This document shows positions 1 through 64,000 of a stretch of 64,000 bases of DNA, piece after piece. Position numbers and translations under genes: made by a program. The stretch comes from Pseudomonadota bacterium (lineage in GTDB: Bacteria > Pseudomonadota > Gammaproteobacteria > Xanthomonadales > Rhodanobacteraceae), in NCBI GenBank assembly GCA_021793575.1, contig JAJYSM010000010.1, positions 1-64,000 of the forward strand, given 5' to 3'. The notes below the pieces were generated by a model that was given only the letters and a program-made list of their open reading frames with translations, was not told the DNA's origin and did not search any database. How positions within the stretch are numbered: the first letter of the stretch is position 1; the number at the start of each line of letters is the position of its first letter.

Positions 1-46
1 CATGCCCGGGCAAGGCGATGGCTTCTGCGCGCCGCCCCTGCCGCGG

Positions 47-1771
47 CTATTGATACACGTGCAGACGTCCAAACGTCCACGCGTGGTAGGACGGCAGCAG
101 GCCCGACACCGCGCAGTCGTCGTACAGCCCGTGGCAGCGCTGGCGCAGCGCGGTCAGCGCGGAGAAGTACGGATCCTCCGGCAGGCCGGCCGCCTGCAGC
201 AGCATGCTGGGCAGGAACGCGATGTCGAGCATGGGGTAGGCCGGCAGCGGCGGCCCGGCGAAGTTGCTCTTGATCATGTAGTAGGTGAGGTAGTCGCGGT
301 ACGGCTGCAGCGCCACCGGCAGGGTGCGCGGCAGCGGCCGGATCAGCCCCTCGAACGAGGGCTGGTGGTCGCCGAAGTGCACCAGCACGGTGGGCTGCGC
401 GCGATCGAGGAAATCATGTTCCAGGCCTCGCATGGCCACGTCCGAATCGTGCAGGCGCGCCAGGTAGGTGTCGAAGTTGAGCGCGGTGGCGGACCCCAAC
501 CCGTGCAGCAGGTGGCGGAAAGCCGGCGGCAGGGTCGCCATCGGATCGTCGTGCGGACCGTGCTGGTTGATCGTGAGGATCATCACGAACACCGGCTGGC
601 CCGGCTTCTTCACCTTGTCGTAGATGCGCTTCGCCGCAGCGAACATCTGCGCGTCGGTTTCCTCCCACTCGTCCAGGCCCAGCTCCTTGACGTCGTACAG
701 GTGATCGAAGCCGTAGGCCCGGTACGCGTTACGGCCGTTGATGAAGCCGCCGGCGGTCGGGTAGATCGCGATGGTGAGATAGCCCAGCCGCCGCAGCTGC
801 AGTGCCAGCGCATCGCGCACGTGCGGCGCCAGCGCGAACGGCGCGTACATGCCGCCGGCGCCGAAGATGTCCTGCGGCATGCCGGTGAGCACGGCGAACT
901 CGCTCACCCAGGTGCCGCCACCGAAGGTATGCACGCGCAGCACGCCGTGCCCGCGCGTGCGCGCGTCCGGCTGCAACATCGGGACGCGGCAGGCCGGCAC
1001 GCTGCAGGCGCGGAAGATCGAGGGATCGAAGGTGCTTTCCTCCAGCACCTGCACGATGTCCGGATACGGCGGCTGCGAAGTACCCGGCTCGCCCCGGGCG
1101 GTGGCCGCCCACTGCTGCTCGGCCTGCGCGTCGCTGGCCATCGCCGGCAGATGCACGTCGGCGTCGTGCAGGTTGACGAAGAAGTTGGTCAGCTGCGCAT
1201 CGTCCGACAGCTTCTCCCACACGTCGCGCGCGTGCACCCGGGCAAACGGGCCGGCAGGCAGCAGGCAGGCCCAGAACGCCAGCGCGAACGCGGCGGCGCC
1301 GCCCCCGCGCAGGGCCGCGGCGCGACGTGGCGGCAGCTGCGCAAACAGCCGCCGGTCCGCGCGCCAGACCAGCCACAGCAGCAGCGGCACCAGCAGCAGC
1401 ACGCCGATGCCCAGCGCGTACAGGTGCGGGTAGTGGCGCAGCGTGTCGATCAGGCTACTGCGCACGTAATAGACGAAGTCGGACGGCATCAGCGCGGTGT
1501 CGAGGTAGCGCAGCTTGAGCACCGAGATGAACTTCAGCCCCAGGAACAGCCCGCCGCTGACCGCCAGCGCGCTCGCCGGGCGCGCGAACGCGAACAGCAG
1601 CGCGCCGAAGCTGCACAGCATCAGGGCCAGGATGAAACCCTGCTGCAGCGGCAGCGGTTCCTGCAGCGCGGTGGCCGCGACGCAGCCGACGTAGAACACC
1701 AGCGCGCACAGCGACACCACGCGGGCACGTGTGAACAACGGAAAAAAGCGGCGCAGCAAAACTCGGCGCAT
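47..1771 (-). CDS. LTA-synthase/sulfatase-like membrane transferase
   Basis: Predicted 574-residue inner-membrane protein of the alkaline phosphatase/sulfatase superfamily, closest in layout to LtaS/OpgB-type phosphoglycerol or phosphoethanolamine transferases. The N-terminal 170 residues hold several hydrophobic segments (about 17-37, 44-62, 66-84, 115-135, 157-172), followed by a periplasmic catalytic domain. EEST at about 244-247 supplies the likely Thr nucleophile and metal ligand; FINGRNAYRAYGFD, INQHGPHDD and HFGDHQPSF match the substrate and metal-binding blocks of the family. ATG at 1771 gives an MRRVLLRRFF start before the first membrane segment. It is transcribed away from the CpdB-like gene. 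The family fold is clear; the group transferred and the acceptor (glucan, lipid A or another envelope glycan) are not. Confidence 0.8.
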   Translation of the reverse strand: MRRVLLRRFFPLFTRARVVSLCALVFYVGCVAATALQEPLPLQQGFILALMLCSFGALLFAFARPASALAVSGGLFLGLKFISVLKLRYLDTALMPSDFVYYVRSSLIDTLRHYPHLYALGIGVLLLVPLLLWLVWRADRRLFAQLPPRRAAALRGGGAAAFALAFWACLLPAGPFARVHARDVWEKLSDDAQLTNFFVNLHDADVHLPAMASDAQAEQQWAATARGEPGTSQPPYPDIVQVLEESTFDPSIFRACSVPACRVPMLQPDARTRGHGVLRVHTFGGGTWVSEFAVLTGMPQDIFGAGGMYAPFALAPHVRDALALQLRRLGYLTIAIYPTAGGFINGRNAYRAYGFDHLYDVKELGLDEWEETDAQMFAAAKRIYDKVKKPGQPVFVMILTINQHGPHDDPMATLPPAFRHLLHGLGSATALNFDTYLARLHDSDVAMRGLEHDFLDRAQPTVLVHFGDHQPSFEGLIRPLPRTLPVALQPYRDYLTYYMIKSNFAGPPLPAYPMLDIAFLPSMLLQAAGLPEDPYFSALTALRQRCHGLYDDCAVSGLLPSYHAWTFGRLHVYQ

Positions 1772-1973
1772 GGCGTGGAAAGTCCCCCCTGCAGGACTCG
1801 GTGGTCACCGGGGCGCCATCTTACGGTCTTGCCGCAGTCACCGGCAGGCGCAGCCGACGGCACGTTCCGCCGGCGTTGGGCCTGGTCGACGCGGCGGCTG
1901 GCGGTCGGTGCGCGCGTTGGCGTCACGCCGATCTGCTAGCGTTCCGGATCGCCCCCACGCTCACGGAAGCACC
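1772..1973. other. divergent intergenic region
   Basis: About 200 bases separate the divergent transferase and nucleotidase genes and must hold both promoters. I see no clear promoter hexamers, repeats or RNA gene. Long open frames crossing it are antisense or upstream extensions of the flanking genes. Confidence 0.5.
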
Positions 1974-3986
1974 ATGCCGTCCTGCCCCCGCCTGCTGCTC
2001 GCCGCGCCGCTCGCGCTGACCCTCGCCCTGCTCGCCGGCTGTGCCAGCCTGCCCGGGGCGACGGGCAAGGTGCCCGACGGCACGCAGGCGCAGGTGGCGA
2101 TCCTGGAAACCACCGACCTGCATGCCAACGTGCTCGGCTACGACTACTACAAGGGGAAGGCCGATCCCACGCTGGGCTTCGAGCGCACCGCCACGCTGAT
2201 ACAGCGCGCCCGCGCGGAGTTTCCCAACAGCTTCCTGTTCGACGACGGCGACACCATCCAGGGCAGCGTGCTGGCCGACTACCAGGCGCTGGCGCAGCCG
2301 CTGGCCTGCGACCGCGAGCTGGCGGTCTACCGCGCGATGGATGCGCTCGGCTACGACGGCGGCACCGTCGGCAACCACGAGTTCAACTACGGCCTGCGCT
2401 ACCTGTCGCAGGTCACCGGCACGCCGATGAACGTGGCTGGCGGCCACCGCCAGCGCTGCGCCGGCCCGCACTATCCGCTGGTGCTGGCCAATGTGGACAG
2501 CGTGCGCGACGGCGCGCCGATCTTCCGGCCGTGGGCGGTGATCACCAAGACCATCGAGGCGTATGCGCCCGACGGCAGCAAGCTCAAGCTGCCGCTGAAG
2601 GTCGGCATCATCGGCTTCACCCCGCCGCCGATCATGCAGTGGGACCAGCAGCACCTGGCCGGCAAGGTCCGCGTCACCGGCGTGGTCGAGGCGGCGCGGA
2701 AATACCTGCCGCAGCTCGAAGCGCAGCACCCCGACCTGATCGTGGCGCTGCTGCACGGCGGCCTCGACACCGCGCCATACACCGCGCAGATGGAAAACGG
2801 CGGCTGGTATCTGGCCGGCGTGCCGGGCATCGACGTGCTGCTGCTCGGTCACGTGCACACCGACTTTCCCGGCCCGCACTACGCCGGCATGAAAGATGTC
2901 GACGCCAGCCGCGGCTTCGTGCGCGGCAAGCCGGCGGTGATGGGCGGCTTCTTCGGCAAGGATCTCGGCGTGATCCGGCTGCTGCTGACGCGCAGCCACG
3001 GCCGCTGGGTGATCGACCACGACGGCACGCGCAGCGAGGTGAGGTCGATCTGCGCCGCCACCACCGTCGCGCCCCCCGGCGCCTGCGTGCCGGCCGATCC
3101 GGCGATCGCGCTGCTGGTGGAAACCGTGCAGCAGGCCGCCATCGCCTACGTCAACACGCCGATCGGCCGCACGCGCGTGCGCATGAGCAGCTACTTCGCC
3201 AACGAGGGCGACATGAGCGCGCTGGCACCGGTCAACGCGGCGCAGGCCGATTACGTGCGGCACGAGCTGCCGCGGCTACATCCCGAGCTGGCCGGGCTGC
3301 CGCTGCTGTCTGCCGCCGCCGCGTTCCGCAGCGGCTTTGGCGGCCCCGACGACTACACCGACGTGGCGCCCGGCCCGCTCACCCTGCGCAGCGCCGCCGA
3401 CCTGTATTTCTATCCCAACACGCTGGCCGCGGTGCAGGTCGACGGCGCCGGCCTGAAGGCGTGGCTGGAGCACTCCGCCGAGCGCTTCAACCGCATCGAC
3501 CCGGCCAAAACCGGCCCGCAGGCGCTGATCAACGACCGCTACCCCGGCTTCAACTTCGACCAGATCCAGGGCGGCATCCATTACCTCATCGACGTCTCCA
3601 AGCCGGTCGGCCAGCGCATCACCGCCCTGACCTATCACGGCCAGCCGGTCAGCCCGGCGCAGCGCTTCATCGTCGTCACCAACAACTACCGCGCCAGCGG
3701 CGGCGGCCACTTCCCCGGCCTCGACGGCGGCAACATCGTGCTGGCCGCGCCGGACGGCACCCGCGAGATCCTGGCCCGCTGGCTGCAGCGGCAGGGCACC
3801 GTCAGCGCCGGCGATCTCGAACCCGCCTCCTGGCGGTTCGCGCCGCTGCAGACGCGCGGCCCGGTGCTGTTCACCAGCGCCAGCGGCAAGCAGGCGCTGG
3901 CGCACGCGGCCGGGTTGACGAACATCCGCCAGCTGCAGGATCACGGCGACGGCACCGCCACCTACACGATCGACCTGTCGCGCTGA
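1974..3986 (+). CDS. cpdB: 2',3'-cyclic-nucleotide 2'-phosphodiesterase/3'-nucleotidase, lipoprotein
   Basis: A 670-residue periplasmic nucleotidase of the CpdB/UshA family that would hydrolyse 2',3'-cyclic nucleotides and 3'-nucleotides to scavenge phosphate and nucleosides. The ATG at 1974 begins a lipoprotein signal peptide with lipobox LLAGC (Cys23), which argues against in-frame starts further upstream. The N-terminal metallophosphatase domain shows ETTDLHANV, DDGDTIQGS, VGNHEFNYG, LLHGGLD and LLGHVHTDFPG, the expected dimetal ligands. The C-terminal 5'-nucleotidase domain carries LYFYPNTLAAVQVDG and the substrate loop near NNYRASGGGHFPG. Length fits the family (about 650). It is monocistronic with an intrinsic terminator downstream. 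Lipid anchoring is less usual than the soluble enterobacterial form. Confidence 0.9.
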   Translation: MPSCPRLLLAAPLALTLALLAGCASLPGATGKVPDGTQAQVAILETTDLHANVLGYDYYKGKADPTLGFERTATLIQRARAEFPNSFLFDDGDTIQGSVLADYQALAQPLACDRELAVYRAMDALGYDGGTVGNHEFNYGLRYLSQVTGTPMNVAGGHRQRCAGPHYPLVLANVDSVRDGAPIFRPWAVITKTIEAYAPDGSKLKLPLKVGIIGFTPPPIMQWDQQHLAGKVRVTGVVEAARKYLPQLEAQHPDLIVALLHGGLDTAPYTAQMENGGWYLAGVPGIDVLLLGHVHTDFPGPHYAGMKDVDASRGFVRGKPAVMGGFFGKDLGVIRLLLTRSHGRWVIDHDGTRSEVRSICAATTVAPPGACVPADPAIALLVETVQQAAIAYVNTPIGRTRVRMSSYFANEGDMSALAPVNAAQADYVRHELPRLHPELAGLPLLSAAAAFRSGFGGPDDYTDVAPGPLTLRSAADLYFYPNTLAAVQVDGAGLKAWLEHSAERFNRIDPAKTGPQALINDRYPGFNFDQIQGGIHYLIDVSKPVGQRITALTYHGQPVSPAQRFIVVTNNYRASGGGHFPGLDGGNIVLAAPDGTREILARWLQRQGTVSAGDLEPASWRFAPLQTRGPVLFTSASGKQALAHAAGLTNIRQLQDHGDGTATYTIDLSR

Positions 3987-4157
3987 TCCGGCGCAGGCCG
4001 GGGTAGGGGGAATCGGGCCGGCCCACGTTTATCCTGCTGTGGGGCGGCATCCGCACGGCGACTGGTTCCCGCCGGCGGTTCCCGCCCCGCGGTTGACCGG
4101 CATGTCGGTGCCGGCCCCGGTTCCCCGCATTGGCTGCCAGGACGCGGCTCCCATTCT

Positions 4158-4184
4158 CCCGCAGGGATGCGGGGGTTCCTTTTT
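4158..4184 (+). terminator. intrinsic terminator
   Basis: CCCGCA-GGGA-TGCGGG hairpin (4158-4173) followed by GGTTCCTTTTT. It sits between the nucleotidase gene and the sigma-factor gene and would end cpdB transcription about 170 bases after its stop codon. Confidence 0.75.
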
Positions 4185-4261
4185 GGCATCTCAGCTGCAA
4201 CTCGCCCGGTCAATGCGATAATGTGAACACCATCACGCTGATCCACTCATGGTGTCGCCAC

Positions 4262-4855
4262 ATGGAACTGCCATCGGTCGAGCGCGAACAGGCGCTGCCT
4301 GTGCGCGACGATTCCTCCGATTTCGAAGCCTTTGTGCGCGGGCAGCGCGAGGGACTGGTGCGTTTCCTGCGCCGGCGCACCGCGCTGGAGGAGGACGCCC
4401 AGGATCTGGCACAGGAGAGCCTGGTCCGCCTGATGCGTTACCGCGGGCACGCGCCGACGGCATGGGCAGCGCTGCTGTACCGCATCGCACTCAATGCCCT
4501 CAACGATCGCCTGCGCCGTGCCCACACCCACCGTGAAGCCCAGCACACCACGCTCGACGTCGATTTTGCGGAACTCGCCTCGCCGGAACCGTCGCATGAG
4601 CAACGGCTCGCCACCCAGCAGGAGCTGGCAATGCTGCAGAGCGTGCTGCTCGGCCTGCCGCTGCGCTGCCGCCAGATCTATCTGTTGAACCGGATCGAGG
4701 ACATGAGCTATACCGAGATCGCCGAGCACTGCGGCATCAGCGTCAAGGCCGTGGAAAAGCACATCAGCAAGGCGCTGCGGCTGCTGCGCGAACGCCTTGC
4801 CTCATTCAACTACCCATCACTGTCCCGCAGCCTCCCGGATATCGCCCAGCCATGA
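4262..4855 (+). CDS. FecI-like ECF sigma factor
   Basis: A 197-residue extracytoplasmic-function sigma factor. Region 2 (about residues 20-85) contains EEDAQDLAQESLVRLMRYRG, the -10 recognition and core-binding helices. Region 4 (about 125-180) contains MSYTEIAEHCGISVKAVEKH, the helix-turn-helix for -35 recognition. The ATG at 4262 is the first in-frame start that leaves a normal-length protein. The stop codon overlaps the start of the FecR-like gene (ATGA), so the two are translationally coupled. By analogy with FecI/FecR/FecA systems it should be activated when the STN-domain receptor downstream binds its ligand. Its targets probably include this locus; the ligand is unknown. Confidence 0.9.
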   Translation: MELPSVEREQALPVRDDSSDFEAFVRGQREGLVRFLRRRTALEEDAQDLAQESLVRLMRYRGHAPTAWAALLYRIALNALNDRLRRAHTHREAQHTTLDVDFAELASPEPSHEQRLATQQELAMLQSVLLGLPLRCRQIYLLNRIEDMSYTEIAEHCGISVKAVEKHISKALRLLRERLASFNYPSLSRSLPDIAQP

Positions 4856-5868
4856 CCCGCATTCCATCTCCCCGCGGTTCGAGCGACGCTCCGCTGAGTG
4901 CCGAGGAATGGCTGGCACGGCTGCTCTCGCCGGACAGCGGCGTGCATGACAGCGAGGTCTTCGAGCGCTGGCGCGTGGCCGATCCCGAGCACGCGGCGGC
5001 GTATGCCGAGGCCGAACGCATCCACCGCAACGCGGCACAGCTGTCAGACGATCCGCTGCTGCGCGCGGCCGCCCGCATGGCCCGCCTCGACACCGCCCGT
5101 CAACGCAACTCGCGCCAACGCCGCGGCTGGCTGCTGGCGGTCGGGATCGCCGCCAGCGTGTTGCTGACCATCGGGCTGGTCATGCATGGCGGTGGCGCTA
5201 CGGCCACGGAACAGCATTACGCCAATGCGATCGGCCTGCCACAGACCCTGCGGCTGGCCGACGGCACGCAGCTGCGGCTGGATGCCGAGTCGGCCGTCAC
5301 GGTTCGCCTCGACGCAACGCAGCGCGAGGTCATCCTCGAGCATGGCCGCGCCGAGTTCGCCGTGGCAGCCGACCCGCAGCGCCCGTTCCTGGTGCGCGCG
5401 GCCGGCAATACCATTCGCGACATCGGCACCGTGTTCCAGGTCAGCCGCGACCAGGATGGGGTGACCGTCGGGCTGCTCAAGGGCAAGGTCGCGGTCAGCG
5501 GCCGCAGCGGCAACCAGCCGTGGACCAGCGAGCTCAAACCGGCCCAGCAACTGCACATCGACGGCAGCGGCGTGGCCGGCGCCATCGCCCCGCTCGATCT
5601 GGCCACCGCGCAGGGCTGGACCCGCGGCGAGCTGGCGTTCCGTGATCGCCGGCTGGACGATCTGCTCGACGAAATGAACCGCTACTCGAAAACCCAGTTG
5701 CGGCTGGGTGACCCGTCGCTGGCCGGGCTGGAAGTGAGCGGCAGCTTCCACGCCGGGGATCAGGATGCCCTGGCCAAGGCACTCGCACGCGGCTGGCAAC
5801 TGCGTGTGGTACGCACCGCCGCGAACGAGCTCACCCTGCTGCCGGCCGGCACCGAACGGCGACTCTGA
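4852..5868 (+). CDS. FecR-like anti-sigma regulator
   Basis: A 338-residue single-pass inner-membrane regulator. The cytoplasmic N-terminal part (1-90) has the DUF4880-like signature SAEEWLARLLSPDSGVHDSE and FERWRVADPEHAAAYAEAE, which would hold the sigma factor. One membrane helix lies at 92-111. The periplasmic part contains the FecR domain (LRLADGTQLRLDAESAV through FLVRAAGNTIRDIGTVFQV) and a C-terminal DUF4974/STN-like section (LAFRDRRLDDLLDEMNRYS) that contacts the receptor's signalling domain. It overlaps the sigma gene by 4 bases and ends 6 bases before the receptor ATG. This order is the classic cell-surface signalling arrangement. Confidence 0.9.
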   Translation: MTRIPSPRGSSDAPLSAEEWLARLLSPDSGVHDSEVFERWRVADPEHAAAYAEAERIHRNAAQLSDDPLLRAAARMARLDTARQRNSRQRRGWLLAVGIAASVLLTIGLVMHGGGATATEQHYANAIGLPQTLRLADGTQLRLDAESAVTVRLDATQREVILEHGRAEFAVAADPQRPFLVRAAGNTIRDIGTVFQVSRDQDGVTVGLLKGKVAVSGRSGNQPWTSELKPAQQLHIDGSGVAGAIAPLDLATAQGWTRGELAFRDRRLDDLLDEMNRYSKTQLRLGDPSLAGLEVSGSFHAGDQDALAKALARGWQLRVVRTAANELTLLPAGTERRL

Positions 5869-5874
5869 GCCTGA

Positions 5875-8766
5875 ATGAGCAGGACCGGTAGCCGCCGGCC
5901 TTCACGCGCCCGACTCCGCCGGGTCGCGCTGCCTTGGCTGGCACTGTGCCTGCTGGGACTTTGCGCGGGCCTGCATGCGGCCGAGAGAAGCCTGCGCTAC
6001 CACATCGCCGCCGGCTCACTGAATGACGTGTTGCGCGCGTTCGCCCGCCAGAGCGGCACCCAGCTGTTGTACCCACCCGAACAGGCTGCCGATCGCCACA
6101 GCAAGGGGTTGCAAGGCCGGTTCAGTCCGCCACAGGCACTGGCGATCCTGCTGCGCGGCAGCGGCCTGCACGCCGAGGCGGTCGCCGCCGGCACCTATGT
6201 GCTGCGGCGCGCGCCGCCGGCGCCGCCGCCACGGCTTGCCGCGCTCCCACGGATACCCGCAGCACATGGTCCCACCCGGCTGGATGCGGTCGAAGTCACC
6301 GGCACGCACATCCGCCGCACCGTGCTGGAGACGGCGGCACCGCTGACCGTCATCGACCGCGCGCAGATCGAGCACAGTGGCTACCAGACGCTGTTCGAGT
6401 TGCTGCGCGCGCAGCCCGGCATTCGCGTCAACAACACGCCGGTCGCGATGGCCGACGGCACCGCCTATCAGAACAATGGCCTGTCCGGTGCGATTGGCGC
6501 CGCCGCGGTGGACTTGCACGGCCTGGGCCCCACCGCCACGCTGTTCCTGATCGACGGTCAGCGCATGGCCGGGTACGGGTTGGCGCAGGGCGAATTCGGC
6601 CTGGTCAGCGATCTGGACAGCATTCCACTGGCACTGATCGAGCGGATCGAGGTGCTGCGCGACGGCGCCTCGGCGGTGTATGGCTCAGACGCCATGGCGG
6701 GTGTCGTCAACATCATCCTGCGCAAGCACTTCGACGGCGTCGCGCTGGATGGAAATACCGGTATCTCGGCGCGGGGCGACGCCAGCCAGCATCGCGGCAC
6801 CGCGACTTTTGGCACCACCACGGCCGATGGTGGCCACCTGCTGCTCAGCCTCGATTACCTCAGTCGCTTGCAGCTGCTCGGACGCCAGCGCACATGGGTG
6901 GCGGATGCGGCGCGTGCGGCGGCGACACCGGCGAACAGCAACACCGACTACTTCTACTTCGACAACGGCCAGATCAGTCATGCCGGCGGACAGACCTGCA
7001 GCCAGTTCCTTCCGGATGGTCCATGCAGTGCCAATGCGGCCAGCCAGACCAACCTGCAGACCGGGTTGGAAAGCCGCTCGATCCTGGGTCATTTCGATCA
7101 TCCCATCGGCCAACTCTCGCTCTACGCGGGCTTTCGCTGGACGATGCTGCGCCGGCACCAGCAAATGGCACCGGCAACGGAGCAGTTGCTGCTCAGCGAC
7201 CCCAGCCAGCCCGGCGGTTCCCGCCAATTGACCTATGCCTTCAACGACATCGGCCCGGTGCGTGACACGACCCAGTCGCGCAGCAACCAGCTGACCCTCG
7301 GCCTGCGTGGCTCGCCGGGCGCGTGGGACTGGGATGTGCGCCTGGACGATCAACGCAATGCGGGCACCGACCGCGTTCAAGGACTGCTGCGCACCAGTGT
7401 GCTCGAGCAGGCACTGAGCGACGGCAGCTACCAGCTCGGTTCCCCGGACAACCGGCCCGGGCTGCTGGCCCAGCTGTCGCCTGCCTTGCTGCGCACCGGC
7501 CATACCAGCCAGACCGGTTTCAGCGCGCATATCAGCGGTCCGCTCGGCAGCTGGCGCGGCGGCACGCCATCCATGGCAGCGGGCATCGAGGGTTACCGCG
7601 AGCGGCTGGTGGACCATCCCGACCCGCTGCTGATCAGCAACGATGTGTTCCAGTTCCAGTCACCCTATACGCGCCGCGGCGACCGCTGGATCTCAGCCGC
7701 CTACCTCGAGCTTGAGGTGCCACTGGGTAGGCGGCTGACCGCGAACGCAGCCGGCCGCGTCGACCACAGCAGCGGATTCGGCTGGGCCACCTCGCCCAGG
7801 TTCGGACTGAAGTGGGACATCTCCGACAGCATCAGCCTGCGTGGCACGGTGGCGCGGGGCTATCGCGCACCGACCCTGCCGGAACTCGATCGCCCGCAGG
7901 CGCTGACCCCGAGCGGCGTGGTGGTCGAGGTACCCAATGCACTGCTGCCCTGCCGCGATCCGACGCCATCCACCAGCAGCACCACGTTCTGCACGCTGCG
8001 GCTGGACAGCGTGGGCAATCCCGGGCTGCGGCCGGAGCGTTCGCGCAGCGTCACCCTGGGACTGGTGCTGGCACCGACGCCCGCGCTGGGCATTGCGCTG
8101 GACATGTTCCAGATCCGCCGCACGCACGAGATCAGCCTGCTGCCGGTTTCCTACGCGCTGGAGCATCCGGACATGTATCCGCAGCTGTTCCAGCGCGATG
8201 CCGCGGGCGTGCTGAATGCCTTCGACCAGCAGCTGGTGAACCTCGGCCATACCAGCGTGCGTTCGTACGACCTCGATGTGCACTACCGGCTGGAGACCCA
8301 CCGGTTCGGACGTTTCGGCTTCAGCCTGAGCGTGGACTGGCTGGCCGAGCTGCGCCGGCAGACCCGCCCCGGCGCCGTGCTGGAGTCGTTTGCGGGCTAC
8401 GCCAACCAGCCGCGCACCACCGCGCTGGGCGGGCTGGAGTGGACCAGGGGCAACTGGAGCAGCACCGCCAACCTGCGCTACACCGGCCACTACGCCTTTG
8501 CGCCCAGCTCGAACAGCCTGGACACCTGTCCCACCGTCCAGCAACAGGCCGACCACTGCACCACGCCCGCTTTCACCCTGCTGGATCTTGACCTGGAGTA
8601 CGCCGGTATCCGGCACTGGCGCTTCGGCCTCAACGTGCACAACGTGCTCGATCATCACCCGGTGTATTACGGCAACCCCGTGGTGGGCTACAACCCCGCG
8701 TTCGACGATGTGGTCGGGCGTTATTTCCTGCTGAGCTTCCGCTACCGCAGCCAGCCGTCCGGCTGA
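5875..8766 (+). CDS. TonB-dependent receptor with STN signalling domain
   Basis: A 963-residue outer-membrane transducer. After a signal peptide ending near AGLHAA (residue 36) comes an STN domain (about 38-115: SLRYHIAAGSLNDVLRAFAR, with GLQGRFSPPQALAILLRGSG), a short Pro/Ala linker, a plug domain (about 135-290: LDAVEVTGTHI, LIDGQRMAGYG, VLRDGASAVYGSDAMAGVVN), and a 22-strand barrel ending in FLLSFRYRSQPSG. The STN domain marks it as a signalling receptor that acts on the FecR-like protein. Plug motifs resemble the large group of xanthomonad receptors for peptides, carbohydrates or siderophores; nothing fixes the ligand. It ends SQPSG rather than in the usual terminal aromatic residue, a small oddity. 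Confidence 0.9.
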   Translation: MSRTGSRRPSRARLRRVALPWLALCLLGLCAGLHAAERSLRYHIAAGSLNDVLRAFARQSGTQLLYPPEQAADRHSKGLQGRFSPPQALAILLRGSGLHAEAVAAGTYVLRRAPPAPPPRLAALPRIPAAHGPTRLDAVEVTGTHIRRTVLETAAPLTVIDRAQIEHSGYQTLFELLRAQPGIRVNNTPVAMADGTAYQNNGLSGAIGAAAVDLHGLGPTATLFLIDGQRMAGYGLAQGEFGLVSDLDSIPLALIERIEVLRDGASAVYGSDAMAGVVNIILRKHFDGVALDGNTGISARGDASQHRGTATFGTTTADGGHLLLSLDYLSRLQLLGRQRTWVADAARAAATPANSNTDYFYFDNGQISHAGGQTCSQFLPDGPCSANAASQTNLQTGLESRSILGHFDHPIGQLSLYAGFRWTMLRRHQQMAPATEQLLLSDPSQPGGSRQLTYAFNDIGPVRDTTQSRSNQLTLGLRGSPGAWDWDVRLDDQRNAGTDRVQGLLRTSVLEQALSDGSYQLGSPDNRPGLLAQLSPALLRTGHTSQTGFSAHISGPLGSWRGGTPSMAAGIEGYRERLVDHPDPLLISNDVFQFQSPYTRRGDRWISAAYLELEVPLGRRLTANAAGRVDHSSGFGWATSPRFGLKWDISDSISLRGTVARGYRAPTLPELDRPQALTPSGVVVEVPNALLPCRDPTPSTSSTTFCTLRLDSVGNPGLRPERSRSVTLGLVLAPTPALGIALDMFQIRRTHEISLLPVSYALEHPDMYPQLFQRDAAGVLNAFDQQLVNLGHTSVRSYDLDVHYRLETHRFGRFGFSLSVDWLAELRRQTRPGAVLESFAGYANQPRTTALGGLEWTRGNWSSTANLRYTGHYAFAPSSNSLDTCPTVQQQADHCTTPAFTLLDLDLEYAGIRHWRFGLNVHNVLDHHPVYYGNPVVGYNPAFDDVVGRYFLLSFRYRSQPSG

Positions 8767-8775
8767 GCCTGGCAG

Positions 8776-8803
8776 GTAGGGTAAACGCGCGCTGCCGCGT
8801 CTA
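8776..8803 (+). promoter_or_regulatory. candidate ECF-sigma promoter
   Basis: GTAGGG (8776-8781), 16 bases, then CGTCTA (8798-8803), 97 bases before the autotransporter ATG. CGTC-type -10 elements are typical of ECF promoters, and this would let the FecI-like factor encoded 4 kb upstream drive the autotransporter. Assignment is inference from position and the CGTC box. Confidence 0.35.
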
Positions 8804-8823
8804 TGTCTGTGGAATGTTTTCCT

Positions 8824-8860
8824 GCGCGGCCGGGTTCTGCATGCCAGATCCCGGCCGCGC
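8824..8860 (+). terminator. strong hairpin in receptor-autotransporter gap
   Basis: Perfect 11-bp inverted repeat GCGCGGCCGGG / CCCGGCCGCGC (8824-8834 and 8850-8860, 15-base loop). There is no U-tract. It may be a Rho-aided terminator for the receptor transcript, or a 5'-UTR structure of the autotransporter mRNA if transcription starts at the candidate promoter just upstream. Confidence 0.5.
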
Positions 8861-8899
8861 TGCTGTCCACAACCAAGCCATAGTCCATCAGGGGAAATC

Positions 8900-11800
8900 A
8901 TGAAACAACGCAGCACCCGCCAGTTCGCCGGTCGTCAGGGCGCACCCAAACTGTTGACCTCGATGATCGCCCTGGCGCTTGCCACACCCGGGCTGATCCA
9001 TGCGCAGACCTTCGTGCCCGCCGGGCCGGGGACCGAGTCGGGGCCGTACTTCCTGATGAACGGAGCCGACAATCCGCAGGCGGGACAGCCCACCAACACG
9101 GCGCCGTACTTCGCGACCCAGTCCGGCGCGATCCAGTCGATCGCGGTCGATCCGTTCAACGCTCAGCTGATGCTGGCCAGTTCACCCAGCGGCGGCATAT
9201 TCCGCAGCACCGACGGCGGCCAGAGCTGGACCGCAGTGACCGACAACCTGGGTTCGCTGGCCGTCTCCGATGTCAGCTTCGACCCGACCGACCCCACCGG
9301 CATGACCCTCGTGGCCAGCATCGGCAGCACGACGAACGGCGCCACCAGCACGCACTTCGACCGCGGCGGCCTGACCAACCAGGGCCTGCTGTATTCCACT
9401 GACGGCGGCAAGAGCTGGAGCTCGATCGGCCAGAACGCCTTGCCGAACGTGAGCATGCTCAACGTGGTGGCGCGCGGCCAGACGATCATGGCGGCCGGCT
9501 TCGAGGAAGAAGGCGAGAAGCCCAACGGCACCAACAGCGGGCTCTATCGCAGCACCGACGGCGGCAAGACCTTCGCCCAGGTGAGCGCGATGGCCGGGTC
9601 CGGGCTGCCGCCCGGCCCCACCTCGGCGCTGGTCGGCGACCCCACCGATCCGAACCGCTTTTATGTGGGCGTTTCCGGCACCAGCGACACGGCGGTCTAT
9701 ACCAGCGCCGACGGCGGCAAGACCTGGGCCAGGATTTTCAGCGCCGCCAACGCCAACGGCGCCATCAATGCCAATACGCCCACCATGCTGCGCGTGGCGG
9801 CCGGGCCGAACGGCTCGGTGGTGGTCGGCGTCGTGAACCTGGCACTGGGCCAGTTGAACAACGCCTTCCTGTCGCAGAACGGTGGCCAGAGCTGGGCCGA
9901 CCTGAGCCCCTCGCTGTCCGCCAGCACCGTCTCCAACCAGCCCGCCGGCAGCATCAAAAGCGCCGCCGCGCGGCAGCTGCAGCGCTACGGTGAGGTGGTT
10001 GCCAACATCGCCATCAACCAGGGCGGCCAGGCGGGCACCAACTCGCTGGTGGCGATCGATCCAAACCACCCCAACGTGGTCTACATCGCCGGCGATGGCC
10101 GCTACGACAACGTCACCGGCAGCACCTTCGAGGGCGTCTCGGCGCTGCGCGTGGTGGTGAACGCCGATGGCTCGATCACCTATGCGCCGCTGACCGACAA
10201 CTACACCAGCGACCACTCCACCGTGCATCCGGATGCGCGCGTCTTCGCCTTCGACGGGCAGGGCAATCTGCTGATGGGCACCGACGGCGGCCTGTACTCG
10301 CGCAGCAATCCCAGCAGCAACAACGGCGTCTGGCGCGGCCTGAACAGCGGCCGCCAGGCGCTGGAGATCTACAGCCTCGGGCTCGACCCCAACACCGGAC
10401 AGATCGCCGTGGCGGCGCAGGACAACGGCGCGGCGCGGCAGATGCCGACGAACCGCTCTGTCTACCAGCAGATCGGCGGCGGCGACGGCACGCTGGCGCT
10501 GGTCAACGGCCAGAGCACGTCGGGCTACAGCTACACCTACGTGGCGAGCCAGTACCTGGGCGGCCTGACCCGCTACACCACCGACGCGCAGGGCAACTAT
10601 GTCAACACCACGCCATGGACGGATGCGAGCGGCAACCTGATCGAAAATTACCCGCTGAGCACGGACATCTACTTCGCGCCGGACAACACGGGCGTGTTCA
10701 GCACGGTCGCCGGCCCCGGCGGCAACACTGTCGTCGAGCTCGATTCCAACACGATCAACTTCGTCAATCCGTTCGTGCTCAACAACGTCGACAAGAGCCT
10801 GATGGCCACCGGCGTCCTGCCTGGCGTGATGGTGTCACAGGACAACTTCGGCGTGGCGCCGACGCCCTACGTGGCCGGCGACACCGCGTGCTCGCAGGGC
10901 TGCTACCAGATCCTGCCGTCGACTTTCGCAGGTACCACGGGCTTTGTTTCGGCGCTTGATTTCGGCACCCAGGACAACACCTACGCCCTGCTGGCCGGCA
11001 CCTACCTCTACCAGGATCCGCTGACCAACAACTACGCGCGGCTGTTCCTCAGCACCGGCACCTCGCTCAGCAGCATCAACCTGCAGCCGGTGTTTTCCTA
11101 TCCGGTGGCGATGCGTGCGCCCAATGCGGTGTTGTTCGACCCGCGCAGCGAAAACCGCTTCTTCGCCGCCTCGCCCGCACCCAGCGGCAACGGGTTCCTG
11201 TGGGGCACGGTCGACGGCGGCGCCACTGGCACGGACCTGACCGCGAACCTGCCGGCGAACTTCATCCGCCCGGACGCGCTCGGCTTCATCAGCAACAACG
11301 GCGTCAACGCGCTGCTGGTCGGCGGCATGAATTCGGCCGCCAACGCCGGCAACCCGCTGGTAACCGCCGACAGTGACGCCAGCGGCAACCTCAGCGGCTG
11401 GCGACGCCTCGGCAACGGGCTGCCCAATGTGCAGATCACCGTGATCGACTACCAGCGCAGCCTTGACGCGATGGCCATCGGCACCTATGGCCGCGGCGCC
11501 TGGATGCTGTACGACGTCACCAGCAACTTCGCCAACGCCACGGTGCTGCAGTTCGGCCTGGCCAACAACGACTCCCATCCGGATGCGTCGCTGCTCACCG
11601 GCAACCGACCGCTGATCAAGTACGGCACCGGCACACTGACCATCGCCGGCACCGCCGCGTATACCGGTGGCACCACCATCTACAACGGCACGGTGGCGCT
11701 GAATGGCTCCGTGCTCAACGGCATCAACCTCGCCGCGGCGGGGACGCTGAGCGGCAGTGGCTCGGCGGCGGGCCAACTGAACGTGCAGGGCGGCCTGGTG

Positions 11801-13318
11801 GCACCGGGCAGCGCCAGCGGCAATACGCTGACCGTGGGCAGCCTCGGCAATCAGGGCGGCACCCTGCTGTTCGCCTATGGCCCGACCAGCGGCAGCAACA
11901 CGCACCTCACCGTCAGCGGCCATGCCGACATCGGCGGCATGCAGCTGATGCTGGCACCGTTGTCACCGGTAACGCCGTTCTACGGCAGCTACAGCCTGCT
12001 CAGCGCCGGCAGCCTCAGCGGCCAGTTCGCCAACGCCTCCACCATGTCGGGCGCGACGGCCTGGATCAAGCTCGCCTCGCTGCAGCCGGCCGCCAATGGC
12101 TCCACGACCGTCCCGGCGGCCATCCCGACGAGTCAGGTGGCGCGCGTGGATTACCTCAACAACGTCGCGCTGGAAATTCTCAACCCGCTCAACTGGTCGG
12201 CTGGCGCGGTCAACACCAACCAGAGCGCAGTCGGCCAGGCGCTGAACAGCCTGCAGTACACCGCACCGGCCAGCCTGCTCGCCGCGCTCAACCCGGTCGC
12301 CAGCGGCAACCTGCCGTCCAACCTCGAAGCCGTTTCCGGCGAGAGCAGCGTGGCGTCGGCGCGCGCGATCAACCTGGTCGGTGATCGCTTCCTCGCCACC
12401 GTCGGCAGCCAGATGCTGGATGCGCCGGGCTGCCGCGTGGGCGAAGGCGCGGACGCCGGCTGCCACGCGCTGGGCCAGGACGTGGGCGACCACCGCTTCT
12501 GGGCGCAGCTGTCGAGCATCACCGCCCGCCTCGGCGGCGAGTTCCAGAGCAACCGCTTCGACGGCGGCGGCATCGCGCTGGGCGGCGAAGTGGCGCTGGG
12601 TGCCCGCGCCAAGGTCGGCGTCGCGCTGGGCCACAGTGACGTCACCACCGCCACCCCGGCGCTGGCGTCGAACGTGCGCTCGCAGTACAGCACGCTGGCG
12701 GCGTACGGCGACTACCAGCGCGGGCGCTGGTTCATCAACGGCGTGTTGAGCTACGCCGACGGCTGGAGCTATGCCGATCACGCCATCAATCTCGGCGCAG
12801 CCGGCGTCCAGATGGCCAGCGGCACGCCCGGCGCCACGTCCACCGCGCTGCAACTGACCTCGGGGTTCAACGTCCGGCTCGCCCGCGGCTGGTTCGTGCA
12901 GCCCTACGCCGCTGCCATGACAGCGAAGTCCTCGCAGCAGGCCTACAGCGAGTACGGCGCCGGCGCGCTGTCGTTGCACTACGGCAGGATCGACCAGACT
13001 CGTTACCAGGGCGATCTGGGCGTAAAGCTGGGCACCTCGTTCAAGAAGGGCAGCAAGACCTTCCAGCCCTATGTGGGCCTGGCGCAGACAACCGCATGGG
13101 GCGATCGCCAGCCGGTCGCGCAGGTAGGTTTCGTCAGCGCGCCGGGCACCGCTTTCACGATCCGCGGCAACAGCGCGCCACGCTCGTGGGTCAGCGGGCA
13201 GGCTGGTGTGCACGTGGCCTTCAGCAAGTCGGTGCTGCTGGACGTGAACTATCAGGGCGCACTGACGGGTCGTCTGCACAACGACGTCGTCAACGCCAGC
13301 CTGGCGTGGCGCTTCTGA
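8900..13318 (+). CDS. giant autotransporter with BNR/Asp-box repeats
   Basis: A 1472-residue type V secreted protein. An extended signal peptide ends near LIHAQTF (about residue 35). The passenger holds repeated Asp-box motifs, S-x-D-G-G-x-x-W/F (RSTDGGQSW, YSTDGGKSW, RSTDGGKTF, TSADGGKTW, then the diverged LSQNGGQSW), typical of sialidase/sortilin-like beta-propellers. A passenger-associated beta-helix repeat (KYGTGTLTIAGTAAYTGGTT, about 915-940) leads to a C-terminal autotransporter barrel (about 1195-1472: FWAQLSSITARLGGEF) ending in LAWRF with the terminal Phe expected for BAM insertion. The ATG has AGGGGA upstream. It follows the sigma/anti-sigma/receptor genes and is the probable output of that circuit. 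Asp-boxes are structural, so a glycosidase activity cannot be claimed. Confidence 0.88.
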   Translation: MKQRSTRQFAGRQGAPKLLTSMIALALATPGLIHAQTFVPAGPGTESGPYFLMNGADNPQAGQPTNTAPYFATQSGAIQSIAVDPFNAQLMLASSPSGGIFRSTDGGQSWTAVTDNLGSLAVSDVSFDPTDPTGMTLVASIGSTTNGATSTHFDRGGLTNQGLLYSTDGGKSWSSIGQNALPNVSMLNVVARGQTIMAAGFEEEGEKPNGTNSGLYRSTDGGKTFAQVSAMAGSGLPPGPTSALVGDPTDPNRFYVGVSGTSDTAVYTSADGGKTWARIFSAANANGAINANTPTMLRVAAGPNGSVVVGVVNLALGQLNNAFLSQNGGQSWADLSPSLSASTVSNQPAGSIKSAAARQLQRYGEVVANIAINQGGQAGTNSLVAIDPNHPNVVYIAGDGRYDNVTGSTFEGVSALRVVVNADGSITYAPLTDNYTSDHSTVHPDARVFAFDGQGNLLMGTDGGLYSRSNPSSNNGVWRGLNSGRQALEIYSLGLDPNTGQIAVAAQDNGAARQMPTNRSVYQQIGGGDGTLALVNGQSTSGYSYTYVASQYLGGLTRYTTDAQGNYVNTTPWTDASGNLIENYPLSTDIYFAPDNTGVFSTVAGPGGNTVVELDSNTINFVNPFVLNNVDKSLMATGVLPGVMVSQDNFGVAPTPYVAGDTACSQGCYQILPSTFAGTTGFVSALDFGTQDNTYALLAGTYLYQDPLTNNYARLFLSTGTSLSSINLQPVFSYPVAMRAPNAVLFDPRSENRFFAASPAPSGNGFLWGTVDGGATGTDLTANLPANFIRPDALGFISNNGVNALLVGGMNSAANAGNPLVTADSDASGNLSGWRRLGNGLPNVQITVIDYQRSLDAMAIGTYGRGAWMLYDVTSNFANATVLQFGLANNDSHPDASLLTGNRPLIKYGTGTLTIAGTAAYTGGTTIYNGTVALNGSVLNGINLAAAGTLSGSGSAAGQLNVQGGLVAPGSASGNTLTVGSLGNQGGTLLFAYGPTSGSNTHLTVSGHADIGGMQLMLAPLSPVTPFYGSYSLLSAGSLSGQFANASTMSGATAWIKLASLQPAANGSTTVPAAIPTSQVARVDYLNNVALEILNPLNWSAGAVNTNQSAVGQALNSLQYTAPASLLAALNPVASGNLPSNLEAVSGESSVASARAINLVGDRFLATVGSQMLDAPGCRVGEGADAGCHALGQDVGDHRFWAQLSSITARLGGEFQSNRFDGGGIALGGEVALGARAKVGVALGHSDVTTATPALASNVRSQYSTLAAYGDYQRGRWFINGVLSYADGWSYADHAINLGAAGVQMASGTPGATSTALQLTSGFNVRLARGWFVQPYAAAMTAKSSQQAYSEYGAGALSLHYGRIDQTRYQGDLGVKLGTSFKKGSKTFQPYVGLAQTTAWGDRQPVAQVGFVSAPGTAFTIRGNSAPRSWVSGQAGVHVAFSKSVLLDVNYQGALTGRLHNDVVNASLAWRF

Positions 13319-13348
13319 GAAGAGTTTCGCGGAGTCATTGATGCAGGA

Positions 13349-13380
13349 GAAGGGCCAGCCACGAGCTGGCCCTTCGACTT
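13349..13380 (+). terminator. intrinsic terminator-like hairpin
   Basis: Perfect 11-bp stem GAAGGGCCAGC / GCTGGCCCTTC (13349-13359 and 13365-13375, loop CACGA), followed by GACTTTG. It lies 30 bases after the autotransporter stop codon; the U-tract is weak. Confidence 0.65.
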
Positions 13381-13427
13381 TGTGCGACAGGTATGCTTTC
13401 GGGCAGGAGCCGCAACAGGAGCGCTGC

Positions 13428-14342
13428 ATGACATTGAACAGCAGGGTGCCAGGCATGCGGTCACATCGCGCGGCGACGCAGCCGGGTGCGCTGCCTCCGC
13501 GTGCAGTGGGGCGGATCATCGGAAGCGTGGTGTTCCTCGCTGCGGCGGCCATGACGGCTCCACGTGCGTGGTCGACGCCGCCGCTTGCGCTGACCGTGGC
13601 GCAGGCCAACGAGGTCGTTGCGCGGGCAAGTCATGGGGCGGCCCACGTCGTCGAGGTTTTCCCCGGCCCCGACGGTCTGGTCGGCGCCATCGTGGCCGGC
13701 CGATCGGCGAGTCGCGGCATCGTCTGGCTGACGCCTCACGGCGAAGCCGTGTTCAGCGGCGGCGTGCTCCGCGATCGCGACGGCCGCGATCTGACCCGCA
13801 CCGCGATGCGCTCCCGCGGCATGCTGCTGGCGCCGGCGGCGGTATGGGCGCAGGCCGGCGATCCCGGCCACCGCGGCATCCTGCTCGGCCGCAGCGGCCC
13901 GCTGGTGACGGTGCTGTTCGACCCGGACGGCGCGGATTGCCGTGAGCTATACGACGCGCTGTCACCGGCGGTGGCGTCCGGGCGGGTGCGCGTGCGCTAC
14001 CTGCTGGTCGGCATGCTCACGCCCGGCAGCGCGGCGCGGGCGGCCTCGATCCTCGCCGCCGCCCGGCCCGCCGAGGCGCTGGCCATCAACGAGGCAACCT
14101 ATGATGCGGGACGCGCCGCAGGCGGCTTCCCGATCACGGCCACGCCCGGCGTCTCGTACCTGCGCGCCGTTGCGGCCAACAACGCGCTGTTCGCCCACGC
14201 CGGCGCCAGCGGCACGCCGGCCACCTACTACTGCACCAGAGCGAGCCGCATGGCCATGGTCATGTTCGGCGTGCCGCGTGACATCCCTGCCTTCCTGGCG
14301 CAGGCGGACCCTTCCGGCATCGCCTGCGGGGAGCGCTGGTGA
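13428..14342 (+). CDS. DsbC/DsbG-like periplasmic protein lacking CXXC
   Basis: A 304-residue predicted periplasmic protein with a long basic N-terminus and signal segment (about 30-50, ending near PRAWS). The N-terminal half resembles the DsbC/DsbG dimerisation region (PGPDGLVGAIVAGR). The C-terminal half has a thioredoxin-like arrangement: VTVLFDPDGADCRELYDAL aligns with the active-site segment of DsbG-like proteins, but the first Cys of CXXC is replaced by Gly, leaving one Cys. The later GTPATYYC supplies the cis-Pro loop. ATG at 13428 was chosen because AGGAG lies 7-8 bases upstream. A disulphide isomerase role is doubtful without the paired Cys; a chaperone-like or single-thiol role is possible. 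Confidence 0.6.
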   Translation: MTLNSRVPGMRSHRAATQPGALPPRAVGRIIGSVVFLAAAAMTAPRAWSTPPLALTVAQANEVVARASHGAAHVVEVFPGPDGLVGAIVAGRSASRGIVWLTPHGEAVFSGGVLRDRDGRDLTRTAMRSRGMLLAPAAVWAQAGDPGHRGILLGRSGPLVTVLFDPDGADCRELYDALSPAVASGRVRVRYLLVGMLTPGSAARAASILAAARPAEALAINEATYDAGRAAGGFPITATPGVSYLRAVAANNALFAHAGASGTPATYYCTRASRMAMVMFGVPRDIPAFLAQADPSGIACGERW

Positions 14343-14465
14343 ACGCGACCGGCTGGGCCGGATTCCATGTATCCACACCAAGCTGCCGCAACTGCCGCTC
14401 TTTTCACCTGCCAACCTGTCAGGCAAGGCGTGCCTGGCGCCACTACACAGTGCATGTACGAACAA

Positions 14466-14594
14466 GGCATTGGAGTTTGTCTGCCCGGGGACGAAGTCGT
14501 CCACACGGAAACCGCGCATGAAATCCGCATCATCTCGTTCCGCAAAGCCACCCGCCGCGAAGCCGAAATCCATATCCATCCCATCCAAAACTGA
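14466..14594 (+). pseudogene. brnT toxin remnant
   Basis: The reading frame ending at 14594 encodes VVHTETAHEIRIISFRKA followed by TRREAEI, which matches the C-terminal third of BrnT-family RNase toxins (the RIIS.RKAT.RE block). The N-terminal two thirds are absent. Just upstream, in another frame, ALEFV (around 14469) resembles a BrnT start, suggesting an internal deletion that fused the two ends out of frame. The antitoxin gene follows 18 bases later, the normal brnT-brnA order. It is not expected to make a functional toxin. Confidence 0.6.
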
Positions 14595-14612
14595 GGGGCC
14601 CGCCTCAAGGCA

Positions 14613-14831
14613 ATGCGCAAACCTGCCGTGCCGACCGACGCGCATCCGGAGGCCGATATCCGGCATATCGTGCGCGGCGTCGTGCGCCGCGGGTTGCAGC
14701 CGCTGCCGCCGAAGGCTTCCATCTCGCTGCGGCTCGACCAGGACGTGCTGGAGTGGTTCAAGCGCCAGGGACCGGGCTACCAGACACGCATCAATGCCGT
14801 ACTGCGCGCATTCCGTGACGCGTCGGTCTGA
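14613..14831 (+). CDS. BrnA/DUF4415-like antitoxin, orphan
   Basis: A 72-residue protein. The C-terminal half (SISLRLDQDVLEWFKRQGPG then YQTRINAVLRAF) is the ribbon-helix-helix DNA-binding domain typical of BrnA/DUF4415 antitoxins, which autoregulate brnTA and neutralise BrnT. The N-terminal toxin-binding part is short and diverged. It follows a truncated brnT, so it is either a decaying antitoxin or a surviving repressor. The start at 14613 is the only ATG giving the whole domain; no strong ribosome-binding site is visible. Confidence 0.72.
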   Translation: MRKPAVPTDAHPEADIRHIVRGVVRRGLQPLPPKASISLRLDQDVLEWFKRQGPGYQTRINAVLRAFRDASV

Positions 14832-14881
14832 CGCCCCCACGCAGTCGATGCGGTGCTCGGTCGCACGCTGAGCCCGAAGGT

Positions 14882-14924
14882 TTCACATGCACCTATTGAC
14901 GGCACTGCAGCATCCCCTCTAAGT
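14882..14924 (+). promoter_or_regulatory. promoter of the thr operon
   Basis: TTGACG (14896-14901), 17 bases, CTAAGT (14919-14924). The 20 bases TTCACATGCACCTATTGACG (14882-14901) match the ilv-leu promoter at 18793-18812 at 17 of 20 positions, and the -10 to leader-start segments also align. The predicted start point falls at the ATG of the leader peptide (14933). Confidence 0.65.
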
Positions 14925-14932
14925 TCGAGTCC

Positions 14933-15088
14933 ATGTCGCCACTTTCCACGCCAGCACGCATGCACGACGCCCCGGTTTCCACTGGGCGTGCGCCGTTGCC
15001 GGCAGGCCGCATCGCCGCATCCACGCTCAGCACGATTACCACCGGTACCGGTACCAACGGTTCCGGGTGGGTCTCCGTGCGCAGGTAG
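14933..15088 (+). CDS. thrL: thr operon leader peptide
   Basis: A 51-codon frame from ATG 14933 to TAG 15086-15088. Its C-terminal part reads STLSTITTGTGTN, with six Thr codons and one Ile between 15023 and 15055, the expected sensor for a threonine (and isoleucine) biosynthetic operon. The start at 14933 is 8 bases after the -10 element and begins ATGTCGCC, parallel to ATGTCGCA in the ilv-leu leader, so translation is probably leaderless. An internal ATG at 14960 would give 42 codons. Ribosome stalling on the Thr codons would alter folding of the downstream hairpins. Confidence 0.75.
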   Translation: MSPLSTPARMHDAPVSTGRAPLPAGRIAASTLSTITTGTGTNGSGWVSVRR

Positions 15089-15101
15089 CTCTTACACGCA
15101 A

Positions 15102-15169
15102 CGGCCCGCCCTCGAAGAGGCGGGCCGGCTCACACCGACACGCCGAAGCGAACGGGCCTCTTCTGGAGG
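15102..15169 (+). promoter_or_regulatory. thr leader alternative hairpins
   Basis: Hairpin A: CGGCCCGCC-C-TC pairs with GAGGCGGGCCG (15102-15127, GAA loop, one bulge). Hairpin B: GAAGAGGC (15114-15121) can instead pair with GCCTCTTC (15156-15163), which ends one base before the GGAGG ribosome-binding site (15165-15169) of the homoserine dehydrogenase gene. The two are mutually exclusive. Hairpin A has no U-tract, so control may be at translation or through Rho rather than by a classic terminator. Confidence 0.5.
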
Positions 15170-15174
15170 TCAAC

Positions 15175-16350
15175 GTGAACATCAGTGTGTCGCCCCGAGC
15201 CGCAGCCGCCGCTGCCAAACCCCCGCGTTCGCCCGCGTTCGCCGTACCCGCTGCGCGGCGCCGACGCGTGCTGGCGGTGGGCCTGATCGGCCCCGGCCGC
15301 GTCGGCAGCGCGCTGCTGGCGCAACTGCGCGCGGCGCAGCCGCGGCTGGCGCGCGAGTTCGGACTGGAGCTGCAGCTGTGCGGCGTTGCCGCCAGCCGGC
15401 GGATGTGGCTGGACTGCGACGATCCCGAACTCAACCATGCCGGCCGCGCGCCGCACGACGAGCGCGCGCAGATCTGGCGCCCGGGTAACCTCGACGAATT
15501 CGCCGCCCACGTGCGCGGCAGCGACGGCCGCCACGCGCTGCTGATCGACTGCAGCGCCAGCGACGCGGTGGCCGGGCACTACGCCGGCTGGCTGGCCGCC
15601 GGGCTGCATGTGGTGACGCCGAACAAGCTCGCCGGCAGCGGCCCGCTGGCGCGCTGGCAGGCGATCCGCGCGGCCTGCGCCGACGGCATGCGCTTTCGCT
15701 GCGAGGCCACCGTGTGCGCGGGGCTGCCGGTGGTGCAGACGCTGCGCGACCTGCTCGACACCGGCGACGAACTGCTGGCGGTGGAGGGCATGTTCTCCGG
15801 CACGCTGGCGTGGCTGTGCAACCGCCACGATGGCAGCCAGCCGTTTTCGGCACTGCTGCGCGAGGCGCACGCGCTGGGCTATACCGAACCCGATCCGCGC
15901 GATGATCTTTGCGGCCTCGACGTGGCGCGCAAGCTGGTAATCCTGGCGCGCGAGGCGGGCTGGCCGCTGACGCTGGAGCAGATCGCGGTGGAGAGCCTGG
16001 TACCGCCGGCGCTGGCTGCGCTGCCGCGTGAGGAGTTCATGCAGCGCTTGCACGAAATGGACGCGCCGATGACGGCGCGGCTGGCGGCGGCGCGCGCCGC
16101 CGGCGGCGTGCTGCGCCACGTGGCGCATCTCGACCAGCACGGCAACGCCAGCGTGCGGCTGGCGCTGCTGCCGGCCACGCACGCGTTCGCGCATACGCGG
16201 CTGACCGACAACGTGGTGCAGTTCACCACCCGCCGCTACTGCGATAATCCGCTGCTGGTGCAAGGCCCCGGGGCAGGGCCGGAAGTCACCGCGGCCGGCG
16301 TGTTCGCCGACCTGCTGCGCATCGCCGAGTCGCTGGCGGTGCACGCATGA
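15175..16350 (+). CDS. homoserine dehydrogenase (ThrA-type, no aspartokinase domain)
   Basis: A 391-residue enzyme reducing aspartate semialdehyde to homoserine with NAD(P)H. GTG 15175 is preceded by GGAGG at the right spacing. Motifs: [14 protein letters not shown] (nucleotide-binding), [31 protein letters not shown] and [20 protein letters not shown], as in the C-terminal half of the bifunctional ThrA/MetL proteins, ending [19 protein letters not shown]. The roughly 450-residue aspartokinase half found in E. coli ThrA is absent; a basic, Ala/Pro-rich 35-residue N-terminal tail takes its place. First gene of the thr operon, overlapping thrB by ATGA. Aspartokinase must be encoded elsewhere. 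Confidence 0.9.
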
Positions 16351-17351
16351 ACGCCCAACTCCATCCCAACCAGCCGCAGGAAGTCATGAAGCGTTCTCCC
16401 GCACGCGCTCGCCGCGCCACCGCCTTCGCCCCCGCCTGCGTGGGCAACGTGGCGGTGGGTTTCGACATCCTCGGCCACAGCCTGGCGGGCGCCGGCGATC
16501 GCGCCGAGGTGCGCCGGATCGAGGAGCCGCTGGTGCGCATCGCCGCCATCCACGGCTGCCTCAGCGAGCTGCCCACCGAGCCCCGGCGCAACACCGCCGG
16601 CATGGCGCTGCTGGCGCTGCGCAAGGCGCTGGGCCTGCGCCACGGCTTCGAGCTGGTGCTGCACAAGGGCATCGCGCTGGGCTCGGGCATGGGCGGCTCG
16701 GCGGCCTCGTGCGTGGCCGCGCTGGTGGCCGCCAACGCGCTGCTGGACAAACCGCTGCCGCGCGAGGCGCTGTACAGCTTCGCGCTCGACGGCGAGGCGG
16801 TGGCCAGCGGCAGCCGCCACGGCGACAACGTGGGCGCGCAGCTGCTCGGCGGCCTGGTGCTGGCCACGCGCGAGCGGCTGCTGCGCATTCCGGTGCCGGC
16901 CGCGTGGCACTGCGCGCTGGTGCATCCGCACGCCGTGCTGGAGACGCGTCAGGCGCGCGCCGCGCTGGCCGGCGACTATCCGCTGAGCGCGTTCGTGACG
17001 CAGAGCGGCAACCTCGCGCTGGTGCTGGCCGGGTGCTTTCGCGGCGAGGCGACGCTGGTGCGCGAGGGCCTCAAGGACGTGCTGGCGGAACCGCGCCGCG
17101 CCGCGCTGGTGCCGAACTTCGCCCGCGTGAAACAGGCCGCGCTGGATCACCGCGCGCTCGGCGCCAGCATCTCCGGCGCCGGCCCCAGCGTGTTCGGCTG
17201 GTATGAGCAGCGCGCCGACGCCGAGGCCGCCGCGCTGGCGATGGCCGCCGCGTTCGCCGAGGGCGGGCTGGGCAGCGACGCGTTCGTGGCGCCGGTGGAC
17301 GGTCCGGCCGCCGCGCTGCTCGACAGCGGCGCCGACGAGGCGCTGGCATGA
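16347..17351 (+). CDS. thrB: homoserine kinase
   Basis: A 334-residue GHMP kinase that phosphorylates homoserine. Motifs: [20 protein letters not shown] (substrate block), the ATP loop [19 protein letters not shown], and the C-terminal [17 protein letters not shown] 16347 overlaps the upstream stop. A second in-frame ATG at 16386 has the better ribosome-binding site (AGGAAG) and yields a 321-residue protein whose start fits E. coli ThrB more closely, so the first 13 codons may be untranslated. It is coupled to thrC by another ATGA overlap. Confidence 0.92.
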
Positions 17352-18694
17352 GCGAGCCGCTGCGCTATGTCAGCACCCGCGGCGGCAGCGCGGCGGTGCC
17401 GCTGAGCGAGGCGATCGCCGCCGGGCTGGCGCCGGATGGCGGCCTCTACGTGCCCACCGCGCTGCCGCGGCTGGACCCGGCCGCGTTCGATCCGCACGGC
17501 ACGCTGGCCACCACCGCCGCCACGCTGCTGGCGCCGTTCTTCGCCGGTGATCCGCTGACTGCGGCGCTGCCGGCGATCTGCGCCGAAACGTTCACCTTCG
17601 ACACGCCGCTGCGCGCGCTGGCGCACGATCCGTCGACGCTGATGCTGGAGCTGTTCCACGGTCCCACTTCCGCGTTCAAGGATGTCGGCGCGCGCTTCCT
17701 CGCCGCCTGCCTGCGCCGGCTGCCGCGCCGCGATGCGCGGGCGCTGACGATCCTGGTGGCGACCTCCGGCGACACCGGCGCGGCGGTCGCCGCTGCGTTC
17801 CATCGACAACCGGGCGTCCCGGCTCCCGATGTGCCGGCTCTTGATGTGCGTGTGGTGATTCTGTATCCCGACGGCCGCGTGTCGCCGCGCCAGGCGCACC
17901 AGCTCGGCTGCTTCGGCGACAACGTCCACGCGCTGCGCGTGGCCGGCCGCTTCGACGACTGCCAGCGGATGGTCAAGGCCGCGCTCGGCGATGCGGCGCT
18001 GCAGGCGGCGCTGCCGCTGTCCTCGGCCAACAGCATCAGCCTCGGCCGGCTGCTGCCGCAGATGAGCTACCACGCGCACGCCGCGCTGGGCTGGTGGCAC
18101 GCGCACGGCACGCCGCTGAACGTCATGGTGCCCACCGGCAACCTCGGCAACGCGCTGGCCTGCCTGTGGGCGCGGGAGATCGGCCTGCCAATCGGCCAGG
18201 TGCAGCTGAGCTGCAACGCCAACGCCACCCTGCCCGATTTTTTCGCCGGCGACGACTACCGACCGCGCGAAGCGGTCGCCACCGTGGCGAACGCGATGGA
18301 CGTGGGCGCGCCGAGCAACTTCGAGCGCCTGCGCTGGACCTTTCCCGACGACCGCGCGCTGCGCGCACGGCTGCAGGCGCACAGCGTCGACGACGCCGCG
18401 ATCCGCCACACCATAACGCACCACGCGGCCGCGCACGGCGAAGTGTTCTGTCCGCACACCGCCACCGCCGTGCACCGGCTCGATCAACTGCGCGCCGGGG
18501 GCGATGCGTCAGCCTGGGCGGTGGTCGCCACCGCGCATCCGGCCAAGTTCGACAGCGTGGTCGAGCCACTGCTGGGGCATCCGCTGGAAGTGCCCGCCGC
18601 GCTGGCCGCGATGCTGGCGCGCCCGGCCCACGCCGAGCCGCTGGCGGCCAACGACGGGGCCCTGCGCGATTGGCTTACCCGGCAACTGCCGTAG
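17348..18694 (+). CDS. thrC: threonine synthase
   Basis: A 448-residue PLP enzyme converting O-phosphohomoserine to threonine, last step of the pathway. Motifs: [19 protein letters not shown] at the N-terminus, the PLP-lysine region [18 protein letters not shown], the phosphate loop [30 protein letters not shown], and [16 protein letters not shown]. Length and order fit the ThrC of gammaproteobacteria. It overlaps thrB by 4 bases. An 18-residue segment around 155-170 ([12 protein letters not shown]) looks like a small species-specific insertion. No terminator follows before the ilv-leu promoter. Confidence 0.93.
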
Positions 18695-18792
18695 GAATGC
18701 GGTGCCTGTGGGAGCCGTCGCAAGGGCAGTCGCAGTGGCGAACCTGGAGATCGTCTGGACTTCTGGACGTCCGAACGCCAATCCGCGATGGA

Positions 18793-18835
18793 TTCACATG
18801 AAACTGTTGACGCGGCCTGCGAACCTGCCCTATGG
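18793..18835 (+). promoter_or_regulatory. promoter of the ilv-leu operon
   Basis: TTGACG (18807-18812), 17 bases, CTATGG (18830-18835). TTCACATGAAACTGTTGACG (18793-18812) is 17/20 identical to the thr promoter segment. The predicted start point is at or within a base or two of the leader ATG (18843). Confidence 0.65.
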
Positions 18836-18842
18836 TCGGTTC

Positions 18843-18983
18843 ATGTCGCAACGCAGCAGCCACCACAGCCTCGCCCTGAGCCGTCGTCCCACGACGGTCG
18901 GCGACCCGCGGCTGAGCGGCGGCATCACCCTCCTGCTTTCCCTTGTACTCGTACTCCTCATTACCAGCGGAGGTGCGGGCTGA
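18843..18983 (+). CDS. branched-chain amino acid leader peptide
   Basis: A 46-codon frame with C-terminal GGITLLLSLVLVLLITSGG. Between 18924 and 18965 it carries seven Leu, two Val, two Ile and two Thr codons, so stalling could report any branched-chain amino acid. The ATG lies 7 bases after the -10 element with no room for a ribosome-binding site, implying leaderless translation. A U-tract attenuator follows at 19031-19061 and leuA at 19093. This is a classic attenuation arrangement. Confidence 0.85.
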   Translation: MSQRSSHHSLALSRRPTTVGDPRLSGGITLLLSLVLVLLITSGGAG

Positions 18984-19030
18984 CGGCTGTGTCCAGGTAA
19001 CCAAGCAACAAACCTGTGACTCCCCAAGAC

Positions 19031-19061
19031 CCCGCACCGACACCGGCGCGGGTTTTTTTTT
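19031..19061 (+). terminator. ilv-leu attenuator terminator
   Basis: CCCGC-A-CCG / CGG-C-GCGGG hairpin (19031-19052) followed by nine T residues (19053-19061). It lies between the leader peptide and leuA, so it should stop transcription when branched-chain aminoacyl-tRNAs are plentiful. Confidence 0.9.
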
Positions 19062-19092
19062 GGCCCTCATTCCCCACTCCAGGAAATCCCCG

Positions 19093-20676
<1,584 letters not shown>

Positions 20677-20689
20677 TCGAGGAGTCTGC

Positions 20690-21685
20690 ATGAACACGCC
20701 TTTCCTGTGGCACAACGGCCGCCTCAAACCCTGGGCCGACGCCACCACCCACGTCAGCACGCACGCGCTGCATTACGGCTCCTCGGTGTTCGAGGGCGAG
20801 CGCGTCTACGCCACGCCGCACGGTCCGGCCTACTTCCGCCTCGCCGACCACACCGCGCGGCTGTTCGAATCCGCCCGCGTGTATGACATCGACATCGGCT
20901 ACAGCGCGGACGCGATCAACGCCGCCTGCCGCGAACTGATCCGCGCCAACGCGATGCCGTCGGCCTACGTGCGCCCGATCGTGTTCCGCGGCGCCGGCGG
21001 GCTGGGCGTGCTGCCCAAGGACGGCGCGCCGGTGGACGTGGCGATCATGGCGCTGGCATGGGGCGCCTACCTGGGCGACGCACGCGAAAAGGGCGCCGAC
21101 GTGTGCGTGTCGTCGTGGCAGCGCCCCGCGCCGAACACGCTGCCGAGCTGGGCCAAGGCCGGCGGCAATTATCTTTCCAGCCAGCTGATCGCCGCCGAGG
21201 CGCGCCGCGGCGGCTACGACGAGGGCATCGCGCTGGGCCACAACGGCCTGCTCAGCGAAGGCGCGGGCGAAAACCTGTTCCTGGTCAGGAAGGGCAAGCT
21301 GCTCACGCCACCGACCAGCGCCGGCATCCTCGCCGGCATCACCCGCGATTCGGTGATCACGCTGGCGGCCGAGCTGGGGCTCGCCGTGGAGGAGCGCGAC
21401 CTGCCGCGCGAAGCCCTGTACACGGCGGACGAGATCTTCATGACCGGCACCGCCGCCGAGATCACCCCGGTGCGTTCGGTCGACCGCAAGACGGTGGGCG
21501 CTGGCCAACCCGGCCCGATCACCCGCGCCCTGCAGGACGCCTTCTTCGGCCTGTTCGACGGCCGCACCGAGGACCGCTGGGGCTGGCTGGGATATGTCGA
21601 TGCCGTGGAGCCACAACAAAGCGCGTTGCCTGCCAACGCCCGCGCCCCGGAACGGACGCACCAAACCTTGGAGATTTCGGCGTGA
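20690..21685 (+). CDS. ilvE: branched-chain aminotransferase
   Basis: A 331-residue fold-type IV PLP transaminase catalysing the last step to Val, Leu and Ile. Motifs: [34 protein letters not shown] with the PLP-binding Lys, [13 protein letters not shown] and [23 protein letters not shown] 20690 follows GAGGAG. The C-terminal 30 residues after WLGYVDAVE form a non-conserved tail, making it slightly longer than E. coli IlvE (309). Its TGA overlaps the GTG start of leuC. Confidence 0.94.
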
Positions 21686-23094
21686 CCGCAAAAACCCTGT
21701 TCGAAAAAATCTGGGACGCCCACGTGGTGGCGGCCGAGAGCACCGACACGCCGGCGATCCTCTACGTCGACCTGCACCTGGTGCACGAGGTCACCTCGCC
21801 GCAGGCGTTCACCGAGCTGCGCGAGCGCGGGCTGAAACTGCGCCGGCCCGAGCGCATGCTGGCCACGCTGGATCATTCCACCCCGACGCTGCCGACGGCC
21901 GCCAACGGCGAGCGGCCCTACGCGAACGACGAGGCGAAGGCGCAGGTCGCCCAGCTGGAAAGCAACTGCCGCGAATTCGGCGTCGCGCTGCACGGCTGGG
22001 ACAGCGCCGATCGCGGCATCGTGCACGTGATCGGCCCTGAGCTGGGCGTCACCCAGCCCGGCATGACCATCGTCTGCGGCGACAGCCACACTTCCACCCA
22101 CGGCGCGTTCGGTGCACTGGCCTTCGGCATCGGCACCACCGAGGTCGGCCACGTGATGGCCACCCAGTGCCTGCTGCAGCGCCGGCCCAAAACCCTTGCC
22201 ATCCATGTGGACGGCCAATTGCCCCAGGGCGTGGGCGCGAAGGATCTGATCCTGCACATCATCGGCCAGATCGGCGTGGATGGCGGCACCGGCCACGTCA
22301 TCGAATACCGCGGTCCGGCGATCGCGGCGCTCTCGATGGAGCAGCGCATGACGGTGTGCAACATGTCGATCGAGGCCGGCGCCCGCGCCGGCCTGATCGC
22401 CCCGGACGAGACCACGTTTGCATGGCTGCAGGGCCGGCCGCAGGCGCCACAGGGCGCGGCCTGGGACGCCGCCGTGGCGCGCTGGCGCCGGCTGCCCACC
22501 GACGCGGGCGCCCGCTTCGACCGCGAAGTGCGCATCGACGCCACGGCGGTGAAGCCCACCGTCACCTACGGCACGCATCCGGGCATGGCGATCGCGATGG
22601 ATGCGCCGGTGCCGCCCGCGCGCAACGCACAGGAAAAGCGCGCGCTGGAGTACATGCAGAGTCAACCCGGTCAGCCGATGCAGGGCATGCCGGTGGACGT
22701 GGTGTTCATCGGCAGCTGCACCAACTCGCGCCTGTCCGACCTGCGCGAAGCGGCCAACGTGCTGCGCGGCCGCCGCGTGGCATCGCGGGTACGCATGCTG
22801 GTGGTGCCTGGCTCCGAAGCGGTGCGCCGCGACGCCGAGCGCGAGGGCCTGCACCAGGTGTTCACCGCCGCCGGCGCCGAGTGGCGCGTGCCCGGCTGCT
22901 CGATGTGCATCGCCATGAATGGCGACCTGGCGCAACCGGGGCAGCTGGTGGTCTCCACCTCCAACCGCAACTTCGAGGGCCGCCAGGGCAAGGGCGCGCG
23001 CACCGTGCTGGCCAGCCCGGCGACGGCGGCGGCGTCGGCCGTGGCCGGCAGCATCGCCGACCCACGCGACTACCTGGTGGAGGTGGCGGCATGA
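21682..23094 (+). CDS. leuC: 3-isopropylmalate dehydratase large subunit
   Basis: A 470-residue aconitase-family subunit that, with LeuD, isomerises 2- to 3-isopropylmalate. GTG 21682 (overlapping the ilvE stop) gives the standard N-terminus [15 protein letters not shown]. The cluster ligands are visible: [16 protein letters not shown] (first Cys) and [11 protein letters not shown] (other two Cys). [20 protein letters not shown] is the conserved substrate block. It overlaps leuD by ATGA. Confidence 0.95.
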
Positions 23095-23678
23095 AGCCGG
23101 TCACCCGCATCCACTCGCGCACCGCCGTGCTGGCCGATGAAAACATCGACACCGACCGCATCATTCCGGCGCGCTTCCTCACCACCACCACGCGTGAGGG
23201 CCTGGGCCGGCTGTGCTTCCACGACTGGCGTTACCAGGCCGACGGCAGCGACAACCCGGCCTTTCCGCTGAACCAGCCGCAGGCGCAGAGCTGCGCGATT
23301 CTCGTCGCCGGTCAGAACTTCGGCTGCGGCTCCTCGCGCGAGCACGCGCCGTGGGCACTGCTGGACTACGGCATCCAGGCGGTGCTGTGCAGCGAGCTGG
23401 CGGACATCTTCCGCAACAACGCGCTGAAGAACGGCCTGCTGGCGATCACGGTGAGCGAGGGCGAGCACCGCTGGCTGCTGGAGCATCCGGGCAGCGAGCT
23501 GGCGATCGACGTGCGCGGCGAATTCATCGAGTTGCCCGACGGCGGCCGCATCGCGTTCCAGCTGGAACCGTTCGCACGGCACTGCCTGCTCCACGGCGTC
23601 GACCAGCTGGGCTACCTGCTGCAGCACGCCGACGCCATCACCCGTTACGAACAACAGCATCAGGAGCAAGTGGCATGA
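23091..23678 (+). CDS. leuD: 3-isopropylmalate dehydratase small subunit
   Basis: A 195-residue swivelling-domain subunit. Motifs: [40 protein letters not shown] (substrate loop) and [13 protein letters not shown]. Length is close to the family norm (about 200). It is joined to leuC and leuB by 4-base overlaps on both sides, consistent with coupled translation of LeuC, LeuD and LeuB. Confidence 0.95.
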
Positions 23679-24805
23679 AAGCCCATATCGTCACCCTGCC
23701 CGGCGACGGCGTCGGCAGCGAGGTCACCGCGGCCGCGGTCGCCGTGCTGCAGGACGTGGCCGAACACTACGGTCACCATTTCGCGTTCGAGCAACACGCC
23801 ATCGGCGGCGGTGCCATCGACGCCTGCGGCGAGCCGCTGCCGGCCGCTACGCTGGCCGCCTGCCAGCGTGCCGATGCGGTGCTGCTGGGCGCGGTCGGTG
23901 GCCCGAAGTGGTCCGACCCGAACGCGCCGGTGCGCCCCGAGCAGGGCCTGCTGGCGCTGCGCGCCGCGCTCGGCGTGTACGCCAACCTGCGCCCGCTGCA
24001 GGTGCATCCGGCGCTGGCGAACCTGTCGCCGCTGAAGAACCAGAAGCTGAAAGACGTCGACGTGCTGTTCGTGCGCGAGCTCACCGGCGGCGCCTACTTC
24101 GGCGCCAAAACGCGCAGCGCCGACGCCGCCACCGACGAATGCAAATACACGGTGACCGAGATCGAGCGCGTGGTGCGCCGCGCGTTCGAGCTGGCGCGCG
24201 GCCGCCGGCGCCAGCTCACCTCGGTCGACAAGGCCAACGTGCTGGAAACCTCGCGGCTGTGGCGCAGCACCGTGCAGCGCGTGGCCGCCGACTACCCTGA
24301 CGTGACCGTCGAGCACCAGCTGGTCGACTCGATGGCGATGCTGTTGCTGACCCAGCCTTCGCGCTACGACGTGGTGGTCACCGAAAACCTGTTCGGCGAC
24401 ATCCTCACCGACGAGGCGGCCGCGCTGGCCGGCTCGCTCGGGCTGCTGCCGTCGGCCTCGCTGGGCGACCCCTCGACTTCGGCTTCGCCAACGCTCAGGA
24501 CAGGCACGCGCGGACTGTACGAGCCGATCCACGGCTCGGCGCCGGACATCGCCGGCCAGGGCGTAGCCAACCCGGTCGGCGCGATCCTCTCCGCCGCGCT
24601 GCTGCTGCGCCACTCGCTGGGGCTGGAGGAAGAGGCGCAGGCGGTCGAGGCCGCGGTGCAGGAAGTGCTGGAGCACGGCCCGCGCAGCCGCGACCTCGGC
24701 GGCAGCGCCGGCACCGCTGCGGTGCGCGACGCCGTGCTGGTGGCACTGGAGCAGCACGCCAGCATCCACCACGCCTTTTTTGCCGGCGTGCGCGCATGCG
24801 GCTGA
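23675..24805 (+). CDS. leuB: 3-isopropylmalate dehydrogenase
   Basis: A 376-residue NAD-dependent oxidative decarboxylase. Motifs: LPGDGVGSEVTAAA, GAVGGPKWSD, RELTGGAYFGAKTR, VDKANVLETSRLWR, VTENLFGDILTDEAAAL and LYEPIHGSAPDIAGQGVANP. An unusual insert, DPSTSASPTLRTGT (about residues 265-278, DNA 24467-24508), separates GLLPSASLG from RGLYEPIHGSAPD, where the family normally has only two or three residues. It stays in frame. ATG 23675 overlaps leuD. Confidence 0.93.
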   Translation: MKAHIVTLPGDGVGSEVTAAAVAVLQDVAEHYGHHFAFEQHAIGGGAIDACGEPLPAATLAACQRADAVLLGAVGGPKWSDPNAPVRPEQGLLALRAALGVYANLRPLQVHPALANLSPLKNQKLKDVDVLFVRELTGGAYFGAKTRSADAATDECKYTVTEIERVVRRAFELARGRRRQLTSVDKANVLETSRLWRSTVQRVAADYPDVTVEHQLVDSMAMLLLTQPSRYDVVVTENLFGDILTDEAAALAGSLGLLPSASLGDPSTSASPTLRTGTRGLYEPIHGSAPDIAGQGVANPVGAILSAALLLRHSLGLEEEAQAVEAAVQEVLEHGPRSRDLGGSAGTAAVRDAVLVALEQHASIHHAFFAGVRACG

Positions 24806-24853
24806 TGCGCGCGCCCGATCGAATCCGGACACGTCCCGTGTCCAACCCTTGTT

Positions 24854-24940
24854 CCCCCTGCGGGCATGCGGCCGGGCATCTGCCCCTGTGGCAACCGACT
24901 CTCCTCGGCGCCAACTCTCCACGGCCCGCCCCGCAGGGGG
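24854..24940. repeat. long-range inverted repeat between leuB and ilvD
   Basis: CCCCCTGCGGG (24854-24864) and its exact complement CCCGCAGGGGG (24930-24940) enclose 65 bases in the only sizeable gap (165 bases) of the leu half of the operon. In RNA this is an 11-bp stem ending 30 bases before ilvD. It may be an mRNA-stability or processing element; no U-tract follows. Confidence 0.5.
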
Positions 24941-24970
24941 ACATTCACCTGTTCAACATCCGGAGCACCC

Positions 24971-26677
24971 ATGCGCAGTGATGTGATGAAAAGCGGTCCC
25001 GACCGCGCGCCGGCGCGCGCCATGATGCGCGCCACCGGCCTCGACGACGCGGCGATCGCGCGGCCGCTGGTGGCGGTGGTGCACACCTGGTCCAACGTGA
25101 GTCCGTGCAACCTCAACCTGCGCGAGCTGGCCCAGGCCGCGATCGAAGGGGTGCGTGCCGCCGGCGGCACGCCGATCGAGTTCAACACCATCGCCATCAC
25201 CGACGGCATGGCGATGGGCACGCCCGGCATGCGCGCCTCGCTGGTCAGCCGCGAGGTGATCGCCGACTCGATCGAGCTGGCGGTGGACGGCCATTCGCTG
25301 GATGCGATGGTGGTGCTGTGCGGCTGCGACAAGACGATCCCCGCCGCCGCGATGGCGATGGCGCGGCTGAACATTCCGGCGGTGGCGCTGTACGGCGGCA
25401 GCATCGCGCACGGCACCCACGACCACCACCCGATCACCATCCAGCAGGTGTTCGAGGCAGTCGGCGCGCACGGCGCAGGCAAGATCGACGACTCCGAACT
25501 GGCCAGCGTCGAGCGCGACGCCTGCCCCGGCGCTGGCGCCTGCGGCGGCCAGTTCACCGCCAACACCATGGCGATGGTGCTGACCACGCTGGGGCTGTCG
25601 CCGCTGGGCTTCAACGACATTCCCGCCACCCATCCGGCCAAGGTCGCGGCGGCGCGGCGCTGCGGCGAGCTGGTGATGGAATGCCTCGCGGCCAAACGCA
25701 CGCCGCGCGAGCTGCTGACCCGCACTTCGCTGCGCAACGCGGCGCGCATGGTCGCCGCCACCGCCGGCTCCACCAACGCGATACTGCACCTGCTGGCGAT
25801 CGCGCGCGAGGCCAGCGTGCCGTGGACAATCGAGGATTTCGAGCCGGCATCAAAGGACACGCCGGTGATCGCCGACCTGCTGCCCGCCGGCCGCTACACC
25901 GCGGTGGAACTGTTCGGCGCCGGCGGCAGCGCCTGCGTGGCGCGCGAGCTGATCGCCGCCGGCATGCTGGAGGATGCACCCACCGTCACCGGCCGCAGCC
26001 TGTTCGACGAAGTGGCCGCCGCGCCACGCGCCGATAAGCAGCACGTGGTGCATCCGGTGAACGCCCCGCTGAAGCCGCGCGGCGGCTACTCGATCCTCTA
26101 CGGCAACCTGGCGCCCGAGGGCTGCATCCTGAAGCTGGCCGGCAAGGACAGCGGCCATTTCGAAGGCACCGCGCGCGTGTTCGAGAGCGAGGAGGAAGCG
26201 TTTGCCGCGGTGCAGGGCGACCGCATCCGCGCCGGCGACGTGCTGGTGATCCGCAACGAAGGCCCGGCCGGCGGCCCCGGCATGCGCGAGATGCTCGGCG
26301 TCACCGCGGCGCTGATCGGCCGCGGCCTGGGCAACGACGTGGCGCTGATCACCGACGGCCGCTTCTCCGGCGCCACCCACGGTTTCATGGTCGGCCACAT
26401 CGCGCCGGAGGCGGCGCGCGGCGGCCCGATCGCGCTGCTGCGCGAGGGCGATCGGGTGGTGATCGACGCCGGGCAGCGCGAGCTGCGCACCAGCGCCGAC
26501 CTGGAAAGCCGCCGCGCCGGCTGGCGCGCGCCGCCACCAAAAGTCACCCGCGGCGTGCTGGCCAAATACGCGCTGCTGGCCGGCTCCGCTTCCGACGGCG
26601 CCACCACCCATCCCGATACGGCCGTCCAGACGGCCAAACACATGCCTATCAAATCCGACCAAGGAGTCATCGCATGA
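24971..26677 (+). CDS. ilvD: dihydroxy-acid dehydratase
   Basis: A 568-residue iron-sulphur dehydratase making 2-keto acids in Val and Ile synthesis. Motifs: [19 protein letters not shown] (first cluster Cys), [20 protein letters not shown], and [21 protein letters not shown]-terminal [20 protein letters not shown] is the conserved substrate segment. ATG 24971 is preceded by GGAG. The short form (about 560 residues) with three visible cluster cysteines resembles the [2Fe-2S] branch rather than E. coli IlvD. ATGA overlap with ilvC. Confidence 0.94.
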
Positions 26678-27699
26678 GCACCAACAAAACATCCAACCCC
26701 CTCGCCAAGGCGCGCATCGCGGTACTCGGCTATGGCAGCCAGGGCCGCGCGCACGCGCTCAACCTGCGCGACTCCGGCCTCGACGTGGTGGTCGGCCTGC
26801 GCCCGAATGGCCCGACCTGGCACCAGGCGGTGGCCGACGGCCTGCGCGTGATGGAACCGGCCGAGGCGGTGAAAGGCGCCGATCTGGTCGCGGTGCTGAC
26901 GCCGGACATGGTGCAGCCCACGCTGTACAAGGAGTCGATCGAGCCGAACATCAAGCCCGGCGCCGCGCTGCTGTTCGCGCACGGCTTCAACGTGCACTTC
27001 GGGCAGATCGTGCCGCGCGCCGACATCGACGTGATCCTGGTCGCGCCCAAGGGTCCCGGCGCGCTGGTGCGCAGCGAGTACGAGCGCGGTCGCGGCGTGC
27101 CGTGCATCTGGGCGGTGCAGCAGGACGTCAGCGGCCAGGCCGAGGCGACGACCAGGGGCTATGCCGACGGCATCGGCGGCGGCCGCGCGATGATCATCAA
27201 GACCGACTTCAAGGAAGAGACCGAGACCGACCTGTTCGGTGAGCAGGCGGTGCTGTGCGGCGGCGCCAGCGAGCTGGTGATCGCGGGCTTCGAGACGCTG
27301 GTCGAGGCCGGCTACCAGCCGGAGATCGCCTACTACGAGGTAATGCACGAACTGAAGCTGATCGTCGACCTGTTCTACGAGGGCGGCCTGACCAAGATGC
27401 TGCAGTTCGTCTCCGAGACGGCGCAATACGGCGACTACGTGAGCGGCCCGCGGGTGATCGACGCCGGCGTCAAGGCGCGCATGAAGGACGTGCTGCGCGA
27501 CATCCAGGACGGCACCTTCGCGCGCAACTGGACCGCTGAATACAAGGCTGGCCTGCCGAACTACAAGCGCCTGAAGCAGGCCGATCTCGAGCATCCGATT
27601 GAGAAAGTCGGCGCCAGATTGCGCGCGCAGATGCCGTGGCTGCAACCCAGCCCGCAGGCTGCCAAGCCCGCCGTCGAACCGTTGAAGAAAGTCGGCTGA
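26674..27699 (+). CDS. ilvC: ketol-acid reductoisomerase (class I)
   Basis: A 341-residue NADPH-dependent isomeroreductase acting on 2-acetolactate and 2-aceto-2-hydroxybutyrate. The N-terminal Rossmann motif [19 protein letters not shown], then [20 protein letters not shown] and the knotted C-terminal domain with [13 protein letters not shown] and [19 protein letters not shown] (Mg ligands) identify the short class I form. It follows ilvD by a 4-base overlap. A hairpin lies after its stop. Confidence 0.95.
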
Positions 27700-27705
27700 A
27701 GCTGC

Positions 27706-27732
27706 CCCGCCCTCTCCACCGGAAAGGGCGGG
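27706..27732 (+). promoter_or_regulatory. intra-operon hairpin after ilvC
   Basis: CCCGCCCT / AGGGCGGG (27706-27713 and 27725-27732) lies in the 65-base gap between ilvC and ilvG. There is no U-tract. It could stabilise the upstream message or reduce read-through; it is not a convincing terminator. Confidence 0.45.
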
Positions 27733-27764
27733 CACGCAAACCGCATGGTTGAGGAGTTTCGCTG

Positions 27765-29645
27765 GTGAATGTGCAGACCTTGAAAACCGAACCCGCCGCC
27801 GTCCCGCATCCGGCGCGTCACCCGCTTGCCGGCACCGCGATGAGCGGCGCCGACATCGTGGTGCAGGTGCTTGCCGACGAGGGCGTCGATGTCACCTTCG
27901 GCTACTCCGGCGGCGCGATCCTGCCGGTGTACGACGCGATCTTCCGCTACAACGCCGAACACGTGCGCGACGACGGCAGCGAGCCGATGCCGCTGATCGT
28001 GCCGGCCAACGAGCAGGGCGCGGGCTTCATGGCGGCCGGCTACGCGCGCGCGTCGGGCAAGGTCGGCGTGGCGGTGGTCACCTCCGGCCCCGGCGCCACC
28101 AACATGGTGACGCCGGTGCGCGACTCAATGGCCGATTCGATCCCGCTGGTGGTGATCTGCGGCCAGGTGCCGACCGCGGCGATCGGCAGCGACGCGTTCC
28201 AGGAAGCGCCGGTCAGCAACATCATGGGCGCCTGCGCCAAGCACGTGTTCCTGCTCACCGACGCGCGCCGGCTGGAATCCACTCTGCGCACCGCCTTCGA
28301 GATCGCCCGCAGCGGCCGGCCTGGGCCGGTGGTGGTGGATATTCCCAAGGACGTGCAGAACACCTTGCTCACCTTCGAAGGCGAAGGGGTGCTGGCGATA
28401 CCCGGCTATCGCGCGCGGCTGCGCGCGGTGGAGCAGGCCAGCCTCAGCGACGCCGACTGCGCGGCGTTTTTCGCGGCGCTGGAACGCGCGCAACGGCCGC
28501 TGATCTACGCCGGCGGCGGGGTGATCGCGGGGGAAGCGTCGGCGGCGCTGCGCGCGTTCGCCGAGGCGTTCGGGCTGCCGGTCACCACCACCCTGATGGG
28601 GCTGGGCGTAGTCGATACCACCGCGCCGCTGGCGCTGCACATGCTGGGCATGCACGGCGCCGCCTACGCCAACTACGCGGTGGAGGACTGCGACTTCCTG
28701 CTGGCGCTGGGCGCGCGCTTCGACGATCGTGTCGCCGGCGTGCCGGAGCAGTTTGCACCACGCGCGAAGTTCATCGCCCAGGTCGACATCGATCCGGCCG
28801 AGATCGGCAAGGTGAAGGCGATGGACTGGCATCACTGCGGCCCGCTGGTGCGCACGCTGGAGCGGCTGCTGCGCTACGGCAAGGCACGCGGCCTGCGCCC
28901 GCTGGAGGATCGCCGCTACGCGCCGTGGCATGCGCACGTGGCCGAACTCAAGCGCGTGCACGCGATGAACTACGACCGCGCCAGCGCGCTGATCCAGCCG
29001 TACGCGGTGATCGAGGCGATCAACCGCATCGCCGACGGCCGCGCCATCATCAGCACCGGCGTGGGCCAGCACCAGATGTGGGCGGCGCAGTATTTCGACT
29101 TCCGCCAGCCGCGCCAGTGGCTCACCTCCGGCTCGATGGGCACGATGGGCTTCGGCCTGCCGGCGGCGATCGGCGCGCAGTTCGCCCGCCGCGACGCGCT
29201 GGTGATCGACATCGACGGCGACGCCAGCATCCGCATGAACCTCGGCGAGCTGGAAACCGTCACCACCTACCGCCTGCCGGTGAAGGTGGTGGTGATGAAC
29301 AACATGGGCGACGGCATGGTGCGGCAGTGGCAGAAGCTGTTCTTCAAGGGCCGCTTCGCCGCCTCCGACAAGAGCCTGCACAAGAAGGATTTCATCAAGG
29401 CCGCCGAGGCCGACGGCTTCGCGTGGGCACAGCGGCTGAGCGCGCCAGGCGACATCGAGCGCGTGGTTGCCGACTTCCTCGCCTTCGACGGCCCGGCGTT
29501 CCTGGAAGTGATGATCGACCCGGACGCCGGCGTGTATCCGATGGTCGGCCCCGGCGCCACCTACGCGCAGATGATCACCGGCGATTTCATCGCTTCGCGC
29601 AGCGCCGCCGCGCTGCCCGAAGCCAGCCCCACGAGCATGTTTTGA
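27765..29645 (+). CDS. ilvG: acetolactate synthase large subunit
   Basis: A 626-residue ThDP enzyme condensing pyruvate with pyruvate or 2-ketobutyrate. GTG 27765 has GAGGAG 8 bases upstream. Motifs: [37 protein letters not shown] with the catalytic Glu, [13 protein letters not shown], and the ThDP-binding [19 protein letters not shown] with its downstream [15 protein letters not shown] 35-residue N-terminal extension precedes the catalytic fold. The pairing with a 96-residue subunit resembles IlvGM. Confidence 0.94.
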
Positions 29646-29656
29646 GCGCCACTGCC

Positions 29657-29947
29657 ATGAAGCACACGCTATCGATCCTGCTGCAGAACGAAGCCGGCGC
29701 GCTGGTGCGCGTGGCCGGCCTGTTTGCCGCGCGCGGCTACAACATCGACGCGCTCACCGTGGCCGCCACCGCCGACGCCGAGGTGTCGCGGCTGACCCTG
29801 GTGCTGCAGGGCAACGACGCCTCGATCGACCAGGTGATGAAGCAGGCGCGCAAGCTGGTCGACGTGATCGAGGCGGTGGAGCTGCACCCGCACGCGCTGC
29901 GGCGCCATGCGGCCGAGGCGGCCGCCGCGCACGATCGCAGCGCCTGA
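29657..29947 (+). CDS. ilvM: acetolactate synthase regulatory subunit
   Basis: A 96-residue ACT-domain protein, [20 protein letters not shown] followed by [18 protein letters not shown], the regulatory subunit that activates and confers valine control on acetolactate synthase. It is the short form (IlvM/IlvN size), lacking the C-terminal half of IlvH. ATG 29657 is used; an in-frame TTG at 29642 overlapping the ilvG stop is a weaker option. Its TGA overlaps the ilvA ATG. Confidence 0.9.
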
Positions 29948-31497
29948 TGCCCGCGCTGCAGGCCGGCAGCATCGCGCGCGACGACCTGCTGCAGCGGATC
30001 GTCGACGCGCGCGTGTACGAGGTGGCGCGCGTGTCCGAACTGGAGCCGGCGCCGCGGCTGTCCGCGCGGCTCGGCAACCGCGTGCTGCTGAAGCGCGAGG
30101 ACAACCAGCCGGTGTTCTCGTTCAAGCTGCGCGGCGCCTACAACAAGATGGTCGGGCTGGACCCGGATCAGCGCGCCCGCGGCGTGATCACCGCCTCGGC
30201 CGGCAACCACGCGCAGGGCGTGGCGCTGGCCGCGGCCCGCCTGGGCATCCACGCGATGATCGTGATGCCGTCCACCGCGCCGCAGGTGAAGGTGGACGCG
30301 GTGCGCGCGATCGGCGGCGCAATGGTCGAGGTGGTGCTGGCCGGCGACTCCTACAGCGACGCCCAGGCCGAGGCCGCGCGGCGCCAGGCCGGCGGCGGGC
30401 TCACCTTCGTGCACCCGTTCGACGACCTCGACGTGATCGCGGGCCAGGGCACGGTGGGCATGGAGATCCTGCAGCAGCATCCGCAGCCGCTGCACGCGAT
30501 CTTCGTGCCGGTCGGCGGCGGCGGTTTGCTGGCCGGCGTCGCCGCATATGTCAAGGCGGTGCGCCCGCAGGTGCGCGTGATCGGTGTGCAGACGGTGGAC
30601 TCCGACGCGATGGCGCGCTCGCTCGAACAGGACCGGCGCGTGCTGCTGGACGAGGTCGGCCTGTTCGCCGACGGCACCGCGGTGAAGCAGGTCGGCAGCC
30701 ACACGTTCGATCTGTGCCGGCAGCACGTGGACGCGATGCTCCGCGTCGACACCGACGCGATCTGCGCGGCGATCCGCGACGTCTACCAGGACACCCGCAG
30801 CGTGCCCGAACCCTCCGGCGCGCTGGCGCTGGCCGGGCTCAAGCACTACGTGTCCAGCCACGGCGTGCGCGAGCAGGCGCTGGTGGCGATCAACTCCGGC
30901 GCCAACATGAACTTCGATCGCCTGCGCTTCGTCGCCGAACGCGCCGAGGTCGGCGAGCAGCGCGAAGCGGTGTTCGCGGTGACGATCCCCGAGCAGCGCG
31001 GCAGCTTCCGCCGCTTCTGTGCCACGCTGGGTCAGCGCAGCATCACCGAGTTCAACTACCGCATCGGCGACACCCGCTCGGCGCACCTCTTCGTGGGCGT
31101 GCAGATCGCCGAGCGCGACGACCGCGACGCGCTGCTGGCCGCGTTCCGCGAGCACGGCTTCGGCGTGCTCGACCTCACCGACGACGAGCTGGCCAAGCTG
31201 CACCTGCGCCACATGATCGGCGGCCGCTCGCCGCTGGCGCACGACGAGCTGCTGTACCGCTTCGACTTCCCCGAACGCCCCGGCGCACTCACCCGCTTCC
31301 TCGACCGCATGCACCCGCACTGGAACATCAGCCTGTTCCACTACCGCAACCACGGCGCCGACTACGGCCGCATCCTGGTCGGCATCCAGGTACCCGACGA
31401 CGAACGCCCGATGTTCCGCCAGTTCCTCGGCACGCTCGGCTATCCCCATGGAGACGAGAGCGAAAATCCGGCGTATCGGCTGTTGTTGCGGGGGTGA
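29947..31497 (+). CDS. ilvA: biosynthetic threonine deaminase
   Basis: A 516-residue PLP enzyme converting threonine to 2-ketobutyrate, first step to isoleucine. Motifs: LLKREDNQPVFSFKLRGAYN (PLP Lys), TASAGNHAQGVALAA, VPVGGGGLLAGVAAY and INSGANMNFDRLRF (the Ser/Cys that binds PLP nitrogen). The C-terminal 180 residues contain two ACT-like domains (AVFAVTIPEQRGSFRRFC and YRFDFPERPGALTRFL), the isoleucine/valine-sensing module of the biosynthetic type. It is the last gene of the operon and links it to the upstream thr operon. Confidence 0.94.
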   Translation: MPALQAGSIARDDLLQRIVDARVYEVARVSELEPAPRLSARLGNRVLLKREDNQPVFSFKLRGAYNKMVGLDPDQRARGVITASAGNHAQGVALAAARLGIHAMIVMPSTAPQVKVDAVRAIGGAMVEVVLAGDSYSDAQAEAARRQAGGGLTFVHPFDDLDVIAGQGTVGMEILQQHPQPLHAIFVPVGGGGLLAGVAAYVKAVRPQVRVIGVQTVDSDAMARSLEQDRRVLLDEVGLFADGTAVKQVGSHTFDLCRQHVDAMLRVDTDAICAAIRDVYQDTRSVPEPSGALALAGLKHYVSSHGVREQALVAINSGANMNFDRLRFVAERAEVGEQREAVFAVTIPEQRGSFRRFCATLGQRSITEFNYRIGDTRSAHLFVGVQIAERDDRDALLAAFREHGFGVLDLTDDELAKLHLRHMIGGRSPLAHDELLYRFDFPERPGALTRFLDRMHPHWNISLFHYRNHGADYGRILVGIQVPDDERPMFRQFLGTLGYPHGDESENPAYRLLLRG

Positions 31498-31821
31498 GAC
31501 CGGCAAGCGCAAAGCGCCGCGGCCATCTTCTTGGTCTTGCTGTCGTGACGCAAGCTGGCTCACCGCGAAAACGGCATCGGGCACCGATATCGCCACCAGC
31601 CATACGGTTTATTCGCCCGTTTCCGCTGGATATGCCATGGCGCCTTATTCCGCGAGATATGCCATGCGCGTCGCGCCTGCCTGCAGCCGCGCCAGACCAA
31701 CCAAGCCCCTGACCCCGCGCAGGATTCCCTTGCTTGACGACCGCACTCGATACGGCGGACGATCTGCGTATACGCCTCGATTTGGGGTCTACATAGCGGT
31801 TAGACCAACAAGGGGAGACTG
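31498..31821. other. intergenic region leading into the cassette island
   Basis: No gene is recognised in these 324 bases. GATATGCCATG occurs twice (31629-31639 and 31656-31666). At the end lies GTTAGAC (31799-31805), a perfect GTTRRRY integron core site, within GGTCTA...TAGACC, immediately before the ribosome-binding site of the first cassette gene. I see no RYYYAAC partner, so this may be an attI-like or degenerate attC end. No integrase frame is present. Confidence 0.55.
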
Positions 31822-32319
31822 ATGGCGGCTGCGTTTTGGGGATTTATCGGCACACTTGTTGGCGCGCTTGCAAGTATTGGCGCTACGTGGCTTTCAAATC
31901 GGCAAGCGTCTTCGCTTCAAGCATCGGCATCAATGCTTGCCAGGATCGAAGCACGTCGAGTGTTTCAACGCGATACGCTCTTAGAGCTCCAAGAGGCGGT
32001 CCTTGATCTGATGCGACTTATCGCACAAGGCGACTCTGAAGATCGCGCAGCACATCGAAATACTGGCGTTTGGGGCAAACAGTTACTCACACCAGAGGTC
32101 AACGAAGGTCAGCGTCTTGCCAACCGTCGCCTGACAGTCTTGGTCCAGCGCGTAGCAGACGATGCGCTACGATCTGAGCTCAAAACATTTCACAGCGCCC
32201 TGTCAAAAATTACCCTTGCTTCTTCAGCAGACGAATCAGAACAAGCTTTTAAAACCTTGTCAGGTCATCTTACGCAAGTTATGGAGCATCTAGGCGCCGA
32301 ACTACGTGCCCAATACTGA
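31822..32319 (+). CDS. hypothetical membrane-anchored cassette protein
   Basis: A 165-residue protein of unknown function. Residues 3-24 (AAFWGFIGTLVGALASIGAT) form a single N-terminal membrane helix; the rest is mostly helical and probably cytoplasmic, with long Glu/Arg/Gln-rich helices (about 30-70 and 95-160) suggesting a coiled coil. The ATG has GGGGAG 5 bases upstream. Base composition is clearly less GC-rich than the flanking operons and codon use differs. It lies between a GTTAGAC core and a complete attC-like site, the layout of an integron gene cassette. Confidence 0.7.
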   Translation: MAAAFWGFIGTLVGALASIGATWLSNRQASSLQASASMLARIEARRVFQRDTLLELQEAVLDLMRLIAQGDSEDRAAHRNTGVWGKQLLTPEVNEGQRLANRRLTVLVQRVADDALRSELKTFHSALSKITLASSADESEQAFKTLSGHLTQVMEHLGAELRAQY

Positions 32320-32328
32320 GGAATGTTT

Positions 32329-32385
32329 GTCTAACAGTTCATTCGAGGCGGACGGCTACGCCGCCGCTCAATTCCAGCGTTGGGC
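32329..32385 (+). repeat. attC site (59-base-element type)
   Basis: GTCTAAC (32329-32335, RYYYAAC) and GTTGGGC (32379-32385, GTTRRRY) bracket an imperfect palindrome: TTCGAGGCGGACGGC pairs with GCCGCCGCTCAA around the short TAC region. The 57-bp length, paired core boxes and stem with an unpaired base match integron attC sites. It sits directly after the first cassette gene and 4 bases before the next ATG. Confidence 0.8.
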
Positions 32386-32388
32386 GTC

Positions 32389-32919
32389 ATGAAAGTTCGC
32401 ACTGTCAGCGCAGAGAAAGACATCGACGAGTTGGTTGATCTTGTCACTCGGTCTGCGGAACGCGCCCTTGTACAGATTGCGAAAACTGGTTCGGGAACGC
32501 ATGGGCTTCAAGCGCTTTGGTCAATGAAGTTCTCTCCGATTGGGTGCGATCCGCTCAACGCGGACACACCACTCAATCTCATTGAGCAACTCAATCAAAC
32601 ATTCACGTACCTGGCGTCAGCAAAGGCACTGAGGTCGCTACTTCAGCTTCACCCGGAGCTTGCGCCGTTCACGGTCAACCTGGGTACGTCGTCAGGTTCG
32701 GATATCGAGTCAAACCTCAATGGAGGCCTGGCTGCAGAGGTATTCGCGGCAGTGAACACCTCAAACAATCGCAAGCTCGCTAAAGACTTGGCGAAGGTGA
32801 GTAAAACTGGTGCTCGGCTCAAATACGTCTTTTTCATGTGTCCCGGCTACGAGCGGGGCCGACAACACAAGCTAGAGAAAGAAGGTGTTCAGGTGTGGGC
32901 AGTTGGCGAAGCGCTATGA
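32389..32919 (+). CDS. hypothetical cassette protein
   Basis: A 176-residue soluble protein I do not recognise. It has no signal peptide or membrane segment. A helical N-terminal part (SAEKDIDELVDLVTRSAERA) is followed by a mixed alpha/beta region ending in ARLKYVFFMCPGYERGRQ and GVQVWAVGEAL, with alternation that could be a nuclease or Rossmann-like fold, but no catalytic motif is convincing. The ATG at 32389 lies 4 bases after the attC core, the usual cassette spacing. GC content is again low for the window. Confidence 0.65.
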   Translation: MKVRTVSAEKDIDELVDLVTRSAERALVQIAKTGSGTHGLQALWSMKFSPIGCDPLNADTPLNLIEQLNQTFTYLASAKALRSLLQLHPELAPFTVNLGTSSGSDIESNLNGGLAAEVFAAVNTSNNRKLAKDLAKVSKTGARLKYVFFMCPGYERGRQHKLEKEGVQVWAVGEAL

Positions 32920-32920
32920 C

Positions 32921-32950
32921 GCCCAACCCTTCAATCAACCCAACAACAGG
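32921..32950 (+). repeat. truncated attC site
   Basis: GCCCAAC (32921-32927) fits RYYYAAC and is followed by CCTTCAATCAACC, typical of the left arm of attC sites. It begins 2 bases after the second cassette gene. No GTTRRRY partner or complementary right arm is seen before the engB gene, so the site appears cut. Confidence 0.6.
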
Positions 32951-33032
32951 GGAGGCAGATTCAACTACGCAGCGCACCCCGGGCAGGCAGCGACTCGCAA
33001 GGCGGCGATACGGCAGCCGCGCGGCGCGAACC

Positions 33033-33692
33033 TCAGCGCTCGCGTTGCTGATGCGCGCCGTCGCGCGGCTGCGCCAGCAGGGTCATCACCGCCTGCCGCG
33101 CCTCGTCCACGCCGGTGCCGGCGGTGGAGGAAAACACCTGCGCGGTGGCGTGCAGCCCCTCGGCGGCGAATTGCTTGCGCAGCGCGGCCAGCGCCTGCGT
33201 CGCCTGGCCGCGCGACAATTTATCGGCCTTGGTCAGCAGCAGGTGGCAGGGCAGTTGGGTGGCGAAGCAGAACTCCAGCATCTGGCGGTCGAACTCCTTC
33301 AGCGGATGGCGGATATCGACGATCAGCACCAGCCCGCGCAGGCTGCGGCGCTGGTGCAGGTAGGCATCGATCTCCAGCCTCCAGTGCTCGCGCATTTCCA
33401 GCGGCACCTTGGCGTAACCGTAGCCGGGCAGATCGATCAAACGCGTGTCCGGCACCGGCTGGCCGCTGGCGGAGCTGGCCGTGGGCAGGCTGAAGGCGAC
33501 CATCTGCTGGGTGCGACCGGGCGTCTTGGAGGTGCGCGCCAGACCCTTGTGGCCGGTCAGCGCATTCAACGCGCTGGACTTGCCGGCATTCGAGCGGCCG
33601 GCAAACGCCACCTCCGCACCCTGGTCGGCAGGCAGCTGGCTGATGCGATGGGCGGCGAGCACGAATTGCGCGCCTTGCAAGAACCTGCTCAT
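33033..33692 (-). CDS. engB: ribosome-biogenesis GTPase EngB/YsxC
   Basis: A 219-residue TrmE-Era-EngA-EngB family GTPase needed for 50S assembly. G1 GRSNAGKSS (32-40), a G2 region near KTPGRTQQM, G3 DLPGYGYA (87-94), G4 TKADKLS (154-160) and G5-like SSTAGTG are all present. ATG at 33692 gives the standard MSRFLQGAQFVLAAH start; the frame continues upstream, but that part covers the divergent promoter. The C-terminus (QPRDGAHQQRER) borders the cassette island. It diverges from the cytochrome c4 gene, a familiar xanthomonad arrangement. Confidence 0.93.
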   Translation of the reverse strand: MSRFLQGAQFVLAAHRISQLPADQGAEVAFAGRSNAGKSSALNALTGHKGLARTSKTPGRTQQMVAFSLPTASSASGQPVPDTRLIDLPGYGYAKVPLEMREHWRLEIDAYLHQRRSLRGLVLIVDIRHPLKEFDRQMLEFCFATQLPCHLLLTKADKLSRGQATQALAALRKQFAAEGLHATAQVFSSTAGTGVDEARQAVMTLLAQPRDGAHQQRER

Positions 33693-33715
33693 GAGAGATT
33701 GGACATGGGAATGGT

Positions 33716-33745
33716 TTGACCAAGGTACGATGGCGCGGGGATAAT
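33716..33745 (+). promoter_or_regulatory. promoter for the cytochrome c4/dsbA genes
   Basis: TTGACC (33716-33721), 18 bases, GATAAT (33740-33745), in the divergent engB/cytochrome gap. A small hairpin, CTGCCG-TCGA-CGGCAG (33778-33793), lies in the predicted leader. Confidence 0.55.
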
Positions 33746-33822
33746 TCCGCGGTTGCTGCCTGCTGCAGGCCTGATGACTGCCGTCGACGGCAGTGTTTGC
33801 GTGTCTTTCGGGAGTCAAGTGT

Positions 33823-34638
33823 ATGAGTTTTCGGTCCTCTGGTATTCGGCCTGTCGTTTTCAGGTCCGCCGCCATCTTGCTGTTGACGCTGTCCGCCACG
33901 GTGGCGGTCGCCCAGGGTGCAGCACCGAAAACGACGGCGCCCGTTGCCGCCACCAGTGCAGCCAAGCCGGCGAGTGCAGCCAGCACCGCTCCGGCGCCAG
34001 CGGCTGCCGCCAGCACCGCCGCTGCCGCAAGTACGCCGGTGGCCGCAGTGGCGCTGAAGCCCGGCGACGCCACCGCCGGTCAGGCCAAGGCCGCTGTGTG
34101 CGGCGCCTGCCACGGGGTGGACGGCAACTCCAGCACGCCGCTCTTTCCGAAGCTCGCCGGCCAGAGCGCGCAGTACATCGTTCACCAGCTCAACAATTTC
34201 AAATCGGGCCGGCGGCAGAACCCGATCATGCTGGGCATGGCCACCCCGTTGTCCGAACAGGACATGCACGATATTGCCGCCTATTTCGCCAGCCAGAAAA
34301 CGGCTCCCGGCGTGGCTGATCAGGCGCTGGTGGGGCGCGGCGAGCAGTTGTTCCGCGAGGGTGACCCGCAGCATGACGTGCCCGCCTGCATGGCCTGCCA
34401 CGCGATGGATGGCAGCGGCAACCCCGGGGCGATGTATCCGCACCTGGCCGGGCAGCACGCGCAATACGTCCAGGCCACGCTGAAGGCCTGGCACGATGGC
34501 ACCAGCTGGGGCACCGACGCCCACGCCAGGATCATGCCGACGATCGCCAAGCAGCTCGACGACGCCGACATCGCCGCCCTGGCCAGCTACATTGAAGGCC
34601 TGCACAGCGCCGATACCGCGCCGGCCGCCGCGCCCTGA
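33823..34638 (+). CDS. dihaem cytochrome c4
   Basis: A 271-residue periplasmic electron carrier. The signal peptide ends near AVAQG (31). An Ala/Pro/Thr-rich linker (32-78) precedes two class I cytochrome domains with CGACH (93-97) and CMACH (189-193). Met ligands are likely in PIMLGMATPL and ARIMPTIAKQ. The FPKLAGQSAQYIVHQLNNFK and YPHLAGQHAQYVQATLKAW repeats show the duplicated c4 fold. GGGAG lies 8 bases before the ATG. It probably passes electrons to terminal oxidases. The long low-complexity linker is more than cytochrome c4 proteins usually have. Confidence 0.9.
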   Translation: MSFRSSGIRPVVFRSAAILLLTLSATVAVAQGAAPKTTAPVAATSAAKPASAASTAPAPAAAASTAAAASTPVAAVALKPGDATAGQAKAAVCGACHGVDGNSSTPLFPKLAGQSAQYIVHQLNNFKSGRRQNPIMLGMATPLSEQDMHDIAAYFASQKTAPGVADQALVGRGEQLFREGDPQHDVPACMACHAMDGSGNPGAMYPHLAGQHAQYVQATLKAWHDGTSWGTDAHARIMPTIAKQLDDADIAALASYIEGLHSADTAPAAAP

Positions 34639-34711
34639 TCCAATCCATCGCCACGCGCCGACCCCGGGTCGGCGCTGTCGTCTCTACGCCATGTCTGCAC
34701 GAGGTTCACCT

Positions 34712-35587
34712 ATGTTGAAGCGCCTGCCGATCCTGTGTGTCGCCCTGCTGGCGCTTGCCGCCTGCAGCCATGACGCCGGCAACAGTGCCGCGACACCCGC
34801 CGCCAGCACCAGTGCGCCGGCTGTCTCCACCAGCGCAGCGCCCGCCGCCAGCAGCAGCGTCACACCGGCGGCTTCCACCAGCGCCGCCCCGGCCGCCGCC
34901 GGCACCGCCGCTGCAGCAGTGCCGGCCGCCTCGGCCGCCCCCGCCCCCGCCGCCGCGCCGTTCGTGGACAACGGCAAGTGGGTCGAAGGCAAGAACTACT
35001 TCCGCATCGATCCCGCGCAGCCGACCAATCACCCGGGCAAGGTCGAGGTGACCGAGGTGTTTTCCTACGCCTGCCCCGCCTGCAACCAGTTCCACGCCAC
35101 GGTCGACCAGATCGCCAAGAGCCTGCCAGCGAATGCGGTGATGACCTACCTGCCGGCCTCGTTCCGGCCCGACGAGAACTGGCCGGTGTACCAGCGTGCG
35201 TTCTACGCGGCGCAGGCGCTGGGCGTGGTCGACAAGACCTACGATGCGATGTTCGACGCCGTCTGGAAATCCGGCGAGCTGGCCACCTACGACCTGCAGG
35301 CGGGCAAGCTGAAGCCGCACGACGCGTGGCCGAAGATCGAGGACATCGCGAAGTTCTACGTCAAGTACGGCGTCGACCCGAAGGAGTTCGTGGCGGTGGC
35401 CAACTCGTTCGCGGTGAATACCAAGATGAAACGCGCCGACGAGCTGGTGAAAGCCTATGGCGTGGACGGCACGCCGACCCTGATCGTCGATGGCAAGTAC
35501 CGCTACAGCCCGAGCAGCGCCGGCGGCTATCCGCAGACGGTGGAGCTGACCCAGTGGCTGGTGGCCAGGGAAGCGGCCGGCAAGTAG
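34712..35587 (+). CDS. DsbA-family thiol oxidoreductase lipoprotein
   Basis: A 291-residue protein with lipobox ALAAC (Cys18), an Ala/Ser/Pro-rich linker (19-85) and a DsbA domain: VEVTEVFSYACPACNQFHAT with active-site CPAC (121-124), and the cis-Pro loop VDGTPTLIVDGKYRYS. It would introduce disulphides into periplasmic proteins from a membrane-tethered position. The linker composition resembles that of the neighbouring cytochrome. Start at 34712 has GAGG upstream; an in-frame ATG at 34691 would disrupt the signal. Confidence 0.88.
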   Translation: MLKRLPILCVALLALAACSHDAGNSAATPAASTSAPAVSTSAAPAASSSVTPAASTSAAPAAAGTAAAAVPAASAAPAPAAAPFVDNGKWVEGKNYFRIDPAQPTNHPGKVEVTEVFSYACPACNQFHATVDQIAKSLPANAVMTYLPASFRPDENWPVYQRAFYAAQALGVVDKTYDAMFDAVWKSGELATYDLQAGKLKPHDAWPKIEDIAKFYVKYGVDPKEFVAVANSFAVNTKMKRADELVKAYGVDGTPTLIVDGKYRYSPSSAGGYPQTVELTQWLVAREAAGK

Positions 35588-35636
35588 GCCGCCACACGCG
35601 CCCGTCCCACGCCGTCGTCCACCTGCAGGAATCCCC

Positions 35637-36290
35637 ATGCTCAACCGACTGATCCGTCCCTACCTGCTGTTGCTGCTGGGCCTGCTGCTGACCAGCGCAT
35701 GCACCGCGCAGTCCGGCGCTCCGGCGCCGTACACCGAGGGCAGCGAGTACGTGAAGCTGCCGGCGCCGTACCAGCGCTACAGTCCGGCGGGCAAGGTGGA
35801 AGTGGTGGAGGTGTTCTCCTACGGCTGCATCCACTGCGCGCACTTCGCCCCGCTCGCCGAAACGCTGCGCAAGGAGTTGCCGCCGGGCGTCGAGTTCAAG
35901 CTGCTGCCGGCACCGTTCAGCGCCGAGTGGCTGCCGTTCGCACGCGCCTACTACGCGGCCAAACAGCTGGGTGTGGTCGACCGCACGCACCTGCAGCTAT
36001 TCACCGCCAAGTTCGACCAGCACTACCCGATCAACTCGATGAACGAGCTGGCCGACTTCTACGCCCGCGAAGGCGTCGACCGCGCCAAGTTCTTGAGCAT
36101 CGCCACCTCGCCGGAAGTCACCGCAAAGATGAAGAGCGATCTGGCGCTGATCCAGAAATGGGGAGTCGACGGGACGCCCACTCTGGTGGTCGACGGCAAG
36201 TACCGCGTGACCGCGGTGCATACGCAGGAAGAAATGGCCGCGGTGGCGCTGTGGCTGGCCAAGCGCGAGCTGAGTGCACCGCAGAAGTAG
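35637..36290 (+). CDS. dsbA: second DsbA-like thiol oxidoreductase lipoprotein
   Basis: A 217-residue DsbA homologue. The signal ends in a lipobox-like LTSAC (Cys22). VEVVEVFSYGCIHCAHFAPL carries CIHC (64-67), close to the CPHC of E. coli DsbA, and VDGTPTLVVDGKYRVT the cis-Pro. It follows the CPAC paralogue by 49 bases with sequence similarity along the length, a tandem duplication. The different dipeptides between the cysteines suggest different redox potentials. Confidence 0.88.
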   Translation: MLNRLIRPYLLLLLGLLLTSACTAQSGAPAPYTEGSEYVKLPAPYQRYSPAGKVEVVEVFSYGCIHCAHFAPLAETLRKELPPGVEFKLLPAPFSAEWLPFARAYYAAKQLGVVDRTHLQLFTAKFDQHYPINSMNELADFYAREGVDRAKFLSIATSPEVTAKMKSDLALIQKWGVDGTPTLVVDGKYRVTAVHTQEEMAAVALWLAKRELSAPQK

Positions 36291-36404
36291 CTGCGCGGGC
36301 ACGGCTGGCGCGATGTTCACGTCGGCCGGCGCATGCTGCGGCACGCGCCGGCCATCGGGCCACGACGATGAGCGCGCGCATCCCTTCCCCGCCAGCGTAT
36401 TGCG

Positions 36405-37214
36405 ATGACCCGCGCCGCCATGCTCCCCGCCGCCCCCGCCGAGCGCCGCCTGCGCCTGCTCAGCTGCAACATCCTGGCCGGCGCCAGCGTGCAGCGCTAC
36501 AGCGAATACGTCACCCGCAGCCTCAACGCGGTGCTGCCGGGGCGCAACAAGATGGACAACCTCGACCGGCTCGCCGAGGTGCTGCCGCAGTTCGACGTGA
36601 TCGGGCTGCAGGAGGCCGACGCCGGCAGCCTGCGCTCGGGCTTCCTCAACCAGACCCGCTACCTCGCCGAGACCGCCGGGATGCCGTTCTGGAGCCACCA
36701 GCCGAACCGGCCGATGGCGCGACTGGCGCATTCGGCGAACGGCCTGATCAGCCGGCTGGAGCCGCATTCGGTGCTCGATTACCCGCTGCCCAGCCGCATC
36801 CCCGGCCGCGGCGCGCTGCTGGCGCAGTTCGGCGAAGGCGAGCACGCGCTGGCGGTGATGATCGCGCACCTGTCGCTGAGCGCTCCGGCGCGTACGCGCC
36901 AGCTCGGCTTCATCGCCGAGCTGCTGCACGATTTTCCGCACGCGGTGCTGATGGGCGACCTGAACACCGAACCGCACAGCGCCGAGATGCAGCACCTGTT
37001 TGCCAAGTGCAGCCTGCAGCCGCCGGCGCAAACCACGCCGACCTTCCCCAGCTGGAAGCCGCGGCGGGCGCTGGATCACATCCTGACCTCGCCGGGGATT
37101 CGGCTGGACAAGGTGTGGACGCTGCCGCAGGCGTTCTCCGATCACCTGCCGCTGGCAGCGGAGATCGTGCTGCCGGCGCAGATCGCAACTCGCGCGAATG
37201 GTGCGCGGCGATGA
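36405..37214 (+). CDS. endonuclease/exonuclease/phosphatase family protein
   Basis: A 269-residue metal-dependent enzyme of the EEP fold. LRLLSCNILAG, FDVIGLQEADAG (Glu metal ligand), VMIAHLSLSA, VLMGDLNTEPHSAE (Asp/Asn), RRALDHILTSPGI and FSDHLPLAAEIVLP (catalytic Asp-His) appear in the family order. There is no signal peptide, so it is likely cytoplasmic. Substrate (nucleic acid, lipid or sugar phosphate) cannot be read from sequence. The next gene's ATG overlaps its TGA. Confidence 0.85.
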   Translation: MTRAAMLPAAPAERRLRLLSCNILAGASVQRYSEYVTRSLNAVLPGRNKMDNLDRLAEVLPQFDVIGLQEADAGSLRSGFLNQTRYLAETAGMPFWSHQPNRPMARLAHSANGLISRLEPHSVLDYPLPSRIPGRGALLAQFGEGEHALAVMIAHLSLSAPARTRQLGFIAELLHDFPHAVLMGDLNTEPHSAEMQHLFAKCSLQPPAQTTPTFPSWKPRRALDHILTSPGIRLDKVWTLPQAFSDHLPLAAEIVLPAQIATRANGARR

Positions 37215-37648
37215 TGCGCATCGTGCTGCGCCGGTCGCTGCCGTGGCTGCTGCTGGTGCTGGTGGCGCTGGCGGCGGCGTGGTTGCGCTACGGCCTGATC
37301 GAGCCCAGCGCGATCGTGCAGTTCTGCGCGCGCCGCGGCAGCCCGCTGTGGTGCGGCGCGCGGCAGTGGCTGGTGCTGGGCTTTCTGCACGACGTCTACG
37401 GCATCGCGGCGCTGCTGGCGGCGGCCGCGGCGCTGCTGTCCCGGCGCACCGGACTGGCCTGGCTGGCCGCCGCGCTGGGCGCGTTCGCGCTGGAGCTGTA
37501 CTGCTTCGAGGCGGGTGCGCTGGCGCTGCTGCTTGGCTGCCTACGCCTGCTGCGGCTGCAGACGCAGACGCTGTCGTGCCTGCCGCCGGGCGCGCCGCCA
37601 GCCGAGCAGCACCGGCAGCGCGAGCGCGAGATTGCATCCCAGCCATAG
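37211..37648 (+). CDS. small hypothetical membrane protein
   Basis: A 145-residue protein with about four membrane segments (LPWLLLVLVALAAAWL, the stretch around VLGFLHDVYGIAALLAAAAA, LAWLAAALGAFALELYCF, ALALLLGCLRLL). The start overlaps the stop of the preceding EEP gene (ATGA). The last 36 codons overlap, on the opposite strand, the end of the GH17 gene, and that tail is hydrophilic. I do not recognise a family. Confidence 0.65.
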   Translation: MMRIVLRRSLPWLLLVLVALAAAWLRYGLIEPSAIVQFCARRGSPLWCGARQWLVLGFLHDVYGIAALLAAAAALLSRRTGLAWLAAALGAFALELYCFEAGALALLLGCLRLLRLQTQTLSCLPPGAPPAEQHRQREREIASQP

Positions 37649-39148
37649 CCACGCCACCGGCGTCAGCCCGGCCTCCTGCAGCACCACGATCGCGCCCAGC
37701 AGCGGCAACCACGCGGCGAGGAAGCGCTCCTCCAGCAGCGGCATCACCACCGCGCGGGGATCCCGCAGCCAGTCGAGCAGCGCGTAGCCGGCGCACGGCA
37801 GCGCAAACAGGCCCAGCGGAAAATCCCGGTAGCGGCCGTCGAACACCAGCAGCAGACCGTAGAACGCCAGCACGAACAGCCAGCCCAGCCGCAGCCACGC
37901 GGGCGGCGCGGGCGCGGCGGCGCGGCCGGCCAGCCGCGCGGCGATCGCCCGCGCCAGCCACAGCGCCGTCACCAGCGCCAGCGCGCAGGCACCGAACGAA
38001 ATCGTCCATTCCCACGCATCGCGGCAGGCAAACGCCATCTGGCGGAACTGCCACGCCAGCGCGCAGCCGCTGGCAAAGCCGGCCAGCGCCAGCGCCAACG
38101 CGTCGCGCCGGCGTCGCCTGCCGCCGAGCAGCACGAACAGCGCCGCGCCCGCCGCGCCAGCCAGCCAGCCGAGCCACCAGCGCGGCTCCTCCACCACCGG
38201 CCCCTGCATCGCGAACTTCGGCCGCGCGTGCGCATCGAAGATGCCCCAGTAGCCGCCGGCGGTGCCTTCCTGCGCGCGCTTCCACGGCTGGTCGAACGCC
38301 TCGATCACGTTGTACGGCATGTGCACGGTGGCGGCGTAGCGCAGAAACTCGCGCAGGTAGCGCGCCTCGTTCACCACGCTGGCGCTGGCCGCCTGGCGCG
38401 GCCGCCCGGCGCTGGGCCAGCCGGTTTCGCCGATCATCACGCGCCGTCCGGGAAACGCGCGCTGCACCCGCGCGTAGACGTTGGCGACGTGCTGCACCGC
38501 GCGCTCCGGCGACACCGGCGAGTCCTCCCAGTACGGCAGGATGTGGATGGTGATGAAGTCGACCGAGCTGGCCAGCTCGGGGTGGCGCAGCCAGAACTCC
38601 CACACGTCGGCATAGGTCACCGGCACGCTCACCGCGGCGCGCACCTCACCCAGATAGACGGCCAATTGCGCCGATGACAGTTCGCCGCGCAGCAGCACCT
38701 CGTTGCCGACGATCACCCCGCGCAAAACCTGTGGATACTTGCGCGCGGTGGCGATGCCCAGCGCGATCTGCTGCTGGTTCGCCTTGCGGTCGCGCCCCAG
38801 CCAGATACCCAGCAGCACCTTCATGCCGTAGCGGCTGGCGATCCCGGGCACCGCGCTCAGGCCCTGCCCCTGCGAGTACGTGCGCACGCAGTCGAAGCGC
38901 TGCGACAGCGCGCGCAGGTCGGCGTCGATCCGCTGCGGGCTGATGAAGGCGTGCGGATCGAGCGGCGACTCGCCGGCCTTGCGGAACGGCGCATACGACA
39001 CGCAGGCGATGCGCGCCGACGGCGCGTCCGGCAGCGCCACCGGGCGGCCGATCGCCCACCACCAGCCGGCGCCGGCCAGCGCCAGCAACAGCAGCGCCAG
39101 CCACGCGAGTCGCTGGCGCAGAGGGGCGGGCGAAGGTGCTGACGGCAT
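37541..39148 (-). CDS. membrane-bound GH17 family glucan enzyme
   Basis: A 535-residue protein. An N-terminal membrane anchor (13-32, LAWLALLLLALAGAGWWWAI) is followed by a glycoside hydrolase 17 domain: CVSYAPFRKAGESPLD, GVIVGNEVLLRG with the likely acid/base Glu, and RRVMIGETGWPSAGRP with the nucleophile Glu. The C-terminal 200 residues hold about five or six membrane helices. This layout is typical of proteobacterial exo-beta-1,3-glucanase or glucan-remodelling proteins, probably acting in the periplasm. ATG 39148 was chosen because upstream codons belong to the divergent gap. Confidence 0.78.
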   Translation of the reverse strand: MPSAPSPAPLRQRLAWLALLLLALAGAGWWWAIGRPVALPDAPSARIACVSYAPFRKAGESPLDPHAFISPQRIDADLRALSQRFDCVRTYSQGQGLSAVPGIASRYGMKVLLGIWLGRDRKANQQQIALGIATARKYPQVLRGVIVGNEVLLRGELSSAQLAVYLGEVRAAVSVPVTYADVWEFWLRHPELASSVDFITIHILPYWEDSPVSPERAVQHVANVYARVQRAFPGRRVMIGETGWPSAGRPRQAASASVVNEARYLREFLRYAATVHMPYNVIEAFDQPWKRAQEGTAGGYWGIFDAHARPKFAMQGPVVEEPRWWLGWLAGAAGAALFVLLGGRRRRRDALALALAGFASGCALAWQFRQMAFACRDAWEWTISFGACALALVTALWLARAIAARLAGRAAAPAPPAWLRLGWLFVLAFYGLLLVFDGRYRDFPLGLFALPCAGYALLDWLRDPRAVVMPLLEERFLAAWLPLLGAIVVLQEAGLTPVAWLWLGCNLALALPVLLGWRRARRQARQRLRLQPQQA

Positions 39149-39246
39149 GCCGATCCGCAGAGTGTCGAAAGAGGAAGCGCGCCAGCTTAGCAGGCGCCCG
39201 GCCACACGCCGTCCACTACACTGACCCGATGAAAACCGGAGTGTCC

Positions 39247-41304
39247 ATGTTGGTCGATGCCACACCCCGCCGGGTGGCATTACGCGCACTGTGGCTGCTG
39301 GCGAGCGTGCTGCCGGGAGCGCCGGCGCTGGCTGCGGCCGCGCCGAACGCCGCGCAGCGCGACGCCTTCCGCCAGGCCTATGCCGCCGCGCAGCAGGGCG
39401 GCGACAGTTGGCGCAGCCTGGCGGCTGGCCTGCGCGACTATCCGCTGTATCCGTACCTGCCCGCCGCCGCGCTCGAGCACGACATCCGCCAGACCGACCT
39501 GGCCACGGTGCAGGCCTACCTCGCCAAGTATCCGGACGCGCTTCCCGCCGCCGACCTGCGCCGCGATTTTCTGCTGGAGCTGGCGCGGCGGCAGGACTGG
39601 AACGATTTTCTCGCGCTGTACCAGACCGGCCTCGGCGAGGCGCTGGGCTGCGATGCGCTGCAAGCGCGGCTGGCGCGCGGCGACGCGCTGGATTTCGACA
39701 CCGATCTCGCCGCGCTGTGGGCGCGGCCGAGCCTGCCCGACGCCTGCGATGCGGTGCTGGACGCCGCGCACGACCAGGGTCTGCTGAGCCCCGCGCGGCT
39801 GTGGACGCGGATCGAGCTTGCCGCCGACGCGGGCCAGGCCGGCACCATCGCCAAGCTGGCCGGCTGGCTGCCGGCGGACGACAACGCCACGGCACAGCAG
39901 CTGCTGCTGGCGCTGCGCGATCCGGCCGGCGCCGTGGCCGCCGCGCCGAACTGGGCCGACGGTCCACGCCAGCGGCAGGCGCTGACGCTGGCGCTGACCC
40001 GGCTGGCGCGGCAGCAGTCCGACCGCGCCCAAGCCGCCTGGCAGCACCTGCAGTCGCGCTTCGCTTTCAGCATCACCCAGCGCGACGCGATCCTGCGCAC
40101 GCTGGCGCTGTTTCGCGCCACCGATTTCAGCCCCGACGCGCTGGCGCAGCTGATCGCGCTGCCGCCCGCGGCGCAAACCGACGCCACCCGCGAATGGCGC
40201 GCCCGCGTGGCGCTGGCCGCGCAGGACTGGCCGGCCGTGCTGGCGGCGATCGAAGCCATGTCCGCAAGCCAGCAGCAGGACGGCGAGTGGCGCTATTTCC
40301 GTGCCCGCGCGCTGGCCGCGCTGGGCCGCACCGACGAGGCGCAGGCGCAGTTTGCCGCGCTGGCTGGCGAGCCCACCTTCTTCGGCTTTCTCGCCGCCGA
40401 CCGGCTCGATCAGCCCTACGCGATCTGCCCGCTGCAGCTGGTCGCCGACCCGCAGCGCGAGCAGGCGCTGCTGCAGCAGCCGGGCCTGCTGCGCGCGTTC
40501 GAGCTGTATGCGGTCGGCCTGCCCAAGTTCGCCCGGCGCGAGTGGGCGCGCGCGCTGCAGGGTGCCGCTCCGGACACGCTGCGGCTGGCTGCGGACCTCG
40601 CCAACCGGGACGGCTGGTACGACCGCGCGGTGTTCACGCTGACCAGCGGCGAGGCGCTGCGCCTGTACCGGCTGCGCTTTCCGCTGGCGCGCCAGGACGG
40701 CGTGGTGGCGCAGGCCGAACAGGCCGGCATCGACCCGGCGTGGGCCTACGGCATCCTGCGTTCGGAGAGCGCGTGGGTATACGACGCCCGCTCCGGCGCC
40801 GACGCGCGCGGCCTGATGCAGCTGCTGCCGGCCACCGCCGCGCAGGTGGCCCGCCGCAACGGCCTCGCCTGGGGCGGCGGCGACACGCTGTACGACCCCG
40901 GCGTGAACATCGAACTGGGCACGCGCTACCTAGCGCAGCTGGCCGCCCGCTACGACGGCGCGCCGTGGCTGACCAGCGCCGCCTACAACGCCGGCCCGAA
41001 CCGCGTGGACCAGTGGCTGGCCGCGCGCGGAACGCTGGCGCCGGATCTGTTCATCGCCACCATGCCGTTCAAGGAAACCCGCGATTACGTGGCGCGGGTG
41101 ATGGCGTTCAGCCTGATCTACGACTGGCGCCTCCACGGCACGGTGCTGCCGCTGGCCAGCCGGCTGACCGCGATCGGCCAGCCGTATGCACTGCCGAACG
41201 CGATGACCCCGCGCCGACCGGTCGACTGCCCCGCCAGCGTCCCGGCCGCCGCCGGCACGACAAGCGGCGTGGCGGTCGACACCTCGATATCCCGCAAGGA
41301 CTGA
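39247..41304 (+). CDS. slt: soluble lytic murein transglycosylase
   Basis: A 685-residue periplasmic enzyme cleaving peptidoglycan to 1,6-anhydro products. Signal peptide ends near APALAAAAP. A superhelical U/L domain fills residues 30-480, then the SLT lysozyme-like domain: YGILRSESAWVYDARSGADA with catalytic Glu (about 507), GLMQLLPATAAQVARRNGL and TSAAYNAGPNRVDQWL. ATG 39247 has GGAG at proper spacing; ATG 39229 is possible but lacks one. The stop overlaps the next gene's start. Confidence 0.9.
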   Translation: MLVDATPRRVALRALWLLASVLPGAPALAAAAPNAAQRDAFRQAYAAAQQGGDSWRSLAAGLRDYPLYPYLPAAALEHDIRQTDLATVQAYLAKYPDALPAADLRRDFLLELARRQDWNDFLALYQTGLGEALGCDALQARLARGDALDFDTDLAALWARPSLPDACDAVLDAAHDQGLLSPARLWTRIELAADAGQAGTIAKLAGWLPADDNATAQQLLLALRDPAGAVAAAPNWADGPRQRQALTLALTRLARQQSDRAQAAWQHLQSRFAFSITQRDAILRTLALFRATDFSPDALAQLIALPPAAQTDATREWRARVALAAQDWPAVLAAIEAMSASQQQDGEWRYFRARALAALGRTDEAQAQFAALAGEPTFFGFLAADRLDQPYAICPLQLVADPQREQALLQQPGLLRAFELYAVGLPKFARREWARALQGAAPDTLRLAADLANRDGWYDRAVFTLTSGEALRLYRLRFPLARQDGVVAQAEQAGIDPAWAYGILRSESAWVYDARSGADARGLMQLLPATAAQVARRNGLAWGGGDTLYDPGVNIELGTRYLAQLAARYDGAPWLTSAAYNAGPNRVDQWLAARGTLAPDLFIATMPFKETRDYVARVMAFSLIYDWRLHGTVLPLASRLTAIGQPYALPNAMTPRRPVDCPASVPAAAGTTSGVAVDTSISRKD

Positions 41305-42248
41305 TGCCCATGGCTGCACAAAAACTCGTCGTCCTCGGCGGCACCGGCTTCGTCGGCAGCCACCTGGTGCCGCGGCTGGCCGCCGACGGCCATCACATCG
41401 TGCTGCTCAGCCGCAACCGCGAGCAGCACCGCGCGCTGGGCGTGCTGCCGCAGGTGCGCGTGCGCAGCGCCGACGTCTACAGCGACGAGGTGCTGCGGCA
41501 GGAGTTCGCCGGCGCCGACGCGGTGATCAACCTGATCGGCATCCTCAACGCGCAGGGCCGCCACACCTTCGAGCGCGCGCACGTGGAGCTGACCCGGCGC
41601 GTGATCGCCGCCTGCCATGCCAGCGGCGTGCAGCGCCTGCATCAGATGAGCTCGCTGAAGGCCGGCCAGGGACTGTCGCAATACCTCAAGACCCGCGGCG
41701 AGGCGGAGGCGCTGGTGAAGGCGTCGGCGCTGGACTGGACGATCTACCAGCCCAGCGTGATCTTCGGCGAGGGCGACGGCCTGGTCAGCCGCTTCGCCGC
41801 CCTGCTGCGCGTGATGCCGGTGTTTCCGCTGGCGCGCGCTGGCGCGCGCATGGCGCCCACCTTCATCGGCGACGTGGCCGAGGCGATCGCGCGCTGCGTC
41901 GGCAGCGACACGCTGGGCCGGCGCAGCAGCTTCGAGCTGTACGGGCCGCAAGTGCTGACGCTGGGCGCGATCGTGCGCAGCATCCGCGACGCCGCCGGCC
42001 TGCGCCGGCTGATCATCCCGCTGCCCGACAGCCTCGGCCGGCTGCAGGCGCAGGTCGCCGGCCTGCTGCCGGGCAAGCCGTTCTCGCTGGACAACTTCCG
42101 CTCGCTGCGCACCGACTCGGTCGGCAAGAGCGACGGCTACGCCGCGCTCGGCATCGTGCCGCAGCCGTTCACGCCGTGGCTGCCGCGACTGCTGCACGGC
42201 TCGCCACTGCAGCGGCGGCTGAACGAGGCGCGCGCGGCGCGGCGCTGA
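41304..42248 (+). CDS. NDUFA9-like NAD(P)-binding epimerase/reductase
   Basis: A 314-residue extended SDR-like protein. LVVLGGTGFVGSHLVPRLAA is the nucleotide loop; AVINLIGILN, GVQRLHQMSSLKAGQ and YLKTRGEAEALVKASALDWT, with PSVIFGEGDGLVSRF, match the complex I NDUFA9 / YfcH-like group. The Tyr-x-x-x-Lys catalytic pair is replaced by YLKTRGEAE, as is common in this subgroup, which often lacks oxidoreductase activity. The start follows AAGGA and overlaps the slt stop; MPM gives a second ATG at 41310. Confidence 0.8.
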   Translation: MPMAAQKLVVLGGTGFVGSHLVPRLAADGHHIVLLSRNREQHRALGVLPQVRVRSADVYSDEVLRQEFAGADAVINLIGILNAQGRHTFERAHVELTRRVIAACHASGVQRLHQMSSLKAGQGLSQYLKTRGEAEALVKASALDWTIYQPSVIFGEGDGLVSRFAALLRVMPVFPLARAGARMAPTFIGDVAEAIARCVGSDTLGRRSSFELYGPQVLTLGAIVRSIRDAAGLRRLIIPLPDSLGRLQAQVAGLLPGKPFSLDNFRSLRTDSVGKSDGYAALGIVPQPFTPWLPRLLHGSPLQRRLNEARAARR

Positions 42249-42336
42249 GCGGCGCGGCATGCGCTGATCCCGCCGCCCTGGACTAGACTCGAGCGCGCGC
42301 GTGCCGCCCCGCGGTGCCGCTTTCAGGAGGTGGCCC

Positions 42337-43293
42337 ATGAACACCCAGCGCCCGCGTATCCAGGCCGAATACGCCGTCGGCCTTGCCCGCCTGCTGTTCG
42401 GCGCGCTGTGCCTGGTCAACGCGCTGCTGCACCTGGACCCGGCCTACCACGCGCGCTTCCTGCACAGCCTCGGCGCGGCCTGGGCAACCGGCCAGCCGGC
42501 GTGGCTGACTGCCTGGGGCCATGCCAATGCGGCGCTGGTGCAGACGCTCGGCGTCGGCCCGGTGCTGACGGCGATGCTGGTGGTGGAGTTCGCACTCGGG
42601 TTCGCGCTGCTGACCGGCTTCCGGCTGCACTGGCTGGCCTGGCTCGGCATCGTCTACAACCTGTGGCTGTGGAGCACCGTGGGCGGCCTGGGCGGCCCGT
42701 ACACCCCCGGCGCCACCGATCCGGGCACCGCCATCGTCTACGCGCTGGGCTTTGCGCTGGTGCTGATGACCCACGCCTGGCGGCCGCTGAGCGCGTTCCG
42801 GCACGGCCCGCAATTCGCGCCCGAACGCTGGAAGCTGATCCTGGGCCAGGTGCTGTTCGGCCTGCTGTGGGCGTTCGACGCGTGGTGGAAGTGGCAGCCG
42901 ACGTTTCTGCTGCACGGGGTCGACAACCTCACCGGCGCGCAGGCCGGCCAGCCGGGCTGGATCGTCGCCTACATCCACGCGTGGCTGGTACTGATCCAGT
43001 GGATCGGCCCGCTGGCATTCGGGGTGCTGGCGGCAGTTGCCGAAACCGTCATCGCACTATCCCTGCTCAGCGGCCTGCTGCTCGACTGGATGCTGCCGCT
43101 GGGGGCGATCTACAGCTTCGTGCTGTGGACCACCGCCGAAGGCTGGGGCGGCCCGTATGCCGCCGGGCAAACCGGCAACAAGGGCGACGTGCTGGGCACC
43201 GCCAGCGTGTATGTGGTGATCTTCCTGTTCCTGATCGCGGCGCGCGCCGAGCGCCGCTGGGCGACCCGGCGCGCCCTGCAGGCGCCCACCTGA
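42337..43293 (+). CDS. DoxX-like membrane protein, internally duplicated
   Basis: A 318-residue protein with about eight membrane helices. Two halves repeat the same pattern: WLWSTVGGLGGPYTPGATDP (about 115-135) and VLWTTAEGWGGPYAAGQTGN (about 272-292), each followed by a hydrophobic helix. This fits the DoxX/DoxD family, where two units are usually separate. DoxD is the small subunit of thiosulphate:quinone oxidoreductase, but many homologues have no known role. AGGAGG precedes the ATG at 42337. Confidence 0.72.
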   Translation: MNTQRPRIQAEYAVGLARLLFGALCLVNALLHLDPAYHARFLHSLGAAWATGQPAWLTAWGHANAALVQTLGVGPVLTAMLVVEFALGFALLTGFRLHWLAWLGIVYNLWLWSTVGGLGGPYTPGATDPGTAIVYALGFALVLMTHAWRPLSAFRHGPQFAPERWKLILGQVLFGLLWAFDAWWKWQPTFLLHGVDNLTGAQAGQPGWIVAYIHAWLVLIQWIGPLAFGVLAAVAETVIALSLLSGLLLDWMLPLGAIYSFVLWTTAEGWGGPYAAGQTGNKGDVLGTASVYVVIFLFLIAARAERRWATRRALQAPT

Positions 43294-43296
43294 GTC

Positions 43297-43332
43297 GCCA
43301 CACCGGGCACGGCCAACTCGCCCGGTCGTGGC
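43297..43332 (+). terminator. hairpin after the DoxX-like gene
   Basis: GCCAC-A-CCGGGC / GCCCGG-TC-GTGGC (43297-43308 and 43320-43332), 11 paired bases with a small internal bulge, directly after the stop. There is no U-tract; it is probably an end-of-transcript structure. Confidence 0.5.
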
Positions 43333-43371
43333 GGGCCTGGCTTGCGCAGGCCGATGGCCAGGATCAGTCAC

Positions 43372-43850
43372 TCAGTGGCGGTCATGTCCCGTGGCGTTGG
43401 CTGGCGCAGCCACAGACCTGTCCTGCGCGCTCGGCGCCGGGTTGTACGCTTGCGGTGATGCCATCGTCGGCTGGAAATGACTCGTCGGCGCGGACGGGCT
43501 GGGGTTGGAGTAGTCGATGAGCGGGCTGCCGCCATGACTCTCGACCAGCGCCAGTTGGGTGCCGTTCCTGGTCGACCAATAAGCCGATGCGAAAGGTGCC
43601 GGGATGATCGACACGAAAGCAAAGCTGGCGTCGTACTTGCCGCCCCCCTGCGCGGCGTGGCATGCAGCGCCACGTTGACGATCGACTGGCTGTCCACCGG
43701 ATGCCCGTCGACCATGGCCGGCTTGCTGATCCACTGCCGCAGGCTGCTGGCGAGCAGGCGCTGCAGTCGCGGCGACAGCTGTGCCGAGGGCTGCACCTCG
43801 GTGACCTTGCCCAGCGAGTTCACGTGGACCAACACCGGCATCACCCGCAT
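43372..43850 (-). pseudogene. frameshifted TonB C-terminal-like protein
   Basis: The frame starting at 43850 encodes MPVLVHVNSLGKVTEVQPSA and SLRQWISKPAMVDGHPVDSQ, the beta-strand unit of TonB C-terminal energy transducers. It then runs into nonsense-like Arg-rich sequence, while the continuation (GKYDASFAFVSIIPAP and STRNGTQLALVESHGG) is in another frame. The switch lies at a run of six C residues (43643-43648 on the plus strand). An in-frame stop just upstream of 43850 means any N-terminal membrane part is missing too. It is either a decayed gene or a sequencing error in the homopolymer. Confidence 0.6.
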
Positions 43851-44120
43851 GACAAAATCGTCATGCGCGCGGGCGCCCGGCCGCGTGGCTGCAGGTCATT
43901 TGCCATTTGCTGCACGGCTGCATCGCCTCGCATTGCCAGCGCCGTGCGCAGGCCGGACAATCCCCGCGTCACCTTCCGCGCAGGCTGTACCTACCGTGAT
44001 GAATGAGTGTCGGGCAACCAGAGCACGCTGCCATTGCCGGGGTCACCGGCCCGTCGGCCACTTCTTCCGACGACGCACCCCATCCAACCTCAGCAAGCGA
44101 GCCAATCCGAAGCCGCCCGC
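43851..44120. other. intergenic region upstream of the CLC gene
   Basis: About 270 bases. An in-frame extension of the CLC gene starts at 44007 but encodes low-complexity Pro/Gln/Ser sequence without similarity to CLC N-termini. I see no RNA gene or clear promoter. Confidence 0.4.
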
Positions 44121-45443
44121 ATGAAACGCGCTGCGCCAGCGCCGCGGGCGCCGGGCTACCACGGCGACGATCGCTGGCTGCTGCTGTGGGCGGCGCTGAT
44201 CGGCGTGGTCGGCGCGCTGGCCACGGTGGCCTTCCACGAAGGCATGGCCTTCACCGAGCGCATGGCCACCGGGCATCCGGGCAGCCTGGTGGCGGCCGCC
44301 GCCGCCTTGGGGCCATGGCGGCGCGCGCTCACGCCGGCACTGGGCGGCATCGCGGCCGGGGCGTTCCTGTGGCTGGCGCAGCGCCTCGCCAGGAGCAAAC
44401 AGCAGCCGGATTATCTGGAAGCCATTGCCGTTGGCGACGGCCGCCAGGACGTGGGTGGCACCGTGTTGCGCAGCATGTCGTCGCTGTGCACGATCGGCTC
44501 CGGCGGTTCGATCGGCCGCGAGGGCGCGATGGTGCAGCTGGCCGCCGCCACCGGCTCGTGGATCGGCCAGCTCGGCCGCTTCGACGGCGACGACCTGCGC
44601 CTGCTGCTGGCCTGCGGCGCCGCCGCGGGCTTTGCCGCCGCCTACGACGCGGCGCTGTCGGGCGCGATCTTCATCGCCGAAATCGTCTACGGCACGCTCG
44701 CCATCCGCCGGCTCGGACCGCTGATGGTGGCCTCGGTGGTGGCCAACGTCACCGTGCATCAGGTGCTGGGCTACGAGCCGGTGTACAAGATTCCGCCGCT
44801 GCACGTGGCCTCGCTGTGGGAGCTGCCGCTGTTCCTGCTGATGGGTTTGACTCTCGGCGCCCTGGCGCCGCTGTTCATGGGCGTGCTGGATGGTGGCCAT
44901 CGACTGGCCGCGCGCCTGCGCCTGGCACTGCCGCTGAAGCTGGCACTGGGCGGGCTGATCGTGGGGCTGATCTCGGTGGCCTACCCGCAGGTCTGGGGCA
45001 ACGGCTACAGCGTGGTCAACGATGTGCTGCACTCGCCGTGGCCGGTCATGCTGGTGGTGGCGGTGCTGGTCGCCAAGGTGCTGGCCACCGCCGCCACCGC
45101 CGGCTCGGGCGCGGTGGGCGGCGTGTTCACGCCGACCATTTTCGTCGGCGCGCTGCTCGGCCTGCTCGCTGGCAGCGCAACGCATGCGCTGTGGCCCGGC
45201 TCGTCGATGCCGGTGGTGTATGCGGTGATCGGCATGGGCGCGTTCCTGGCGGCCACCACGCATGCGCCGTTGATGTCGTTCCTGATCGTGTTCGAGATGA
45301 CGCTGGAATATCAGCTGGTGCCGGCGCTGATGCTGTCGTGCCTGGCGGCGTACCACGTCTCGCGCGCAATCCGGCCGCAATCGATTTACCACGAGGCGCT
45401 GCACCGCGGCAGCGCCAGCGAGGAGGACGCGCGCGCCGAGTGA
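44121..45443 (+). CDS. CLC-family chloride channel/transporter
   Basis: A 440-residue integral membrane protein with the CLC signatures GSGGSIGREGAMVQLA (the GREGA loop keeps the gating Glu), AAYDAALSGAIFIAEIVYG and GSGAVGGVFTPTIFVGALLG (GxFxP anion site). In CLC-ec1 the helix after the first motif ends IIEEM, and the second Glu passes protons; here the matching stretch is IAEIV with Ile at that place. This suggests uncoupled chloride flux (ClcB-like), though alignment is by eye. Start at 44121 gives a compact N-terminus; an in-frame start at 44007 is possible. Confidence 0.85.
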   Translation: MKRAAPAPRAPGYHGDDRWLLLWAALIGVVGALATVAFHEGMAFTERMATGHPGSLVAAAAALGPWRRALTPALGGIAAGAFLWLAQRLARSKQQPDYLEAIAVGDGRQDVGGTVLRSMSSLCTIGSGGSIGREGAMVQLAAATGSWIGQLGRFDGDDLRLLLACGAAAGFAAAYDAALSGAIFIAEIVYGTLAIRRLGPLMVASVVANVTVHQVLGYEPVYKIPPLHVASLWELPLFLLMGLTLGALAPLFMGVLDGGHRLAARLRLALPLKLALGGLIVGLISVAYPQVWGNGYSVVNDVLHSPWPVMLVVAVLVAKVLATAATAGSGAVGGVFTPTIFVGALLGLLAGSATHALWPGSSMPVVYAVIGMGAFLAATTHAPLMSFLIVFEMTLEYQLVPALMLSCLAAYHVSRAIRPQSIYHEALHRGSASEEDARAE

Positions 45444-45466
45444 ATTGTGCTGCTGCGCGGCGCTGT

Positions 45467-47437
45467 TCAGGGTGACGCGGGCGATTCGGCAAGCACCACC
45501 CGGTTGCGCCCGGCGGCCTTGGCTTGATAGAGCGCCCGGTCGGCGCGATCGAGCAGGCCTTCCAGAGCCTCCGCCGAATCATTCAGCTGTGCCAGGCCGA
45601 GACTGATCGTCACGTGCAGATCGGCGGCAATGTCACCCAGTTCCAGCGCGATGACGCGCTCGCGCAATCGCTCGGCGACCAGCCGGCCGGTCTCGAGAGC
45701 GGTCTGCGGCAGGATCACCAGGAACTCCTCGCCACCGACCCGGCCGAAACAATCGAAACCGCGCAACGCATCGGTACACGCAGCCACCAGCCGCACCAGC
45801 ACCCTGTCTCCGACCTGGTGGCCATGGAGGTCGTTGATGCGCTTGAAGTGGTCGATGTCGAGCACGATGACCGTCAGCGGCGCACCGGTCTGACGGGCCT
45901 CCCGTATCGCCGCGGCCATCACCTGCTCGATCCGGCGGCGATTGGCCGTGCCGGTCAGCGCATCGGTCATCGCCAGCGAATGCAGCCGGCGGGACTGGCG
46001 CAATTGCCGTAGCGTCTGCCAGACCAGTCCCAGCAACAACAGGCTGCCGAGCAGCATGGCGAGGCTCTGCCAGTCCCGCGCACGTTGCATCGCAGCCAGC
46101 TGCCGGCTTTGCAGTGCACTCTCTTCCTTGATGCGGCGGTCTTCCTGGTCACGCCGGGCGGTGTCGAACTGATAGCTCATCAAGGTCGTGTTGTAACGCC
46201 GGGCGTTGTGGTCCAGCGCCGCGCGCACATGGATCGTGCGGCGCAGGTCGACCACCGCCTGGGCGTAATGGCCCAGCGCCCCCTGGCTGCGGGCACGCGC
46301 ATCCAGCAGTTCGGCCAGATAACGCAGATTGCCACTGGACTGCAGCAGTTTTTCGGCCTTGTTGTAACCGGCAATGGCCTGCGCGTGATGGCCCAGGCCA
46401 GCATCGGCTTCCGCTCTTTGCAGGGTGATCATGTCCTGATTGGAATGATCCGCCGCCTGGCCGAATTCGCTCTGGGCCTGATCCAGCGCTGCCAGTGCTT
46501 CGACATATCGACCCGTCAGATTGAAGGCTTCCGCCTGCCCGAGAAGGATCGAGCCGAGGCCTTCACGATCGCCGATACCGCGCGCCAACGCCAGCGCCGC
46601 CGCGAAATGCCGCAGCGCCGAGGGTTGATTCGACGATTCGGACTCGAGGAAGCCGAGTTGCGCCTCGACCGCCATCTGCTGCCGCAGATCGTGCCGTTGC
46701 TCGGCGTAGGTCAGCGACTGATCCATGTATTTTCGCGCTTCGACAAATTCACCCATGCGGCGATAGGCGATCGCGATGTTGAGCAGGTTCAGCTCGGCCT
46801 CCCCGGTTTCGCCCGCCTGCTCGTAGTCGCGCTGCGCCTGCAGAAAGTCCACCAGTCCCAGCGCCGGTTCGCCGAGCAGGGACTGCACGTTGCCGCGCCA
46901 GGACAAGCCGTCAGCGACCAGTCGCAGGTTCTCGGCATGCCGGGCGACCTCGATTCCGGCCGTGTAATCGGCCAATGCATCGCGCGGCGTCGTGAGCGAT
47001 TCCTGGTGCGCACCCTTGCAATAGTGGAAATTGGCCTCGGCGTCCGCATAGTCGATTCGCCGCGCATCCTCGATACCCTGTTGCGCATAGGCCACACCCT
47101 GGGCCGGCTGGTCGTCCATGCCGAGCACGCAATAGGTATACCGATAGCGCAGCGCCCGGCGCGCATCGCCGGCCGGCACCAGACTGTCGAGTCGGGCCAG
47201 CACCTGCTTCGTCTGCACCTGGGTGGCGGGTGACAACTCACCCCGCTCAAGGCGTCCGGCCAGCCGGTCGAAGGCAGCCGCATGGCCCGGCGACGGAGTG
47301 CCCGGCGGCTGCCCGCCAATGGCCGGCAGCACTGCCGCAACGGACAGGACCATGCACGAGAGCAGCGATTTCAATCCGAACAACGCGTGATCCACCAGGC
47401 TTGGGTACGCGCCGCTCCATGGCAGGGGCCGCTCCAT
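45467..47437 (-). CDS. TPR-GGDEF diguanylate cyclase
   Basis: A 656-residue membrane-anchored signalling protein. An N-terminal signal-like segment (20-42) leads to a periplasmic region of repeated TPR-like helix pairs (about 95-420), a coiled coil (RRDQEDRRIKEESALQSRQL), a membrane helix (about 455-473, LAMLLGSLLLLGLVWQTL) and a GGDEF domain: MTDALTGTANRRR, VIVLDIDHFKRINDLHGHQV, active-site GGEEF (about 570). RGFD five residues before GGEEF is a complete RxxD inhibitory I-site. It should make c-di-GMP in response to a periplasmic cue. It is convergent with the CLC gene. Confidence 0.88.
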   Translation of the reverse strand: MERPLPWSGAYPSLVDHALFGLKSLLSCMVLSVAAVLPAIGGQPPGTPSPGHAAAFDRLAGRLERGELSPATQVQTKQVLARLDSLVPAGDARRALRYRYTYCVLGMDDQPAQGVAYAQQGIEDARRIDYADAEANFHYCKGAHQESLTTPRDALADYTAGIEVARHAENLRLVADGLSWRGNVQSLLGEPALGLVDFLQAQRDYEQAGETGEAELNLLNIAIAYRRMGEFVEARKYMDQSLTYAEQRHDLRQQMAVEAQLGFLESESSNQPSALRHFAAALALARGIGDREGLGSILLGQAEAFNLTGRYVEALAALDQAQSEFGQAADHSNQDMITLQRAEADAGLGHHAQAIAGYNKAEKLLQSSGNLRYLAELLDARARSQGALGHYAQAVVDLRRTIHVRAALDHNARRYNTTLMSYQFDTARRDQEDRRIKEESALQSRQLAAMQRARDWQSLAMLLGSLLLLGLVWQTLRQLRQSRRLHSLAMTDALTGTANRRRIEQVMAAAIREARQTGAPLTVIVLDIDHFKRINDLHGHQVGDRVLVRLVAACTDALRGFDCFGRVGGEEFLVILPQTALETGRLVAERLRERVIALELGDIAADLHVTISLGLAQLNDSAEALEGLLDRADRALYQAKAAGRNRVVLAESPASP

Positions 47438-47624
47438 GGCAAGGCATGTGCTGCGCGATTATGCGCAGACGCAGCCTGACTTGTCCGCGCGCCGCCTTTG
47501 ACGGAGCGGCAGCCGAACGCTGGCCGCTCGATCACCGACGCAATGCAGCTGCTCCATCGGGAAGCTGGCCCGTGGCATGGCTAACGGCCAATGGCGGTAT
47601 TACTTGAGCGGCTGATTTTCCGTT

Positions 47625-47640
47625 GCCCCCGAACGGGGGC
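47625..47640. repeat. GC-rich hairpin upstream of cca
   Basis: GCCCCC-GAAC-GGGGGC, a perfect 6-bp stem 23 bases before the cca start. No U-tract on either strand. It may lie in the cca 5'-UTR. Confidence 0.4.
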
Positions 47641-47663
47641 CTTGCGCATGGCAGAATCCACCG

Positions 47664-48911
47664 ATGGATATCTATCTGGTCGGTGGCGCAGTCCGCGACA
47701 GCTTGCTGGGACGGCCGGTGGTCGACCGCGACCACGTGGTGGTGGGCGCGCGGCCGGAGGATCTGCTGGCGCTGGGCTACAAGCCGGTGGGCAAGGACTT
47801 CCCGGTGTTCCTGCATCCTGCCACCGGCGAGGAGTACGCGCTGGCACGCACCGAGCGCAAGAGCGGCCATGGCTACCACGGCTTCGTGTTCCAGGCTGAT
47901 GCCACGGTGACGCTGGAACAGGATCTGGCCCGGCGCGACCTCACCATCAACGCGATCGCGCGGGACGCGCACGGTGCGCTGACCGATCCCCACCACGGCG
48001 TGCGCGACATCGAGGCACGCGTGCTGCGGCATGTCTCGCCCGCGTTCGTCGAGGATCCGGTGCGCGTGCTGCGGGTGGCACGCTTCGCCGCGCGCTTTGC
48101 ACCGCTGGGTTTTTCCGTCGCCGCCGAGACGATGGCACTGATGCGGCAGATGGTGCGCGACGGCGAGGTGGATCATCTGGTGCCCGAGCGGGTGTGGGCG
48201 GAAACGCGCAAGGCGCTGGCCGAACCGCAGCCGTCGGCGTTCCTGCGCGTGCTGCGCGAGTGCGGCGCGCTGGCGGTGCTGTTTCCGGAGATCGACGCGC
48301 TGTACGGCGTGCCGCAGCGGGCCGAGTTCCATCCGGAGATCGACACCGGCGCGCATCTGGAGCTGGTGCTGGATGCGGCCGCGACGCTCGCGCCGGGCAA
48401 CGACGTGGTCGGCTTCTGTGCGCTGGTGCACGACCTCGGCAAGGCGCTGACGCCGGTGGAAGAACTGCCGCGCCACGTCGGGCACGAGCATCGCGGCGTG
48501 GCGCCACTGCGCGCGCTGGCGACGCGGCTGAAGGTGCCGACCGAGCACGCCGCGCTGGCTGAGCAGGTCTGCCGCGAGCATCTCAACGCGCATCGCGCGT
48601 TCGAACTGAAGCCGGCCACGCTGCTGAAGCTGCTGGGTGCGCTGGATGCGCTGCGCCGACCCGCGCGGCTGGAGCTGTTTCTGGCCGCGTGCGAGGCCGA
48701 CAAGCGTGGCCGCCTCGGCCATGCGCAGGACACCTACCCGCAGGCCGCGTATCTGCGCGCGGCGCGCGCGGCGGCGGCGGCAGTCGATGCCGCCGCGTTC
48801 GTGGCGCAGGGGCTGTCCGGCCCGGCGATCGGCACGGCGATGGAAGCGGCGCGGATCGTGGCGCTGCAGCAGCTGAAGACAGCTCAGGCGCTGGGTTCAG
48901 CGGGCGGCTGA
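47664..48911 (+). CDS. cca: CCA-adding tRNA nucleotidyltransferase
   Basis: A 415-residue class II nucleotidyltransferase that builds or repairs the tRNA 3' CCA end. N-terminal [20 protein letters not shown] with the catalytic DRD, then [12 protein letters not shown] and [20 protein letters not shown]. The C-terminal half has an HD phosphohydrolase motif, [18 protein letters not shown] plus [10 protein letters not shown], as in E. coli Cca (412 residues), which also has 2',3'-cyclic phosphatase activity. The start is supported by family length; the ribosome-binding site is weak. Confidence 0.94.
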
Positions 48912-48922
48912 CCGCACCTCGG

Positions 48923-50116
48923 CTACAACCGGTCGCGCCGATCGGCCCGCAGCAGCTCGGCCGGCAGCGGCAGCGGGTCGAGGCCGCGGGCCAGCAGCAT
49001 CGCCTGAAATCTTTCGCCCATCTGGTCGGGCAGCATCAGCTTCTTCACCTGCTGCGCCAGCCGGTAGCGGCCGTGCTCATCACCGGCCGCGGCCTGCGCC
49101 TGCTCGAATACTTCCTGCAGCCCGGCGCCGATCAGGAACTGCGCCTGCGGCAGATAGCCGGCCACATCGAAACCGGCGCTGTGGCCGGCCTCGGCCAGCG
49201 CGGTGAAATCGACCGACGCGGTGAGGTCGTTCAATCCCGGCAGATACAAAGGATCGTTGTGCGCGCGATGGCGGTAATGCGCCATCAGCGTGCCGTCGTC
49301 GCGCTCGGCCAGGTAGAACTCGCGGCGCACGTAGCCGTAGTCGACAAACAGCAGCAAACCCGCGCTGAGCGAACCAGACACCGCCTGGATCCAGTACGGC
49401 AGCTGCGGCAGGATTTCCGAGCGGTAACCGTCGGCGAGCGGCAGGCCGAGGCCGCGTTCGACGTGGCGCACGGCGCCGGCCACCAGCGCATCGGCCGGCC
49501 GATCGACGCGACGCAGGCGGCCCTCGCCATCCAGCGTCACGTGCTCCTCGTACACCTCGCCGTCGCGCACGCTGAAGCGCGTGGCCGGCAGCGCGTCGAT
49601 CACCTCGTTGGCGAACAGCACGCCGCGCCAGTCGCGCTCGGGCGGGCGATCGAGCCACTGCACGCGCGCGTTGAGTGCGGCGGGAAGATTCGCGTGCAGG
49701 CGCTCGCGCTGGCGCTCACGCAGGTCGGCGCTGGGTTCCAGGATCAGGTACTGCCGCGGCAGCGTGCCGCTGGCAGCCAGCGCCTGCAGCGCCGCTTCGG
49801 CGAACGCGCCGCTGCCGCCGCCGAGTTCGAGGAAGTCGGCCGACTCGCCCAGCATCGCCAGCACCGGCTGCACCGCGTTCACCACGCAGCGCGCGAACAG
49901 CTCGCCCAGCTCCGGCGCAGTGACGAAATCGCCGGCGGCGCCGAACTTGGTGCGCCCGGCGCTGTAGTAGCCGAGGCCCGGTGCGTACAGGCAGCGCTCC
50001 ATGTACTGCGCGAACGACAGCGGCCCCTGCACCGCGATGAGTTCGCGCAGCAGCTGCAGCAGGCGGTCGGAATGCGCGCGTTCGGCGGCGCTGGGTTCGG
50101 GAAGGCGGGATTGCAT
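48923..50116 (-). CDS. MidA/NDUFAF7-like SAM methyltransferase
   Basis: A 397-residue class I methyltransferase of the DUF185 family. Signatures: GPLSFAQYMERCLYAPGLGY, YYSAGRTKFGAAGDFVTAPE, FLELGGGSGAFAEAALQAL (SAM loop), VLFANEVIDALPATRF and GLLLFVDYGYVRREFYL. The mitochondrial member NDUFAF7 methylates a complex I subunit; bacterial function is less certain. Start at the ATG at 50116; the longer frame begins at a TTG. It is convergent with cca. Confidence 0.88.
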   Translation of the reverse strand: MQSRLPEPSAAERAHSDRLLQLLRELIAVQGPLSFAQYMERCLYAPGLGYYSAGRTKFGAAGDFVTAPELGELFARCVVNAVQPVLAMLGESADFLELGGGSGAFAEAALQALAASGTLPRQYLILEPSADLRERQRERLHANLPAALNARVQWLDRPPERDWRGVLFANEVIDALPATRFSVRDGEVYEEHVTLDGEGRLRRVDRPADALVAGAVRHVERGLGLPLADGYRSEILPQLPYWIQAVSGSLSAGLLLFVDYGYVRREFYLAERDDGTLMAHYRHRAHNDPLYLPGLNDLTASVDFTALAEAGHSAGFDVAGYLPQAQFLIGAGLQEVFEQAQAAAGDEHGRYRLAQQVKKLMLPDQMGERFQAMLLARGLDPLPLPAELLRADRRDRL

Positions 50117-50233
50117 GCAAGCTGCCGGTGACAAAGCGCGGCAAGCATAACCGATGCCCTTGTGCGGCTCCTTGCCAGCACGCGCCCCTCAACCCCTTCG
50201 TCTCTCCTGCAAGGGGGGCAAGAGGTAGCTCGC

Positions 50234-52435
50234 TCAGAAATCCTTCTGCAGGCTCAGGTACACGCCACGGCGCGGGCCGAACTGCGGGGCGCCCACGCCG
50301 ATGCCGGTGCCGTCACGCAGCTCGTAGGTGCGATCCAGCGCATTGATCAGCGCCAGCTGGGTGTGCAGTTTGCCGAAGCCGGCGACATGGAAGTCGTGCG
50401 ATACGTTGAGGTTGAGCTGAAAGTAGGACGGCAGCGACAGGCCATTGGGTACCGCGCCACCTTTGCGCAGGCCGCTGCCGAACAGGTAGTCGGCTCCCAC
50501 CCGGGTCGCCGGATCGAACGCATAACTGATGCCGCCGGACGAGGTCAGCTTCTGGTCGTGATCAAGATGGATGTAGTGGTCGTAGATGTAGGCCAGATCC
50601 TGCGGCGAGAAATTGTACTGGCCGGTGATGATGCGCTTGCCCATCGCGCGGCTGTAGGCCAGGTTGAAGTAGGCCGAGAGCGGGCCCTCGGCATAGTTCA
50701 CCGAGAATTCGGCACCGCGCACACGGCCGTAGCGGTAGTTGAAGGTGGAGTACACCAGGGCCTGGCCGAACTGGCCCTCGTCCTGCAGCCGGTTGACGTT
50801 GCGGTCGTAGGCATCCAGCCCCACCGTCCACGCCGAGCCGAAGTTCTGCGAGATGCCGACGTCGTAGTAATCCGAGCGCTCGGCCAGCGGCGTGTTGTTG
50901 CCGTTGGTCGGCAGGGCATTGGTGGTGCCGACGAATTTTTCGAGATTGGCGGTGGAGATCATCTCGCTGGCCGGCGGCGTGAAGTAGCGCGAGTAGCCGG
51001 CGTGCAGCGTGGTGCTGTCGGTGGCCTGATACACCACGCCCAACCGCGGGCTCAGCTGGCTCTCGCTGCGGAACGCGCGGTACTGGTCGGCGCGCAGGCC
51101 GTAGTTCACCGTCCACTTGTCGCCGATGCTCCACTCGTCCTGCACATAGGCGGCCCAGGTGCGGGCGATGAGGCGGTTGCCATCGAGGATGGCGATCGGC
51201 GTGGTGCTGCTCTGGTTGCCGGCCGCGTCGGCCGGAAACACCAGCGAATCGGTGCGGCTGGCGGCGTGTTCGAAGCTGCCGTACAGGCCGTATCGCAGGG
51301 TGTTGACGTCGCCCAGCGGCATGGAGAAATCCGCCTGCAGCGTGCTCGCGCGATTGGCGCGATGCACGCCGGCGGCGACGCCGTTGAACATCAGATCGCC
51401 GATAGTGTCGGGGCTGAAGCCGACGCTGGTGTAACGCTGGCCCAGCGATACCTGATAGTCGGTCTTGCCCAGCTTGCCCTGCAGCGCCAACACGCCGAAG
51501 CGGATGTTTTCGCGCTGCTGTTCGTTGAGACTGGCGGAATTGAAATTCACCGTGTCCAGATAGCCGAACCGCGGCGTCTGGCCGGGATTGTTGGGGATCT
51601 GGAAACGGTTGTTGCTGACGCCGAACAGGAAGCTCAGGCGGGTGGCGTTGTTGATCAGATAGGAGACATCACCGAACGCCTTGAGCTGGTTGGTGTGGTC
51701 GTGGATCGGCTGGCGGCTGGCGGTGGGATTCTCGATGCCGACATTGCTTTCCATGTAGTTGCCGGTGAAAAACCAGCTCCAGCGATCGTTGCTGCCCCAG
51801 ATCGAGGCATTCGGATTGAGCGTGCCGAACGAACCCCCGGTGATGCCCACGCTGCCGCCGTTGCCGAGGTCATGCCCGGTCTTGGTGGTGATGTCGACCA
51901 CCGCGGCGGTGCGCTCGCCGTACTGCGCCGGCAGCGCGCCGTCGAGCAGCTTCACGTTCTGGACGGTGCGCGCATCCAGGCTCTGGCCGAAGCCGGAGAT
52001 CGACTCCGGAATGATCACCCCGTTGATGCGGTATTGCAGGTTCGCGTGGTCACCGCGCACGTGCAGGCCGCCGTAGGAATCCTGCACCACGCCGGGCGCC
52101 TGCAGCAGCACCTGGTTCATCGGCGTGGCTGCCCCCAGTGGCAGCTGTGCAATCGCCTTCACATCGATCACGTACTGGCTGCTGCCGGTATCCGGCGACA
52201 GCGCATTGCGCGCGTCATCCAGCGCCGCCGACACGTCCACCACGCCGAGGTTCCGCGTCTTGACCGGTGGCTTGTGGCGGAGATCATGGCTCGCGTCATC
52301 CCCGGTCGGCGCGGCTGTTGTAGCGGCGGTTGCGGGAGTGGAAGCGACGTCAGCGGCGTGGACAGCTGCCGTGGCAGTGCCCAGCGCAATGGCAAGGCTC
52401 AGGGCAAGCAGGGACGGGTTCATCGAACATTTCAT
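50234..52435 (-). CDS. TonB-dependent receptor, probably zinc-regulated
   Basis: A 733-residue outer-membrane transporter. Signal peptide MKCSMNPSLLALSLAIALG through VHAAD, then an acidic/His linker (DDASHDLRHK), plug domain (QLPLGAATPMNQVLLQAPGV, GLHVRGDHANLQYRINGVII, LDGALPAQYGERTAAVVDI) and a barrel ending in VYLSLQKDF with the terminal Phe. There is no STN domain, so no sigma signalling. A perfect Zur-type palindrome lies 39 bases upstream of the chosen ATG, which also rules out the longer frame starting inside it. By analogy with ZnuD, zinc or a zinc complex is the likely cargo; this is inferred from regulation. Confidence 0.85.
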   Translation of the reverse strand: MKCSMNPSLLALSLAIALGTATAAVHAADVASTPATAATTAAPTGDDASHDLRHKPPVKTRNLGVVDVSAALDDARNALSPDTGSSQYVIDVKAIAQLPLGAATPMNQVLLQAPGVVQDSYGGLHVRGDHANLQYRINGVIIPESISGFGQSLDARTVQNVKLLDGALPAQYGERTAAVVDITTKTGHDLGNGGSVGITGGSFGTLNPNASIWGSNDRWSWFFTGNYMESNVGIENPTASRQPIHDHTNQLKAFGDVSYLINNATRLSFLFGVSNNRFQIPNNPGQTPRFGYLDTVNFNSASLNEQQRENIRFGVLALQGKLGKTDYQVSLGQRYTSVGFSPDTIGDLMFNGVAAGVHRANRASTLQADFSMPLGDVNTLRYGLYGSFEHAASRTDSLVFPADAAGNQSSTTPIAILDGNRLIARTWAAYVQDEWSIGDKWTVNYGLRADQYRAFRSESQLSPRLGVVYQATDSTTLHAGYSRYFTPPASEMISTANLEKFVGTTNALPTNGNNTPLAERSDYYDVGISQNFGSAWTVGLDAYDRNVNRLQDEGQFGQALVYSTFNYRYGRVRGAEFSVNYAEGPLSAYFNLAYSRAMGKRIITGQYNFSPQDLAYIYDHYIHLDHDQKLTSSGGISYAFDPATRVGADYLFGSGLRKGGAVPNGLSLPSYFQLNLNVSHDFHVAGFGKLHTQLALINALDRTYELRDGTGIGVGAPQFGPRRGVYLSLQKDF

Positions 52436-52473
52436 CAAGCGTCTCAATCGCGGCAGATCAGGTAAATTTGAAT

Positions 52474-52488
52474 TGTTATAATATAACA
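52474..52488 (-). promoter_or_regulatory. Zur-box palindrome
   Basis: TGTTATAATATAACA (52474-52488) is a perfect 15-base palindrome; outer bases extend it imperfectly to TTGAAT...ATTCAA. It matches the GTTATANTATAAC core described for gammaproteobacterial Zur sites. It lies in a sharply AT-rich stretch upstream of the minus-strand receptor gene, where a repressor would block the promoter. Confidence 0.75.
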
Positions 52489-52706
52489 TTCAATCCGTTT
52501 CCCGCCTGTGCCAGAAGTCATGGCAACCGGGGCATGTTTGCGCACGCGGGGGCGTGCCAACCGGTAATCGCGAGGCGATCGCGTGGAGCGCGCAGACTGC
52601 CAGCGGCGTGCCGTTGAGTCCGGCTTCACGCGGTATCCCTAGACTGTGGTAACCCGTGTCGGGGGCGCTGCACTGCCCGATGCACCCGCCTCTGAGGGAG
52701 TCCTGC

Positions 52707-53498
52707 ATGAGCCAGTCGCACAGCAAGCAGATTGCCGCCGTGATGGCGCCCGCCGAACCCAGCCGGGTGACCCGGGCGATCCTGGATTTCGTCAGCGAGG
52801 TGCCGGCCAGCAAGATCGGCGACAGCGCCGATCCGGCCGCCGTCGCGCAGCGGCTGGCCAACCGTGCGGCCCAGCGCGCCGCGCTTGCCGCCGGCTCGCT
52901 GGCGCTGCCGCCGGGGCCGCTGGGCTGGCTGACCCTGCTGCCGGAGCTGATCGCGATCTGGCGGATCCAGGCGCAGATGGTCAGTGACATCGCCGCCGCC
53001 TACGGCCGGCACGCCGCGCTGGGGCGCGAGCAGATGCTGTGGTGCCTGTTCCGGCACACCGCGGCACAGGCGTTTCGCGACCTGGTGGTGCAGGTGGGCG
53101 ACCGGCTGGTGTTTCGCCGCATGTCGCACGGCGTGGTGCAGCGCGTGGCCAAGCAGGTCGGCAGCAAGCTCAGCCGGCGCGCGATCGGCGAGGGTGTATC
53201 GCGCTGGCTGCCGGTGATCGGCGCGCTCGGCGTCGGCGCCTATGCCTATGTCGACACGACCCAGGTCGCGCGCACCGCCATCACCCTGTTCAGCGGTGAC
53301 ATGGCGATGGAAGGCGCGGTGGGCGCTGCCGAAGCGACGACCGCCGCCGCGGTGAAGCCGGCGCCGCGCAAGCCGGCCGCCGCGGTGCGCCGCGCGGCCG
53401 ACAAGCTGGGCGACAGCGCGCGCGGTGCCGCGCGCAAGGCGGCCGGCACGGTGCGCAAGGTGGCCGCGCGCAAACCGCGGCCGCCGAAAGCGCCCTGA
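52707..53498 (+). CDS. EcsC-like protein with histone-like tail
   Basis: A 263-residue protein. Residues 20-205 resemble the EcsC family: LPPGPLGWLTLLPELIAIWR, YGRHAALGREQMLWCLFRHT and RWLPVIGALGVGAYAYVDT with a membrane-like glycine-rich helix. The last 60 residues are Ala/Lys/Arg/Pro-rich (KPAPRKPAAAVRRAADKL, RKAAGTVRKVAARKPRPPKA), like the H1-like tails of bacterial DNA-binding proteins. Function is unknown. GAGGGAG precedes the ATG. Its TGA lies inside the first hairpin of a dispersed repeat. Confidence 0.7.
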   Translation: MSQSHSKQIAAVMAPAEPSRVTRAILDFVSEVPASKIGDSADPAAVAQRLANRAAQRAALAAGSLALPPGPLGWLTLLPELIAIWRIQAQMVSDIAAAYGRHAALGREQMLWCLFRHTAAQAFRDLVVQVGDRLVFRRMSHGVVQRVAKQVGSKLSRRAIGEGVSRWLPVIGALGVGAYAYVDTTQVARTAITLFSGDMAMEGAVGAAEATTAAAVKPAPRKPAAAVRRAADKLGDSARGAARKAAGTVRKVAARKPRPPKAP

Positions 53499-53651
53499 GA
53501 GGTTGTGACTATTCAACCTCTCAGGCCGGCCAAGGATGGCCGGTCGCGGATCGGGTACGCCAGTGCCTGATCCGCGTGAGCGAGTCCGGACATGCGCCGG
53601 ACTCGCGATGGAAGAAAACCACAGGAAGTGGTTTTCTTCACAAGCTCTGAG
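53495..53651 (+). repeat. five-hairpin dispersed repeat, copy 1
   Basis: A 157-bp element starting and ending with CTGAG. Five inverted repeats in a row: CTGAGAGGTTG/CAACCTCTCAG (53495-53524), CCGGCCA/TGGCCGG (53526-53543), GCGGATC/GATCCGC (53546-53575), GCGAGTCCGG/CCGGACTCGC (53580-53606), and GAAGAAAACCAC/GTGGTTTTCTTC (53611-53639, perfect 12 bp). The upstream gene's TGA is part of the opening CTGAG. The last hairpin with its U-rich strand could act as a terminator. A second copy is at 56848-57012. Confidence 0.88.
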
Positions 53652-53720
53652 CCTGCGCGCGGGTGACGCCCCGCCCGCTTTGCGGCAAGCTGTCCGCTGG
53701 ACTGCCGCCGGAACCCACGC

Positions 53721-54467
53721 ATGACGCCATCCCACGACCGCCCCGTGGCCCTGATCAGCGGCGCCGGCCGGCGCGTCGGCGCGGTGATCGCGCGCACCCT
53801 GCACGCCGCCGGCTACGATTTGGCGCTGCACTATCGCCACTCCGCCGATGCCGCCCGCGCGCTGGCTGATGAGCTGGAAACGAGGCGCTGCGGCAGCACC
53901 CTGCTGCTGCAGGCCGAACTGGCCGACCTGGCGGCGCTGCCGGCGCTGGTGACACAGCTGCTGGTGCATTACGGCCGACTCGATGCGCTGGTCAACAATG
54001 CCTCGGCGTTCTACCCCACGCCGGTCGGCAGCGCCACGCCGGCGCAGTGGCACGAGCTGTTCGCCTCCAACGCACAGGCGCCGTTCTTTCTCAGCCAGGC
54101 CGCCGTGCCGGCGCTGCGCGCGGCGCGCGGCGGCATCGTCAACCTGGTCGACATCTACGCCGAGCGCCCGCTCGCCGACCATCCGCTGTACTGCATGGCG
54201 AAGGCCGCACTGGCCGCAATGACCCGCTCGCTGGCGCTCGATCTGGCGCCCGTCGTGCGCGTCAACGGTATCGCCCCCGGCGCCGTGCTGTGGCCCAGCG
54301 ATGGCAAGAATGGCGACGACCAGCAGGCCATGCTGGCGCGCACGCCGCTGCAGCGGGCCGGCACACCGGAAGACGTCGCCGGCGCGGTGCTGTGGCTGCT
54401 GCGCGATGCGCCGTATGTCACCGGCCAGATCATCCGCGTGGACGGCGGTCGCACGCTGCCGCTGTGA
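53721..54467 (+). CDS. folM: pteridine reductase (FolM-like SDR)
   Basis: A 248-residue short-chain dehydrogenase. ALISGAGRRVGAVIARTLHA carries the GxGRR variant of the NADPH loop typical of pteridine reductases; NNASAFYPTPVG is the NNAG region; DIYAERPLADHPLYCMAKAA contains the catalytic Tyr-x-x-x-Lys (YCMAK); the C-terminus VTGQIIRVDGGRTLPL is standard. It should reduce dihydromonapterin or dihydropterins, alongside the folK and folB genes facing it. Bases before the ATG hold the dispersed repeat. Confidence 0.88.
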   Translation: MTPSHDRPVALISGAGRRVGAVIARTLHAAGYDLALHYRHSADAARALADELETRRCGSTLLLQAELADLAALPALVTQLLVHYGRLDALVNNASAFYPTPVGSATPAQWHELFASNAQAPFFLSQAAVPALRAARGGIVNLVDIYAERPLADHPLYCMAKAALAAMTRSLALDLAPVVRVNGIAPGAVLWPSDGKNGDDQQAMLARTPLQRAGTPEDVAGAVLWLLRDAPYVTGQIIRVDGGRTLPL

Positions 54468-54527
54468 GCACCGCGATCGAGCGCAACCTGCGGCGCCCGG
54501 CTCGCCAGCGCAGTTCTCCGGTTCCGT

Positions 54528-55016
54528 TCAATCCAACCATCGCTCGAGCGTGAGCGGCTCGCGCTCCACCGGAAAGGCTGCCCACAGCCCGGCCATCGAC
54601 TCACCGCTGAGCGGATGGCGGACGTCCGGCGCGATGTCGGCGAGCGGTCGCAGCACGAACGCGTGCTGCAGTTCCTGGCGCGGAATCTGCAGATGGCCCG
54701 ACCCGGCGAGCACCAGCGCGTCGTACAGCACGATGTCGATGTCCAGCGTGCGGTCGGAGTAGCGCGGCAGGTCGCGGCGGCGGCCGTGGCGGTCCTCCAA
54801 CGCGTGCAGCCAGTCGTTGAGTTCAGCCGGCGCCAGCGTGGTGTCCAGCCCCACCGCCAGATTGACGAACTCCGCGCCGTCGAAACCGATCGACTTGCTG
54901 CGGTAGGCCGGTGACACGTCGAGTGCGCCGAAGCGCGCGCGCAATGCCACCAGCGCGGCACGCAGGTGGCGCTGCGGTTCAAGGTTGGAACCCAGGCTGA
55001 GGTAGACGCGCGCCAT
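54528..55016 (-). CDS. folK: HPPK, hydroxymethyldihydropterin pyrophosphokinase
   Basis: A 162-residue folate enzyme. VYLSLGSNLEPQRHLRAAL, FVNLAVGLDTTL and RYSDRTLDIDIVLYDALVL (Mg-binding Asp pair) followed by IPRQELQHAFVLRPLADIAP are the family blocks. ATG at 55016 is one base after the folB TGA (TGAGATG), so the genes are coupled; the longer start at 55037 would overlap folB. Converges with the pteridine reductase gene. Confidence 0.93.
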   Translation of the reverse strand: MARVYLSLGSNLEPQRHLRAALVALRARFGALDVSPAYRSKSIGFDGAEFVNLAVGLDTTLAPAELNDWLHALEDRHGRRRDLPRYSDRTLDIDIVLYDALVLAGSGHLQIPRQELQHAFVLRPLADIAPDVRHPLSGESMAGLWAAFPVEREPLTLERWLD

Positions 55017-55017
55017 C

Positions 55018-55371
55018 TCAGAGCCTGCCGCGTTCAATGCGCACGCCGACCGCCTTCGCGCCGCGCACGGCGCCGGGTTTGGACAGCTTCAAGCGCACCC
55101 AGCTCACCGGAAACTCCTCGCGAATGATCGCCGCGCAGCGCTCGGCCAGCGTCTCCACCAGGCCAAAGCTCGATGTGCTCACGTAATCGATCAGGCGCTT
55201 GGACACGTCCTTGTAGTTCAGCGTCAGCGCGATGTCGTCGGCAGCCGCCGGCACCGTGTTGTCGAACGCCATCTCGATGTCGAAGGACAGCGTCTGGCGC
55301 ACGCGGCGCTCCCAGTCATAGATGCCGATGATGGCGTCGATGCGCAGGTCTTCGATGAACACGATATCCAT
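55018..55371 (-). CDS. folB: dihydroneopterin aldolase
   Basis: A 117-residue tunnelling-fold enzyme of folate synthesis. DIVFIEDLRIDAIIGIYDWE, DDIALTLNYKDVSKRLIDYV and SSFGLVETLAERCAAIIREE (substrate Glu) and VRLKLSKPGAVRGAKAVGVR (catalytic Lys) are all seen. ATG 55371 gives the usual length; an in-frame GTG at 55383 is an alternative. It forms a two-gene unit with folK. Confidence 0.92.
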   Translation of the reverse strand: MDIVFIEDLRIDAIIGIYDWERRVRQTLSFDIEMAFDNTVPAAADDIALTLNYKDVSKRLIDYVSTSSFGLVETLAERCAAIIREEFPVSWVRLKLSKPGAVRGAKAVGVRIERGRL

Positions 55372-55471
55372 GGCGGCAGTCACTTCGGTGATAGTCGTAC
55401 AGGGTCGGCGAGCCGGCGCGCCGATGCAAGCGCGCAGGGTGCCGCAACGGCCGCCATGCGATCATGTGCGG

Positions 55472-56851
55472 ATGACCGCCTTCACCACACTCCCGCTCAA
55501 ACCCGCCCTGCTCGCCAGCGTCGAGACGCTCGGCTACGACGAGATGACGCCGGTGCAGCAACAAAGCCTGCCACCGATGCTGGCCGGCCGCGACGTGATC
55601 GCGCAGGCGCAGACCGGCAGCGGCAAGACCGCCGCGTTCGGCCTCAGCCTGCTGCAGTCGCTGGACGCCGACACGATCCGGCTGCAGGCGCTGGTGCTGT
55701 GCCCCACCCGTGAGCTGGCCGACCAGGTCAGCAAGGCGATCCGCAAGCTGGCGGCGAACATCCCCAACGTGAAGCTGCTGACCCTGTGCGGCGGCATGCC
55801 GCTGGGGCCGCAGCTGGCCTCGCTGACGCACGATCCGCACATCGTGGTGGGCACGCCCGGGCGCGTGCAGGAACATCTCAAGCGCGGCAGCCTGCACGGC
55901 GGCGGCATCCGCGTGCTGGTGCTGGACGAGGCCGACCGCATGCTCGACATGGGCTTCAGCGAGGCGATCGACGACATCATCGGGCGCATCGCCAAGCATC
56001 ATCAGACGCTGCTGTTCTCGGCCACCTGGCCGGATGAAATCCGCGGGGTCAGCAAGCGCGTGCAGAAGGACCCGGTCGCGGTCACCGTGGACGCGCCGGC
56101 AGAGGAGCGGCCGGCAATCGAGCAGCAGTTCATCGAGCTGGAACAGACCAGCAAGCCGGATGCACTGGCGCAACTGCTCAGTGGTGAAAAGGGCCAGCAC
56201 GCGCTGGTGTTCTGCAACATGCGCAAGGACGTCGACGCGGTGGCGCAGGAGCTCGACCGCCGCGGCCATTCCGCGCTGGCGCTCCACGGCGACATGGAGC
56301 AGCGCGACCGCGACGAGGTGCTGGTGCGCTTCGCCAACCACAGCTGCACGGTGCTGGTGGCCACCGACGTGGCCGCGCGCGGGCTGGACATCGTGGCGCT
56401 GCCGCTGGTGGTGAGCTACGACATCGCCCACGACCCGGAAACCCACACGCACCGCATCGGCCGCACCGGCCGCGCCGGCCAGACCGGACTTGCGATCACC
56501 CTGTGCACGCCGCGCGAGCGGCCGAAGGCGGCCAACATCGAGGCGCTCAGCGGCGCGCCGCTGCCGTGGCGACCGCTGAAGCTCGCTCCGACCCGCAGCA
56601 AGACGCTGCAGCTGGCGCCGATGAAGACGTTGGTGATCGACGCCGGGCGGCAGGACAAGCTGCGCCCCGGCGACATCCTGGGCGCGCTCACCGGCGACGC
56701 CGGCCTGGCTGCAAACGACATCGGCAAGATCGACGTGTTCGCCACCCGCGCCTACGTGGCGATCAGCCGCGCGCTGGCGCCCAAGGCGCTGGAGCGCCTG
56801 CGCGCCGGCAAGATCAAGGGCCGCAATTTCCGCGTGCGCCCGCTCGGCTGA
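55472..56851 (+). CDS. dbpA: DEAD-box RNA helicase DbpA
   Basis: A 459-residue helicase acting on 23S rRNA during 50S assembly. Q motif GYDEMTPVQQQSLPPML, motif I AQTGSGKTAA, Ia PTRELADQV, II LDEADRMLDMGF, III SATWP, V ATDVAARGLDI and VI HRIGRTGRAG. The C-terminal 75 residues (TLVIDAGRQDKLRPGDILGA through KIKGRNFRVRPLG) are the DbpA RNA-binding domain that recognises hairpin 92. The TGA lies in the first hairpin of repeat copy 2. Confidence 0.93.
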   Translation: MTAFTTLPLKPALLASVETLGYDEMTPVQQQSLPPMLAGRDVIAQAQTGSGKTAAFGLSLLQSLDADTIRLQALVLCPTRELADQVSKAIRKLAANIPNVKLLTLCGGMPLGPQLASLTHDPHIVVGTPGRVQEHLKRGSLHGGGIRVLVLDEADRMLDMGFSEAIDDIIGRIAKHHQTLLFSATWPDEIRGVSKRVQKDPVAVTVDAPAEERPAIEQQFIELEQTSKPDALAQLLSGEKGQHALVFCNMRKDVDAVAQELDRRGHSALALHGDMEQRDRDEVLVRFANHSCTVLVATDVAARGLDIVALPLVVSYDIAHDPETHTHRIGRTGRAGQTGLAITLCTPRERPKAANIEALSGAPLPWRPLKLAPTRSKTLQLAPMKTLVIDAGRQDKLRPGDILGALTGDAGLAANDIGKIDVFATRAYVAISRALAPKALERLRAGKIKGRNFRVRPLG

Positions 56852-57012
56852 GAGGCTTTGACTGTTCAACCTCTCAGCCTCTCAGGCCGGCCACGGAGGG
56901 CTGGTCGCGGAGCGGGCATGCCCGTGCCGGATCCGCGTGAGCGAGTCCGGACAGGCGCCCGACTCGCGCTGGAAGAAAACCACAGGAAGGGATTTTCTTC
57001 ACAAGCGCTGAG
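56848..57012 (+). repeat. five-hairpin dispersed repeat, copy 2
   Basis: Same element and orientation as 53495-53651, 165 bp with a short duplication of CTCAG near the start. The opening stem CTGAGAGG.../CCTCTCAG includes the dbpA stop codon. The GCGAGTC / GACTCGC stem and GGAAGAAAACCACAGGAAG are retained; the last stem has two mismatches (GGGATTTTCTTC). It ends ACAAGCGCTGAG, parallel to ACAAGCTCTGAG of copy 1. Confidence 0.88.
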
Positions 57013-57064
57013 ATCGCGTAGCATCCGCTCGCGGCCCACTCTTCACGCCACCGGACTTCCCGCC

Positions 57065-57841
57065 ATGCTGCGACGCCACGCCAGCCTGCTTGCCCTGCTC
57101 CTGCTCGCCGTCTGCGGCGCGGCGCAGGCGGCCATTCCGGTCTACGGCTTCAAGGTGGTGCACAGCTACCCGCACGACTCCCACGCCTACACCGAAGGCC
57201 TGTTCTACAAGGACGGCTACCTGTACGAAGCCACCGGCCAGGTCGGTGATTCCAGCGTGCGCAAGGTGCAGCTGGAGACCGGCAAGGTGCTGCAGCAGCA
57301 CACGGTGCCGCCGCCGTATTTCGGCGAGGGCATCGTCGACTGGAAAGGCAGGCTGATACAGCTCACCTGGCAGAGCCAGCTCGGCTTCGTCTACGACCTC
57401 GACAACTTCCGGCTGCAGCACACCTTCGCCTACCCCGGCGAAGGCTGGGCGCTGACCCGCGACCAGCATCACCTGTACATGAGCGACGGCTCGGCGGTGC
57501 TGCGTGTGCTGGATCCGGACTCGCTGAAGACGGTCGGCAGCATCCTGGTCACCGCCGACGGCGCGCCGGTGACCAACCTCAACGAGCTGGAATGGGTAAA
57601 AGGCCAGATCTACGCCAACATCTGGCTGACCAACCGCATCGCCCGCATCGATCCGGCCAGCGGCCACGTGGTCGGCTGGATCGACCTGCGCGGCCTGCTC
57701 GACACGCGCACGCTGCCCGATCCCGGCAACGACGTGCTCAACGGCATCGCCTACGACGCCACCCACGACCGCCTGTTCGTCACCGGCAAGTGCTGGCCGA
57801 AGGTATTCCAGATCACGCTGGTGAAGCGGGTGTCCCGCTGA
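57065..57841 (+). CDS. glutaminyl-peptide cyclotransferase (bacterial/plant type)
   Basis: A 258-residue secreted five-bladed propeller. Signal peptide ends near GAAQAA (22). VVHSYPHDSHAYTEGLFYKD, YLYEATGQVGDSSVRKVQLE, FGEGIVDWKGRLIQLTWQSQ, WALTRDQHHLYMSDGS and NELEWVKGQIYANIWLTNRI with VLNGIAYDATHDRLFVTGK match the family. It forms N-terminal pyroglutamate on periplasmic or secreted proteins. The gene starts about 50 bases after the repeat. Confidence 0.9.
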   Translation: MLRRHASLLALLLLAVCGAAQAAIPVYGFKVVHSYPHDSHAYTEGLFYKDGYLYEATGQVGDSSVRKVQLETGKVLQQHTVPPPYFGEGIVDWKGRLIQLTWQSQLGFVYDLDNFRLQHTFAYPGEGWALTRDQHHLYMSDGSAVLRVLDPDSLKTVGSILVTADGAPVTNLNELEWVKGQIYANIWLTNRIARIDPASGHVVGWIDLRGLLDTRTLPDPGNDVLNGIAYDATHDRLFVTGKCWPKVFQITLVKRVSR

Positions 57842-57952
57842 CCATTCCCCAACGGACGGAATTCCCTGCCACTCGCCCTGCGGTTTATGCCGCCGTTTCC
57901 GCCCGGCGTCATCCGCTTGCAAGTCGCTCCATGTGCACTTACAGTGAGCCAT

Positions 57953-58315
57953 ATGGTTCACTATCAAACCCGTCTCGACGCAACGTTCGCCGCGCTCTCG
58001 GACGTCACCCGACGCGGCGTGCTGGAGCAGCTCGGGGGGTCGGACGCCTCGGTCACCGACCTGGCCCAAAGGTTTCGGATGACCCTGACGGGCATGCGAA
58101 AGCACGTCAGCGTCCTGGAGCGAGCCGGGCTGGTGACCACGGAGAAGGTCGGGCGCGTGCGCACCTGCAAGCTCGGTCCGCGCCGGCTGGAAGAAGAGGC
58201 CACCTGGATCGAGCGGCACCGCCAACTGTGGAGCGCGCGATTCGACGCGCTGGACGAGATTGTCGAAGACTTGAACCGCAAGGAGAAGGCAAATGCCAGA
58301 AGCAAGAGAAGGTAG
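57953..58315 (+). CDS. ArsR-family transcriptional regulator
   Basis: A 120-residue winged-helix repressor. ATFAALSDVTRRGVLEQLGG and SVTDLAQRFRMTLTGMRKHV, with ERAGLVTTEKVGRVRTCKLG as the wing, are typical of the ArsR subgroup paired with SRPBCC proteins. No metal-binding Cys cluster is present, so a metal is not the likely signal. Start at 57953. It overlaps the next gene by 23 bases, so the pair is co-expressed and probably autoregulated. Confidence 0.87.
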   Translation: MVHYQTRLDATFAALSDVTRRGVLEQLGGSDASVTDLAQRFRMTLTGMRKHVSVLERAGLVTTEKVGRVRTCKLGPRRLEEEATWIERHRQLWSARFDALDEIVEDLNRKEKANARSKRR

Positions 58316-58793
58316 TCCCGTCACCACGAACCGCACCGTCGTAGAACGCCAGTCCGACCTCGAACTCGTTGTGACGCGAACGTTCAATGCCCCGGCGCCC
58401 ATCGTCTTCGAGGCGTGGAGCAACGCCGAATTGTTCCAGCGCTGGTGGGTTCCGAAGTCGGCCGGCCTGACGCTGCTTTCGTGCGACATGGATGTGCGCA
58501 CCGGGGGCACGTATCGCCTCGTGTTCCGCCATCCGATGTCCGATCAGCCGATGGCGTTCTTCGGCACTTACCGGGAAGTGACGCCGCACGAGCGCATCGT
58601 GTGGACGAACGAGGAAAGCGACGAGGGCGCCGTGACTACGGTGACGTTCGAGGAAAAGGCCGGCAAGACGCTGGTCACCTTCCACGAGCGCTACCCCACC
58701 AGAGCAGCTCTCGAGGAAGCCCTCGCCGGTTCGGCGGAAGGCCTGCCCGAACAGTTCGCACAGCTGGATGAGTTGCTCGCAGGCGGATCGTGA
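58293..58793 (+). CDS. SRPBCC (AHSA1-like) protein
   Basis: A 166-residue START-like fold protein: VVTRTFNAPAPIVFEAWSNA, ELFQRWWVPKSAGLTLLSCD, GGTYRLVFRH, FFGTYREVTPHERIVWTNEE and TTVTFEEKAGKTLVTFHERY. This AHSA1/CalC-type domain binds hydrophobic ligands in a cavity. In many genomes it follows an ArsR-type regulator as here; the ligand is not known. AAGGAGAAGG precedes the ATG inside the regulator gene. Confidence 0.85.
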   Translation: MPEAREGSPVTTNRTVVERQSDLELVVTRTFNAPAPIVFEAWSNAELFQRWWVPKSAGLTLLSCDMDVRTGGTYRLVFRHPMSDQPMAFFGTYREVTPHERIVWTNEESDEGAVTTVTFEEKAGKTLVTFHERYPTRAALEEALAGSAEGLPEQFAQLDELLAGGS

Positions 58794-59032
58794 GCGCATC
58801 GCGGCAACCGGCGCCGGGAAGGCATGGCGCGGAAACGCACCTCCTTCCCGCTCCAGGCGATCATTCCGCAGCCCAGGTGGCTGCCGGTGCCGGGTGGCGT
58901 TGCACCTTGCCAGACGGCGTTGGCGTGGACGATCGTGTGGCATCGGCCGTGCCGCTGCGGACCCGGGTATAAACCCCGCCGGATGCACCCGTTCGTCCGG
59001 CCGGGTGGTCGGTGTCTGGCGATCAGCCGCCG
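58794..59032. other. intergenic region without recognised features
   Basis: About 240 GC-rich bases between the SRPBCC gene and the convergent flavoprotein gene. I see no gene, strong hairpin with a U-tract, or repeat. Confidence 0.4.
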
Positions 59033-60304
59033 TCAGTCCCGCGTTTCGCGAGCATCCTGCCGACCCTGCTGCGCTCTCAACCAGTCCGCCGCACCTCGCC
59101 CGGCGAGCAGCCCGCTGGCGAGGCAGGCGGTGAGCAGGTAGCCGCCGGTGGGTGCTTCCCAGTCGAGCATCTCGCCGGCGACAAACACGCCGGGGCGCGC
59201 ACGCAGCATCAGGTTGTCATCCAGCGCTTCCAGTCGCACGCCGCCGGCGGTGCTGATCGCCTCGGCCAGCGGGCGCGGCGCGCGCAGGCGCAGCGGCAGC
59301 GCCTTGATGTGGGCCGCCAGCGCGTGCGGATCGGCGCGGGTGGCCGCATCGGTCAGCTCGAATACCAGCGCGCACCTGGCCGCGTCCAGCCCCGCGCGGC
59401 GGCGCAGCCAGTCGCCCAGGCTGTGCTTGCCGCGCGGCGCGGCCAGCCGTTCGACCAGCGCGGGCAGCGCGTAACCCGGCGCGAGATCGAGCCGCAGCAG
59501 CGCTTCGCCGCGCTCGGCGATCTGCTCGCGCAGTTCGGCGCCGATGGCATAGATCAGGCTGCCCTCGATGCCATATTCGCTGAGCACGCATTCGCCCTGC
59601 CGGCGATGCGCGATGCCCAGGCGATCGACCCACTGCGCCACCAGTGGCCGCAGCGGCGCGCCGGCAAAGCGCTGGCGCAGATGCGCGCTCCAGGCCAGCT
59701 CGAAGCCGCAATTGGCCGGCTGCAGCGGCGCGATGTCGACGCCGGCCTGCGCCAGCGGCGCCACCCAGGCGCCGTCCGAACCCAGCTGCGGCCAGCTGCC
59801 GCCGCCCAGCGCCAGCACCAGCGCGTCGGTGGGCACCGCGCGTTCGCCACCGGGCGTGGCGAAGTGCAACGTGCCGTGCGCCTGCCAGCCCAGCCAGCGG
59901 TGATGCATGTGCAAGCGCACGCCCGCGGCGCGCAGCCGGTGCAGCCATCGGCGCAGCAGCGGCGCGGCCTTCAGATCGTGCGGAAACACGCGCCCTGAAC
60001 TGCCGACAAAGGTTTCCACCCCGAGGTCGCGCGCCCATGCGCGCAGCGCGGTCGCATCGAACGCCTGCAGCCAGCGGCTGACCTCGTGCTGCCGCGCGCC
60101 GTAGCGCTCGACAAAGCGCGCGAACGGCTCGGCGTGCGTGAGGTTGAGGCCGCCCTTGCCGGCCAGCAGGAATTTGCGCCCGACCGAACCCATCGCGTCG
60201 TATACGTCCACTTGCGCACCGGCCATGCTGGCGGCCTCGGCCGCCATCAGCCCCGCGGGGCCGCCGCCGATGATCGCCACACGCGGTTGAGCTGCCGGAT
60301 TCAT
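59033..60304 (-). CDS. YhiN/HI0933-family FAD-dependent oxidoreductase
   Basis: A 423-residue flavoprotein. VAIIGGGPAGLMAAEAASMA is the FAD dinucleotide loop, GRKFLLAGKGGLNLTHAEPF, FVGSSGRVFPHDLKAAPLL and ALVLALGGGSWPQLGSDGAW are family blocks, and GVFVAGEMLDWEAPTGGYLL closes the FAD site. The physiological substrate is unknown; members are sometimes called BaiN-like. ATG at 60304 directly precedes MNPAAQPRVAIIGGG; upstream in-frame codons to 60430 are not conserved. Confidence 0.87.
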   Translation of the reverse strand: MNPAAQPRVAIIGGGPAGLMAAEAASMAGAQVDVYDAMGSVGRKFLLAGKGGLNLTHAEPFARFVERYGARQHEVSRWLQAFDATALRAWARDLGVETFVGSSGRVFPHDLKAAPLLRRWLHRLRAAGVRLHMHHRWLGWQAHGTLHFATPGGERAVPTDALVLALGGGSWPQLGSDGAWVAPLAQAGVDIAPLQPANCGFELAWSAHLRQRFAGAPLRPLVAQWVDRLGIAHRRQGECVLSEYGIEGSLIYAIGAELREQIAERGEALLRLDLAPGYALPALVERLAAPRGKHSLGDWLRRRAGLDAARCALVFELTDAATRADPHALAAHIKALPLRLRAPRPLAEAISTAGGVRLEALDDNLMLRARPGVFVAGEMLDWEAPTGGYLLTACLASGLLAGRGAADWLRAQQGRQDARETRD

Positions 60305-60855
60305 CCGGTGATGGTGGCACGCTGCCGAATCCGGGCATAGTCGACACCTCGCGCCGCGGCCATGTCCGCCCGGCGCCGACAGCCGGTCACGGCGGCGCCC
60401 AGGCATGGGATGCCGAGCGTGTGTGCTCAACTGCTATTGGCCGAGTCATGCAAAGTGTGGTCTGCACGTGCGCATCACGCCCGCTGGCGTCTAATGAACA
60501 TGCACACGTCAGCGTTTTAGCAACATGAAGCGTGCAGTCCTGCCAAAGCAGCTTCTGGTGCGTGTTGTGCGCATCGCGTCCGACCGGATTCCAGCCCTCC
60601 ACGGCGACCCGCACTGCAGCAGCGCACGCGCGCTGAATGTGTCGGAGTCTCTTCGACCCCACATCCCGCCATGCAGAGCAGCCTCTGCCTGAGAACATCG
60701 CCGGTGGCCGGCGATGAGAGCGATGCACGGCTCTGGCTCCATACGTTTACCTCCGGGGTGATAGGCCAAACGGGGATCGACGAGCTTTTCCAGTACCTGC
60801 TGACCCAGTGGGCCAAGCGCTGCTGCGAGATTGTTCGCAAACCTGAGGCGATCCC
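60305..60855. other. long intergenic region upstream of the second autotransporter
   Basis: About 550 bases. A 62-codon frame (60671-60859) overlaps the autotransporter start but lacks a ribosome-binding site and has no recognised domain. GAGG (60844-60847) is the likely ribosome-binding site for the autotransporter. No clear promoter pair was found. Sequence before 60650 is less GC-rich than nearby genes. Confidence 0.4.
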
Positions 60856-62976
60856 ATGAAAAAAATGCTCTTCATCCCCATCCTCGGCTCGGCCATGGCG
60901 GCCTGGCTGCCAGCGGCTGCCGCCCGCGAAGTGGTGGTTCTGCCGGGCGTGGTCGGCCCGGTCGGCGTGGCCAGCGGCGTCGATACCCAAGGCCCTGGCC
61001 TGCTCACCGTCGGCAGCCAGGACATCAACACCGGCAACGATGCCGGCGGCGCCATCACCACCGATGCCGCCAACACGGCGAGCATCCTGTTCAACGGCAG
61101 CTCGACGGTGACCGGCTTCGTCGGCCAGACCGGCAGCACGTTCCTCAACATCGCCGCCGGCACCAATGGCAACACGGTGACCTTCAATGGCCCGGTGTAT
61201 TCGACGACGTTCTCGCTGGCCGGCACCGGCACCGTCAATTTCAACGGCGGCTTCACCAGCAACACCGGCTCGACCATGGATTTCGCCGGCGACGGCTTCA
61301 TCAACGTCGGCGCCGGGCAAACCGTCAAGGCCGCCATCACCAATACCGCCGGGGCCGGCACCGGCACGCTGACGCTGAATGGCAACAGCATCCTGGATGG
61401 TGCGGTGGGCGCCGCCAGCGGCCTCAGGCAGATCACCGTGGCCGGCGGCAACGCGCTGATCACCGGCCAGGCGAATGCCGCGGCGTACACGCTCGGCACC
61501 AACACCCTCAACGTCGCTGGCGCGTTCGCGATCCCGGTGGCCGGCACCATCAACACCACCATCTTCAGCCCGTCGCTGTACGGCAAGATCGTGCCCGTCG
61601 GCGCGGCCACCATCGGCAACGCGCTGCAGGTGAACGTGACCGTCACCGGACCGATCCCGGTAGGCAGCCAATTCAACATCGTCGACGCCACCAGCGGCAC
61701 CAATGGCAGCACGGTCACGGCGACCAGCAACACCACGCGCTACCTGTTCTCGGCAGCCCCCACCACCAATGGCCTGGTGCAGATCATCGCCACCCAGATT
61801 CCGCTGGCGGTGGTGGTGGCGCCGGTGGCCAATCCGGTGGCGCCGATCGTCGCGCCGGTGATCGACGCGCTGCCGCTGACGCCGGTCACCGCACCGCTGC
61901 TGACCGCGATCACGCTGCTGCCGACGGCCCCCGCCGTTGCCAACGCGCTGGCGCAACTGCAGCCGGGCACGGTCAGCCTGGCGTCGCCGCAGGCCAGCTA
62001 CCGCGTCACCCAGCAGTTTCAGGGACTGTGGGCAGCGCACATGGAAAATGCCGCGCGGCCCTGCATGCAGAATGACCAGCCCGATGATCGCAACACGCCG
62101 CGCCCGGACAACGCCGCAGCCTGCCAACCCGACCGCACGCGTCCGCAATGGTGGGGCGCCGCGTTCGGCTATGCCGGCTCGCAGCGGGGTCAGAATGGCT
62201 ACGAGGGCTATACCGACAACAGCTTTGGCGCCATGCTCGCCTACGACATGCCGCTCAGCCAGGCGGTCACGGCCGGCGTGGGCGTCCGCTACGCCCGCAC
62301 CATGCTCGATGGCATGAGCTCGGCCAACCGCGGCAACATCCGTTCCTATCAGGCGACTGCCTACCTTGGCTATGCACCGGGGCCGTGGTTCGTCAATGCC
62401 GCCCTGGTCTATGGGCTGGATGATTATTCGAGCTCGCGTCAGGTGGTTTTCCCGGGGATCAACAGCACGGCCGTCGCCGACTACGGCGGCCATCAATACA
62501 CCGCATTCGGCGCCACCGGTTACCACTTCTATGTGGGTGACGGGCGCACGGTCATTACGCCGACCGCCACCTTGCAATACACCCGCCTGCATACCGCCAG
62601 CTATACCGAGATGGGCGGTAATGCGATCGCCCTGAAGGTCAATGCGCAAAATAGCGATTTTCTGCAGTCCGGACTGGGCGTGAAATTCTCGCGCGATCTG
62701 GATAATGCCGGCACGCACGTGGTGCGCCCCGAGGTGCATGTCAACTGGCTGCATTCTTTCCGTGGCGAAACGATGAGCAATACGGCGGCTTTCGCCAGCG
62801 GCGGCCCGACGTTCACCACCCAAGGCGTGAATTCCGGGCGTAATGTGCTGGATGTGGGCGCCGGCCTGCTGCTCGCCAGCAATAGCCGGTGGTCACTTGA
62901 AAGCGTTTACGACTACCAGTTCAACCACAGCTACCGGGCCGGCCAGGTGATGGTCAAATTCACCCTGAGCCTGTAA
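60856..62976 (+). CDS. autotransporter with small Gly/Thr/Asn-rich passenger
   Basis: A 706-residue type V secreted protein. Signal peptide ends AAAA-REVVV (about 23). The passenger (25-330) is a Gly/Asn/Thr/Ala-rich repetitive beta-solenoid with filamentous-haemagglutinin-like strands (TASILFNGSSTVTGFVGQTG, GTLTLNGNSILDGAVGAASG). A Pro/Val/Ala linker (about 315-360) leads to the barrel (about 420-706, WWGAAFGYAGSQRGQNGYEG) that ends VKFTLSL. Unusual are the Cys residues in RPCMQNDQ and AACQPDRTRPQ at the linker-barrel junction. There is no recognisable protease or lipase motif, so an adhesin role is likely. Confidence 0.85.
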   Translation: MKKMLFIPILGSAMAAWLPAAAAREVVVLPGVVGPVGVASGVDTQGPGLLTVGSQDINTGNDAGGAITTDAANTASILFNGSSTVTGFVGQTGSTFLNIAAGTNGNTVTFNGPVYSTTFSLAGTGTVNFNGGFTSNTGSTMDFAGDGFINVGAGQTVKAAITNTAGAGTGTLTLNGNSILDGAVGAASGLRQITVAGGNALITGQANAAAYTLGTNTLNVAGAFAIPVAGTINTTIFSPSLYGKIVPVGAATIGNALQVNVTVTGPIPVGSQFNIVDATSGTNGSTVTATSNTTRYLFSAAPTTNGLVQIIATQIPLAVVVAPVANPVAPIVAPVIDALPLTPVTAPLLTAITLLPTAPAVANALAQLQPGTVSLASPQASYRVTQQFQGLWAAHMENAARPCMQNDQPDDRNTPRPDNAAACQPDRTRPQWWGAAFGYAGSQRGQNGYEGYTDNSFGAMLAYDMPLSQAVTAGVGVRYARTMLDGMSSANRGNIRSYQATAYLGYAPGPWFVNAALVYGLDDYSSSRQVVFPGINSTAVADYGGHQYTAFGATGYHFYVGDGRTVITPTATLQYTRLHTASYTEMGGNAIALKVNAQNSDFLQSGLGVKFSRDLDNAGTHVVRPEVHVNWLHSFRGETMSNTAAFASGGPTFTTQGVNSGRNVLDVGAGLLLASNSRWSLESVYDYQFNHSYRAGQVMVKFTLSL

Positions 62977-63030
62977 AGCGACGGCCTGCCGCCACGTAGT
63001 CGCAAGGCACGCCGCATGCCTTGAAAACCC

Positions 63031-63060
63031 GATGGATCCGGCCCGCGCGCCGGATCCATC
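63031..63060 (+). terminator. hairpin after the autotransporter
   Basis: Perfect 11-bp repeat GATGGATCCGG / CCGGATCCATC (63031-63041 and 63050-63060, 8-base loop), 55 bases after the stop. It is followed by AAACATG, so there is no U-tract. Confidence 0.55.
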
Positions 63061-63131
63061 AAACATGCCGAACGCTTCCAGCCTGCGCGGGACAGACCCG
63101 CATGCCTGATCGTCTGCCGCCGCGATGGCGG

Positions 63132-63199
63132 CGCAATATATTGCGATCCAGAAGATCGGATAAATGCGCAATATATTATGCAACGCGCAAGCTATTGCG
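63132..63199. promoter_or_regulatory. cluster of three related palindromes
   Basis: CGCAATATATTGCG (63132-63145, perfect), CGCAATATATTATG (63167-63180) and CGCAAGCTATTGCG (63186-63199), with centres 35 and 19 bases apart, in an AT-rich patch between the autotransporter and the sedolisin gene. They look like operator half-sites for one dimeric regulator, upstream of a candidate promoter (63259). Confidence 0.55.
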
Positions 63200-63258
63200 T
63201 ATTCGCTGACGCCGCATGGGCTTGCCCCGGCAGTCACTCGATACTACAAAAAATCCTA

Positions 63259-63287
63259 TTGACGATAATCGGCGCATGCCCCTACCG
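63259..63287 (+). promoter_or_regulatory. candidate promoter for the sedolisin gene
   Basis: TTGACG (63259-63264), 17 bases, CTACCG (63282-63287). The -35 is good and the -10 weak, which fits an activator-dependent promoter. It would leave a leader of about 245 bases before the ATG. Confidence 0.35.
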
Positions 63288-63453
63288 TCCAGCAGTTCGT
63301 CAGGGGAGAGCTTGGCGAATGATTCCGGGCGACGTCAGCCATCCTGTGTTTGACGTTGTCTTTCGAAAATCGGCGGATTGCGCCTGAAGGGAGCGGGGCG
63401 GGCTGATTCGCGACGAACACGGGGTCGCACGGCAACCCAGTAAAAAACCATTG

Positions 63454-63475
63454 GTGCCGCACCTGTCTGCGGCAC
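63454..63475 (+). promoter_or_regulatory. hairpin in the sedolisin leader
   Basis: GTGCCGCA-CCTGTC-TGCGGCAC, a perfect 8-bp stem 66 bases before the ATG, followed by TCCTT. It may attenuate or stabilise the leader. Confidence 0.4.
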
Positions 63476-63540
63476 TCCTTCATGGGGTCGGAACGACCGC
63501 ATCGGGTTTGTTCGGCCTTCAAAAACTTCGGGAGCACAGC

Positions 63541-64000
63541 ATGTCAAGTCATTTCCGTCTCAAGTTACTGGCTGCAGCCGTTGGTATGGCCGCCGCCGGC
63601 ACGCTCGGCGCCACCGCCGCCGGCAGCCAGCCCGGCACACAGGCTTTCGTGACGCTGGCGCAGCACGCGCCCACGCTGCGTCACGGTGATGTGATCAGCG
63701 GGGCGCTTGACGTCGCACATCCGATCCATATCGAAGTGGCGCTGAAACTGCGCAATCCGGCGCAGTTGCACACCTTCCTCGCCACCGCCAAAACCTCCAC
63801 GCTGCCGATGGTGCAGCACACGATGACGGCGGCGCAGTTCACCGCCAGCTACGCGCCCACCCAAGCCCAGACCGACCAGGTCGCCAACTACCTGCGTGCG
63901 GCCGGCTTCACCCACGTGGTGATCGCGCCTAACCGCCTGATGATCTCGGCCGACGGCCGCGCCGACACGGCGCAGGCCGCCTTCCAGACGGGCTTCGCCA
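63541..64000 (+). CDS. sedolisin/kumamolisin-type (S53) protease precursor, 5' part
   Basis: The frame runs off the window end; 153 codons are visible. A signal peptide (about 1-35, MAAAGTLGATAAGSQPGTQ) precedes a pro-kumamolisin activation domain: IHIEVALKLRNPAQLHTFLA, MTAAQFTASYAPTQAQTDQV and NYLRAAGFTHVVIAPNRLMI, which match the S53 propeptide pattern of a first-strand repeat, the TPAQF.A.Y.P block and the ..YL...GF element. The catalytic Glu/Asp/Ser domain would lie beyond 64000. GGAG lies 6 bases before the ATG. S53 proteases are typically secreted and acid-active. Confidence 0.8.
   Translation, partial: MSSHFRLKLLAAAVGMAAAGTLGATAAGSQPGTQAFVTLAQHAPTLRHGDVISGALDVAHPIHIEVALKLRNPAQLHTFLATAKTSTLPMVQHTMTAAQFTASYAPTQAQTDQVANYLRAAGFTHVVIAPNRLMISADGRADTAQAAFQTGFA

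Follow-up and report, generated by a model that had tools for sequence, protein, structure and literature searches.

A dispersed five-hairpin element that begins at stop codons in Rhodanobacter, very probably a MITE family of the IS5/IS1182 transposase clade

Several kinds of described short repeats resemble the element reported here. MITEs derived from IS1182 and IS5 insertion sequences (IS) are, like our element, short, non-coding and multicopy, with terminal inverted repeats, a duplication signal and an IS of matching termini. Unlike them, the element keeps five covarying hairpins (H1 to H5) across many families, has an inverted repeat copy that closes H1 and thereby holds three terminal-repeat copies, shows a stop-codon address, and has termini that vary by subfamily around a similar hairpin core. 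REP and REPIN sequences, in the excerpt of a published survey available to us (PMC3733652), are likewise palindromic and extragenic and can overlap stop codons, GTAG REP ends often providing a TAG stop; our element differs in being longer, in carrying terminal repeats and a duplication signal instead of a GTAG/CGTC tag and in having no Y1 link. SPRITE, BOX and RUP are short repeats of Streptococcus pneumoniae, SPRITE being likened to a rho-independent terminator in the excerpt of a review (PMC10969869); the comparison is by description only, and the host bacteria of our element differ. The Rfam families gyrA RNA (RF01740) and TD-2 (RF03162) resemble two distant relatives of the element, L210 and L222, but in neither case at gathering score. 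In the window itself no match to an Rfam 15 family attained that score, a search of seven loci at E<=0.1 gave matches only below it, and no description of this element was found in the open PubMed Central literature, searched by sequence and by topic.

The window, a stretch of 64,000 nucleotides from a Rhodanobacter genome, contains two copies of the element in the same orientation, 3.3 kb apart (Table 1), where a preliminary description of this DNA had placed them. That description was also right about the CTGAG at both termini of each copy, about the TGA of the upstream gene in the opening stem (element positions 2-4 in both copies) and about the lack of a plausible protein, since the open reading frame (ORF) crossing copy 2 (56858-57841) is merely an upstream extension of a glutamine cyclotransferase frame. 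Its anatomy of five consecutive hairpins stands, copy 1 folding in this way and copy 2 being worn; what it had overlooked is the terminal inverted repeat, CTGAGAGGTTGTGA versus CTCAGAGCTTGTGA, 12 of whose 14 positions pair in copy 1. The 5' arm of H1 in this copy is the left terminal inverted repeat and the 3' arm an inverted copy of the same, and the 3' arm of H5 continues into the right terminal inverted repeat. In copy 2, a 5-bp duplication is visible, GCTGA at 56847-56851 being found again at 57007-57011. The ORF upstream of copy 1 matches EcsC at 22 bits, below the Pfam cut-off of 30.4.

Table 1. Features of the two element copies in the window.
Feature	Position	Strand	Remarks
Element copy 1, full length, 157 nt	53495..53651	+	R1 185 bits, R2 170 bits
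TGA stop of upstream EcsC-like ORF (ends 53498)	53496..53498	+	Within left CTGA target copy, 53495-53498
H1, copy 1, 11-bp stem	53495..53524	+	
H2, copy 1, GCCGGCCA/TGGCCGGT	53525..53544	+	
H3, copy 1, 14 bp, covarying	53545..53576	+	
H4, copy 1, GCGAGTCCGG/CCGGACTCGC	53580..53606	+	
H5, copy 1, GAAGAAAACCAC/GTGGTTTTCTTC	53611..53639	+	5' arm A-rich, 3' arm T-rich
Right CTGAG, copy 1	53647..53651	+	Second copy of CTGA target, then G
Element copy 2, full length, worn	56848..57012	+	R1 125 bits, R2 114 bits
TGA stop of dbpA	56849..56851	+	Within left target copy of copy 2
H1, copy 2	56848..56885	+	Contains 8-nt duplication CCTCTCAG
H2, copy 2	56886..56905	+	Placed by alignment to copy 1
H3, copy 2	56906..56937	+	
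H4, copy 2	56941..56967	+	
H5, copy 2, mismatched	56972..57000	+	
Right CTGAG, copy 2	57008..57012	+	

A genome-wide search for further copies returned 12 matches in the genome of the window, 7 of them near full length, and matches in 26 of the 45 genomes of the genus. Covariance models, whose E-values are rough, matched 128 of 233 genomes of the family, 90 of 398 of the order and, in a class sample of 369, 24 genomes from 16 other families; the element search scored 7-30 candidates per genome, so that copy numbers are lower bounds. Sequences were read for 63 copies in 27 genomes of other genera and for 11 class-search loci, of which 10 lie outside the order and represent 7 families. Plasmids and phages, each searched for similarity with a single CTAG-type element as query, gave no match. 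Two arrangements separate H1 from the rest: G235 carries five tandem 130-bp copies multiplied without H1, and in G243 an IS sits exactly in place of H1, the H2-H5 block lying beside a complete IS5-family transposase gene.

We consider it very probable that the copies form a family of MITEs that belongs to the IS5/IS1182 transposase clade and has CTGA(G) or CTAG as its insertion site. The earlier proposal of a miniature mobile element targeting stop codons is in essence borne out by its terminal inverted repeats, the target-duplication signal, its dispersal together with empty sites, and IS with the same termini elsewhere. A partner of CTGAG-type elements resides in G170, where five IS copies have nearly identical termini to these elements and encode identical 483-aa transposases of the IS1182 family (NF033551, 347 bits against a cut-off of 270); the same genome has at least 12 elements, including an identical pair. 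CTAG-type elements and their IS have CTAGCAGGCTGTTGAGAA in common, the IS of G243 with such termini belonging to the IS5 family (261 bits against a cut-off of 140), and the GGGAAGCTCTGA-type elements of G424 match a local IS5-family IS (340 bits against 140). The terminal inverted repeat of one CTAG-type copy (L204) extends over 18 of 20 positions as counted by eye, and a transposase gene with CTAG termini in G008 matches its family over the first half only and looks frameshifted. The IS1182 helper is rare: of the 233 family genomes, two have it at E<=1e-60 (G170 and, as a broken gene, G204), and no relative of the G170 transposase was found in the genome of the window; most copies are therefore without a findable resident helper. 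A search of 18 genomes for DDE_Tnp_1 and DUF772 found neither in the element-bearing G009, G183, G245, G254, G355 and G291. The genome of the window has DDE_Tnp_1 matches at four places, one of which (L250) has a CAGGCTGTTGA motif nearby.

Comparison of a filled site in G043 with the empty sites of G008 and G032 shows that the natural stop of each empty site lies in CTGAG, and the dbpA stop is CTGAG in G009 and G042 too, without an element. At the testable sites, then, the stop is present without the element, contrary to the suggestion that it supplies stop codons. In the best filled/empty pair, the right junction departs from an exact duplication. In 28 of 56 Rhodanobacter copies (18 of 74 having been dropped for an inexact CTGA at one end), the base before CTGA is the same left and right, against 12.3 expected and with none of 20,000 permutations as high, and where the right base is not T the agreement rises to 23 of 29. 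When six orthologous copies are removed, the figures become 27/52 against 11.9 expected (0/20,000 as high) and 22/28. Such agreement, far above chance, indicates a target duplication. The right base is T in 27 of the 56 copies, which exceeds the prediction of a uniform 5-bp duplication and is not fully explained, and agreement in other genera is limited to 4 of 7 non-T cases.

The stop-codon address appears to be mostly a property of the motif. TGA stands exactly at element positions 2-4 in 54 of 71 copies, and with a trained, home-made gene caller it coincides exactly in 57 of 70 classifiable Rhodanobacter copies, or 54 of 65 without the six orthologous ones (three copies at locus edges being dropped, two in the latter count). 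Some copies are orthologous in the counts of 54/71, 57/70 and 28/56, the repeat without six having been done for the last two. Called genes reach at most 25 nt into any element, in a test that a gene split by insertion would escape. Yet 101 of 152 noncoding CTGAG sites outside elements (66%), drawn from loci around elements and some of them overlapping, are already stop codons, and it is on this ground that we attribute most of the address to the motif. The residual excess is modest (one-sided p = 0.004 for 57/70 and p = 0.002 for 54/65), and a dedicated stop-codon sensor was dropped as a necessary assumption. Outside the genus the address weakens, a cruder rule giving 35 of 63 copies; among the 28 copies of L198-L223, six that start with something other than CTGAGAGG have a clear gene ending there (L199, L201, L202, L217, L218 and L219, with open length and GC3 assessed by eye).

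Two other origins have to be weighed against a MITE. The closeness of the two window copies could speak for a recent local duplication of one intergenic region, and the preliminary description had named the finding of only these two copies as fatal to its reading. The element is, on the contrary, dispersed in the genome and the genus: nine further places in the genome match (one of them, 37 bp at C106:11890, may be chance), other genera have matches, and the flanks of the two window copies differ, so that a local duplication, refuted by the dispersed matches and non-matching flanks, has a practically negligible probability. A REP/REPIN-type element moved by a RAYT (HUH, Y1) transposase, or an IS200/IS605 derivative, would rely on recognition of a single-stranded hairpin beside a tetranucleotide, and a hairpin-rich, extragenic repeat overlapping stop codons invites this explanation, as do the Y1_Tnp genes in 36 of the 45 genus genomes, two of them in that of the window. 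Against it stand the absence of a GTAG/CGTC tag at the palindrome in copies inspected by eye, and the terminal inverted repeats with a duplicated base before the target. To our knowledge, target duplication is not expected from HUH transposition. The presence of the element does not follow that of Y1_Tnp either: G042, among the genomes richest in elements, has no match above the family cut-off, the element-bearing G007, G010, G011, G029 and G031 have no match at all, and the RAYT-like gene L102 adjoins a different kind of repeats. The linked tyrosine transposase that had been anticipated is thus unsupported, and we rejected a REP/RAYT or IS200/605 origin, which seems to us very improbable.

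What the hairpins do is a separate question. Copy 1 is predicted to fold into exactly five hairpins at -103.6 kcal/mol (z = -9.3) and copy 2 reaches z = -6.4, none of 200 dinucleotide-preserving shuffles being as good in either case; the minimum-energy fold of copy 2 departs from the five-hairpin consensus because its H1 contains the 8-nt duplication and its H5 is mismatched. Changes on both sides affect 19 of 55 pairs in the Rhodanobacter alignment and 47 of 55 in the order-wide one, values reached by none of 500 shuffles; for Rhodanobacter, 6 of 500 shuffles attained the measure of further pair types and none the remaining measures. Alignment A4 was fitted to the structure, which biases its counts towards the structure, and A2 is a sequence-only alignment to which the structure was added by hand afterwards. 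Covariation is strong in all five predicted helices, the predicted fold is kept far more widely than the stem sequence, over many families, and the element may be a structured 3'-UTR element with a strongly conserved fold.

It is tempting to see in it a mobile terminator or mRNA 3'-end stabiliser recruited by the host, its stop position then reflecting functional selection and not the motif with purifying selection; we regard this as possible, though on the improbable side. The residual stop excess would agree with it, as would the conserved fold, the H3 excess of G-T (71) over A-C (3), which favours the + strand as the folded one, and the arms of H5, which despite base turnover retain at least four A in 6 nt (5' arm, 34 of 41 order-wide copies) and at least four T in 6 nt (3' arm, 37 of 41). 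However, the T-rich arm overlaps the A/T-rich terminal repeat and may owe its preservation to the transposase, G-T (27) does not exceed A-C (29) outside H3 in the Rhodanobacter alignment, and neighbouring genes are convergent in 18 of 57 cases, which is no enrichment over a baseline of 34% (p = 0.78). Nor did a simple terminator scan of 53300-57300 find any, its definition needing a T run after the stem where here the T-rich stretch lies inside it. Pairing might instead be upheld by replication: template-switch correction brings the two arms of a quasi-palindrome into agreement, which would look like covariation without selection on the fold, and the equal frequency of G-T and A-C outside H3 would fit. 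We find this unlikely, as two G-T pairs of H3 are the most frequent state at their own positions (23 and 31 of 45 sequences) and the layout and loop motifs are still recognisable in copies from 7 families outside the order.

For the MITE family that we favour, each unit would consist of a left terminal repeat, an inverted copy closing H1, then H2-H4, and H5 merging into the right repeat. A transposase supplied in trans would recognise the termini, and insertion would take place at CTGA(G), or at CTAG/CTAA in sister subfamilies, duplicating 4-5 bp of target. With a stop codon in the motif and the upstream copy intact, insertions at gene ends would leave the protein unchanged, and those at coding CTGAG would be lost through selection. 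We infer that the transposases with matching termini probably move the element and that selection probably removes coding insertions; the fold is presumably maintained for a function, the likeliest being that it acts as an insulating or transcript-end structure or that transposition needs it. The H2-H5 block persists through changes of termini and of target (CTGAG, CTAG, CTAA), and one may speculate, doubtful as it seems to us, that it is a functional non-coding module common to several IS5/IS1182-clade lineages across the class; if so, its RNA could protect or terminate transcripts where the element has inserted, or could serve transposition as a guide or in a structural role. Targeting a motif that includes a stop codon, and leaving that motif intact, would explain in a simple way how a transposon can spread through gene-dense genomes without doing harm. 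The analysis also exposes a structured element where no Rfam 15 family attains gathering score, and the family, with its many natural replicates, would lend itself to tests of a terminating or stabilising effect of mobile hairpins on transcripts.

Both copies of the roughly 160-bp element lie in the window at the positions of the preliminary description (table), and its five consecutive hairpins (H1-H5) are recovered in the fold of copy 1 (z = -9.3; as good in 0 of 200 shuffles), the worn copy 2 giving z = -6.4. A 14-nt terminal inverted repeat pairs the two ends. As had also been claimed, the TGA of the upstream gene occupies element positions 2-4 in both copies, these genes being an EcsC-like ORF that scores under Pfam's cut-off (copy 1) and dbpA (copy 2). 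No Rfam family matched the window at gathering score, and our searches of open PubMed Central papers by sequence and topic found no prior description of the element. The window's genome (3.2 Mb, 123 contigs) holds 12 DNA matches at E<=0.001, one place being counted on both strands, of which 7 are near full length. Matches occur in 26 of 45 genomes of the genus, taken to be Rhodanobacter (Gammaproteobacteria, Lysobacterales), and among the 61 stretches found by a pattern scan of named genomes every genus-level name is Rhodanobacter, the others being metagenome bins labelled only Proteobacteria or Lysobacteraceae. Covariance models extend this range: R1 matched 128/233 genomes and 16/26 genera of the family (E<=1e-4) and 90/398 genomes and 36/98 genera of the order (E<=1e-5), and R2 matched 26/369 genomes of the class (E<=1e-6), 24 of them outside the order and spanning 16 families.

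Empty sites in relatives speak of insertion. The locus of one copy (L120, from genome G043) has counterparts free of the element in G008 (flank identity 98% and 92%) and G032 (90% and 83%), and both empty sites carry GCGCTGAGCCC at the natural stop; the right junction of the filled site reads CTCAGG, where exact duplication would give CTGAG. Similarly, dbpA ends in GGCTGAGCGC with the element absent in G009 and G042, and in TAG or different TGA contexts in other species. In two further filled/empty pairs the empty site is CTAAG or CTGAA, so that the ancestral target is uncertain there. The base preceding CTGA is the same at the left and right ends in 28/56 copies against 12.3 expected, and in 23/29 of those with a right base other than T; with orthologous copies removed, agreement stands at 27/52 overall and 22/28 for non-T. 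Copy 2 has GCTGA at each end, and copy 1 belongs to those with T on the right, which predominate in other genera, where only 4/7 non-T cases agree. Because copies of an insertion sequence (IS) in genome G170 have CTGA at each end with T ahead of the right one, the target duplication is safest put at 4-5 bp.

This IS of about 1.67 kb is present in five copies, encodes a 483-aa protein of the IS1182 family and has ends, CTGAGAGGGTGAGAGTTTTTC and GAAAAACTCACAGCCTCTGAG, that resemble those of the element; one copy (L273) sits at an apparent gene stop codon (382 codons open). The same genome holds at least 12 elements with a mean identity of 95.4%, two of them identical. Among the 233 family genomes, this type of transposase was found at E<=1e-60 only in G170 and as a broken copy in G204; partial or distant relatives occur in 9/45 genomes of the genus (the best being a G021 fragment of 53% identity), and none was found in the window's genome. 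Outside the genus, copies from 27 genomes share the core H2-H5, in which CATGGATG mostly lies around the H2 loop, H4 often reads GAGTCCGGACATGTGCCGGACTC and the H5 loop is mostly AGGA-like, but they differ in their ends, which are of the type CTGAGAGG[C/T]TGTGA, of the type CTAGCAGGCTGTTGA with CTAA, TTGA and CCGG variants, or of the type GGGAACCTCTGA or GGGAAGCTCTGA, frequently preceded by CTA. In G243, CTAG-type termini surround a complete IS5-family gene of 364 aa (261 bits against a cut-off of 140), and in G008 an apparently frameshifted 378-aa ORF (130 bits, under the cut-off). G424 has an IS5-family IS (340 bits against the cut-off of 140) with the ends GGAACCTCTGA and GGGAAGCTCTGAT, the latter matching the ends of the elements in that genome. 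At one locus of G243 (L254) an IS with CTAG ends lies exactly in the place of H1, which may therefore derive from an IS by internal deletion; H2-H5 would then be a tail that carries a third terminal repeat. No second locus of this kind was found among 75 transposase loci scanned.

Coordinates of the element copies, variant forms and associated loci (L, extracted loci; G, genomes, G000 being that of the window; C, contigs)
Location	Feature	Remarks
53495-53651 (+), window	Copy 1
56848-57012 (+), window	Copy 2	worn
L120:3684-3921; L083, L046, L084, L062	Long variants, 226-262 nt	extra sequence of L120 sits in the loop of H2 and has degenerate GGCGAGGGCATGG-like repeats
L008:1501-1587; G031 C44, C306, C158, C97	Short forms	match stops after H3, at query position ~92-93
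L010:1501-1532 (G000:C14:2417-2448)	Solo H1 at a gene's stop codon	gene presumably ispF; repeat-like sequence of another kind follows, ahead of the next gene (presumably truD)
L101 ~809; L191 ~1266	Another element's end directly adjoining at a common CTGAG	as if the terminal CTGAG of the first element had served a second one as its target
L210:5313-5401, 1350-1437; L222	Sub-threshold Rfam similarities, gyrA RNA and TD-2	gyrA RNA, E 1.6e-5 and 5.9e-5; TD-2, best E 0.0014
L254:1151-2578 (G243:C11)	1303-bp IS5-family IS in place of H1, then H2-H5	CTAG at both ends
L222:1329-1972 (G235:C1, ~3397.6-3398.3 kb)	Five tandem copies of a 130-bp H2-H5 unit without H1	98% matches
L250 (G000:C42:1-2615)	DDE_Tnp_1 match	at 506, a CAGGCTGTTGA motif like that of CTAG-type termini
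L102 (G000:C118, ~18.9-19.2 kb)	RAYT-like Y1 transposase	closely followed by a pair of near-identical repeats of a different kind

The question arises as to how the element comes to lie at stop codons. In 54/71 distinct copies positions 2-4 are the exact end of an ORF whose GC3 is coding-like, and a trained gene caller placed a gene end there in 57/70 copies (54/65 once six orthologous copies are removed), with no called gene reading through, a test that is blind to genes split by the element. The gene following these 57 is co-directional in 39 cases and convergent in 18, which equals the baseline (p = 0.78). CTGAG sites outside elements number 484 in coding sequence and, in noncoding sequence, 101 at stops and 51 elsewhere; elements exceed the noncoding sites in their stop-codon share (81% vs 66%, p = 0.004). 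Since noncoding CTGAG sites are mostly stops themselves, the motif, together with an inferred loss of coding insertions, accounts for most of the address. The ends of GTAG REPs often provide TAG to neighbouring ORFs, according to a REP survey (PMC3733652), and terminator-like MITEs are mentioned in a review of prokaryotic MITEs that uses neither the term stop codon nor the name IS1182 (PMC10969869).

The fold itself is conserved. Among 45 Rhodanobacter copies standard pairs make up 96.4% of pair cells and two-sided changes occur at 19/55 pairs, a value reached by 0/500 shuffles, and shifting pair partners along the alignment abolishes the covariation signal. Two-sided changes affect 47/55 pairs, all five helices being represented, in 41 order-wide copies whose alignment had been fitted to the model. 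The H1-H5 layout is discernible in the 11 class-search loci inspected (10 outside the order; 7 families), including those with A/T-rich stems, with a short H1 in L307. Most copies retain the A-rich and T-rich arms of H5, the latter overlapping the terminal repeat. Counts of G-T against A-C stand at 71 vs 3 in H3, 27 vs 29 in the other four helices and 79 vs 25 in the order-wide alignment, and it is H3 alone that would favour the + strand as the folded strand. As for the role of the fold, replication-driven palindrome correction would be the least likely explanation and a requirement of transposition would come before it; most likely, such a structure would be tolerated or favoured at transcript ends.
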